Below are positions 1 to 36,235 of a stretch of DNA of 36,235 bases, piece after piece. The DNA is from a virus: the IMG/VR virus record IMGVR_UViG_3300043429_000461, positions 1 to 36,235 of that record; one strand, 5' to 3'. The position numbers were made by a program, and so were the translations under genes. The notes below the pieces were generated by a model. That model saw only the letters and a list, made by a program, of their open reading frames with translations. It was not told the DNA's origin and made no database searches. Every line of letters starts with the position of its first letter. Position 1 is the first letter of the stretch.

Positions 1-15
1 GCCCAGCCGGACCCC

Positions 16-38
16 AAAGAACAAACCCCACAGGGGTT
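16..38 (-). terminator. Intrinsic terminator closing the late operon
   Basis: On the minus strand the stem AACCCC-TGT-GGGGTT (24-38) lies 6 bases after the stop of the last late gene and is followed by the T-rich run TGTTCTTT. The core AACCCCACAGGGG recurs at 12969 and 17616, so the hairpin may be a reused element. The T run is imperfect, hence moderate confidence. Confidence 0.6.
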
Positions 39-44
39 ACACCA

Positions 45-2315
45 TCACTCCGATATGGACGCAATCGAGTTCAGCGCACCCAAGGATGCGCCGATCATGT
101 CCTTGTACATATCCACCAGTTTTTGCTGGCTATCAACCACAAACCCAGTGGCCTTAAAGTCTGCATTGATCTCTGCCAGGGTTGCCTCAAGCAGCAGCTT
201 TGCTGACTGGATGCGTGCATCAACACTCAAGCGTGACAAGTCTATGTTGGCGCTGGCCAGCTTACTGGCAGCCTCTACCTTTGTGCCATAGGCCCGCGTC
301 TTTGCATCGTATAAACGAATCTCATTCTCATGCGAACGGCTATACAGCTCGTTTGCGTGTTTGTTTGCACTCAACTCGCTTTCAAACGCACGGAATGCGA
401 TGTTGGATGCATCGGCGTAGGCGCTCACCTCCATCCTCTTAATGTCTGCCTCCGCTCGCTTTGCATCGACCTTTGCGGCGTGCGCTTTGACTTTTTCGGA
501 GAAAACCCGAACTTCCATCTCTTTTATGCTGGCTTCGGTTTTCTTCGCGTCAACCATAACGGCGTGCGCCTTGACCTTTTCGGAGAACGCCTGCACCTCC
601 ATACCTTTAATTCCGGCCTCGGTTTTCTTTGCGTCAACCATAACGGCGTGCGCTTTGACGTTCTCAGAAAATGCCCGAACTTCCATTTCTTTTATGCCAG
701 CCTCCGTTTTCTTTGCCTCAACCAGACCTGCATGCGCCCTGACTTGCTCAGAAAAAACCTGCACCTTGGCCTGTTCACCACGGATGCGCGCCTCATATCC
801 TGAAAATTCTGCCTCTTTTGCTCTGATTGATGCGATGTAGCCGTCAACCTCAATTTTCCACATCTCAACTTTTGATCGCTCGACCTGAATAGCTGCTTCA
901 GCCGCCTGAACATGCAACCGGTACACATTGACGGTTGACTCAACGCCAGCCAGCTGAGCGCGGTAAGCATCAATCTTGTTTTTGTCCACCTCTGTCTTTG
1001 CAAGCTCGGCCCGAATTTGGGCGTTGTAAACCTCGATCTTGGAAGATTCAGCCGCCACCAAATCTCGGAACGACTGCACGCGGAGCTGCACCACATCTGC
1101 TTGCGCTTTGGCCTTGTCCAACCTTGCCCTGTACTGGTCAACCACAAACTGTGCGCTTATCTGTGCGGCCTTCAGCACGCGCTCCATAACCGCCATGTGC
1201 TGATTTAGCAACACGACCTCCAGCTCCTTCACCTGCTCGATGGTGAACTGACGGTTCTGCACGTACAAGTCAGCTCGCTTCAGGGCCACTTCACGCGATA
1301 GCGTGGACGCAGCAGCCATAGCTTTTGCCCTGATTCCCTCTACCGCGCCAAACAATGCACCAGGCGGCACCATAAAACCACGGCTGGCAAAGTCTCGCGT
1401 GATGGCCTGCATCTCTGCCTGCGAGGCTGCCGCCTCTCGCTCCCTTCCACGCTCCCATAATCCAGCCTCGTCGGCCACCTCAATTCCATAGCCGCCATTG
1501 GCAAGGTCGTGAAGCAGCTTGGCCGTGACAGAATCCATCAGGGCAGACGTGTATGCCGAATCGTTAAAAGTGAACCCAAAAGATGCGTCACCAACGTCGG
1601 CCACAAAGTCCCAGTCGATTTCGGCAAGAGTTTGAGGGAACTCAATACTTGGCGGACTCGGAAGATTTATGGTGCCAAGCAAAGTTGGCGGCGCTGGCGT
1701 GTCAATGTCAAAACTTTTAGGAATTGACACATCACCGACAGTGAAATTCTTTGCTGGAATCTCACCAGAAAACGCAACGGGTGGACTTCCAAAGTCAACA
1801 GCAGGCGCTGCCTCCGAAAATTCGGGTACTGTGTACTTGCTGAAATCAAACTCGACGGACCCATCAAACGGCTCAATCTTGTACTGCTCAGAATTGAACT
1901 GAACAGTCTCATTAAACTCGTCCACCTTGTAATCAGTTGCCTTAAATTCAATTTTTTCATTGAACGGCTCTACTTGGTACTTTTCACTATCAAATATAAC
2001 CTTTTCAGGCAAGCGACCAACATCCCACGTTGGTACCGCAATCTGCTCTGGTGGCTCAGGACTATCATTGTCAAGTTTCTCTGTTGCAGCTTCATAAAGC
2101 CTATCGGTCGCGTTTGGGTTTACGCTAAGAGATATTGCATCAATTTGTGAAAGGTTGATGGCTGGTCGGTCAAAAATTGTTGTGGTTTTTCCAAGCCCAA
2201 ATTTGTCATCTGCAGTTTCAATTTTTGTCGTCAGGTTTTGTACAAGTTGGTCAGCCTGTTTAACCCATCCATCTGCGTACGTGCGAGATGATTCAATGAT
2301 TTCCTGTGCTGCCAT
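45..2315 (-). CDS. Large coiled-coil tail/virion protein with 28-residue repeats
   Basis: 756 aa, last gene of the late operon, so most likely a structural or tail-associated protein; no family recognised with confidence. Residues about 100-170 hold several copies of a short motif of the type EKYxVEPFNExIEF, probably beta-strands. From about residue 290 to 700 the chain is rich in Ala, Glu, Lys and Arg with heptad-like spacing, indicating a long helical coiled coil. Four tandem 28-residue repeats (core FSExVKAHAxxVDAKKTEA) lie at 429-764. Start ATG 2313-2315 has AAGAGA upstream. It begins 9 bases after the preceding gene's stop and is followed by a terminator. Base composition is more AT-rich in the N-terminal quarter than in the repeat part. 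Confidence 0.75.
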   Translation of the reverse strand: MAAQEIIESSRTYADGWVKQADQLVQNLTTKIETADDKFGLGKTTTIFDRPAINLSQIDAISLSVNPNATDRLYEAATEKLDNDSPEPPEQIAVPTWDVGRLPEKVIFDSEKYQVEPFNEKIEFKATDYKVDEFNETVQFNSEQYKIEPFDGSVEFDFSKYTVPEFSEAAPAVDFGSPPVAFSGEIPAKNFTVGDVSIPKSFDIDTPAPPTLLGTINLPSPPSIEFPQTLAEIDWDFVADVGDASFGFTFNDSAYTSALMDSVTAKLLHDLANGGYGIEVADEAGLWERGREREAAASQAEMQAITRDFASRGFMVPPGALFGAVEGIRAKAMAAASTLSREVALKRADLYVQNRQFTIEQVKELEVVLLNQHMAVMERVLKAAQISAQFVVDQYRARLDKAKAQADVVQLRVQSFRDLVAAESSKIEVYNAQIRAELAKTEVDKNKIDAYRAQLAGVESTVNVYRLHVQAAEAAIQVERSKVEMWKIEVDGYIASIRAKEAEFSGYEARIRGEQAKVQVFSEQVRAHAGLVEAKKTEAGIKEMEVRAFSENVKAHAVMVDAKKTEAGIKGMEVQAFSEKVKAHAVMVDAKKTEASIKEMEVRVFSEKVKAHAAKVDAKRAEADIKRMEVSAYADASNIAFRAFESELSANKHANELYSRSHENEIRLYDAKTRAYGTKVEAASKLASANIDLSRLSVDARIQSAKLLLEATLAEINADFKATGFVVDSQQKLVDMYKDMIGASLGALNSIASISE
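429..764 (-). repeat. Four tandem 84-bp (28-aa) repeats inside the coiled-coil virion gene
   Basis: Units lie at 681-764, 597-680, 513-596 and 429-512 in reading order. All are exactly 84 bp, keep frame and share the core AHAxxVDAKKTEA. The two central units are nearly identical in protein and very similar in DNA, which suggests recent duplication and possible length variation by recombination. The period equals four heptads, so adding or removing a unit would leave a coiled coil in register. Confidence 0.9.
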
Positions 2316-2324
2316 GGTTCTCTT

Positions 2325-4940
2325 TCAAATTGTCGAAGGTTGATTTGCAACGTAGTCCATGTAGGCATAGACGTAGGGCTCCAGCGTGCCCTTGGTGTTG
2401 TAGGGGTCGGCGGCTGGTGGGTAATCGAATGGGGCCTCCCTCCAGTCTGGGTTTGCCTCGTACTGGCCCGTCACCTCGTTCTTGCGAATCACACCGGTTA
2501 CGTCGCACGATTGCCCGTCCCAAAAGAGCACGTACACGCGCTTTTTCTTGAGGCTGTACCAGACGCGCTCAACCAGGGTTGTAAGCTCGTTGCACGCGAA
2601 AAAAGACTCGGATGGACCAGGGTGTTTAACTGACGCCTGCAGGAAAAAAGTAGGTGATTCAACCTCTGATGCTGTCGGCCTGTATGTATCTGAATCGTAC
2701 CTCTCCTGCGCATACTGCACTGAAAATGGCGCTGAAACCACGTCGTCGCCATCACCGATTTCCATGGTGAACTCAATAGTTTCTTGTTCCGCATCCCCGC
2801 TGGTGGCTGACAGCACGTACTTAATGTCTGTATGCCCAAATACATCACTTGTAAAAACACTACGCTCAACGTAAAACTTTGCCATGTATTGCAGCATCGC
2901 CGCGCCATCAATCACACTTGCAAAACCAGTTTCTCCGACAACAACCTCCCCGTTACGCTTTACACGGTATGGGATTTGAGATCCATTTGCCACAGCCGAA
3001 GCGGTAATGTAGAAGTGTGAATATTGACCAGCCAGCACTGACTGCGTAAGGCACTCGACACTCAAAGACATGCCTGGGGTGACGTTGTTTTCACCCTCAC
3101 CATAAAATTCAAAATGTGCAGTAACTGGGTTTGCGCGCGCAGTCTGAGTTAAGACAGTGACAAGCCTATACCTGTCAGTTGGTTGGCGAGGTGAAATCTT
3201 GAGACTCAAATAAGAATTTCCAGGCGCTGGATGCGCAGCAGAAAAACTGCCGGACAAAGAGCCTTCGCCAGTTATATAAAAACCAGTCGCATTACCATCC
3301 TCATCTTCTTCCTCAATTAACCCAGTTATGGCGTACGGCACATACGGGCTGCCGCCAAACATCGCCTTCATGGTCAAGCCAATCTCGTCTCCTGGCTGGA
3401 TGGCAAAGCGCGGCACATGATTCATCCTCACCGACACGATTTTCGCCTCTTCGACAAAGAACTCATGTTGCCCGCCTGGGTATATCACCACGTTAATCTG
3501 CCCTTGATTGTTGGCATAAAACGTGTTCTCACGAATACCTTTTCCACCAGCAAACCACCACGCATGCGGTAGGCATATTCCGTCAGGAACAAGTCTTGGC
3601 GGCTTTAAATGCGGCGGATGTTTGTCCGCATGCGTATTTTCAAATTCGACTAAATCATAAGCGCCTCGCACCATATCAAAATACACCCCAAGGCCACTTG
3701 CTATAAACGAAGAATTTTCGTCATAAATAATTTTTCCGTCGGATGGCCAATTTGCAAATACCTTGCACTTTATTAAAACACCATCGAAAATTCCGCATGA
3801 CGATAAGACGTAAATAAATGCGGATGATTCTCCGTAGTCCAAGCTCAAATGCTGTACGTTATCTTTATATTCGCCATAATACCAACCAACCCCAGACTCT
3901 GCAAAGCCTATTGGTCCGTTAAAATTATACTGAGTATGAATGGTTTTTTCCTCAAACAATTTTTTCTTATTCCCATCCAAATTAAAACAAACCCCGCGAG
4001 AGATTGCGTAATTTCCTGAGTGGTTTGCATCCACAGTTATCCAAGGAGTGCCATCATCTGGCCAGTCAAGTGAATTGAATGATTCATCCAATAATCCAAC
4101 AAATGGGAATACAACACTGCCATCAAAAGCACACACAGATGTGCTTCCGTCATACAACATAGAATTTGAGTTATATGTTGTAACATAAGAAAGCCACCCT
4201 TGAGAATGGTCATTATTTAGCGTGGTAAGGCTGACAGCTTCGATTGACTTATTGGCTACATTGAATCCAGTCTTGTATAGGCTCCTAATATCATCAACCA
4301 GGAATGTACCGCTCATGGTTGATTGGATACTGTAGCCTGCTCCTCTATAGAATTGATCTAGATATTGATCATATACTGATACATCGGCCGCTGCCTCAAC
4401 AAAAAAGTTTACGCCAGTGTTCGCTGCGGAAATCTTTTGGTCAAAGCCAATCTGGTTGTATTGAATACTTGAGTCAATATACTTTAAGGCATAAAATATA
4501 TCTTGATAGCCACTAAATACCAAGCTCTGTGCAACAGCAAAATTATCTCGCGGGATTCCTTCAAAACCACGTTCAAACTGAAACGGGTACTTTTTTCTCC
4601 ACCAAATAGAGCGGTAATCTACTTGAGGGACAGAATAAGTGGTTTCGTGTTCTGCGTACCTAAATTTGCCATATTTAATCAGCGGGCGGTTTTCATTTAA
4701 GTGCAGGAAATTTGGCGATATTGGTATTGCAGACCCAGGCGTCGAAAACGTAATCGGCGCAATGTCGTCGGTGATGATGGCCTTCACCTCTGGGCCTGAG
4801 GTGTTGTAGATGACGGTGTGGGTCGGTGTTTTGATGGCGCGTGGCTTGTAGCCTGGGATGCGCTCGGCCTTCTCCGCCTCCTTCTTTGCGCGGGCAAACA
4901 GGGCCGGTACAAGCCCGCCCGTGTAGAGGACGCGGGCCAT
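2325..4940 (-). CDS. Large virion protein, probably tail-associated, AT-rich centre
   Basis: 871 aa, function unknown. The start is ATG 4938-4940, which overlaps the upstream stop as ATGA and has AGGAG six bases upstream; a TTG one codon earlier lies too close to that site. The N-terminus (MARVLYTGGLVPALFARAKK) and C-terminus look conserved in style with the other late genes. The central part (about 3600-4720) is rich in Tyr, Asn, Ser and Ile and clearly more AT-rich than its neighbours. The Gly/Tyr/Asp-rich, beta-type composition and position among tail genes suit an extended tail or adhesion component, but no domain is recognised. The AT-rich part suggests that an internal module was exchanged. 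Confidence 0.7.
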   Translation of the reverse strand: MARVLYTGGLVPALFARAKKEAEKAERIPGYKPRAIKTPTHTVIYNTSGPEVKAIITDDIAPITFSTPGSAIPISPNFLHLNENRPLIKYGKFRYAEHETTYSVPQVDYRSIWWRKKYPFQFERGFEGIPRDNFAVAQSLVFSGYQDIFYALKYIDSSIQYNQIGFDQKISAANTGVNFFVEAAADVSVYDQYLDQFYRGAGYSIQSTMSGTFLVDDIRSLYKTGFNVANKSIEAVSLTTLNNDHSQGWLSYVTTYNSNSMLYDGSTSVCAFDGSVVFPFVGLLDESFNSLDWPDDGTPWITVDANHSGNYAISRGVCFNLDGNKKKLFEEKTIHTQYNFNGPIGFAESGVGWYYGEYKDNVQHLSLDYGESSAFIYVLSSCGIFDGVLIKCKVFANWPSDGKIIYDENSSFIASGLGVYFDMVRGAYDLVEFENTHADKHPPHLKPPRLVPDGICLPHAWWFAGGKGIRENTFYANNQGQINVVIYPGGQHEFFVEEAKIVSVRMNHVPRFAIQPGDEIGLTMKAMFGGSPYVPYAITGLIEEEDEDGNATGFYITGEGSLSGSFSAAHPAPGNSYLSLKISPRQPTDRYRLVTVLTQTARANPVTAHFEFYGEGENNVTPGMSLSVECLTQSVLAGQYSHFYITASAVANGSQIPYRVKRNGEVVVGETGFASVIDGAAMLQYMAKFYVERSVFTSDVFGHTDIKYVLSATSGDAEQETIEFTMEIGDGDDVVSAPFSVQYAQERYDSDTYRPTASEVESPTFFLQASVKHPGPSESFFACNELTTLVERVWYSLKKKRVYVLFWDGQSCDVTGVIRKNEVTGQYEANPDWREAPFDYPPAADPYNTKGTLEPYVYAYMDYVANQPSTI

Positions 4941-6727
4941 CAAAAGCTCCTTTTGCCGGGCTCTACCGCGAAGTCCAGGGACTCAACCGAGTTGATGCCA
5001 GCGCCAGACAGCTCAAACTGCAACCGCTTGCCCGTGATGCCTCGGCCGATTTTTGCCCGGTACATGGAGCCACGCTTTGGGCCGGCAAACGGGTAGGTGT
5101 TCACGCCACCAGTCGAGCGCACGGTGAGCGAAGGTGGAGTTGATGCGTCGGCCTCCATCAAGCAGGCCTCGGGGTGTTTTTTCTGCCCGGCACCAAAGTC
5201 AAGCATGGCCAGGAGCGCGGACTTGTTGAACGGCGTGCCATCGTCGGTGGCCCCGGTCATGGCGAACACGCCTGACGGCCCGGCGACGTACACCACGCCG
5301 TCGAGTTCGGCCACACTTTCTATTCCAATTGCGCTTTGCAGCTCGGTGACAGCTGCCTTGCGAAGTCCCATTGCCAGCAAGGTCACCGACTGTGCTGCCA
5401 ATGAGGCGTGCATGAGGCTTTGCGGCATTGGCGCTGCTGCTGACATGCCAATGGTTGGGCGAAGCCAAATCTGCATGTTTGAGGCCAAACCTGCCGGTGC
5501 CGTGGCCTCAATGTGTGCGGCAATTCCTGTTGTGACGGAAAAACCAGACCTGGCTGTGTAGGCGGTGCCGCCCATGCTCGCCGTAGCAAATGCATCCGCA
5601 TCCAAACTGGATTTAGCAAGCGGCGCAATGGAGTTGATGGATGCGTCTATGCCAGTTGTAGTTGCAATGTCAGAATCCACCAACCAGGCAACAGCAGTCA
5701 TTCCAGCCATCACGCCAGTGGCGGCTGACAAGTCCGACAAAATCAGCGGAGCCTGTCCGACAATGGCCGACGGCTCATCGACTGAAATAGACGATTCAAT
5801 CTCGCGCCCAAACTCTCCAACGGCTTCAACTGATATTCCAGTGGTGGCGTCAAAACTTGATGCTATTTGGGAAAATGCACCAACCATGTCGGATGGCCTG
5901 TCCACGGCCACGGCGGAGCGTGCCAACGACAACACACCGTCCATCGTCGCAGCTGCGCCAATGATTGCATTTGCCTGCCCAGTCATCATTGGTGCAGCTG
6001 CGTCAATCAAGTACCCAGAGATGACCGCCATGCTGCTTTTTGGCAATGGCATTGCGGAGTCGATGTTCGCAATCTCATAGACTGGGAACACAATCATCGG
6101 GACGGCTATTTCTCCCGACAGCTCCAACGGCACCGCAACGTCAGCGGTGACCTGCTGCATGGGAACGCCAAGCAGAGGCTGCCAAAACTCGCCGGTTGCC
6201 TGCTGCATCGGAACCGCCACGACGGCGGAAATCTCGGGCAGAAGTCCAAACACAGACTGCATTGGCACCGATATTGAGCCATCAATGCTTGTTGTACTGG
6301 CCTCTGCGACCAGCTGCTGCATGGGTATGCCAATGGATGCCGACATGGACAGCTCACCCATGAGCGCGGTGATGGTGGGCATTGGCACCGAGATGGTGCC
6401 GGATAGCTCACTGGGGGCCTCGGATGCAGCTGAAGCGGTCACCAGCTGCATGGGCAACTGGATGGCGGCAGAAATGGTTGCCGGTTGCATTCCCTCAATC
6501 GTGGAAGCCACCTGCTGCATGGGGACGGCCACGGCGGCAGTCAGTGTTGACGGTTCTTCTGCCGCAACTGTGCCGGTGAAAACCGGCATGGGTATTGAAA
6601 TCGTGGCATCCAGAAAAGGCTTTTCCAGGACGGCGCTGATCTGCAGCTGAGGTATGTTGACGACTGCGGATACCTTGGGTTCCACCAGAACGCCGGTTAC
6701 CAGCTGCTTTGGAATGGTCAGCGCCAT
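4940..6727 (-). CDS. Repetitive virion protein with VPMQQ-type repeats
   Basis: 595 aa. Residues about 1-215 contain roughly ten copies of a unit built round (I/V)xVPMQxV, spaced about 20-25 residues, separated by Ala/Ser-rich linkers. A second, looser repeat (motifs such as DATTGIxVEAV and TTGIDASINS, about every 38 residues) runs to about residue 430. The C-terminal 120 residues are non-repetitive (GVVYVAGPSGVFAMTG, then GPKRGSMYRAKIGRG) and look like a folded beta domain. The composition is extremely poor in charged residues in the repeat part. Position between two small virion genes and two large ones indicates a tail structural role; the alternating hydrophobic pattern suggests a beta-fibre or stacked-strand fold. 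Family unknown to me. Confidence 0.7.
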   Translation of the reverse strand: MALTIPKQLVTGVLVEPKVSAVVNIPQLQISAVLEKPFLDATISIPMPVFTGTVAAEEPSTLTAAVAVPMQQVASTIEGMQPATISAAIQLPMQLVTASAASEAPSELSGTISVPMPTITALMGELSMSASIGIPMQQLVAEASTTSIDGSISVPMQSVFGLLPEISAVVAVPMQQATGEFWQPLLGVPMQQVTADVAVPLELSGEIAVPMIVFPVYEIANIDSAMPLPKSSMAVISGYLIDAAAPMMTGQANAIIGAAATMDGVLSLARSAVAVDRPSDMVGAFSQIASSFDATTGISVEAVGEFGREIESSISVDEPSAIVGQAPLILSDLSAATGVMAGMTAVAWLVDSDIATTTGIDASINSIAPLAKSSLDADAFATASMGGTAYTARSGFSVTTGIAAHIEATAPAGLASNMQIWLRPTIGMSAAAPMPQSLMHASLAAQSVTLLAMGLRKAAVTELQSAIGIESVAELDGVVYVAGPSGVFAMTGATDDGTPFNKSALLAMLDFGAGQKKHPEACLMEADASTPPSLTVRSTGGVNTYPFAGPKRGSMYRAKIGRGITGKRLQFELSGAGINSVESLDFAVEPGKRSF

Positions 6728-6737
6728 CGGATTTCCT

Positions 6738-7124
6738 TCAAGAAGCTGGCTGCACGATGGTCATGGCGGTGAGCGTCACAGCGGAACCGTTCGATATGGC
6801 CGTTGAGTTGATGGTGAAGTCGGTACCGCTGGTGCCAACCGAACCGTCAATGGTCCCGCCAGTGTGAACAACCCGCCCCCATCCAGCTGTGCCAGCAGCC
6901 ACAGAAGTGCCGACGTTGGCCGGGGCTGTCACCAGCGAGGCGGAGCCGGTTGCAGCCGCGCTGAAGCCGTTGATGGTTATGTCAACCAACTTGGTGCCGG
7001 TTGCGGCAGAGTTTGGGTCGGCGGGCTGCGTGCCGGTGTAGATGGACAGGGTTGCAGAGGCGAGTGACGCGCCAAGCGCATCGGCCATCATGTTCCGTGT
7101 TGCGGTGTTGAAACGAATGGTCAT
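6738..7124 (-). CDS. Small virion protein, paralogue of the next gene upstream
   Basis: 128 aa. Sequence is Ala/Thr/Gly/Ser-rich, with IYTGTQPADPNSAATGTKL near residue 28 and a beta-strand-like remainder (FTINSTAISNGSAVTL). The neighbour at 7134-7592 has the equivalent IYTGTRPATPDAAATGTKL, and both end in a related (S/T)TxI(S/A)xGxxxxxxxxTI pattern, so the two arose by duplication. Proteins of this look are frequent in late operons of podoviruses and siphoviruses, but I do not know a proven function. It begins 9 bases after the stop of its paralogue. Confidence 0.7.
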   Translation of the reverse strand: MTIRFNTATRNMMADALGASLASATLSIYTGTQPADPNSAATGTKLVDITINGFSAAATGSASLVTAPANVGTSVAAGTAGWGRVVHTGGTIDGSVGTSGTDFTINSTAISNGSAVTLTAMTIVQPAS

Positions 7125-7133
7125 GGTGAATCC

Positions 7134-7592
7134 TTAAACCCCGGATGGGATTGTGAAGGTTGCGTTATTGATAAGCAGCGGCGCACCTGTTGCGATATTG
7201 GTGCTCGTCATGTTCATGTCGCCACCAGAGGTGGAAATCGCGCCATCAATCCGCACTGCGGTTGTGCTCGTTGTTGTTCCATCGTCTGAATCTGTAACCA
7301 GGCGGTAGTAGCCAGCCGCGCCGTTTGCAAGCCCGGTCGCACCCCACACCTCTGCGATGTTTTTGGCAATCACTCCAGCAGCGGCAGTTGCAGCCAAGTG
7401 CATCTTGGCCCCCGAAGCAGCCGTAAATCTGGCCAACTTTGTTCCGGTCGCGGCTGCATCTGGCGTTGCAGGCCTGGTGCCTGTGTAAATGTCGATGTAG
7501 AAGCCAGCGGCGCTGGCGCCCTCCACAGCTTCTTTAAATGACTTGTCAACTGCGATGCCGTCAATAAGCCCGGTAGAAAATCTCAGCGCCAT
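7134..7592 (-). CDS. Small virion protein, paralogue of the 128-aa neighbour
   Basis: 152 aa, beginning MALRFSTGLIDG. The motif DIYTGTRPATPDAAATGTKL (about residues 34-53) matches its neighbour at 6738-7124. The extra 24 residues are mostly an insert in the middle around WGATGLANGAAGYYRLV. The composition is of an all-beta small structural protein. It lies between a 374-aa virion gene and its paralogue in the late operon; function unknown, with decoration or tail-surface roles possible. Confidence 0.7.
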   Translation of the reverse strand: MALRFSTGLIDGIAVDKSFKEAVEGASAAGFYIDIYTGTRPATPDAAATGTKLARFTAASGAKMHLAATAAAGVIAKNIAEVWGATGLANGAAGYYRLVTDSDDGTTTSTTAVRIDGAISTSGGDMNMTSTNIATGAPLLINNATFTIPSGV

Positions 7593-7617
7593 GTTTGGCC
7601 CCTTTCTGAATCACGCC

Positions 7618-8742
7618 TCAATGGCGCAGTGAAAAAACAACCGAGTGGGCGCCCGGTTGACGTAAAAAACCAGCCGAACCGCTCATAAAGTCACCAGGCC
7701 TGAAACGATCACCGGTCAGATTTGTGACGGAGCCATCCTGAGTGACGGCAGACAAACCACCTGGAGAAACAAATACAACGGCAACTCCATGTGACGGCCC
7801 AAACAAACTCGCGTCAACGATGGTGTAGGCCCCTGCCACAGCGCCCATGTCAGACAGTTGCGTCAATGACGTTGAATCGAGGTCTGGCCCAGAAAGCCTG
7901 AAAACACCGGTCCGTGTTCCGACAATCAGCGAGTCGGCGGACACAGATGCCAGCATCGTTACGTCTGAGTCAAAAGGGATGGACTGCCGAATTGGGTCAA
8001 ACAGGTCAAACCTGAACGGGTCGCTGTACAGAAGGAATGCGCCAACGCCTATCAGCGCGCGGCCATTGCGTATGGCGCTGACAGAGTGTGGTGGTGGCGG
8101 GGTCTTGTGCATGGTCTGCAGCTCCATCCCATCGTCGGATGGCTGGACCACAAAGTCGGGGTGGCTTATGGGCACCATGGCCACGCGGCGCAGAACCTCG
8201 CCACCTGGCATGCTCATGTAAACTGCCTTGTGGGTTGCGCCTGCGATGGGTGGAATCGAAATGGTTGCGGTGGTGCCAACAGCGACCGGTGTGCCAGCGC
8301 CGGATTCGTACCGCCCCCGGATGTACGTCGCCGTGATCTGGACGTTGCCGCCAACACCGCCAAAAACGGTGAACTGTGGTGGTGGTAGCCCCCAGGGTCC
8401 CGCCTCGCCAGACTCAAGCATCCGACACGACACGCCATCTGAGTAAAGCAAAGCACTTGGCGTTTTTGCGTAGCAGGTTCGGCCACTACCAAGCAATGAA
8501 TCAACTGCAGTGTTTGTTGCACCATGCATCACCAGCTCTGAACCGGTACGGAAGAACAGCTGGCCGTTGAAGCTCGTCAACGAGTGCGCTGCACCAGTAA
8601 ATTTGCGCGTCAACCCAGGGCGCGACACAAGTGCGCCATCGTCGTTGACCATCAAATTGGTGCAGCCCACCAAATCCTCGGCGGGCATCTGCTCAGCGGA
8701 GCGCTGGTTGTTTAGGCCGCGAAACCTTGTGAACACTGGCAT
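7618..8742 (-). CDS. Virion protein next to head-tail adaptor
   Basis: 374 aa. The N-terminus FRGLNNQRSAEQM followed by LVGCTNLMVNDDGALVSRPG is a style I associate with phage proteins encoded just after the head-tail adaptor, with an early 'list the tracts, set the scene' beta-rich domain and repeated strand motifs resembling a propeller (for example RTGVFRLSGPD and GGLSAVTQDGSVTNLTGDRF). No catalytic motif is visible. It starts three bases after the adaptor stop and precedes the paralogous pair. It is probably a structural component of the neck or tail; exact role is unknown. Confidence 0.65.
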   Translation of the reverse strand: MPVFTRFRGLNNQRSAEQMPAEDLVGCTNLMVNDDGALVSRPGLTRKFTGAAHSLTSFNGQLFFRTGSELVMHGATNTAVDSLLGSGRTCYAKTPSALLYSDGVSCRMLESGEAGPWGLPPPQFTVFGGVGGNVQITATYIRGRYESGAGTPVAVGTTATISIPPIAGATHKAVYMSMPGGEVLRRVAMVPISHPDFVVQPSDDGMELQTMHKTPPPPHSVSAIRNGRALIGVGAFLLYSDPFRFDLFDPIRQSIPFDSDVTMLASVSADSLIVGTRTGVFRLSGPDLDSTSLTQLSDMGAVAGAYTIVDASLFGPSHGVAVVFVSPGGLSAVTQDGSVTNLTGDRFRPGDFMSGSAGFLRQPGAHSVVFSLRH

Positions 8743-8745
8743 GCA

Positions 8746-9414
8746 TCACCCCATCCAGCAAGATGAATTGTGGTGAGGGCGGCTGGATTCGTGGCCGCGC
8801 CGCGTGTTCGCATCGGGCCGGTGCCCAAATGTCCGTGTGAACTGCAGCTCAGCAAGCGCAGCCCGGTTGGCATCCACCGTTTCAGAGTCGGGGATGCTGA
8901 AAGCACGGTGCAGCGCCCACAGCACCAGGTGCCGGTGGTGAATGGCTGCAATCTCGGGTGTGTCCGAGTCGTTTTCCATGGGCCACAGCGGCAGGCGGTT
9001 CACCTCCAGCGCCAAGGTGCCAGCGGGCGGCAGGCAGCCAATGCGCAGCGCCGTGTCGTGGTGAATGAACGCGGTCGGTGTGGCGCTCAACTTTCGCCAG
9101 CTTGGCTCCATGCGGTCAAGCTCGTACTCGTCGGCCTGCCACAGCAGGGTGCCATCGGTTTCTCCCGTTGCCGTGAACTCGGCCCGGGTGATGTTGATGA
9201 CGGATTCATGCAGCTGGTAGGCTGACACGTCGGCCAGCACCGCGATTGAGCACACAGCGGGTGTCGCCCAGTCCTTCAGCAGCAGCGCACGCACACAGGC
9301 CTCTTCCTGCGCCTCGTTCAGCCATTGAATGACCGACTCGTCCGCGAAGAGGTAGGGCTCCAGCTTGTCCTCGGAGTCCACCCTGAATTGGGCGATCAAC
9401 TGCTCCAGCGTCAT
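8746..9414 (-). CDS. Head-tail adaptor protein (gp6-like type)
   Basis: 222 aa. The N-terminus (MTLEQLIAQFRVDSEDKLEPYLFADESVIQWLNEAQEE is the pattern, residues 1-38) is a short helix, a D-x-x-x-P-Y-L-W/F-like segment and a helix with WLNEAQ. This is the usual opening of phage adaptor proteins that dock under the portal and are listed as DUF6682-like from memory. A C-terminal helical part (IHHRHLVLWALHRAFSIPDSE) also fits that family. The ATG is two bases after the preceding stop. Its place between capsid genes and tail genes agrees with a neck connector. Confidence 0.65.
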   Translation of the reverse strand: MTLEQLIAQFRVDSEDKLEPYLFADESVIQWLNEAQEEACVRALLLKDWATPAVCSIAVLADVSAYQLHESVINITRAEFTATGETDGTLLWQADEYELDRMEPSWRKLSATPTAFIHHDTALRIGCLPPAGTLALEVNRLPLWPMENDSDTPEIAAIHHRHLVLWALHRAFSIPDSETVDANRAALAELQFTRTFGHRPDANTRRGHESSRPHHNSSCWMG

Positions 9415-9416
9415 GG

Positions 9417-9815
9417 TCAGGCGGCCACGCCGTACTGGTCAAAGTTTTGGACCACAGCGGCACGCATGCGCTCAACGCTCATGCGCTTGTCCAGCTCAAC
9501 GCGCCAATGGGTTTGGGCGAAGGTGGCCAGCGCTTCCTTGTCCATCAGATTGAAGGTTTCGCGCATGTCCTGCTCGCGGTTGAACACCTCGTTCTGCTTG
9601 TCCTTCTCGGAAGTGTCAATGGGCACCACCACCTTTGCAGTTTTTGACTGCTCCACATCTGCACGCACGTACACGCCTGGGTGCTTGAGCATGCGGTGCG
9701 CAAACTCAGCCTGGATGTGCAGGGTTTGGCCCTGTTCAAACACAGCGCCGGAGCCGCAAGCGCCGTCGCGGTAGGTCGCGCGATGGCCAATGTAGGTAAT
9801 GGGGATGGTGTTCAT
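9417..9815 (-). CDS. Hypothetical head-region protein
   Basis: 132 aa with the start set at ATG 9813-9815 (MNTIPITYIG), which has AGAGG eight bases upstream; an open frame continues 14 codons further upstream but without a ribosome site. The first half (GHRATYRDGACGSGAVFEQGQ) is beta-like. The second half is charged and helical (EKDKQNEVFNREQDMRETF), suggesting a two-part small structural or assembly protein. Located between the putative decoration gene and the adaptor. No family recognised. Confidence 0.6.
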   Translation of the reverse strand: MNTIPITYIGHRATYRDGACGSGAVFEQGQTLHIQAEFAHRMLKHPGVYVRADVEQSKTAKVVVPIDTSEKDKQNEVFNREQDMRETFNLMDKEALATFAQTHWRVELDKRMSVERMRAAVVQNFDQYGVAA

Positions 9816-9861
9816 TGAAACCTCTGTCTGGTGGGGGCCAGGCGAACCCGGCCCCACGTCA

Positions 9862-10341
9862 TCACACGCCGACGAACTCGCCGTAAACGATCACATCGGC
9901 CACAGCAGCAGAAGCATGTGCAGCGCCGCCCGTGGTCAGGGTGAGCCATGCCGCCTTGGGCAAGGTCACAGGGCGCACGGTCGCATTGCTGGCTGGGTAG
10001 CGGCCAGCGGTGGCGATGGTGACGCCAGCGCCGAAGTAGTCGGCGTCCTGGGGAACGGTGGCATCGTCAACGCCGTCCTCGTAGGCAAAGCCCAGAGTTC
10101 CGGTGACGGATGCGGTGAACGCATCGCTCACGATGGTCAGGCTGTCATGCAGGCGAAAACCTGCTGGCAGCAAGCCCAAGCGCACCACATCGCCGGAAGC
10201 AACGGGGGCGGTGGAGTCGCTGTTGACCACTGCGCCGGTGGCGGTGGTGGTCACGTTGTACTCCAGCGCCATCACGTTGCCGTAGGCGGTCATGCCAAAG
10301 TTTTGAGCGTCCTGGTAGCGCTTTTTGGTTACGGTTGCCAT
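9862..10341 (-). CDS. Small head protein following the capsid gene
   Basis: 159 aa, rich in Ala, Val, Thr and Gly and apparently all-beta. ATG 10339-10341 is preceded by AAGGAG at a normal distance. It directly follows the major capsid gene, the usual place for a head decoration or head-fibre protein; central residues (PAGFRLHDSLTIVSDAF) resemble those seen in proteins that accompany N4-gp56/DUF4043-type capsids. Function is inferred from position only. Confidence 0.6.
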   Translation of the reverse strand: MATVTKKRYQDAQNFGMTAYGNVMALEYNVTTTATGAVVNSDSTAPVASGDVVRLGLLPAGFRLHDSLTIVSDAFTASVTGTLGFAYEDGVDDATVPQDADYFGAGVTIATAGRYPASNATVRPVTLPKAAWLTLTTGGAAHASAAVADVIVYGEFVGV

Positions 10342-10409
10342 GGTGTTGGCTCCTTCAAATCTGGTTTGTGGGGTGCTGAAGCAGGGCCGGTGTTACCCGG
10401 CCCCGGTCA

Positions 10410-11693
10410 TCAGGCTTGGGCGGGGATGGCCACCGCTGTGTCGATCACGGTCACGCCGTAATCGGTCAGCTGCTTGGAGTCGCCGTGGTCGATCTCGAAG
10501 CGAATCTTCGACATGCCACGGATGGTGCCCACCAGCAATTCCAACTTGTCGTCGTGGTCCAGCTCTTTCTCGCTCCAGAAGAAGGGGCCACCAGACTTGT
10601 TGTGCTTGGCGAACGCCTCGGCCACGGCCTGGCCACCCAGCAGGATGGCGCGGTCAACGGCGTGGGTGGTGCCAAAGGCTGCGGGCACCGTGGCCACCGA
10701 CTCGGCAGAGCTGGTGTAGGAGCCGCAATACTTCACTTCCTGGCCAGCGTAGAAGCGGATGGGCTTGTTCATCTTGACGATGAGGATGCCGTTCCACAAA
10801 CCAGCTTCGCCCAGGAACAGTGGGTGCATGTTGGCTTGCTGTGCGCGTGCCATCGAGCTTGCCTGCAACTGGCGGAAACTGGAGTCTTGGGAGAAACCGC
10901 TGTACTGGGCGGGAGACACCAGCAACACGCGCAGGGGGCTGTCCGTTGCGGCCTTGTCACCCTCAAAAATCACGGGAGGGGGAGGCAGCGCAATGGTGTC
11001 CATCACGGTGCGGATGCCATCCACCACGCTCATGTTGAACACATCGGTGGTGGCAATGGACATTTCACCCGCGTTTTGGGTGAACGCCTCAATGCCAGAG
11101 CCGGTGCTCATGTAGTGGCGGTTCTTGGTGGGCGCCTTGACCGGGTTAATCATGATCTTGGCAAAGTCCGGGTCGGACGCCAAGGGCACAGCCCACTCGA
11201 TGTTGTTGTGGAAGCCACGGGCACCAGCCATGTGGACCATCAGGGACTGGTCGCCGTAGCGGTCCATGAAAGCCTGGGCGGAGGTGCGGGCCAGGGTGCG
11301 CAGCTCATGGGGGCTGCGAATCTGGCTCATGGTGTCACCGGCGCTGATAGGGAAGCGGGCTTGGTTGACGCGCAAGCGGTCTTGCGAGAACGACATGCCA
11401 ACGCCACGGCCTTCGGCCACTTCGCCGCCCATGATGGGCTTGCCGGAGACAGGGTTCAGCAGGTCAAACTCGACCTCATCGCCCGTGGTTTTGCCCAAGT
11501 CCATGCAGCGGACGATGGGGTAATGCGAACTCGTCTGCTTGCGCAAGGTGGCCTCAGCATCGGATTGCTGGGGCATCTTGCCGGTCAGGCGGTTCATGGT
11601 CGTGTTGCGGGCCATGTGGGCAGAGAAAAGGCCTGCCGACTGGACCACCTTGGCAATGGGGCTGCCAAAGGGGATATTGGTTTTCGTACCCAT
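10410..11693 (-). CDS. Major capsid protein, DUF4043/N4-gp56-like
   Basis: 427 aa, normal length for this group. N-terminal arm followed by MNRLTGKMPQQSDAEATLRK and a beta-rich body with PIVRCMDLGKTTGDEVEFDLL; then VNQARFPISAGDTMSQIRS, an arrangement typical of the DUF4043 family of HK97-fold coat proteins. The remaining segments (LLVSPAQYSGFSQDSSFRQL, GILIVKMNKPIRFYAG, RAILLGGQAVAEAFAKH) also fit. ATG 11691-11693 with AGGAG eight bases upstream. It lies after the scaffold-like gene, the usual order in portal-scaffold-capsid modules. Confidence 0.85.
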   Translation of the reverse strand: MGTKTNIPFGSPIAKVVQSAGLFSAHMARNTTMNRLTGKMPQQSDAEATLRKQTSSHYPIVRCMDLGKTTGDEVEFDLLNPVSGKPIMGGEVAEGRGVGMSFSQDRLRVNQARFPISAGDTMSQIRSPHELRTLARTSAQAFMDRYGDQSLMVHMAGARGFHNNIEWAVPLASDPDFAKIMINPVKAPTKNRHYMSTGSGIEAFTQNAGEMSIATTDVFNMSVVDGIRTVMDTIALPPPPVIFEGDKAATDSPLRVLLVSPAQYSGFSQDSSFRQLQASSMARAQQANMHPLFLGEAGLWNGILIVKMNKPIRFYAGQEVKYCGSYTSSAESVATVPAAFGTTHAVDRAILLGGQAVAEAFAKHNKSGGPFFWSEKELDHDDKLELLVGTIRGMSKIRFEIDHGDSKQLTDYGVTVIDTAVAIPAQA

Positions 11694-11763
11694 GATGTGG
11701 GCTCCTTCAAAGTGGGATGGGGCTGCGCCTCACGGCGTGGCCTGGCTTGTCAAAAACTGAAGC

Positions 11764-12780
11764 TCAAACGAGCTTCTCCAGCAGGGCTGCAATCTGCTCG
11801 GGGGTCTTTCCTTCAAACTTCCCCAGCAACTGAGCACCTGATAGGTCCCGCATCGCATCCAGCTCGTTGGTCGGTGCCGCCAAGCTGCCCGGTACGTCGG
11901 TCAGACTGGTCGGCACCGGCTGGCGGGCCTTCGCAATGGCTGCTTTCGCAGCGTCAGCCACCGAAGTGGACTGAGGGGGTTGGGCTTTCCCGTTCGCAGC
12001 CTTGAACACATCCAGCAACTCCACCACTTGGGCGGAAGTCCCCTGTGCAAGCACCGACTGGTACTGCGCCTTCACGAATGAGGGCTGCATGTCGATGAAA
12101 GCTGCCAGCTCTGCACTCTCAGCCACTGACTGCGCATCGGGATGCGCCTCCAAAATGGCGGCAAAGTGCTTCTGAGCCTCGGTTTCCTGGGCCTTGGCCT
12201 GGAGCGGTTGGACCGCGCCAAGCACCTCGGCCTTCAAAGCCTGCATCTGCTGGGCCACCAGCTTCTGCACACCCTTTGCAATGGCTTCTTCGGAGAAGTC
12301 GCCAAACAGCTCGGGGTCCACAGTGCCCGCGTCGATTGCGGCGGTGGCGGCTGCCACTGCTTTGTCGTGCGTGGTGGGTGCCAGGCCATCGTCGGCACGC
12401 TGCTCGGCTTTCGCCTGCAATGCGGCCAACTGGGCCTGGGCTGCCTGGGCTGCCTGTTGGGCTGCCTCGGCTTGTGCTTTCCAGCTTCGCTCGGCCTCTC
12501 GCGCCTCCACCAGCTTCTCGTATGGGATGGTGTGAACACCGTCCTTTGCGAGAACCACGGGGGCTGCGCCAGGGTCTGAGGGGGGTTGTTGGTCTGTGCT
12601 CGCGTTGGTGTTGCCTGCGTCTGCACTTGATGTGGTGTCGGGCACACCACCATTGCCCGCCGTGTTGGACACGGTGGACATATCGCCCTCGGGGAGCTGA
12701 AGCAGCTCCATCATTTGTGCGTCAGTCAGTGCGCCATCAACAGCGTGCGCCTGAAAAAACTCGGCTTGAGTCGTTGGCAT
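11764..12780 (-). CDS. Putative head scaffolding protein
   Basis: 338 aa. Middle residues about 90-215 are dominated by Ala, Gln, Glu and Lys in a heptad-like pattern (AQAEAAQQAAQAAQAQLAAL), a long helical coiled coil. The C-terminal part (LRDLSGAQLLGKFEGKTPEQ) is a small charged segment, as in scaffolds that bind coat protein. The N-terminal part is acidic and contains MMELLQLPEGDMSTV. Position directly between portal and major capsid genes is the classical scaffold position. A terminator-like hairpin lies upstream at 12961-12999, so its expression may depend on read-through or an unseen promoter. Confidence 0.7.
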   Translation of the reverse strand: MPTTQAEFFQAHAVDGALTDAQMMELLQLPEGDMSTVSNTAGNGGVPDTTSSADAGNTNASTDQQPPSDPGAAPVVLAKDGVHTIPYEKLVEAREAERSWKAQAEAAQQAAQAAQAQLAALQAKAEQRADDGLAPTTHDKAVAAATAAIDAGTVDPELFGDFSEEAIAKGVQKLVAQQMQALKAEVLGAVQPLQAKAQETEAQKHFAAILEAHPDAQSVAESAELAAFIDMQPSFVKAQYQSVLAQGTSAQVVELLDVFKAANGKAQPPQSTSVADAAKAAIAKARQPVPTSLTDVPGSLAAPTNELDAMRDLSGAQLLGKFEGKTPEQIAALLEKLV

Positions 12781-12960
12781 GCGTCCCTGCCACTTGTCGG
12801 AGTGGCACCAAAAGGTCGCGCATTCGACTGGCCTGCACAGGGCCGAAGCCCCGTGCTGGTCAATCTCCAGCTACGGGAATGTGCTACCTCATCACGAGGT
12901 TGCGTTTCGCCACTCGGTTTCCCTTGTGGCTTGCCCTGAAGTTTGCAATCGGAGGGCTGA

Positions 12961-12999
12961 AAAGAAAAACCCCACAGGGGGGAAGCCGCTGCGGGGTTG
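12961..12999 (-). terminator. Terminator-like hairpin between portal and scaffold genes
   Basis: In the minus reading the stem AACCCC-g-CAG pairs with CTG-t-GGGGTT (12969-12999), followed by TTTTTCTTTT (12970-12961). It lies in the 245-base gap between portal stop (13026) and scaffold start (12780). Placed inside the late operon, it may reduce rather than stop transcription, or be overridden by late antitermination. The rest of that gap (12781-12960 and 13000-13025) shows no gene; I see nothing else in it. Confidence 0.75.
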
Positions 13000-13025
13000 G
13001 TTTGCACGGGGTTTGGTCGTGGTTT

Positions 13026-15296
13026 TCAACCCATGCTGTCGCTGCGCACAGTCTCGATGCCCTGGTTCTGCCCAACCATGGGGCTGACTGGCTCTGCAGG
13101 GTTGGCAGGGGTCAACGGGCTTGTGTCGCCCTGCCCCACGTTCCCTGTATTCCCTGGGGGAACAGCGGGAACTGCGGGCACGCCTTGCGGCTGCGGTATG
13201 TTGGGGTCCATTCCTGCCGGTGTCGGCGGCCTCCAGCCCGCATTGGCCATCAGCACATCGGCCACGGGCGCAACCTGGGGCATCTGAGCCACCACCTGGG
13301 CGCCCTGCATGGCCGCGAACGCCGCACGCAACCCGGATTCCACCGATTCGGACACCAGTTTCTGAATCTCGCTGTCGGCCTTGCGCTCCTTGATGGCCAC
13401 CTCGCGGGCCTTGAGGTCGTTGCCAGACTTGGCCAGCGCGTCCTGCACCGCCTGTTGGATGCGCTGCTCAACGGCCTCGGGGCTCTCTTGCTGGGATGCG
13501 GCGCGAATGGCCTCCACCACCTCCCGTTTATAGGGAAGGTCCATCAAGCCCACCATGTAAGGCATGACGGCGGCCTGCATGTTGGCGGGCATGCTCTTAA
13601 CTGCCTCGCCCATGGTTGTCAGCTGCTGGGCGCGGAAGCTGGATGTGCTGGGCACGTCCTCCAAGGCCACCTTCATGCGCGTGCGCTGCACATCGTTGCT
13701 CAGGTAGGCAACGTCGGTGTCCGGGTCCACCTCGGGCTTGTTCAGCACCACGGTCCGCTCTGGCCGAACCGCGTCACCCTCAATGACAACGGTTTCCTCT
13801 TCGCTGGCCAGGTCCTCAATGATGAAGGACAGCAGCATCTCGCCAACCATCGTGCGGCCACGGCTGAAGCTGTCCATGAGCCCGGCCAGCGCCTGGGTGG
13901 ACTGCTCCACCTGTGTCTGCTCCTGCAATCCAGACGTGGCAGAGCCTTGGCGCCCAACAAAACCGGCTGACACACCAGACGTGCGCTCAATGCTGGCCCT
14001 TGCGTCCTCCAGCAAGCGGTACTGCTGCTCGTTGAGCTGGTAGTCGCGCTTCACATCGAACCGTGCCCCAGGCTGCGCCATGTGCGATGGGTCCAGAATA
14101 ATGTCAGCATCCACGCGGGCAACCTGCTGGCGAAACACGTTGTCGGGCATGGCAACCGCGCCCTTGGTCCGCTCCGTCCGCACCGCGCTCATGCCCCAGC
14201 GCAACTTGGCGATGCCGCTGTTGAGCGAATCCTGGGGGTAAATCATGGACTTGATCGCGCCATAGGGAACGCCTGTCCGGTCCTCCTTGAGATAGAAGAA
14301 CGGCACGTACCCAAAATAGTTGTGCGTGTACGGGCTTGGGCCATCGTGCAGCATGTGCGGCCCAAGGAAGTACGAGCGGCGCACGCGGGACACACTGGCC
14401 ATGGTCACGGTGGCCAGGCCTTGCGCAATGGCGATGGCGTGGGCCTGGTTCTGCTCGTCCAGCTCAACCGCTCGCCCACCCTTTTTGAATTTCAGGACGG
14501 GAATCTGCACCCACCGCCGATACCAAACCTCGTACACCAACGCACGGTGCTTGGCCGGGTCGTGCCACTGCTGCTCCTCCACGCTCCAGCCTCGCTGGGT
14601 TTCCCATGAATCGTAGAGCCCAGTGCCGGTGCTGCCGTCCATGGACAGCTCCCACTCGCCGCCCCACTTGCCATCGAGCCGCTGAATCAGCGCCTTGTGC
14701 TGAGGGAACATCATGGCGGCCACACGGGTGTCCATCCACTTTTTTCGCACAAGGTAGCGCCAGTCGCTGGTGTCCGGGTTCTTGCCCAGCATGTCCCACC
14801 ACACCTCGTTGCGGTGGACGGGGCAGCACCGGTACGGGTACTTGAACGGGTCACTCTCGCGGGACACTTCAACCCAGGCAACCCCAACGGCGGCCTGGCC
14901 CTTGAACGCCTCGCCGCACGCCATGTCGGCCTTGCTGTGGCGCTCCGCCTGGTTGAGCCGGTAATTCAAGGCATCTGCCACGTCCTGACCCTGCGGGTCG
15001 CCATCGGGCGTGACGCGCCAATCCTTGCGCTGCTTCACCTCCATGCCGATAAGCGCATTGATGGCGGTCTGGATGATGTTCTCCACGGCTGGAGGTATGC
15101 CCAGGGCCTGCTGCTTCTTCAGCAGCTCGGAGCCCAGCTGGTTGCCATCGTAGTAGTCGATCTCTTTGTCCGCCCGGCCGCGCCACACCGGCTGCTCGTC
15201 CATTTCCTGAATGAACTCGGTGAACTCGTCCAGCGTGATTGGCTGGCCCTGGCCCTTGTCGTCGGCGGGGGTTTGTTTGAGGTCTTGCATGGTCAT
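13026..15296 (-). CDS. Portal protein, P22-like type
   Basis: 756 aa from ATG 15294-15296, which overlaps the large-terminase stop as ATGA; a second ATG two codons on is also possible. An upstream extension of 82 codons in the same frame runs antisense-like through terminase and is not used. The N-terminal region (DEQPVWRGRADKEIDYYDGNQ, LGIPPAVENIIQTAINALIG) and later YRCCPVHRNEVWWDM and SDWRYLVRKKWMD are characteristic of P22-gp1-like dodecameric portals. The C-terminal third has helical barrel-type residues ending with a Pro/Gly/Asn-rich tail. It forms the head vertex through which DNA is packaged, next to the terminase, as usual. Confidence 0.9.
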   Translation of the reverse strand: MTMQDLKQTPADDKGQGQPITLDEFTEFIQEMDEQPVWRGRADKEIDYYDGNQLGSELLKKQQALGIPPAVENIIQTAINALIGMEVKQRKDWRVTPDGDPQGQDVADALNYRLNQAERHSKADMACGEAFKGQAAVGVAWVEVSRESDPFKYPYRCCPVHRNEVWWDMLGKNPDTSDWRYLVRKKWMDTRVAAMMFPQHKALIQRLDGKWGGEWELSMDGSTGTGLYDSWETQRGWSVEEQQWHDPAKHRALVYEVWYRRWVQIPVLKFKKGGRAVELDEQNQAHAIAIAQGLATVTMASVSRVRRSYFLGPHMLHDGPSPYTHNYFGYVPFFYLKEDRTGVPYGAIKSMIYPQDSLNSGIAKLRWGMSAVRTERTKGAVAMPDNVFRQQVARVDADIILDPSHMAQPGARFDVKRDYQLNEQQYRLLEDARASIERTSGVSAGFVGRQGSATSGLQEQTQVEQSTQALAGLMDSFSRGRTMVGEMLLSFIIEDLASEEETVVIEGDAVRPERTVVLNKPEVDPDTDVAYLSNDVQRTRMKVALEDVPSTSSFRAQQLTTMGEAVKSMPANMQAAVMPYMVGLMDLPYKREVVEAIRAASQQESPEAVEQRIQQAVQDALAKSGNDLKAREVAIKERKADSEIQKLVSESVESGLRAAFAAMQGAQVVAQMPQVAPVADVLMANAGWRPPTPAGMDPNIPQPQGVPAVPAVPPGNTGNVGQGDTSPLTPANPAEPVSPMVGQNQGIETVRSDSMG

Positions 15297-16894
15297 GTGC
15301 GCCAATCGGGCGGTGGGGGGGGTTCGTAAACGGTGTTGGCCTGTGCTGCCGGGGCCGTGCTCAGGTCGTTGAGCCAGCCCAACTCCTTGGCCTGTGCCCA
15401 CTGGCGCAGTGCGTCGGCACCCTCGCTGCAGCCATTGCTCTTGTCCGGGGTGTCCGTGAATCGGGCATCCGCGTGGTTGTACTTTTTGCGGTATCCGTCG
15501 ATGCGTCCAATGCCATCGGCGCAATACTCCTTGTCGAACCACGCGCCTTTGAGGTGCTTGCGGGTGGCATAGATGCCAGTCATCAGCTCTGAGATGCGTG
15601 GCACCACGACAAAGCGAACGCCAGGCATCAGGTCCTGGAGCATCTGCTGGGTGCTGCGGTTGAAGTCGCTCAGGCGCTCATGGGCGGCGTCGTGCGGCAG
15701 GAACATGGTGCCCCACACATACCCACGGGCCTGCAACTCCTTGACGTAGTGGCGCAGGTCCTCGTTGTGGGCCTCGTAGTAGTCAATGAACCGGTCCTCG
15801 CCCCGCACCTCTTGGTGGAACCACACCGCACACCCATCGCTGTTGCCAATGTCCCAGAACGTGTTGACCGGCATGTCCAGCATGGGCACATGCGTGATGC
15901 CTCCACGCTTGCGCAATGCGGTCATGTCCTTGGCGTAGTAGTTGCCCTCGGTGCTGACCTGGAAGGCCTCGGCGGGCGTGCTGGGGTACTCCTGCCACAT
16001 CCGCTCTTCGCGGCCTGCGAAGTCGGCGCTGATGGTCGCCACGTACCACGCACGCTGGTCCTCGTCCAGTTTGCAGCCCATCTGCTGCTCGATGCCATCG
16101 AAGTATTCGTGCCACTTGCGGCTGATGAACACCTGGGTGGCGTCCATCCGGTAGTGCGGGTCCTGCCACCAGGCGTAAAAGTGGAATCGGTAGTCGCGGG
16201 CAGTGTGTGGCAGTTTGGCCAAGTGGTGCTTCTCGGCCTTGTCGCACAGGTCCGCGAACTCGCCCTCCTTGCCCTCGGCGGTCGACTCCACAATCAGCAC
16301 GCCGTTGGTGGGCACTGCAGGTATCGAGCCGGTCATCACCTCCTGCGCTTTGTCGGGGTACTTGGCGCAGATTTTCCCGAACTCGCTGATATGCAGGCGG
16401 TGGATGGTGCCCGAACGCATGGACGTGGCCACACGGATACTGCTGTTGTTGTGGCCGAACACCAGCTCGTCGGCGTTGTTCGCAGCCAGCTGGAAGCGCT
16501 CGCGCAGCTCTTCGGGCAGGTTGTCGTAGGCGAACTTCACTTTGTCGCGGAACAGCACCTTCGCTGCATCGCGGTCTTGGGCAATGATGCCGCAACGCTG
16601 GTCGGGGTTGAACAGGGCGTGGTCCAGCCACAGCACGCACACCAGCGTCGTAAAGCCCAACTGGCGGGCCTTCAGAATCAAATTGCGGTGCCACAGCCTC
16701 TTGAGGAACCGGCGCTGGGCGCGGTTGGGCTTGAACGGCATCTGGGTTACATCACTGCCTGGGTCGTCGCCTTTGACCATGATGCGGTACAGGCAACCGC
16801 TGAACAACCTCCATTCTGGGTCGGCCAGGCAGCGCTCCAGCTCTTCCGGCGTGCTGGGCAGGGCTGGCGATGGGAGTACGTGTGTCGTGCCCAT
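15293..16894 (-). CDS. terL: Terminase large subunit
   Basis: 533 aa. Packaging motor with N-terminal ATPase and C-terminal nuclease. The Walker-A-like segment is KARQLGFTT (residues 75-83), a variant form common in P22-like terminases. LHISE (167-171) is the Walker B/catalytic Glu region, and IVESTAEG (201-208) is motif III. The nuclease domain opens with FWDIGNSDG (346-354), with its first catalytic Asp. ATG 16892-16894 overlaps the small subunit stop as ATGA, so I choose it over the TTG one codon upstream. It is followed by the overlapping portal gene. Confidence 0.95.
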   Translation of the reverse strand: MGTTHVLPSPALPSTPEELERCLADPEWRLFSGCLYRIMVKGDDPGSDVTQMPFKPNRAQRRFLKRLWHRNLILKARQLGFTTLVCVLWLDHALFNPDQRCGIIAQDRDAAKVLFRDKVKFAYDNLPEELRERFQLAANNADELVFGHNNSSIRVATSMRSGTIHRLHISEFGKICAKYPDKAQEVMTGSIPAVPTNGVLIVESTAEGKEGEFADLCDKAEKHHLAKLPHTARDYRFHFYAWWQDPHYRMDATQVFISRKWHEYFDGIEQQMGCKLDEDQRAWYVATISADFAGREERMWQEYPSTPAEAFQVSTEGNYYAKDMTALRKRGGITHVPMLDMPVNTFWDIGNSDGCAVWFHQEVRGEDRFIDYYEAHNEDLRHYVKELQARGYVWGTMFLPHDAAHERLSDFNRSTQQMLQDLMPGVRFVVVPRISELMTGIYATRKHLKGAWFDKEYCADGIGRIDGYRKKYNHADARFTDTPDKSNGCSEGADALRQWAQAKELGWLNDLSTAPAAQANTVYEPPPPPDWRT

Positions 16895-17580
16895 CAATCA
16901 TCGTCCTGGCCAGAATACGCCGGGTCAACGGCCACTGGCTTGAATGCAGAGCCCGATGCGGCGTTGATGCGCTTGAGCATCGCGGTCAGTGGGTCGTCGG
17001 CTGATTTGGCCTCGTCCATCTTGAATGCCTTGCGCTCCAGCTCGATTGCAATGCGCAGCGTGTCGGCCAACTGCTTTGCGGTCTTTGAGCGCTCGGGCAA
17101 GCTGATGACAGCTCGGTAAACATCGTTCAAGCGGTCGCGGCCTGAATCGTCCTCTTCGCGCAGCATTTCGCCCAAGTCGCGCAACTTCGCGGCCTGCTCT
17201 GGCCCGCTGCTGGCTTCAAGCTCTTCCATTTGAATTGATGCAATGGCCGTGAGCCTTCCGATGTTCTTGCGCTGAAGCAGCAGGACAGCTGCGACCTTTT
17301 CGCCCTCTGCATCAACGATTTCAGCCTCTGTAACGGGGTTGTTTGTTACACCAGCTGTTACAGCAGCCCTTGTTACAAGCTCTTCAGCCTTGGCATGAAT
17401 GCGTGCCTGAAGGTTCTGTTGCCAGCCCTCACGCTTGGCGCGGCGTGTGATTGCCACATGGTTTGTGCCTGGGTGGCCGGACGCTATTTCCCTGAGCGTG
17501 TAAAGGCCTGATCGGTAGCTGCGCTCAATGGCCTCCCAATCCACGTTGGGCTTTTGTTTCTGGGCGTCTGGCTTGGTCAT
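16894..17580 (-). CDS. terS: Terminase small subunit
   Basis: 228 aa from ATG 17578-17580 (MTKPDAQKQK). The early segment WEAIERSYRSGLYTLREIA, then GTNHVAITRRAKREGW, is a helix-turn-helix of the kind used by small terminases to recognise packaging DNA. A long central helical part carries EAKIxD-like segments (EAEIVDAEGEKVAAV), then a C-terminal tail. No ribosome site is obvious before this ATG; an in-frame ATG at 17611-17613, with GGGG just upstream, would add 11 residues and is a real alternative. Overlap of stop with the large subunit start indicates translational coupling. Confidence 0.85.
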   Translation of the reverse strand: MTKPDAQKQKPNVDWEAIERSYRSGLYTLREIASGHPGTNHVAITRRAKREGWQQNLQARIHAKAEELVTRAAVTAGVTNNPVTEAEIVDAEGEKVAAVLLLQRKNIGRLTAIASIQMEELEASSGPEQAAKLRDLGEMLREEDDSGRDRLNDVYRAVISLPERSKTAKQLADTLRIAIELERKAFKMDEAKSADDPLTAMLKRINAASGSAFKPVAVDPAYSGQDDD

Positions 17581-17615
17581 GGGCGGCACTTTGCCCACGC
17601 AGCGGGGATGCATCA

Positions 17616-17630
17616 AACCCCACAGGGGAT
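17616..17630. repeat. Third copy of AACCCCACAGGGG stem
   Basis: The 13-base sequence found in the terminators at 24 and 12969 appears here in the short upstream region of the small terminase gene. It is not followed by a clear T run on either strand, so it may be an RNA leader hairpin or a protein-binding site rather than a terminator. Confidence 0.5.
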
Positions 17631-17641
17631 GCGGGGGGCAA

Positions 17642-17717
17642 ACATCATCACTTCACTGCTGATATTTCCGACGAACGGTAGCTGTTTTTCTTTACATCAT
17701 CGCTTAAACACTGATAC
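17642..17717. repeat. Operator-like direct repeats over the plus-strand promoter
   Basis: ACATCATCaCTTcActgCTGATA (17642 on) and ACATCATCgCTTaAacaCTGATA (17694 on) match at 18 of 24 positions. They lie 52 bases apart, about five helical turns. The second copy spans the -35 to -10 region of the promoter. This looks like two sites for one regulator; the KorA-like protein of the same operon is a candidate (inference). Confidence 0.5.
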
Positions 17718-17720
17718 AAT
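17691..17720 (+). promoter_or_regulatory. Strong sigma70-type promoter, plus-strand operon
   Basis: TTTACA at 17691-17696 and TACAAT at 17715-17720 with an 18-base spacer. The predicted start of transcription coincides with the ATG at 17727, giving a leaderless mRNA. Confidence 0.65.
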
Positions 17721-17726
17721 AGACCC

Positions 17727-17885
17727 ATGGGCAAAAGGGCTGTGTTAGCGGCCAGTTTGTTGCAGAGCCTGGGGTGGAAGCCCCAAGCCTCGCCGGGTGT
17801 CTTGCGCAAGTTCTGCGGCCCGCCAGCAAACCAGAGAACAGGCGAGCGACTGATGTTTCAACCAACTGGAGAGGTAAAACGATGA
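17727..17885 (+). CDS. Small protein, probably made from leaderless mRNA
   Basis: 52 aa (MGKRAVLAASLLQSLGWKPQ at the N-terminus, ending GEVKR). The ATG is six bases after the -10 hexamer TACAAT, so the transcript would begin at or beside the start codon. The reading frame runs open to a TGA that overlaps the next ATG as ATGA, the same coupling used by most later genes of this operon. This double coincidence is the main argument that it is real. Basic and Cys-poor with a short hydrophobic N-terminal patch; no family recognised. The frame also contains a small hairpin (TGGGG/CCCCA, 17773 region), so a non-coding leader is the alternative. Confidence 0.5.
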   Translation: MGKRAVLAASLLQSLGWKPQASPGVLRKFCGPPANQRTGERLMFQPTGEVKR

Positions 17886-18058
17886 ACACCTACGACTTGG
17901 CCGAACGCCTGATGGAAAAGAAAGAGGCGCGCACCCGTATTGGGTGGGTGGACTGGTCCGCAAACAGCTGGGACCGGATGGAAGCCATGACACGCGCTTG
18001 GCGCATCTACTGCCGCGTGGCAGGTGTGCGGACGAACCGCAACGGAGATGCAGCATGA
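17882..18058 (+). CDS. Hypothetical small protein
   Basis: 58 aa, starting MNTYDLAERLMEKKEARTRI, with GAGAGG seven bases upstream of the ATG. A helical N-terminus is followed by a Trp-rich segment (GWVDWSANSWDRMEAMTRAW). The stop overlaps the next start as ATGA. Unknown function; part of the coupled small-gene operon. Confidence 0.65.
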   Translation: MNTYDLAERLMEKKEARTRIGWVDWSANSWDRMEAMTRAWRIYCRVAGVRTNRNGDAA

Positions 18059-18213
18059 CCATCGCACGAATCAACGAATACGCCAAGCAAATTGGCTTGA
18101 CCCGTGGCAAGGGCACCTACAACGGGTCCGCTTATTGGGTCCGTAGTGGTGGCCAGATTGTCACCAAATACGAACTGACCATGATGTATTACGGCTTCGG
18201 AGAAGCGGAATGA
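18055..18213 (+). CDS. Hypothetical small protein
   Basis: 52 aa (MTIARINEYAKQIGLTRGKG at the N-terminus). It starts with the ATGA overlap at 18055 and ends with another at 18210. The first 20 residues may form a helix-loop-helix; the rest includes YWVRSGGQIVTKYEL, likely beta. Longer open frame upstream is the previous gene in another frame. No family recognised. Confidence 0.65.
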   Translation: MTIARINEYAKQIGLTRGKGTYNGSAYWVRSGGQIVTKYELTMMYYGFGEAE

Positions 18214-18440
18214 CCAAGCGCAACCTTTACTGCTGCGTGTGCGGCGAAGCTGCTGGCCGGTACGAGCAACACTGGAACCGGGACACTGGCTGGGGTATAT
18301 GCGCCCCTTGTGCCGCCACACAGGCAGGCCGTGAAACACCAGAGCAAATGGTCAGCCTGTATGGAACAGCTGGCGTGAACTACGAACAGCCAGCCCACAT
18401 CCTCAATGGTTGTCAGTTCAACGATGGGGTGGCAGCATGA
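18210..18440 (+). CDS. Small Cys-rich protein, possible zinc ribbon
   Basis: 76 aa. CVCG near the N-terminus and CAPC about 22 residues later form a CxxC...CxxC pair, as in small zinc-ribbon proteins. WNRDTGWGICAPC is the centre. ATGA overlap on both ends. Such proteins often bind nucleic acid or other proteins, but no specific role can be read. It ends in GVAA. Confidence 0.6.
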   Translation: MTKRNLYCCVCGEAAGRYEQHWNRDTGWGICAPCAATQAGRETPEQMVSLYGTAGVNYEQPAHILNGCQFNDGVAA

Positions 18441-18691
18441 CCAAAACCCAATACCGCGCAGCGCGCCGACTGGTCCGCGACAACGGGCGCTACTCCTTGG
18501 CCTGGCTGAGTGAATCCGTGCGCCAGGAAATGGACCACCTGCTGGTGAACGTCCAGGATGCCACCGACTGGCTTGCAGAGCGTGCCGACATTGTTGGCCA
18601 CTGCAGCCGCGAAGGCATTGCCTGCAACGTGCGCCACACCCGCCCCGCTTGCGAATACCGGGGTGGCCGGTGGCTGGGGGTGGCAGCATGA
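18437..18691 (+). CDS. Hypothetical protein
   Basis: 84 aa (MTKTQYRAARRLVRDNGRYS at the N-terminus). Mostly helical, with DATDWLAERADIVGHCSREG. Start fixed by ATGA overlap at 18437; end by overlap at 18688. The 17 bases around its start (18426-18442) are repeated exactly round the next start. It ends in GVAA, like the preceding protein. Function unknown. Confidence 0.65.
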   Translation: MTKTQYRAARRLVRDNGRYSLAWLSESVRQEMDHLLVNVQDATDWLAERADIVGHCSREGIACNVRHTRPACEYRGGRWLGVAA

Positions 18692-18957
18692 CCCAGCCCC
18701 TTGAATGGTCCGCCCTCTGGGCAGCCATGGATGCCGCCCCCACTGAGTGGATTGAAACCACTGAGGCCATGTACTGGGAAATGCTGGAGTGCGTGCCCCC
18801 ACGCGCCATGGCTGGTGGCCGGTTTCTGGTGGGCGAGGCCAAAACCCACAACGAGCACGGCCAAGCCGTCCACGCATGTTTCGACGAGCGCGCCGATGGC
18901 CGCTTTTTTGCCCGCCACCTGACCGTGGCCCAATTTCAATCTGGAGAATCAGCATGA
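18688..18957 (+). CDS. Hypothetical protein, faintly DUF1419-like
   Basis: 89 aa, acidic at the N-terminus. The layout MYWEMLECVPPRAMAGGRFLVGEA, then HACFDERADGRFFARHLTVAQF, reminds me of a group of small plasmid/phage proteins listed as DUF1419; this is from memory and weak. ATGA overlaps at both ends. No catalytic motif seen. Confidence 0.6.
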   Translation: MTQPLEWSALWAAMDAAPTEWIETTEAMYWEMLECVPPRAMAGGRFLVGEAKTHNEHGQAVHACFDERADGRFFARHLTVAQFQSGESA

Positions 18958-19289
18958 CCACCACATACCGCCGCCCCGTCGAAGCGCCCACGCCGCCCGA
19001 CGATATGAGCGACAAAGACCTGGCCGCTCTGCTCACGGATGCAATCAATGCCGACGTGTGGACCGATGCGCAAGAATGCCACCAGCAGCTGGCCATCATT
19101 CAGGACGCGATGGCCGAAGCCGCCCACCGCCTGGTGAATAACCGTCTGGCGCCCGAAACCGATGCCTTGGCAGTGGCCGATGCGCGCTCAATGTATGCAG
19201 ACGACGAACTCCGGGTTGATGAAGGCGCGCAAGTCATCTTCACCGACAAAGGCAAGTGGGTCGCGGCCTGGGTGTTCGTTGAAAATTGA
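18954..19289 (+). CDS. Hypothetical protein
   Basis: 111 aa. N-terminal Pro-rich stretch (PVEAPTPPDDMSDKDL), helical middle, and a C-terminal beta part (GAQVIFTDKGKWVAAWVFVEN). Starts with ATGA overlap and with GGAGAA upstream. It is the last gene of the tightly coupled chain; 101 bases follow before the KorA-like gene. Unknown function. Confidence 0.65.
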   Translation: MTTTYRRPVEAPTPPDDMSDKDLAALLTDAINADVWTDAQECHQQLAIIQDAMAEAAHRLVNNRLAPETDALAVADARSMYADDELRVDEGAQVIFTDKGKWVAAWVFVEN

Positions 19290-19303
19290 GGCTTCAGCCC
19301 ATA

Positions 19304-19319
19304 GCCCGGCGTGCCGGGC
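19304..19319. repeat. Perfect inverted repeat before the KorA-like gene
   Basis: GCCCGGC-GT-GCCGGGC, 7-bp arms, in the 101-base gap between two plus-strand genes. No T run follows, so it is more likely an operator, an mRNA-stabilising hairpin or an attenuator stem than a terminator. Confidence 0.5.
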
Positions 19320-19390
19320 CTTGGAGTGCAGCCACAGCACACCGCACCCGGCGGAACCGGGGCAACCAGCAAAGTGCCCAGCACTGACAA

Positions 19391-19618
19391 ATGAAAATTG
19401 AACAATTTGATGCCTTGGCCAAGCTGGCCAGGATGCGGGCAGGCCCAGCGCGTGAGGCCTGCCGCATGGTGATGGTTGACGGAGCCAGTGTGCCTGACGC
19501 GGCACGGGCTACGGGGATGGAATACCGGGTTGCGCACCAGGCGGTCACACGGGCCAAGGCTGCGCATGCCCTGGCCGTGATGGTTGCCGGTGAAAGACCG
19601 GCTGCGCCTCAGCCCTGA
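19391..19618 (+). CDS. KorA/TrfB-like transcriptional repressor
   Basis: 75 aa. Residues about 20-58 contain AREACRMVMVDGASVPDAAR followed by TGMEYRVAHQAVTRAKAA. This matches the pattern of the IncP plasmid repressor KorA/TrfB: (A)R-x-V-L-V-DG-x(4)-A-A-x-x-x-G-(x)-S-x-x-A-V-x-R, that is, a helix-turn-helix that reads a short operator as a dimer. The KorA C-terminal dimerisation domain is lacking or very short here. It stands at the end of the small-gene operon and overlaps the converging gene 19609-19833 by 10 bases. Autoregulation at 17642-17717 is possible (inference). Confidence 0.65.
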   Translation: MKIEQFDALAKLARMRAGPAREACRMVMVDGASVPDAARATGMEYRVAHQAVTRAKAAHALAVMVAGERPAAPQP

Positions 19619-19833
19619 ATACTGGGCTGCTCCAGTGCGTTGCGCACGGTGTCGGCAACGTAACGGGTCAGCGTGCAGTCCGGGGGTGGCGCATGCTTTT
19701 GGGCCAGGCGCAGCGCAGCCTCCATGCGTTCGGCTTGGCTGCAAAGCTCAATCAGCCTGTCAGCCCTGATTGTGACCACGTTGCCCTCTGCCTTCGCCTG
19801 AATCGCAACCTGCTTGATTTCGTCGTTTGTCAT
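19609..19833 (-). CDS. Hypothetical small phage protein
   Basis: 74 aa, last gene of the early-left operon. ATG 19831-19833 has AGGA seven bases upstream and overlaps the preceding stop (ATGA). Sequence AEGNVVTIRADRLIELCSQA, then AALRLAQKHAPPPDCTLTRY; helical, charged. Converges with, and overlaps, the KorA-like gene. Function unknown. Confidence 0.65.
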   Translation of the reverse strand: MTNDEIKQVAIQAKAEGNVVTIRADRLIELCSQAERMEAALRLAQKHAPPPDCTLTRYVADTVRNALEQPSIQG

Positions 19834-20285
19834 TTCTCGGTCCTTTCAATCCAAGCCAGCGGCTCAGGGCTTGTTTTGTGCGGTTGGTCGTAAATCACAG
19901 ACCACGCTGGCGGGCTTGCTTTGCCTTCGCCGGGGTGACCCTCAGCCTGGGCAGCGTCCCACGCCAGCCGGTGGCGGATGACTTGGTACACATCCCACGC
20001 CGTCTTGCTTTCGGGGCTGGTTTTGGCGCCTGATATTCCGTGGTAAGACCCAACGCCGTGCAAGATGGTGGTGTGCTTTTTGAGGATGTGGGCGATGCCC
20101 TCCATGTCCTCCCACCATCCGTCAGGCGCGTACTCTTTCAGCGGCAGGCACTCCAGCGCATCTTTGAACTGGCCCATGCCCAATCGAGCCAAAATCTCGC
20201 AAGCGTGGCTGATGGCCCTTGCCTGGGCCTCGTTCAAATGAAGGTGGTAAGTGGCGCTTGCCACCTTGTCTGGTTTACTTACCAC
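19830..20285 (-). CDS. Hypothetical phage protein, GTG start
   Basis: 151 aa from GTG 20283-20285, with GGAGG six bases upstream, which decides the start; overlaps the preceding gene by 11 bases. N-terminal EAQARAISHACEILARLGMG and WWEDMEGIAHILKKH are motifs seen in accessory phage proteins of Enterobacteria and Burkholderiales, without known function. The C-terminal half includes SKTAWDVYQVIRHRLAWD. No catalytic site recognised. Confidence 0.65.
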   Translation of the reverse strand: MVSKPDKVASATYHLHLNEAQARAISHACEILARLGMGQFKDALECLPLKEYAPDGWWEDMEGIAHILKKHTTILHGVGSYHGISGAKTSPESKTAWDVYQVIRHRLAWDAAQAEGHPGEGKASPPAWSVIYDQPHKTSPEPLAWIERTEK

Positions 20286-20595
20286 CTTCCACCTCCATCA
20301 CCCACAACAAATCGTCCAAGTCTTTGATGGGCCGCATGTCGCCCGTCACGCCAGCCTCAAATGCCTTGCGCCCAAAGTCGTTTTCGTGGGCGTACCAGCT
20401 CAGCCATTCGGCGGGGTCGCCAACCAGCTTGCCGACTGCTTTGGTGTAGGCCGCTTGCAGAGCCCACATTGCTGTGTGGATTGGGCACTCCACCGACAAC
20501 CCCAGCACTTCGGATATGGGGGCAATGACGGCTTCTGCCTTCTGGATTTCGTCTGCCCATTCAGCAAGCAGGGCGAGTTTTTCGGTTTTTGTCAT
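20275..20595 (-). CDS. Hypothetical phage protein
   Basis: 106 aa. Helical (MTKTEKLALLAEWADEIQKA), with a Trp-rich centre WLSWYAHENDFGRKAFEAG. ATGA overlap with the preceding gene at 20592-20595. Acidic C-terminus (DLDDLLWVMEVEGGK). Accessory early protein of unknown role. Confidence 0.65.
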   Translation of the reverse strand: MTKTEKLALLAEWADEIQKAEAVIAPISEVLGLSVECPIHTAMWALQAAYTKAVGKLVGDPAEWLSWYAHENDFGRKAFEAGVTGDMRPIKDLDDLLWVMEVEGGK

Positions 20596-21263
20596 TCCTG
20601 CACTCCAAACTGTGCTCTGACTGCGGTTTCGATGGCACGGGCAATATCAAGCCCGTCCGACGTAATATCAGAATCACTTTTCCACCAACCCAATTTGGCT
20701 ATCTCAATGACCTCGTCATCCGTCAACCGTGGTGGCGGTGTTTGCGCTGGTGGTGCTGCACTCGCAAGCAGCATGTCTTCGATTACGCTCTTCAGTCGCG
20801 TGATTTCAAACGTCACGGGTGGTGATTGCATCGCCTTTTCCGACAAGGCTTTGTGGAATGCAGCCTCGTTTTGCAGGGCTTCGATCCTTGCCTCGTACTC
20901 GGCCCAAAGCACAAACTGGTGCTTCTGCTTCTCAGGTGTTTGCGCTGGGGGTGCGGCAAGAAATAGAGGGTGCGCCTTGCCGTTATACCCAGCGCACTCA
21001 TGCTCGCATTCGTCTTGTGTTGCAAACGGCACATCGTGCCAATCGCCATCCGAGAATTGCCATAGCCATGCCTGCGGAATTTGAGGTTCCCCCAGCTTCA
21101 GCGAAGACGCAGGCACAGCCTGTGGCTGACCTAGCGCAGCCTCAAGTGCTGACTGCAATGCTTGGCGTGATTCAGCGTATGTTGGGTGACCCTTGCCTTT
21201 TGCTTCTGCCCAATCAGCATACACATCAGCCAGCGCCATCAAATCGTCAACTTGCTTACTCAT
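20592..21263 (-). CDS. Hypothetical phage protein
   Basis: 223 aa from ATG 21261-21263, chosen because GGAGGGG lies just upstream and it overlaps the preceding stop as ATGA; the open frame extends further upstream but lacks a ribosome site. Sequence blocks: MALADVYADWAEAKGKGHP, a central WLWQFSDGDWHDVPFATQDE, two APPAQTP linkers (about residues 108 and 170) and a C-terminal LTDDEVIEIAKL...ARAIETAVRAQF helix. The repeated APPAQTP motifs separate three modules, typical for accessory phage proteins assembled from small parts. Function unknown. Confidence 0.65.
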   Translation of the reverse strand: MSKQVDDLMALADVYADWAEAKGKGHPTYAESRQALQSALEAALGQPQAVPASSLKLGEPQIPQAWLWQFSDGDWHDVPFATQDECEHECAGYNGKAHPLFLAAPPAQTPEKQKHQFVLWAEYEARIEALQNEAAFHKALSEKAMQSPPVTFEITRLKSVIEDMLLASAAPPAQTPPPRLTDDEVIEIAKLGWWKSDSDITSDGLDIARAIETAVRAQFGVQE

Positions 21264-21625
21264 TTCCCCTCCGCTTTCTGAATTGCTGCGCGGGCCGTTT
21301 TCACAATGCCGGGTAAGTCTCGGCATTCATCAGCCATTGCAACGCCTTCGATGTGCTTCAAAGCGGCCAGCAGTTCGTCGCGTTGGGCCTCAACAGATTC
21401 CAGGTGCCGCTTGGCCTCCATGGCCACGTCGAAAACTGGTGCAATCTCCAGCTTCTCGGTAGGCAGACCGGCGCAAGCATTCCAGCAAGCCACCAAGCGG
21501 CGGGCGTTGTCTTTCGATGGTTCGTTGTTGAATGAACAGATTGAGTTGTTTTGTGCCAGCAGTTCGCCGCAGTATCCCGGCTTGTAGTCGTAGCGAAGCC
21601 GCCCCGGTGTGTGTTGTGCGCTCAT
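21260..21625 (-). CDS. Hypothetical phage protein
   Basis: 121 aa. N-terminal SAQHTPGRLRYDYKPGYCGE is a widespread opening among small phage proteins (often MSxxHTPGPW). NARRLVACWNACAGLPTEKL is equally common, always without a known role. The C-terminal half is a helix (EAQRDELLAALKHIEGVA). Overlaps both neighbours by 4 bases. Confidence 0.75.
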   Translation of the reverse strand: MSAQHTPGRLRYDYKPGYCGELLAQNNSICSFNNEPSKDNARRLVACWNACAGLPTEKLEIAPVFDVAMEAKRHLESVEAQRDELLAALKHIEGVAMADECRDLPGIVKTARAAIQKAEGK

Positions 21626-21789
21626 GCCATCTCCAGCTTCAAATCAATCAAATCCAGCAAGGCCTTGGCCCGCTGTGCTTCTGGTTCGTCTTTTTTTTCT
21701 TTTGCCCGTTGCAACTGCTTCACCAGCGCCTTGCGGGCGGTGTGCACATGCTCTGCGGTCAGAACCAATGTGATGAGTTTTGTGGTCAT
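21622..21789 (-). CDS. Hypothetical small phage protein
   Basis: 55 aa from ATG 21787-21789 (MTTKLITLVLTAEHVHTARK), with AGGTG upstream and an ATGA overlap with the preceding gene. Basic and helical (KQLQRAKEKKDEPEAQRAKA). An in-frame extension upstream by 11 residues lies over the neighbour and is not used. Unknown function. Confidence 0.65.
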   Translation of the reverse strand: MTTKLITLVLTAEHVHTARKALVKQLQRAKEKKDEPEAQRAKALLDLIDLKLEMA

Positions 21790-22085
21790 GCGGCACCTCG
21801 GTCGCGGATGGCGGCGGCGCAACCCGAGACAAGCTGCTCAGCACCATTCCAGAACGGCTGGTTTGACGGCACGTCGCCGCGCCAGTTGTCCAGCGCCCCG
21901 GCAGCCTCGGCATCGCACACCACCGCGCACGCCTCACGCTCAGCCAGCACAGCGGCCTGCACGGCGCGGTGCTGCTCCAGACCAGCGCGGGCCAGCCGCT
22001 CCTTCAGCGCCTCGTTTTCAATTTGTGCGGCCCTTCGCTTTTCTGCCTCCGGGCAGTGGTCGCATGCGTGTTGTGCGGCGCTCAT
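21786..22085 (-). CDS. Hypothetical phage protein
   Basis: 99 aa. Begins MSAAQHACDHCPEAEKRRAA, a Cys/His cluster, then a long helix, then AEREACAVVCDAEA, a motif common in small phage proteins (EREACAxxC). C-terminus SGCAAAIRDRGAA. AAGGAG lies seven bases before the ATG at 22083-22085. Role unknown. Confidence 0.7.
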   Translation of the reverse strand: MSAAQHACDHCPEAEKRRAAQIENEALKERLARAGLEQHRAVQAAVLAEREACAVVCDAEAAGALDNWRGDVPSNQPFWNGAEQLVSGCAAAIRDRGAA

Positions 22086-22189
22086 TTTGAGGTCTCCTTG
22101 TTGCGTTTAGCTTTAGGCACAAGGATTGCCAATCGAAACACATACCGAATCTGGTTGCAATCTATGTTGTCTATGTCTGCTTGGGTCAT
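22082..22189 (-). CDS. Very small protein linking two coupled genes
   Basis: 35 aa (MTQADIDNIDCNQIRYVFRL at the N-terminus). It fills exactly the gap between two known genes: its ATG (22187-22189) overlaps the preceding stop as ATGA and its TGA (22082-22084) overlaps the next ATG. This double ATGA is unlikely by chance. Basic C-terminus (PKAKRNKETSK). No family recognised. Confidence 0.55.
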   Translation of the reverse strand: MTQADIDNIDCNQIRYVFRLAILVPKAKRNKETSK

Positions 22190-22344
22190 TCCTTCACCCC
22201 TTCCAAAATCGCTTTTTCAAGCATCGCAACACTCTCGCCAACCTGCTCAGCCATCCATGACGGGATGGGCTCTTTCACTGCCCACGACCAGCTTTCAAGG
22301 GCAGACAGGGTGCGCATGATTTGCAGCATTTGTTGTGGGGTCAT
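22186..22344 (-). CDS. Small phage protein, below usual length cut-off
   Basis: 52 aa (MTPQQMLQIMRTLSALESWS, then WAVKEPIPSWMAEQVGESVA). ATG 22342-22344 overlaps the dUTPase stop (ATGA) and its TGA overlaps the next ATG at 22187-22189. Amphipathic helical sequence that looks fully protein-like. It is translationally coupled to the dUTPase gene. Function unknown. Confidence 0.7.
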   Translation of the reverse strand: MTPQQMLQIMRTLSALESWSWAVKEPIPSWMAEQVGESVAMLEKAILEGVKE

Positions 22345-22802
22345 GCCGCAACCCCAGTAGAGCCAAAGCCCCCGCCGCCTCGCTCAGTCAGCCCAAGCTG
22401 TTCGGCCACGACAAACTCCACCCTGGGCACGGCCACCAGGCACGCCTGGGCAATGCGGTCGCCTGGGTTGATCTTCACCGGTGGGGTGTCATCGTCCAGG
22501 TGTGGGCACGTCAGCAGCACCTGCACAGACCCCCGGTAGTCGCTGTCAATCGTGCCGTGGAAGGCCTCGATGCCGTGTTTGATGGCCAGGCCCGACCGGC
22601 TGCGGATTTGCAGCATGTAGCCGGGCGGCACTTCAAACGCCAGGCCCGTGTCGCACAACACCGGGTGGCCGGGGTAAACCACGTCGCCAATGCTGGCCGC
22701 ACCGTTGACCATGGCCGCGTGCAAGTCAAAGCACGCAGCGCCGTCGGTTTGGTACTTGGGCACCTGGGCGTCAGGGTGCAATTTGCAGATTCTCAGTTTC
22801 AT
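22341..22802 (-). CDS. dut: Deoxyuridine 5'-triphosphatase (dUTPase)
   Basis: 153 aa, the normal length for trimeric dUTPases, which turn dUTP into dUMP and diphosphate, keeping uracil out of phage DNA and supplying dTMP synthesis. All five motifs are visible: TDGAACFDLHAA (I), IRSRSGLAIKHG (II), GTIDSDYRGSVQV (III), PGDRIAQACLV (IV) and the Gly-rich C-terminal RGGGGFGSTG (V). Start ATG 22800-22802 (MKLRICKL) with GGGGA upstream. A 16-codon open frame (22799-22849) ends in an ATGA overlap with this start and may be a coupling leader peptide. Part of the early-left operon with other DNA-metabolism genes. Confidence 0.95.
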   Translation of the reverse strand: MKLRICKLHPDAQVPKYQTDGAACFDLHAAMVNGAASIGDVVYPGHPVLCDTGLAFEVPPGYMLQIRSRSGLAIKHGIEAFHGTIDSDYRGSVQVLLTCPHLDDDTPPVKINPGDRIAQACLVAVPRVEFVVAEQLGLTERGGGGFGSTGVAA

Positions 22803-22859
22803 GGTGTTTTCCCCATCCAGCGCTTGCTGGTGTTGTGTTGGTTGCTCATGTATCCGCAT

Positions 22860-23351
22860 TTATCCTGCGGTGGATACTTCAAAAGTCTCGCCCGCGTCGA
22901 TGCGGGCAATGACCGACTTCATGGCGTTTGAAAGCTGCAGCGGCGTGCAAAGCTCAAGCAGCTGGTCGTGCATGTCCACCACGGCGGCAATGTCCTGCCG
23001 CGCCGGGCCGTCCAGCCCATACCGGCCAAGCGACAACTTGCGCACGCGGCAACGCGACAGCCCCAGCTTCGCCTCGCGCACCACTGCTGGCAGGCCTGGG
23101 TCAATCTGCTCGGCCATCAGCAGGCAGACCTCCGTGATGGCCACCAGGGTGTGGTACTCGGCATCCGTTGCCGTACCGTTCAGCAGGCCGTCAAACGCCG
23201 CATGCACCGGCAGCGACAACTCGGCAGCCTCGTCCGGCGTGAAGGGCTGAATGCGGCCCATCACCCGGTAAATCGAGGTCAAGTGGTCGTACCGTGCGCG
23301 CAGCGGGTCTTGTCTCGCCCGGCGGCGGGCGTAAGCGCTTGTTTTTCTCAA
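22860..23351 (-). CDS. Hypothetical phage protein, TTG start
   Basis: 163 aa if begun at TTG 23349-23351, which overlaps the preceding stop as TTGA; the next upstream in-frame ATG would require 42 codons inside the neighbour. The N-terminus then reads MRKTSAYARRRARQDPLRAR, an opening that I recall from other betaproteobacterial phage proteins. The body is helical, with MGRIQPFTPDEAAELSLPVH, YHTLVAITEVCLLMAEQ and MHDQLLELCTPLQLSNAM. Unknown function; early-left operon. Confidence 0.65.
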   Translation of the reverse strand: MRKTSAYARRRARQDPLRARYDHLTSIYRVMGRIQPFTPDEAAELSLPVHAAFDGLLNGTATDAEYHTLVAITEVCLLMAEQIDPGLPAVVREAKLGLSRCRVRKLSLGRYGLDGPARQDIAAVVDMHDQLLELCTPLQLSNAMKSVIARIDAGETFEVSTAG

Positions 23352-24118
23352 CTGGCGGCCTCCAGCTTTTGCGCCCAGCTCGGGCGGCCGGTGCGCGGGG
23401 CGTTGATGGCCGCCGTTGGTGGGGCTGCTCGCGGCATCAGCCGTGTGTTGTCCGGGTTGCCTGCTGAGGCTTTGCACCAGCGCTGCACCTGCGAGATGGA
23501 CACGCCAGTTTCCGCCCCGATGGCTGGGTAGCTCAGCCCAGCTTTTCGCAGTGCGATCACCCGCTCAATCGTTTCTGGCCCGTGCAGCCGCTGGAACGCC
23601 TTGACCTGCTGGGTCGCGGCCTTCGGCGGCGGCTTTCGCTCCTGCTTCCGCCTCGCTACCGGCCTTGGTTCGGCTTTTCGCTTACCACTCCCAAGCGTGG
23701 CCGCCGTGTGGCTGACTGTGTTGGCCAGCTTGCCAACGCACATGGGGATGGGCGGCTGGTGGGGCACCAGCATGTCGCCGCGTCTGCTCTTCGCCTCTTC
23801 GTGGTCCAGCGCACCAGGGCGCACCACTTCGTCCTTGGGTGGGGTGTACGTGGTCCAGATGTTTCGCGTCGGGCTTGTCGCAACATCAGATTCGACCTGC
23901 TTTTGCGCATCGTCAACGAACCACAGCAGCACTCGGCCATGCTTCTCGGCCTTGACTGCCCCGGTTGATTTCAGGTACTCCAGCGTGCGGATGATGGTCA
24001 GCCGCTCAATCCCGCTCATGCCAGCATAGATGCTCTCGGCGTTTTGGCCTGGGTTGCGCTTGACGTAGGCAAGCACTCGCGCCCCAGCGGTGCCCTGTTT
24101 CGTGTCTTTTGCGGTCAT
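23348..24118 (-). CDS. DNA-binding protein with two helix-turn-helix regions
   Basis: 256 aa. The N-terminal 60 residues (ARVLAYVKRNPGQNAESIYA, then LTIIRTLEYLKSTGAVKAEK) look like a winged helix-turn-helix. A long disordered basic linker (KRKAEPRPVARRKQERKPPP) follows. The C-terminal part has TIERVIALRKAGLSYPAIGA and SISQVQRWCKA, a resolvase-like or sigma-like helix-turn-helix. Two DNA-binding ends joined by a basic linker suggest a regulator or replication-accessory protein. It overlaps both neighbours by 4 bases. Which targets it binds cannot be told. Confidence 0.7.
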   Translation of the reverse strand: MTAKDTKQGTAGARVLAYVKRNPGQNAESIYAGMSGIERLTIIRTLEYLKSTGAVKAEKHGRVLLWFVDDAQKQVESDVATSPTRNIWTTYTPPKDEVVRPGALDHEEAKSRRGDMLVPHQPPIPMCVGKLANTVSHTAATLGSGKRKAEPRPVARRKQERKPPPKAATQQVKAFQRLHGPETIERVIALRKAGLSYPAIGAETGVSISQVQRWCKASAGNPDNTRLMPRAAPPTAAINAPRTGRPSWAQKLEAAS

Positions 24119-24444
24119 GTGGATGCCTTCGCGTGCTCAAGCCAAAATTCCAATGGGGCGCATGTGATTTCAAGCTCGGTGGCGATCTGGATTTCCAGCT
24201 TCGCGCCACGGCTGTCAGACCAGCCTGGCAAGTAGCACAGGCCATGGCAACCCATGAGCCCGGCAATGTCGGCCCGCATGTGGGTTGTCCACGGGGCAAT
24301 CGACGGCACGTTGTTGTTGACGGGGTTAAACAATTCATAGCCCGCTTCGCGCAGGGAGACGGCGGCGGCGTTGAATGCCGGGGTGTTGTTGTGCGGCAGA
24401 CCAGTCATTGGCCCGGACACGTAGATGCGAGGTAGGTGGCTCAT
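24115..24444 (-). CDS. DUF4406 protein, nucleoside-deoxyribosyltransferase-like fold
   Basis: 109 aa. RIYVSGPMTGLPHNNTPAFN (residues 6-25) is the hallmark of DUF4406: beta-strand, SGPMTG loop, then FN and a helix. WSDSRGAKLEIQIATEL is the second conserved part with the E of the catalytic-type loop. These proteins resemble nucleoside 2-deoxyribosyltransferases and may act on nucleotides, unproven. Start ATG 24442-24444; no Shine-Dalgarno is visible. A terminator lies 11 bases upstream, so the mRNA must come by read-through or an unseen promoter. Confidence 0.85.
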   Translation of the reverse strand: MSHLPRIYVSGPMTGLPHNNTPAFNAAAVSLREAGYELFNPVNNNVPSIAPWTTHMRADIAGLMGCHGLCYLPGWSDSRGAKLEIQIATELEITCAPLEFWLEHAKAST

Positions 24445-24454
24445 TTTTGGACGT

Positions 24455-24477
24455 AAAAAAACCCGCGCGAGGCGGGC
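24455..24477 (-). terminator. Intrinsic terminator after ssb
   Basis: Minus reading: CCCGC-ctcgc-GCGGG followed by seven T (24461-24455). It lies 17 bases after the ssb stop and just before the DUF4406 start. Confidence 0.75.
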
Positions 24478-24493
24478 TGTTGTGTGGGGTGGG

Positions 24494-25075
24494 TCAGAAG
24501 TCGTACCGTCGCATTCGCTTGGCCTTGCTGGTGTCGATTTCCAACGCCCAGTCGCATGAGACAAAAGGTATGTCGTCGTCCATGTCGTCAAACCCACTGC
24601 CACCGCCATGGGCCGGTGCTGGTGTGCGCGGCACTGGGTTAGGGGCCTGTCGCGGTGCGCTGCTGCGGTAGCCACCTTGCTGCTGGGGCTGCTGCTGGCG
24701 TGGCTGTGCCGGTGCTTGGTGCTGCCCATCTTGCTGGTCGCGCGCGCCAAGCAATTGCAGCTCGGTCGCCACAATGTCGCAGGTGTTTTTTTCCTGCCCG
24801 CTTTCGCGGTCGGTGTACTTGCCGTACTTCAGGCGGCCCTCGATGTAAACCGGGCTGCCCTTCTTCACGTACTCGCCCACGATCTCGGCAAGGCGGTCAA
24901 AGAACTGGACCCGGTGCCACTGGGTGTCCTCTGTGACCTCGCCGGTTTCGCGGTTCTTGCGCTTGGTGCTGGTGGCAATGCTGATGCTGGTGGCTGCCTT
25001 GCCGTCAGGCATGTAGCGCAGCTCAGGGTCGCGGCCACAGTTGCCCAGTAGGATGACTTTGTTCACTGATGCCAT
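24494..25075 (-). CDS. ssb: Single-stranded DNA-binding protein with extended C-terminus
   Basis: 193 aa. OB-fold residues 1-105 are classic: MASVNKVILLGNCGRDPELR, then TQWHRVQFFDRLAEIVGEYV, KKGSPVYIEGRLKYGKY. A Gln/Pro/Gly-rich linker follows. The normal acidic tip DDMDDDIPF is present but is not the end: 22 more residues (VSCDWALEIDTSKAKRMRRY plus DF) follow. Two ATGs compete; AGGAG stands seven bases before the second (25073-25075) and only one before the first (25079-25081), so I choose the second. It coats single-stranded DNA in replication and recombination and partners the annealase/exonuclease encoded upstream in the operon. Confidence 0.95.
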   Translation of the reverse strand: MASVNKVILLGNCGRDPELRYMPDGKAATSISIATSTKRKNRETGEVTEDTQWHRVQFFDRLAEIVGEYVKKGSPVYIEGRLKYGKYTDRESGQEKNTCDIVATELQLLGARDQQDGQHQAPAQPRQQQPQQQGGYRSSAPRQAPNPVPRTPAPAHGGGSGFDDMDDDIPFVSCDWALEIDTSKAKRMRRYDF

Positions 25076-25077
25076 GG

Positions 25078-25437
25078 TCATGCTCCTGCCAGCTTGCTGC
25101 GCAACTCGTAGCCCATGAGCGGCCACACCTTGTTGATGGCGTTGGCGCGGGCAATCTTGCGGCCCACTTCGGCATCGAAGTTCTCGGGGCTGGCACAAGC
25201 AGACTCGCCGGTGACCGTGAAGCCATTGCGCAGGACCAGCACGCAGAAAGTCAGGAGGCGAAGGCTGGTTTCGTAGACCGCGCGGGGGCGATCCTCGGCG
25301 GCTTCCTCGCCCATCACGCCGTTCTCGGCCGTGAAGAAGTAGCAGCTCTCAATGTTCGCCTCGATGTCAGCAGGCGTCACGCGCGGTGCAGTCAAGCCCT
25401 TGGCCTGGATTTCTTGCTCGATTTGGTTGTCGGTCAT
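25078..25437 (-). CDS. Gp49-family phage protein (N4 Gp49/Sf6 gene 66 type)
   Basis: 119 aa from ATG 25435-25437 (MTDNQIEQEIQAKGLTAPRV). The blocks ADIEANIESCYFFTAE and RLLTFCVLVLRNGFTVTGES and the closing NAINKVWPLMGYELRSKL are diagnostic of this family, which is widespread in lambdoid and N4-like phages; its function is unproven. AAGG lies upstream. The stop overlaps the first ATG of ssb. Placed in the recombination cluster. Confidence 0.9.
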   Translation of the reverse strand: MTDNQIEQEIQAKGLTAPRVTPADIEANIESCYFFTAENGVMGEEAAEDRPRAVYETSLRLLTFCVLVLRNGFTVTGESACASPENFDAEVGRKIARANAINKVWPLMGYELRSKLAGA

Positions 25438-25450
25438 GGTGTGTTGCCTT

Positions 25451-26338
25451 TCAGGCTGTTTGAGGTTGAGGAAAGCCACCCAGCGCAGCGACCAGCTCGC
25501 CAATCAGCGGGCGGAACTCGCCAATGGCGATGGCCATGGAGCCTTCAAGGTCGCCGGGGTTACGGTCATGCGAGCGGGCCTCTTCCATCACCTTGTCGCC
25601 AAAGTCGATTTTTTTCAGCTGCAGGGTGTCGGTCAGCGTGAAAGCCACGCGGTCGTCAAACTCCAGGGCCAAGCTGGTGGGCAGCTTGCCTTGGGCCAGG
25701 TGGGTTTTCACTTCGTCGGTCAGCAGGTAGTGGTTGGTGTACCGTACCTTGGCACTGGACTCGTCACGGGCTTTCAGCTCGCACGCATTGCCGAAGCTGA
25801 ACCCGTCTGGGGCTGTATCACCGTGCAGCCATTCGGCCATGGCCACGGCGGGCGAGTCGTTGGTTTGCACCTGCTCTACCACCAATCCGTCCACACACTT
25901 AACCAAGGCCGTGATGGCATCTTCAATCAAGCCCGAGCTGGTGGTGTCCAGAATCAGCCACTCGCCATCCAGGATGCACAGCACGTCCTTTTGCCTGGGG
26001 AAGGCGTGGGGCAGCAGGGTGGTGAGCGCTTCTTCCTTCAGGTCGCGCTTTTTCTTTTTGCCGGGCTTGCGGCCTGTGGCCTGCTCGATGGCCTTGCACA
26101 TCTGGGCGACATGCTCAGCAATTGTGGCAGCGGGCACCGTGCGGGTTTCAACCCGCAGGCGCAGGACCATGGCCCCGCTGTTGAAATGCACCAGCGCATC
26201 GCTGTCGTCGGCGGGCGGCACCCAGCCCAACGATTTCTGCTGGGTGGGCAGCGTGGGGGCGAAATTCAGCTGGTCAAGGTCGTGAAACACGATGACTGGC
26301 GGATTGGCCAGGCGGTAAATGGTGGCGTTTTTAATCAT
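25451..26338 (-). CDS. rdgC: RdgC, recombination-associated DNA-binding protein
   Basis: 295 aa, close to the usual 300. N-terminus MIKNATIYRL is the family signature (MWFKNL-type) and fixes the start, although there is no clear ribosome site and a terminator hairpin ends 11 bases upstream. Further signatures: WVPPADDSDALVHFNSGAMV, LEEALTTLLPHAFPR-like segment, LVVEQVQTNDSPAVAMAEWL, TGRKPGKKKKRDLKEE. RdgC forms a ring on duplex DNA and in E. coli restrains RecA. In this phage it stands beside Red-type genes and a RecA-cleavable repressor, so it may tune RecA activity (inference). Confidence 0.95.
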   Translation of the reverse strand: MIKNATIYRLANPPVIVFHDLDQLNFAPTLPTQQKSLGWVPPADDSDALVHFNSGAMVLRLRVETRTVPAATIAEHVAQMCKAIEQATGRKPGKKKKRDLKEEALTTLLPHAFPRQKDVLCILDGEWLILDTTSSGLIEDAITALVKCVDGLVVEQVQTNDSPAVAMAEWLHGDTAPDGFSFGNACELKARDESSAKVRYTNHYLLTDEVKTHLAQGKLPTSLALEFDDRVAFTLTDTLQLKKIDFGDKVMEEARSHDRNPGDLEGSMAIAIGEFRPLIGELVAALGGFPQPQTA

Positions 26339-26348
26339 GTTCAGGCGC

Positions 26349-26372
26349 AAAAAAGCCCGCTTGGTGCGGGCT
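26349..26372 (-). terminator. Intrinsic terminator between exonuclease and rdgC
   Basis: Minus reading: AGCCCGC-accaa-GCGGGCT, 7-bp stem, then TTTTTT (26354-26349). It ends 11 bases before the rdgC ATG. The 96 bases between the exonuclease stop and this hairpin contain no gene; I see nothing else there. Confidence 0.85.
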
Positions 26373-26468
26373 GGGTGAATGGGTGGGGTACTCGCTGCTT
26401 CTGTGAAATGGGCAGGGACTCCCAACTCGCTTGCTGTCGTCACAGCATCAGCTTTCCCCCGCAATATG

Positions 26469-27095
26469 TCAGGCTGCAAGCGTCCGGCGCAGCTTCGATT
26501 CGTTGAAGCGAACGGTTTGAAGGAACGCCATCAAGTCCTCTTCCAAAAGCTCAATGGCGTTCTCGTCTCGCTCGATGTGTTTGATTTCCATGTGCTCCAA
26601 GGCTGGGCACCAGATAACCAAGTCAATCCACTTGCGACCGGTCAACCAAAGGCCAAACATGCACTGGTCGATGAAGTCTTGAATGTCGCCATCAGCCATG
26701 ATGTTGATGATGCGATCAGGGCTGAAGAGTGATTTGATTTCCACCAGCCCATCGTCTCCCACCATCCCGTCGGGGGAGTACAGAAAACTGTCGTCGTCGC
26801 TGACGATGGCACCCACTTCTTCCACCAGATTCCCGGTGGCTGCCTCGTAGGCTGCGCGGGCTACTGGCTCCTGAACGTGGCCCTCACGCATCTGCCAGTT
26901 CTCAAACACCATATCCATGGGCTTACCGGCGATTCGCTCCACGGCTACCTGGGCGGCGTAGGCTGTTTGCTTGCCTGATGGGTTGCCGTTCTTCAGTTTG
27001 TCTCGCGCATCCTTGGCGCGGCTGGCGGTCACTTTGCCAGCCCTGGCCTCTTTCCATGCATCGCTTCCTTGGTCAAGGTCTGCAATGATTTTCAT
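26469..27095 (-). CDS. YqaJ/lambda-type exonuclease
   Basis: 208 aa. 5'-3' double-strand exonuclease of the recombination pair. Signatures: QGSDAWKEARAGKVTAS (N-terminal), then MREGHVQEPVARAAYEA; the nuclease core YSPDGMVGDDGLVEIKS has the Asp and ExK of the PD-(D/E)xK fold; QCMFGLWLTGRKWIDLVIWC follows. ATG 27093-27095 overlaps the upstream stop as ATGA and AGGAG lies eight bases before. It makes 3' single strands on which the annealase two genes upstream acts. Separated from that gene by an HNH endonuclease. Confidence 0.92.
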   Translation of the reverse strand: MKIIADLDQGSDAWKEARAGKVTASRAKDARDKLKNGNPSGKQTAYAAQVAVERIAGKPMDMVFENWQMREGHVQEPVARAAYEAATGNLVEEVGAIVSDDDSFLYSPDGMVGDDGLVEIKSLFSPDRIINIMADGDIQDFIDQCMFGLWLTGRKWIDLVIWCPALEHMEIKHIERDENAIELLEEDLMAFLQTVRFNESKLRRTLAA

Positions 27096-27637
27096 GATGC
27101 GGCTCCTTGGCTATTTGGTTGCTTTTTGCCCATTAGTTCCGATACGTATTGCTTCGTTATGCCGTACTTGTCCGCAATTTTTTGGGGTACGCCTGCTGCG
27201 AGTCGCTTTCCGTTTGCTGGCTTGAGCGCAAGAATTTCCGAGGTTTGCGCATCTGTCAGCCTGGCCATGCCGTGAAACTGACCTCTTGGGTTTCGCCCTT
27301 TTGAAACCTTATCGTCATTGTTTGCGCGCGGCGTCCCGACGAACAGGTGCTTCGGGTTGCAGCAGCGTGGGTTGTCGCATTTGTGGCAAGCCACCATGCC
27401 ATCAGGAACATCAACGCCTGATAGCTGAAGGGCAACACGGTTTGCGGGGTGATGGCGGCCATGCATCCAGAAGGCTCCATAACCCTCGCTTTCCTTGCGC
27501 ACTGCTGCCTTCCATGGCCAGCATTCGTCATCGCTTTTGATGTCAACTTTTGACCAAAAACGCTCTGGCAGCGGTGGCAGTTTTTCGGCCCTTTTTGCTC
27601 GTGCAATCGCTGCGCCCTCCGCTCTAGTCATGCTCAC
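27092..27637 (-). CDS. HNH endonuclease, probably homing, GTG start
   Basis: 181 aa. FWSKVDIKSDDECWPWKAA, then GYGAFWMHGRHHPANRVALQ, then CHKCDNPRCCNPKHLFVGTP and NNDDKVSKGRN is the full pattern of phage HNH endonucleases with zinc-binding Cys (CDNPxCCNPxHL). The C-terminal part carries a helix-turn-helix (VPQKIADKYGITKQYVSELM). GTG 27635-27637 is chosen because GAGG lies six bases upstream and it overlaps the annealase stop; an ATG two codons on is possible. It splits the annealase-exonuclease pair, as free-standing homing genes often do. Confidence 0.88.
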   Translation of the reverse strand: MSMTRAEGAAIARAKRAEKLPPLPERFWSKVDIKSDDECWPWKAAVRKESEGYGAFWMHGRHHPANRVALQLSGVDVPDGMVACHKCDNPRCCNPKHLFVGTPRANNDDKVSKGRNPRGQFHGMARLTDAQTSEILALKPANGKRLAAGVPQKIADKYGITKQYVSELMGKKQPNSQGAAS

Positions 27638-28635
27638 TGTGCACCTCGCATTTCTGCCAGCTTTTCGTCGAATTTGTCATCCAGCAGCTGGCGCTCTGCC
27701 GGGTCTTGCACGGCACCAGCCCAGTCGCCCGCGACATACAACTCGTCCTCGGTTTTGGCCTGGCACAGCATGGCCATCACCTCGTCAAACGACTTTGCGG
27801 CGGGCTGCTGCTGGGCGGTGGGCTTGGCCGGGGCGGCATCAACGGTGCGGGCTTGGTCGGCCTGAATTGATGCCGCCTTGAAGCCAGCATGCTCGGATGT
27901 TTTCACCAACTCGTTGCGCACACTGGCAGGCAAGCCTTTCCAGAACGTGGCGTAGGCGTGCGACCCGTTGGCCGCTGCCGCCTCGGCTTGGCGGAGAAGG
28001 GCGTCTGTCCATGCAGCGCCGTCGTGATGGTCTGGTGTGTCGGCCACATGCATGGCTTTGCCCTCCATCTCTTCGGCTGTGGGCTGTGCGGCGATCTCCG
28101 GGAACGCCTTGCGCAGCGCCTGGGCCTCTGCGCACTTGGCTATCTGGCCGTATGGGCGCTTCTTCCACATCGCGTTTGGGGCATTGCTGTCTTTGCCCGC
28201 CGTGGCGTAGTTTTCCAACCAGAACTCAATGGCGGTGAAGTCCACCACCTCGCCGGTTGGCAGGCGGCGCTTGACCGCGACCTTGCACCACTTCGGGTAA
28301 GTCACGTCAACGCCAGCCAGCTTTGCGGTCACATCAGGGCCAAACTCCGGCTCAGACACGCCAGCGCATTCGCCGCTGCGCATGGCCTGCGTGCGGTAGA
28401 GATTGACGCCGGGCATGATCACGTCACGCATGCCCTTGGAGTTCTTGTCCCACATGGGCACGATGTGGACCGGCTTTTGCATGGGGTCCAGGCCAGCGGC
28501 CCGGCAGTAGCCCATGACCAGCTTGATTGAGTTTGTGTTGGCACCTGGGTACAGGCTGGACTGCAACACATCAATCAGTTCGTGCTCTGTCATGGCTGAC
28601 AGCGCGCGGGTTTCGCTTTTGACAATGGCGTTCAT
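27634..28635 (-). CDS. Bet/RecT-type single-strand annealing protein
   Basis: 333 aa from ATG 28633-28635, with AAAGG seven bases upstream. VMGYCRAAGLDPMQKPVHIV, then MPGVNLYRTQAMRSGECAGV, FTAIEFWLENYATAGKD and KCAEAQALRKAFPEIAAQPT are the successive signatures of the lambda-Bet subgroup of RecT-family annealases. The C-terminal third is a Ala/Gln-rich linker and an acidic helix (SFDEVMAMLCQAKTEDELYV). It anneals complementary single strands made by the exonuclease. Begins two bases after the coiled-coil gene stop. Confidence 0.92.
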   Translation of the reverse strand: MNAIVKSETRALSAMTEHELIDVLQSSLYPGANTNSIKLVMGYCRAAGLDPMQKPVHIVPMWDKNSKGMRDVIMPGVNLYRTQAMRSGECAGVSEPEFGPDVTAKLAGVDVTYPKWCKVAVKRRLPTGEVVDFTAIEFWLENYATAGKDSNAPNAMWKKRPYGQIAKCAEAQALRKAFPEIAAQPTAEEMEGKAMHVADTPDHHDGAAWTDALLRQAEAAAANGSHAYATFWKGLPASVRNELVKTSEHAGFKAASIQADQARTVDAAPAKPTAQQQPAAKSFDEVMAMLCQAKTEDELYVAGDWAGAVQDPAERQLLDDKFDEKLAEMRGAQ

Positions 28636-28637
28636 GG

Positions 28638-29750
28638 TCAACCTTTCAAAGTTGCGATTTCCGCCGCACGCTCGACAATCCAGCGCGTTGCGGTCTTTGT
28701 GTCGGTGTGCCAAAACTCAGCCACGGCCAACACGATGGCACTGGCGGCTGGAGCGTGTGGCAGCACCATCCGTGGAGCCTCTGCCACCTCCACCTGCTGG
28801 GCCGGTTCGGGTGCTGGCTCAGGGTCGGGCAGCGCCGGTGCCTGGTGCTCAGCGGTACACACCGGCTGCTCCGCTGGCTTGGTCTTGGCCTCCAGCTCGG
28901 CGCGCATGCGCTCCAGCTCCGCGCGCTGCTCGGCCACTGCCTTTTCGGCGGCCTCTTGCTGGGCCCGGGCGGCTGCGCGCTGGGCTGCCAGTTCGGCTTC
29001 CATCTTGGCGCGCTCGTCTGCCGCTGCCTTGGCGGCCACACGGGCGGCCTCTTCCACCTCGGCGCGCTGGCGGGCCAGCTCTTCGCGCTCGGCCTTCAGC
29101 CGGGCGGCTTCGGATTCTTGCTCGGCTTTGACACGGGCGGCCTCTTCCTCTTGCGCCTTGCGGTCAGCATGCACGGTGCGCAGGTGTTCCATGGCCATGG
29201 CATGGGCTTCTACCGCCTCGGCTTCAAACTCTTCAAACCCCACCAGCTCCACACCGGACAGCTTTGTGTGCAGGTCGGCCACGCGCTCGCTGGTGCGGCA
29301 GTTGTTGGCCAGCACCACGTAGGACTTGATGGCCGCGATGCGCTCAGTGATGGCCAGCACGCGGGCGCGCTCCTTGGCCTCGGCTTCGGCCTTGATGCGG
29401 GCCTGCTCAGCGTCCCACGCATCGCGCACCGCTTTCAGGCGGGTTTCTTCCGGCTCAACGATGGCCACCAGGCGGGCAGCCTCGGCAATCACGGCCTTGG
29501 AAAACTTGGTCGCATCCTCGCGGGCTTCTTTGGCTGCACGCTCAACGGCGGTGCGTGCTCGGGTCAACTCCATGGCTGCGCCGTGGGCCTGCTCGCGGCC
29601 TGCCTTGTCTTTCACCTCCACGATGCTGGCGTGCTTGCTGGCCAACTCGGTCAGGTGGCGCTCTGCTTTTCCACTGTCCAGCGCCAGGGCGGCGCGCTCG
29701 GCGGGGGGCAGGGCGGTGGTGCCCACTTCTTCAATGTCCAAAAGTTCCAT
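28638..29750 (-). CDS. Long coiled-coil protein next to bet
   Basis: 370 aa from ATG 29748-29750 (MELLDIEEVG), which has GGAGC six bases upstream; an in-frame extension of 24 codons has no ribosome site. Residues about 60-290 are Ala/Glu/Arg/Lys-rich and heptad-patterned (AARVKAEQESEAARLKAERE), a long helix. N-terminal TALPPAERAALALDSGKAER and the C-terminal ATRWIVERAAEIATLKG are the non-repetitive ends. Similar long proteins are often just upstream of phage annealases; role unknown, possibly scaffolding of the recombination complex. Confidence 0.75.
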   Translation of the reverse strand: MELLDIEEVGTTALPPAERAALALDSGKAERHLTELASKHASIVEVKDKAGREQAHGAAMELTRARTAVERAAKEAREDATKFSKAVIAEAARLVAIVEPEETRLKAVRDAWDAEQARIKAEAEAKERARVLAITERIAAIKSYVVLANNCRTSERVADLHTKLSGVELVGFEEFEAEAVEAHAMAMEHLRTVHADRKAQEEEAARVKAEQESEAARLKAEREELARQRAEVEEAARVAAKAAADERAKMEAELAAQRAAARAQQEAAEKAVAEQRAELERMRAELEAKTKPAEQPVCTAEHQAPALPDPEPAPEPAQQVEVAEAPRMVLPHAPAASAIVLAVAEFWHTDTKTATRWIVERAAEIATLKG

Positions 29751-29760
29751 GTTTTGCTCC

Positions 29761-29976
29761 TTAAAAAAATCGGTGGGTGATGTAGCCCGCCAGAAAGCCC
29801 AGCGTGAAAACGCAAGAAACAATCGCCACCAGCACGCTGATTCCGTACATCAGCGCAGCGTCGTCGGCTTCGTCGGGGTCAGTCAGTGGCGCGGTGGGTG
29901 CGGTTGGCTCTGGTCTGCAGCGGATGGGGCAATGACGCCCCTGTTGGCAGTCGCCGTATTCGGTGCAGCAGTTCAT
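29761..29976 (-). CDS. Small Cys-rich single-pass membrane protein
   Basis: 71 aa from ATG 29974-29976, with GGGAGGTG five bases upstream. The N-terminus MNCCTEYGDCQQGRHCPIRC carries five Cys, like small phage/plasmid proteins of the MNCCxxxGxCxxGxxCPxR type. A Pro/Thr/Asp-rich linker precedes a hydrophobic helix (ISVLVAIVSCVFTLGFLAGY, about residues 47-66) and a short basic tail. Probably inner-membrane; overlap of start with the upstream stop. Confidence 0.75.
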   Translation of the reverse strand: MNCCTEYGDCQQGRHCPIRCRPEPTAPTAPLTDPDEADDAALMYGISVLVAIVSCVFTLGFLAGYITHRFF

Positions 29977-30203
29977 CGCAGCACCTCCCCGCGCCGGGTT
30001 ACGCACACAAGTTGGTCGCCGTCGTACTCGGCGCTGGCCTGCAGGCCGCCGTACTTTGTCTGGCATGCCCTGGCGTGGGCCAGCCACTCGCGGCGCTCCT
30101 TAACGGCATCGCTCTCAAAGTCCTGCGGGTCGAGCAGTTGGGCACCGACGAATAGGCCCAGAAAGGCAGCCGCCAGCAGCAGGTTGAAGATTCGTTGTGT
30201 CAT
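29973..30203 (-). CDS. Small membrane-anchored protein
   Basis: 76 aa from ATG 30201-30203: GGAGG stands seven bases before it, while the ATG two codons upstream would touch that site, so it is rejected. N-terminal hydrophobic segment (IFNLLLAAAFLGLFVGAQLL) acts as anchor or signal; the rest is soluble (DFESDAVKERREWLAHARAC). Overlaps both neighbours by 4 bases. Unknown function. Confidence 0.7.
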   Translation of the reverse strand: MTQRIFNLLLAAAFLGLFVGAQLLDPQDFESDAVKERREWLAHARACQTKYGGLQASAEYDGDQLVCVTRRGEVLR

Positions 30204-30514
30204 TCGCATTCCTCCCGCGACTCGGCCGCATGCTGTTCGGCAGCCGCATAGCACTTGTCCACCGCCCAGCCTTCCAGCATCTGGGAGCGGTGCAGTTCGA
30301 TTGGCCCAGCCCACACGCTGTGCAGGTAAAGGCCGTCGTCCTCGGTTTCTGCCCAGTCAACCGTCAGCCAAACGTCGGGTGTGACCTCGCATTGGGTACG
30401 GTTGGTGTGCCCGGCTTCGGGCGGGGCCACCAGGGGCACCAGCGCGTCAAGCACTGGCGGTGCGCGAAACCCGATGGGCACAAGTTCGGCAACGTGGAAG
30501 TGATGCGGGCTCAT
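30200..30514 (-). CDS. First gene of the early-left operon, hypothetical
   Basis: 104 aa from ATG 30512-30514 (MSPHHFHVAELVPIGFRAPP) with GGAG six bases upstream. Middle block DVWLTVDWAETEDDGLYLHS, then WAGPIELHRSQMLEGWAVD and an acidic, helical end. It lies only 10 bases after the run of T of a strong terminator (30525-30564), so its mRNA must pass that terminator. No family recognised. Confidence 0.7.
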   Translation of the reverse strand: MSPHHFHVAELVPIGFRAPPVLDALVPLVAPPEAGHTNRTQCEVTPDVWLTVDWAETEDDGLYLHSVWAGPIELHRSQMLEGWAVDKCYAAAEQHAAESREECE

Positions 30515-30524
30515 TGCTGGCTCC

Positions 30525-30564
30525 AAAAAGAAAAAAGCCCGCCCCCAATTGCTCAGGGGCGGGC
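30525..30564 (-). terminator. Strong intrinsic terminator ending the structured RNA
   Basis: Minus reading: GCCCGCCCC pairs with GGGGCGGGC (30537-30545 with 30556-30564, 9 bp, 10-base loop) and is followed by TTTTTTCTTTTT (30536-30525). The preceding hairpin 30569-30584 has a C(UUCG)G loop. It is the strongest terminator in the window. Confidence 0.92.
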
Positions 30565-31398
30565 GAAAAGCTGCCGAAGCAGCTCAGGGAGGTTTGGTTG
30601 ATGGTGGCGGCATGCCGCAACGGCTGCTGGATGGAGAGCCGTTCACCTCTGACTTTGGGTTGCATCCAGCACAGAGCCCGGTTGTCAGCACTTGCGCCCC
30701 GAAGGGAACACCATCACATCAGCGGGCCGGACCTCCATTCCCGGCTTGGAACTGTCTGACGTTCCCCGCAATCGTGTGCCACGCTTTCGCCGTGTGGGCC
30801 ACAACTCCAATCTTCCCGCCTGAATCGAACAGACGCTTTTCCACTGTGCTGCGTGTCTCGGTTGCCTTGCGAACAAGTGCTTTCCACGCCGCCGCTGATG
30901 TGATGGCCCCAGCCTTTTACATCGCTGGGATGGATGTGATGCCCGACAAGCTGCCCATGAAGCAGGGCTTTGCTTTTCTTCAACGCACGGTTCCTTTTGA
31001 TGGAAAGTGGTTTTTTGCGCGCCGTGGCTAATTCCGCACACGCTCTTGCCGGTCATCAAGTAAGCGCCCAATCCAGACGCTTGCTTGATGCCCCTCGTTT
31101 GAGGGGTGGCCTGCAACTCCCCGGCGAACCGGGCTCAGGCCGCGCACTGGCTGCGCATTGGCAAATCAGTATTTGCCGCCGTGTTTCGATGACCCCGAAG
31201 GGATGACGTTGGAAGTACCCACCAACCTAGTTGCAGCCTTGCACTGACAACCCCGGTCCAACGTGGCATTGCTGCCTTGCGGTTTGCTTTTTTTGGCGTC
31301 CGCTTTGCCTCACCGGGCTGTTTGAGTGCCCCGGAACACATACGCAACAGGTTGCAAAGCTCGATCACCTTGGCCCGATGCCGCTTTGTTTGCGGCAT
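30525..31398 (-). ncRNA. Candidate giant structured phage RNA, about 870 nt
   Basis: The minus-strand transcript from the leftward immunity promoter would begin at about 31398 and run to the terminator at 30525. It opens with a perfect 7-bp hairpin (31378-31398). Over twenty further hairpins follow, among them 31302-31308 with 31354-31360; 31208-31226; 31160-31177 (7 bp); 31142-31156; 31091-31106 (6 bp); 31054-31090 (12 bp, one mismatch); 30948-30975; 30908-30929; 30851-30889; 30726-30765 inside GCGG/CCGC (30722-30725 with 30766-30769), a compact three-way junction; 30625-30671 (9 bp). UUCG loops at 30569-30584, 30697-30706, 30866-30877, 31120-31133 and 31193-31202, and a GAAA loop near 30785, occur in the minus reading only. 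Coding frames here do not look like proteins. Class unknown; GOLLD/ROOL-type RNAs are comparable in size and setting. Confidence 0.75.
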
Positions 31399-31405
31399 GG
31401 GATGG

Positions 31406-31434
31406 ATTCTCACACAAGTGAGATACGTAGTCAA
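31406..31434 (-). promoter_or_regulatory. Leftward immunity promoter (pL-like)
   Basis: Minus reading: TTGACT (31434-31429), 17-base spacer, GAGAAT (31411-31406). The layout is nearly the same as the rightward promoter at 32296-32324. Start of transcription falls near 31398, at the first base of the 5' hairpin of the structured RNA. The operator covers spacer and -10. Confidence 0.8.
31408..31423. promoter_or_regulatory. Repressor operator, left, perfect palindrome
   Basis: TCTCAC-ACAA-GTGAGA, 6+4+6, overlaps spacer and -10 of the leftward promoter. Same half-sites as the operator at 32307-32322. Binding by the CI-like and Cro-like proteins is inferred from position. Confidence 0.8.
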
Positions 31435-31447
31435 CACAAAAGTGAGA
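31432..31447. promoter_or_regulatory. Second left operator, imperfect
   Basis: CAACAC-AAAA-GTGAGA: one perfect half-site, the other only CAC conserved. Its centre is 24 bases from the first operator and it covers the -35, a spacing suited to cooperative dimers. Confidence 0.55.
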
Positions 31448-31508
31448 ATTTTTTGGAAATAAATCAGCGCCCCGGGTAAACCCCACCCAACAGCCAGCGC
31501 ACAGGCGT

Positions 31509-31531
31509 AAAAAAACCGCCTCGGTGGGCGG
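31509..31531 (-). terminator. Terminator after the repressor gene
   Basis: Minus reading: GCCGCC-caccga-GGCGG followed by seven T (31515-31509), 19 bases after the repressor stop. It separates repressor mRNA from the leftward promoter. The 60 bases between it and the operators contain no gene. Confidence 0.8.
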
Positions 31532-31549
31532 CTTGTGTGTGTGGATGCG

Positions 31550-32257
31550 TTACACCCGCTCACTCTGCTTGTAAACCACCTCGCCAATCAGGACGGTGCT
31601 GTCGTCACATAGCTTGCGCGGGTGGCGGCGCTGGTCGGCGTTGTCGCTGCTCAGCCACCACTGGCCCGCGTCCATCAATAGGCGCTTTACGGCCACCTCG
31701 CCGTAGTAGGCCACCAGGAATGCCACGCCGTCTTTGGGTGTGGTGCTTTCGGTGTTGACCACGATCAGGTCATCTGGCCACAGACTTGGCACCATACTCT
31801 CACCGGCCACGCGCAAGGCCATCAGGCGCTCCGGCCGGTAGTTGTGTGTTTTGTACCAGTCCGCCCGAAAGACGATGGGGGCTGTGTCATGCACATCCTC
31901 AATGGCGAACCCGGCAATGCCCGCCTGGGCCTTCACTGATACCCGGCGCACTGCCGGGTAGTCGGGGTTGTTCTCCAGCTCAATCTCCGACGCCGGGCCA
32001 CCCTCCGCGCTGGCAACGAAGCTGGGCATGCTCGCAGCAATCACGTTGGGCTCAATTGGCCCATCTCCAGTGGCCAGCCATTCAGCGCTGACTTGCAGCG
32101 CCCTTGCAAATGCCATCGCGCTTGATTTGATGCCGCGTTTTCCAGCCTCGATGTTGCCCACGGTGCCGGTGGCAACGCCCGCCTTCTGGGCAAGCTCAAT
32201 TTGGTTCAGCCCACGGAGTTTGCGGGCGTGTTTCAGTCTGGCGGCTGGCGTGCTCAT
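31550..32257 (-). CDS. CI-like phage repressor, S24 self-cleaving
   Basis: 235 aa. Residues 4-60 form an HTH_3 domain (LKHARKLRGLNQIELAQKAG, then VATGTVGNIEAGKRGI). The C-terminal LexA/S24 peptidase domain has Ala112-Gly113 as likely cleavage site (KAQAGIAG), the nucleophile Ser154 in GESMVPSLWPDD and the general base Lys191 in YYGEVAVKRLL. Cleavage stimulated by RecA would induce the phage. It maintains lysogeny by occupying the operators at 31408 and 32307, which flank the gene. ATG 32255-32257 with weak GGA upstream; its own promoter in 32258-32320 is not clear, as expected for an activated maintenance promoter. Confidence 0.92.
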   Translation of the reverse strand: MSTPAARLKHARKLRGLNQIELAQKAGVATGTVGNIEAGKRGIKSSAMAFARALQVSAEWLATGDGPIEPNVIAASMPSFVASAEGGPASEIELENNPDYPAVRRVSVKAQAGIAGFAIEDVHDTAPIVFRADWYKTHNYRPERLMALRVAGESMVPSLWPDDLIVVNTESTTPKDGVAFLVAYYGEVAVKRLLMDAGQWWLSSDNADQRRHPRKLCDDSTVLIGEVVYKQSERV

Positions 32258-32283
32258 GATTTTTCCAGTAAATCACAAAAGAC

Positions 32284-32299
32284 ACTCACGAAAGATTGA
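32284..32299. promoter_or_regulatory. Second right operator, degenerate
   Basis: ACTCAC-GAAA-GATTGA keeps CTCAC of the left half and little of the right. Its centre lies 23 bases from the perfect site at 32307. Mirrors the pair at the left promoter, so it may be a weaker site for cooperative binding. Confidence 0.4.
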
Positions 32300-32324
32300 C
32301 CGCAACTCTCACTTGTGTGAGAAT
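32296..32324 (+). promoter_or_regulatory. Rightward immunity promoter (pR-like)
   Basis: TTGACC (32296-32301), 17-base spacer, GAGAAT (32319-32324). Transcription would start about 32331, one base before the Cro-like ATG, so the mRNA is probably leaderless. Confidence 0.82.
32307..32322. promoter_or_regulatory. Repressor operator, right, perfect palindrome
   Basis: TCTCAC-TTGT-GTGAGA overlaps spacer and -10 of the rightward promoter, exactly as the left operator does. The two half-sites equal those at 31408-31423. Confidence 0.82.
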
Positions 32325-32331
32325 GTCGGCC

Positions 32332-32526
32332 ATGAACGATCTTGACCAAGCAATTCAGGCCGCTGGCGGTGTCAGCGCGCTGGCCCGAACTATCGGCGTG
32401 AAAACGCCGCACAGCATCAGCATGTGGAAGAAGCGCGGCGCTGTGCCGCACGCCTGGAGTCTTGTGCTTGGGGAGTTCCTCAAGAAGCAAGCCCGCAAGC
32501 GTAAGCCCACCAAAGAGGTGGCTTGA
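32332..32526 (+). CDS. Cro/YdaS-like regulator
   Basis: 64 aa from ATG 32332 (MNDLDQAIQAAGGVSALART), seven bases after the -10, so probably translated from a leaderless mRNA; another in-frame ATG at 32323 lies inside the -10 and is excluded. The pattern AAGGVSALARTIGVK...ISMWKKRGAVPHAW is typical of YdaS/Cro-type helix-turn-helix proteins. A basic tail (KKQARKRKPTKEVA) follows. Divergent to the repressor across the operators, hence the lytic switch protein. Confidence 0.85.
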   Translation: MNDLDQAIQAAGGVSALARTIGVKTPHSISMWKKRGAVPHAWSLVLGEFLKKQARKRKPTKEVA

Positions 32527-32529
32527 GCC

Positions 32530-32673
32530 ATGCACCACTTTCCCCGGCCCATAGGCCGCACCACGCCTTGCAGCCAAGTCTCCTACTGGACTGCCGGGAC
32601 TGACACCACCCCGCACTGCGCAATCGCCCCCATTGGGGCTGATGGGCTGGTGCGGCCTACGGGGGTTTTCTGA
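32530..32673 (+). CDS. Small hypothetical protein after cro
   Basis: 47 aa (MHHFPRPIGRTTPCSQVSYW at the N-terminus). It occupies the whole space between the Cro-like stop and the next ATG, which directly follows its TGA. Rich in Pro, Thr and Gly with two Cys; ends LVRPTGVF. No Shine-Dalgarno is clear, so translation may depend on coupling to cro. No family recognised. Confidence 0.5.
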   Translation: MHHFPRPIGRTTPCSQVSYWTAGTDTTPHCAIAPIGADGLVRPTGVF

Positions 32674-32913
32674 ATGAGCGCCGACAAAACCGAATTGCGC
32701 GGCCTGGTGCCTGCTGAATTGGCTGCAGCACTGGATGCCATCGCCATGAGCAAGGGCATGAATCGCAACGACTACGTGAACTTGGTTCTGGACGCTGAGT
32801 GCAAGAGGGTGTGCCATGAGTCCATGGTCATCCATCGTGTGCTGCGTGGCAATCCGTATCTCTCGGATAGCCACGGAGTGGCCCGCGAACCAGCATCGAG
32901 GTTCCACGCATGA
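32674..32913 (+). CDS. Ribbon-helix-helix-type small regulator
   Basis: 79 aa. LRGLVPAELAAALDAIAMSK, then GMNRNDYVNLVLDAECKRV is the strand-helix-helix pattern of Arc/MetJ-like DNA binders (beta strand near residues 8-12, helices at 13-25 and 30-44). C-terminal 35 residues are not recognised. The stop overlaps the next start (ATGA). Possibly a second early regulator, comparable in place to CII, though of another fold (inference). Confidence 0.7.
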   Translation: MSADKTELRGLVPAELAAALDAIAMSKGMNRNDYVNLVLDAECKRVCHESMVIHRVLRGNPYLSDSHGVAREPASRFHA

Positions 32914-33203
32914 CACGCAAACAACCCGACCTATTCGGCACCCCGGCCATGGCCGTGGACCGCTTTGAGAAGGACGCCATGGGCTTTCTGCTGGCCTACG
33001 CCAAGCGCATGGGCGCCAAGTCCTTCAGCGCGGAAGAGGTGACCCTGGCAGCCATGAAGAAGGGCATCGCCAGCACCGACTTGCGGCACTGGGGGCAAAT
33101 CTTCAACCAAGCCACCCGTGACGGCGCGATTGTTCGCTCAGGCGAGGCATACAGGCGCGTGATGGGCAATGGGACGCTGGCACTTGGCTGGAGGGCTGCG
33201 TAA
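32910..33203 (+). CDS. Hypothetical early protein, winged-helix-like
   Basis: 97 aa. GFLLAYAKRMGAKSFSAEEV, then GIASTDLRHWGQIFNQATRD and GAIVRSGEAYRRVMGNGTLA follow the pattern of a small winged helix often found just before phage replication genes. The stop TAA shares its last base with the next ATG. Probable replication accessory; unproven. Confidence 0.7.
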   Translation: MTRKQPDLFGTPAMAVDRFEKDAMGFLLAYAKRMGAKSFSAEEVTLAAMKKGIASTDLRHWGQIFNQATRDGAIVRSGEAYRRVMGNGTLALGWRAA

Positions 33204-33967
33204 TGCACTACTACAAACGAAACCTGGGCGACTACGCCAAAAAAGCTGGCCGTTTGTCCATGCTTCAGCACGGTTCGTACACGCTCTTGATAGATGCGTG
33301 CTACGACCGTGAACAGTTCCCCACGCTTGAAGAGGCCATTGATTGGACCTGGGCCAGTTCCACCGCCGAAGTTGAGGCCGTGGAGTTCGTTTTGCGCAAA
33401 TTCTTCACCCTTGAGGATGGTCGCTACGTCCAAAAACGCATCCAAGAAGAGATTGCGGAGTACCACGAAAAATCCACGACCAACGCACGAATTGCACAAG
33501 AGCGTGAGGCCAAGCGCAAGGAGTCGTCAACGAATCGTGCACGAACCGTGAACGCGACGCCTCAAAAACAAAACGAACCGCCACCTAACCAAGAACCAAT
33601 AACCATTAACCAAGAACCAGAAGAGGGGGATACGCGCAAGCGCGCACCCACCCCCCCCAAGGTCGCAAAACCTGCCGAAGTGGCCGAACAAACCTGGGCC
33701 GACTGGCTGCAACTCCGCAAGGCCAAAAAAGCGCCCGTGACGGAAACGGTCCTGAAGTCGGCCATCAGCGAATCGGCCAAGGCCGGGCTTCCGCTGGACC
33801 GGTTCTTGGGCATCTGGTGCGCCAGGGGGTCGCAAGGCCTGGAGGCCTCTTGGCTGACCGACAACGAACGCCGCCAGCACGGCCACCACAACGGTTTCAA
33901 AACCGCCCGGCAGCAAATGATCGAGGGCGGTGCTGCCGCCATTTTTGACGGAGCCACCCATGTCTGA
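33203..33967 (+). CDS. DUF1376-type phage replication protein
   Basis: 254 aa. N-terminal 95 residues: MHYYKRNLGDYAKKAGRLSM, then LLIDACYDREQFPTLEEAID and RKFFTLEDGRYVQKRIQEEI, the characteristic DUF1376 domain of phage replication initiators. A Gln/Asn/Pro/Glu-rich linker (about 110-150) is followed by a C-terminal helical domain with TWADWLQLRKAKKAPVTETV and SWLTDNERRQHGHHN. Plays the part of an O-type initiator. The origin may lie in the linker-coding stretch around 33550-33660, which has short repeats (ACCAAGAACCA twice), but this is tentative. Confidence 0.82.
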   Translation: MHYYKRNLGDYAKKAGRLSMLQHGSYTLLIDACYDREQFPTLEEAIDWTWASSTAEVEAVEFVLRKFFTLEDGRYVQKRIQEEIAEYHEKSTTNARIAQEREAKRKESSTNRARTVNATPQKQNEPPPNQEPITINQEPEEGDTRKRAPTPPKVAKPAEVAEQTWADWLQLRKAKKAPVTETVLKSAISESAKAGLPLDRFLGIWCARGSQGLEASWLTDNERRQHGHHNGFKTARQQMIEGGAAAIFDGATHV

Positions 33968-34475
33968 TTTTTCCAATGTCGCCACCACGGTCGCCTCTGC
34001 TCAGGCCAAGCCCCAGCAGCCCGACCAGGCCCACATCCGCAAGCTGTTCATGCTGCTGCACGGCGCATACGGCAACCCCTTCATTGCGAAATTTTCCAGC
34101 GGCGAGCGTGACGCGGACGGCAAAGACAAGGGCATCCGCTCCGCGATGATGGTGTGGGCACACGGCCTCAAAGAGTTCACCCCCGACGTGGTTGAAGCCG
34201 CAGCAAAGCGCTACACGCTGCTCTACCCCGAGTTCCCGCCAAACCTGCCGCAGTTTGAGGCGGTTTGCCGGTCCATGGCACCTCGCAAAACCTTTGCCGA
34301 AGAGCAAGGCTTACCCGCCCTGCCCGCCCCAAAGCAAACGCTGGCGCAGGTCGCATTTGATGCAGTCGGAGATGGCCGTGACTGGGCGCGACGAATCCTT
34401 GCTGGCGTGGCCGCTGGCGACAAGCGTTCGCCAACGGTGGTGCGCTTTGCCAAGGAGGCATTGGCTCATGCGTAA
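33960..34475 (+). CDS. Putative helicase loader (P-like)
   Basis: 171 aa from ATG 33960, overlapping the initiator gene by 8 bases. Blocks: IRKLFMLLHGAYGNPFIAKF, MVWAHGLKEFTPDVVEAAAK and YPEFPPNLPQFEAVCRSM are the pattern of lambda-P-like loaders of the host DnaB helicase. C-terminal RDWARRILAGVAAGDKRSPT is basic. Position next to an O-like initiator agrees. Family membership is from memory. Confidence 0.7.
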   Translation: MSDFSNVATTVASAQAKPQQPDQAHIRKLFMLLHGAYGNPFIAKFSSGERDADGKDKGIRSAMMVWAHGLKEFTPDVVEAAAKRYTLLYPEFPPNLPQFEAVCRSMAPRKTFAEEQGLPALPAPKQTLAQVAFDAVGDGRDWARRILAGVAAGDKRSPTVVRFAKEALAHA

Positions 34476-34665
34476 GTGGCCTGAACCCCTGGTAGCCGCC
34501 ATCCGCGCTGAGCTGCAAGGCAACGCCCGCCGCGACCTGATTGGCTGGGCACACCGCACGGTGGACGCCAAAGCCACAAAGAAGCCCGTCAGCGCACATG
34601 ACCTTGAGCGCGCCCGCTTGGTCCTGGTCCTCGCCAGTGAAAGCCGCAATGGACAGCCAACATGA
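34468..34665 (+). CDS. Hypothetical small protein
   Basis: 65 aa (MRKWPEPLVAAIRAELQGNA at the N-terminus). ATG 34468 has AAGGAGG nine bases upstream and overlaps the preceding stop by 8 bases. Basic and helical, with RRDLIGWAHRTVDAKATKKP. Part of the replication operon; unknown function. Confidence 0.65.
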   Translation: MRKWPEPLVAAIRAELQGNARRDLIGWAHRTVDAKATKKPVSAHDLERARLVLVLASESRNGQPT

Positions 34666-34846
34666 ATTTGAACGTGCCGCAGCCCATTACGCCGAACTTG
34701 CCCTTGAACCCGGATGGTGGGACTACTGCCGCCACCAGGTCACAGAGCTTGAGCAGGACAAGTGCGGGCTTTACGCCGGGCTCCGCGCGGAAGTCCGCAA
34801 GCGGATTGACGCAGCCAAAGCCAGTGCGAAGCCCGGACCACGGTGA
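34649..34846 (+). CDS. Hypothetical small protein
   Basis: 65 aa (MDSQHEFERAAAHYAELALE at the N-terminus). Its amphipathic helices (CRHQVTELEQDKCGLYAGLR) and PGWWDYC core make it the convincing frame here. A 99-codon open frame at 34662-34961 in another phase looks unnatural over the shared part. It overlaps the preceding gene by 17 bases. Function unknown. Confidence 0.65.
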   Translation: MDSQHEFERAAAHYAELALEPGWWDYCRHQVTELEQDKCGLYAGLRAEVRKRIDAAKASAKPGPR

Positions 34847-34847
34847 C

Positions 34848-34961
34848 GTGGACGACTTGGACGATTTCCCACCCCGCCGCCGGTATTTGACCGCCGGCAC
34901 CTGGGGCATCAAGACGCCGGGGTTGCGCCGGGCACACCCATTTGAAGGGCTCATGGCATGA
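34848..34961 (+). CDS. Very small protein before the resolvase gene, GTG start
   Basis: 37 aa, acidic N-terminus (MDDLDDFPPRRRYLTAGTWG when begun at GTG 34848), then basic. It fills the space between the 65-aa gene stop (34846) and the resolvase ATG at 34958, overlapping the latter as ATGA. An earlier GTG at 34824 is an alternative. No ribosome site is clear; supported by spacing and composition only. Confidence 0.4.
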   Translation: MDDLDDFPPRRRYLTAGTWGIKTPGLRRAHPFEGLMA

Positions 34962-35383
34962 GGGTTCTCGGAATTGACCCCGGCCTGTCCACCGGGTTCG
35001 CCATTTTTGAAGGCGGCAAGCTGGTCAACCTGCAAACCGGTTCCCCTTGGGACATGGCCGGGATGATTGCGCACCTCAAACCGGCCCGCGTGGTGTTTGA
35101 GGATTCGCGCCTGCAGTCCAACGTGTGGAGCGCAGTCGGCACCAAGGCAGCGGCCTGCAAGATTGCACGCAACGTGGGGCAGATTGACGCATGGTGCGCC
35201 TACATCGTGGCCGTGTGCGAGGGCAACCAGGTTGCAGCCCATGGCATCAGCCCCAAGGGCAAGGGCAAGAAAGTCGGCGCGGAAGAGTTTGGGCGCATCA
35301 CCGGCTGGGCCGGTGCCAGCAACCAGCACAACCGCGACGCAGCCATGGTCGCGTGGCCATACAGGGTGGTGCGCAATGCCTGA
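34958..35383 (+). CDS. RuvC-like Holliday junction resolvase
   Basis: 141 aa. GIDPGLSTGFAIFEGGKL (residues 5-22) carries the first catalytic Asp7 and the RuvC/RNase-H-like strand pattern; VVFEDSRLQ (45-53) gives Glu48 and Asp49; QHNRDAAMVAWPY near the C-terminus gives the last acidic residue. Cleaves branched DNA before packaging or in recombination. ATGA overlap at the start; its end overlaps the next gene by 8 bases. Confidence 0.85.
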   Translation: MRVLGIDPGLSTGFAIFEGGKLVNLQTGSPWDMAGMIAHLKPARVVFEDSRLQSNVWSAVGTKAAACKIARNVGQIDAWCAYIVAVCEGNQVAAHGISPKGKGKKVGAEEFGRITGWAGASNQHNRDAAMVAWPYRVVRNA

Positions 35384-35840
35384 AATCGTCGTCATGCGTG
35401 GCAACGACGGCAAGCTGTGCGGCCTGGGCGAAAAGCACAACGCCAGCCTCGTCAAGTTCCGCCGTGTGCTGCAGGAGGCTGAGATTGGCCAGACGTTCAG
35501 CTTCGCCTACAAGCTGCCGCGCAGCCCCCAGCACCACCGCTGGTTCTTCGCCCGCGTCAACGAGTTGCTGGGCATGCAGGAGACATTCACCGACCTTGAG
35601 CACCTGCTGGTGTTCCTGAAGGTGGGCGCTGGCTTCGTGGAGTTCCTGCCTGGCACCGACGGCCAGCTTGTGGCTGTGCCCAAGTCCATCGCCTGGCACA
35701 CCCTGGATGAGCGCGAGTTCACCGAGGCGCGCATGGCCATGCAGACCTTTTTGTGGACGGAGCCCGCCCAGGCGGCGCTGTGGCCACACCTCAACCCTGA
35801 CCAGCGTTACGCGATGGTTGACCAATGGAGCCGTGGATGA
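35376..35840 (+). CDS. DUF1367-like phage protein
   Basis: 154 aa from ATG 35376. SFAYKLPRSPQHHRWFFARV, then HLLVFLKVGAGFVEFLP and SIAWHTLDEREFTEARMAMQ recall DUF1367 proteins (RNxxxHRKFFALLN...), common near Nin-region genes of lambdoid phages; the match is from memory. No function is established. Followed by the Ref-like nuclease with ATGA overlap. Confidence 0.65.
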   Translation: MPEIVVMRGNDGKLCGLGEKHNASLVKFRRVLQEAEIGQTFSFAYKLPRSPQHHRWFFARVNELLGMQETFTDLEHLLVFLKVGAGFVEFLPGTDGQLVAVPKSIAWHTLDEREFTEARMAMQTFLWTEPAQAALWPHLNPDQRYAMVDQWSRG

Positions 35841-36124
35841 CCACCAAAGCAGAACACGAACACATGGGCCGGGTGGCTGAGCTGGGTTGCTACCTGTGCC
35901 GCCACCTTGGGTACGGGCCATCACCGGCCCAGGTGCACCACTTGCGCGAAGGCCAGGGCATGGCCCAGCGCGCCAGTCATTTTTTGACCATCCCACTCTG
36001 CGACGCCCACCACGCCAACAGCAGCCCCGATGGCATTCATGGCCAGCGCCGGGCCTGGAAGTTGGCAGGCGTCGGGGAGATGGATGGATTGGCAGACACG
36101 ATTGAAAGGTTGATGACCAAATGA
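35837..36124 (+). CDS. Ref-like HNH nuclease
   Basis: 95 aa from ATG 35837, overlapping the preceding stop (ATGA); an ATG four codons earlier is possible. CYLCRHLGYGPSPAQVHHLR, then EGQGMAQRASHFLTIPLCDA, HHANSSPDGIHGQRRAW is the pattern of the P1 Ref (recombination enhancement function) family, RecA-dependent HNH nucleases with a Cys pair and His cluster. Shorter than P1 Ref because the N-terminal extension is lacking. Sits in a Nin-like region after the resolvase. Confidence 0.85.
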   Translation: MTTKAEHEHMGRVAELGCYLCRHLGYGPSPAQVHHLREGQGMAQRASHFLTIPLCDAHHANSSPDGIHGQRRAWKLAGVGEMDGLADTIERLMTK

Positions 36125-36235
36125 AATCAAAGTTTGAGTACCAAGGCGAGGCGTTCGCGACAAAGGCAAAAGTTGGTATGCGAAAGTCGCTCAGGACAGC
36201 TACAGAACTGGCTGAAGAATTTGGCATGACCTTGA
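36121..36235 (+). CDS. Partial gene at window end
   Basis: 38 codons are visible (MKSKFEYQGEAFATKAKVGM at the N-terminus), no stop before the window ends. ATGA overlap with the Ref-like gene indicates continuation of the operon. The last residues (LRTATELAEEFGMTL) may begin a helix-turn-helix. Too short for assignment. Confidence 0.6.
   Translation, partial: MKSKFEYQGEAFATKAKVGMRKSLRTATELAEEFGMTL

Follow-up and report, generated by a model that had tools for sequence, protein, structure and literature searches.

The described RNAs that come closest to the one considered here are STnc100 on the one hand and GOLLD and ROOL on the other. STnc100 (RF02076) is a gammaproteobacterial prophage sRNA that has been detected in EHEC by RNA-seq and, for one copy, confirmed by Northern blotting (PMC5331693). 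Two strains have it downstream of stx2 (PMC12370729), and it is considered to be related to PasD, an Hfq-bound sRNA recovered by RIL-seq (PMC13192938). Lambdoid prophages carry STnc100 in their Q region, and its layout is as follows. A closing helix, UGGUGAAU...CACCA, encloses a first hairpin, a variable part and a second hairpin, CCGGG-AGGCA-CCCGG, which stands directly before the closing strand CACCA. GOLLD and ROOL are found near tRNA islands, and the GOLLD linker sometimes holds tRNAs (PMC12286853).

Here, we analyse a viral window of 36,235 nt (the whole stretch of DNA under study), in which positions 30525–31398 constitute a structured RNA gene of about 870 nt on the minus strand, delimited by its fold, its flanking signals and a collinear relative. 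Homology and covariation show that the RNA belongs, on comparative grounds, to a modular phage RNA family. Our main reading, to which we give a probability of roughly 0.55, is that it is a divergent non-coding member of this family that would be silent in the lysogen, combine a clamp with cargo, and be made when repression lifts.

A Putative Repressor-Controlled Transcription Unit

The RNA is read from 31398 to 30525, and the minus-strand unit runs from an operator-overlapped promoter, through some 870 nt in which no gene is recognisable, to a strong terminator. The minus strand folds at −367.8 kcal/mol (z −4.0); dinucleotide shuffles average −340.9 ± 6.7, and none of 20 folds as low. The plus strand attains a z of only −1.9. 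The predicted leftward promoter (31406–31434, minus strand) is made up of TTGACT, a 17-nt spacer and TG-GAGAAT, matching 9 of 12 consensus positions and having an extended −10. A perfect 16-bp palindrome, TCTCACACAAGTGAGA, lies over this −10 (31408–31423) and is the putative repressor operator; a second, identical copy at 32307–32322 lies over the −10 of a divergent rightward promoter. These two exact copies compare with an average of 0.23 in shuffles, even with three mismatches allowed. Between them is the minus-strand gene (31553–32257) for an S24-like, CI-type transcriptional repressor (phrog_4, E 1.4e-39). Judged from the order of these elements, this is a pL/pR arrangement. Therefore, the proposal of the first-pass annotation that the RNA is directly controlled by the lysogeny repressor is well grounded, binding of the repressor to the palindromes being presumed.

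The transcript is predicted to open with a perfect 7-bp hairpin, AUGCCGC-AAACAAA-GCGGCAU (31378–31398, minus strand), and to close with an intrinsic terminator followed by a T tract (30527–30564, minus strand; hairpin 30564–30537). Given the fold, promoter, operator and terminator, all on the minus strand, the structured unit of about 870 nt behind a predicted promoter, described in that annotation, is real, and the hairpin that it placed at the predicted +1 is present. The terminator is also where it was drawn, but its stem has 12 pairs rather than the 9 first counted. At the rightward promoter (window 32307–32335), as at the leftward one, the transcript would start very near an ATG. Leaderless starts at both promoters are possible, as judged from these positions.

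The reading frames had been described as devoid of protein-like content, and this is borne out: the ORFs of 30525–31398 have zero matches in Pfam, NCBIfam and PHROGs, and neither a family match nor codon-phased conservation was found there. A leaderless small protein gene would nevertheless begin exactly at the predicted +1, where an ATG opens an 87-codon basic ORF that resembles phage N protein and has the basic N-terminus MPQTKRHRAK. We regard this explanation as hardly credible. Like the other frames, this ORF is without a family match in the three collections; its start is covered by the 7-bp hairpin, and the covariation downstream is structural. Locus L091, the sole relative with the same start, shares the start hairpin at its own predicted transcript start but does not keep the reading frame, since it diverges past MPQTKRH and has a 1-nt indel in the aligned DNA.

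Relatives of the RNA and Their Spread

No Rfam 15 covariance model matched the window at its family's cut-off, and at E values up to 10, the models returned the terminator hairpin region and chance items only. The GOLLD and ROOL models had no match in the window up to the same E value, and membership in either family, one of the options offered at first, is thereby set aside. What survives is the analogy of setting, namely, a large structured non-coding RNA under a lysogeny repressor. The STnc100 model also left the window unmatched at E 10, its cut-off being 47 bits.

When the whole RNA was compared with named phages by blastn, no match emerged, and the neighbourhoods of IMG/VR relatives of CI and of RecT, searched by blastn and nhmmer, showed no RNA similarity at first. 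A weak match in L005 (E 0.01) was taken as chance. Three short matches came from 401 genomes of a single family, searched with a Comamonas genome as the centre of the set. Two of them, in L078 and L080, fall in ordinary coding DNA and were dropped. The informative one, L079 (33 nt), has the window's hairpin, then GGGGCCAUCA, and then a stem in which both strands are changed relative to the window. Pattern scans found the hairpin in 15 contigs, the downstream core in 58, and other closing-helix sequences in more than 120. L097, in which the anchor pattern is inside a coding sequence and without the outer strand, was rejected as a member and kept as a chance control.

With the short core as a query, blastn identified 201 named phage records and 1258 of 5426 complete E. 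coli genomes, about a quarter. The core is present in lambdoid phages, phage P1 and the N4-like phage IME11. The full RNA array of locus L084, when compared with E. coli by blastn, matched nothing because conservation is confined to the short core. The pseudoknot hairpin, P0 and P1, which belong to the 3′ half of the window RNA, are met again, with compensating base changes, in beta- and gammaproteobacterial phages.

The window is collinear over about 430 nt with the viral contig locus L155 (nhmmer E 7e-5), the shared segment extending through the pseudoknot, P0, P1 and the terminator. For the 5′ 430 nt of the window RNA, the start hairpin is the only element in common, with one relative. In the nearest relative contig, L065, the site of the RNA is taken by a gene for a highly repetitive protein (1–560), after which come the same terminator region and 108-aa gene; it was rejected as a source of a homologue for that reason. 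The replacement suggests that the RNA can be swapped out as a cassette. Acidovorax phage AP1 also encodes a repeat protein in a similar style, downstream of its RNA (L098, about 4640–5060).

Conserved Helices and a Pseudoknot

Family loci were gathered with patterns that fix part of helix P1, and the sequences were thinned to less than 80% identity; the statistics given in this section carry no tree correction. A typical unit is closed by helix P1, with two hairpins, P2 and P3, just inside it. In the common type, the P2 and P3 loops are predicted to kiss through GCUGA/UCAGC, and single relatives have the compensatory forms GGUGA/UCACC, GCGA/UCGC and UUGC/GCAA. Upstream, there is a long helix, P0, often adjoined by a pseudoknot hairpin.

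In the window, the H-type pseudoknot hairpin (30908–30937, minus strand) has the sequence ACAUC-CAU-CCCAGC-GAUGU-AAAAG-GCUGGG and the covarying outer strand, ACAUC (30937–30933) pairing with GAUGU (30923–30919) and CCCAGC (30929–30924) with GCUGGG (30913–30908). Among 15 sequences chosen by the hairpin sequence only, the pseudoknot pairing holds in 92.1% of cells versus 84.6 ± 1.4% when shuffled. The covariation score is 0.229 versus 0.093 ± 0.021, and none of 500 shuffles reaches it; as a control, slid versions pair in 20–43%.

P0 starts with CCAUCA and ends with UGAUGG. Its 5′ strand in the window, CCAUCACAUCAGCGG (30892–30906, minus strand), forms 15 of 15 pairs with the 3′ strand, CCGCUGAUGUGAUGG (30711–30725, minus strand). 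At least 12 of 14 pairs form with the core's own upstream strand in 62 of 162 non-redundant cores, compared with 2 of 484 when the strand is taken from another locus. The 5′ strand of helix P1, UGAUGGUG (30709–30716, minus strand), overlaps the end of P0, and all eight of its bases pair with the 3′ strand, CACCAUCA (30599–30606, minus strand). The 127 cores used for P1 were selected by the sequences of their P2 and P3 hairpins; P1 is paired in 94.2% of their cells versus 69.2 ± 1.2% in shuffles. At all but one of the eight positions, 95% or more of the sequences pair, and at least four pair types are seen at each of positions 3 to 7. Covariation had been predicted for homologues, should they exist, and it is found in the pseudoknot, P0 and helix P1. 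The earlier picture of many hairpins across the stretch is backed by homologues for these three elements, all located in 30937–30599.

The common-type P2 and P3 kissing hairpins were not found in the window, where hairpins of other sequence take their place. Because it is without the common loops, the window copy is, in terms of its sequence, a divergent member of the family. Further upstream, the hairpin CCCCUC-AAAC-GAGGGG followed by a CAUCAAGcAAGCG/CGCUUaCUUGAUG helix (31054–31106, minus strand; 12 of 13 pairs) shares with the family's P0 the layout of a hairpin and then a CAUCA stem. Enterobacterial arrays (L165, 2640–2910; L162, 2918–3720) contain tandem CAACAGGUAAGAGCAUU/AGUGCUCUUUCCGUUGUGG-like helix repeats, the counterpart of P0.

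Variable Interiors, tRNAs and Cassette Exchange

The P0 interior measures 43–179 nt, and both it and the P2–P3 interval vary freely among members. The P0 interior of the window contains a hairpin like the T-arm of a tRNA, GUCUG-UUCGAUU-CAGGC (30818–30834, minus strand). Such hairpins are present in 35 of the 162 neighbourhoods, whereas 0.32 would be expected from shuffles. A tRNA is found within 1.5 kb of the core in 27 of 162 cases, and on the same strand in 25, versus 7.7% at random positions. Two loci have a tRNA gene between P2 and P3, tRNA-Pro in L285 and tRNA-Ser in L232, the latter placement having been read from the sequence. The T-arms and tRNAs could be mere passengers.

Three related phages (L081, L086 and L090) are 95–97% identical in the 5′ part, including the pseudoknot, and 20–45% identical in the module interiors where these are swapped; the flanks are alike again in pairs. 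This pattern shows, at the level of the alignments, domain-wise cassette exchange between phages. In L084, where RNA units of this family stand in a tandem array, a permuted tmRNA match (1217–1453; 79.5 bits) follows directly and may represent an integration site or else a tmRNA carried by the phage.

The company of tRNAs invites a comparison with the large phage RNAs. The family resembles GOLLD in being large, phage-borne and lysis-linked, with tRNAs nearby or embedded, and ROOL in being a large, ornate phage RNA near tRNA islands (PMC12286853). It differs from GOLLD in its helices, and from both in having no sequence or covariance-model match to them. By analogy, the RNA might self-assemble through kissing loops into an ornate particle, either a homo-oligomer or a cage, in which tRNAs or other cargo would be stored at lysis. 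Such a particle would accord with the ecology of the family, which is found in phages and prophages, near or around tRNAs, under repressor control, and with a large size and several tertiary contacts. Moreover, the 5′ strand of helix P1 has two complementary partners, the P0 strand upstream and the P1 strand downstream (at least three extra pairs in 48 of 62); therefore, strand exchange is possible, and in a particle it could take place between copies. We nonetheless think the particle unlikely, as GOLLD and ROOL match neither in sequence nor by model, the number of units and the interior are far more variable than expected of a symmetric cage, and many members have just one unit, of close to 200 nt.

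STnc100 as a Small Form, and a Proposed Role

The plan of the family unit is that of STnc100: the same closing helix, a first hairpin, a variable part, and a second hairpin directly before the closing strand. The STnc100 model has sub-threshold matches in phages P1 and IME11; the phage P1 match is within the same RNA array, and the P1-like array scores 39.2 bits against a cut-off of 47. STnc100 differs in being about 206 nt long, with one unit, and in its loops and interior. Moreover, the Rfam STnc100 family is without multi-unit arrays, P0 and pseudoknot modules, embedded tRNAs, and beta-proteobacterial members. The first-pass annotation had allowed for a new class of RNA. This is right to the extent that the large modular forms appear undescribed, but Rfam does cover the family, if only through STnc100. 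In the open-access literature that we searched, there is no description of large multi-unit RNAs, although other papers could hold one. Within that scope, novelty appears to lie in the large modular forms, in the modules for the pseudoknot and P0, in the exchange of cassettes and in the extension to beta-proteobacteria; already known is the unit in one small form, STnc100, of unassigned role.

Enterobacterial single units of this kind, STnc100 with its relationship to PasD, are expressed sRNAs. Accordingly, the RNA might be an Hfq-dependent base-pairing sRNA whose processed units pair antisense with mRNAs. STnc100, of the same unit architecture, is transcribed in EHEC (PMC5331693), and its relative PasD was recovered with Hfq by RIL-seq (PMC13192938). 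Against this, the family conserves structure rather than a seed, and a size of 870 nt and tertiary contacts are unlike base-pairing sRNAs. We judge this role about as improbable as the particle.

We favour the clamp with cargo. Removal of the CI-type repressor would turn on the leftward early promoter, and the RNA would then be made. The conserved helices would form a stable clamp that protects the RNA and displays the cargo, that is, the variable sequence of the P0 interior and the P2–P3 interval, with its T-arm hairpins and complete tRNAs. During lytic growth, the cargo may act on changing host or competitor targets as a decoy, an antisense or a tRNA-like substrate. We infer this role from architecture and variability alone. 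It is tempting to propose, as a tentative extension in which we place distinctly less trust, that beta- and gammaproteobacterial phages share one unrecognised modular clamp-RNA system, of which STnc100 would be the smallest known piece. The system would carry swappable RNA cargo, tRNAs included, and be switched by the lysogeny repressor; the cargo might be a weapon or a shield that diversifies in response to host or rival factors. Taken as one RNA system, the family would pair a defined tertiary clamp with interiors that can be exchanged. It adds a separate example, from proteobacteria, to the question asked for GOLLD and ROOL of why phages keep large structured RNAs beside their tRNAs.

Genomic Settings

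The RNA is downstream of the repressor gene, on the same strand, in the window, mEp460, Acidovorax phage AP1 and the E. coli EC38 prophage, and it is between Q and the lysis genes in PAJU2 and several E. coli prophages. In phage P1, the array, at about 69.5–70.2 kb, is located downstream of the ban promoter, which C1 controls, and has tRNA-Asn and tRNA-Thr next to it. The annotated plp and upl (NC_005856, 69472–70041; in L168) are antisense over the RNA array there, adjoining tRNA-Thr, and are probably not genes. In IME11, the RNA is inside a 2-kb gap with tRNAs. A terminator follows the core within 240 nt in 25 of 127 cases versus 4.5% at random.

A position where the left operon begins, ahead of a terminator, as in the window, or one between Q and the lysis genes, would also suit a cis-acting leader that, like HK022 put, modifies RNA polymerase and so lets transcription of the early or late operon continue past the terminator that follows the leader. 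The put RNAs are shorter than 100 nt. Neither the size nor the cassette interior of the present RNA is needed for such a role, and the RNA is also found in IME11, which, being N4-like, is expected to use its own polymerases, and in phage P1 beside tRNAs. We consider a leader very unlikely and retain the clamp with cargo as the preferred reading.

The family unites a prophage sRNA of unassigned role, gaps left without annotation in phage P1 and in N4-like phages, and antisense ORFs that are probably spurious. Its presence in standard laboratory phages such as phage P1 makes its role directly testable. Among phages that carry the RNA family, C4 antisense RNA is found in L156 (864–1052) and L082 (5497–5585), and isrK in L156 only.
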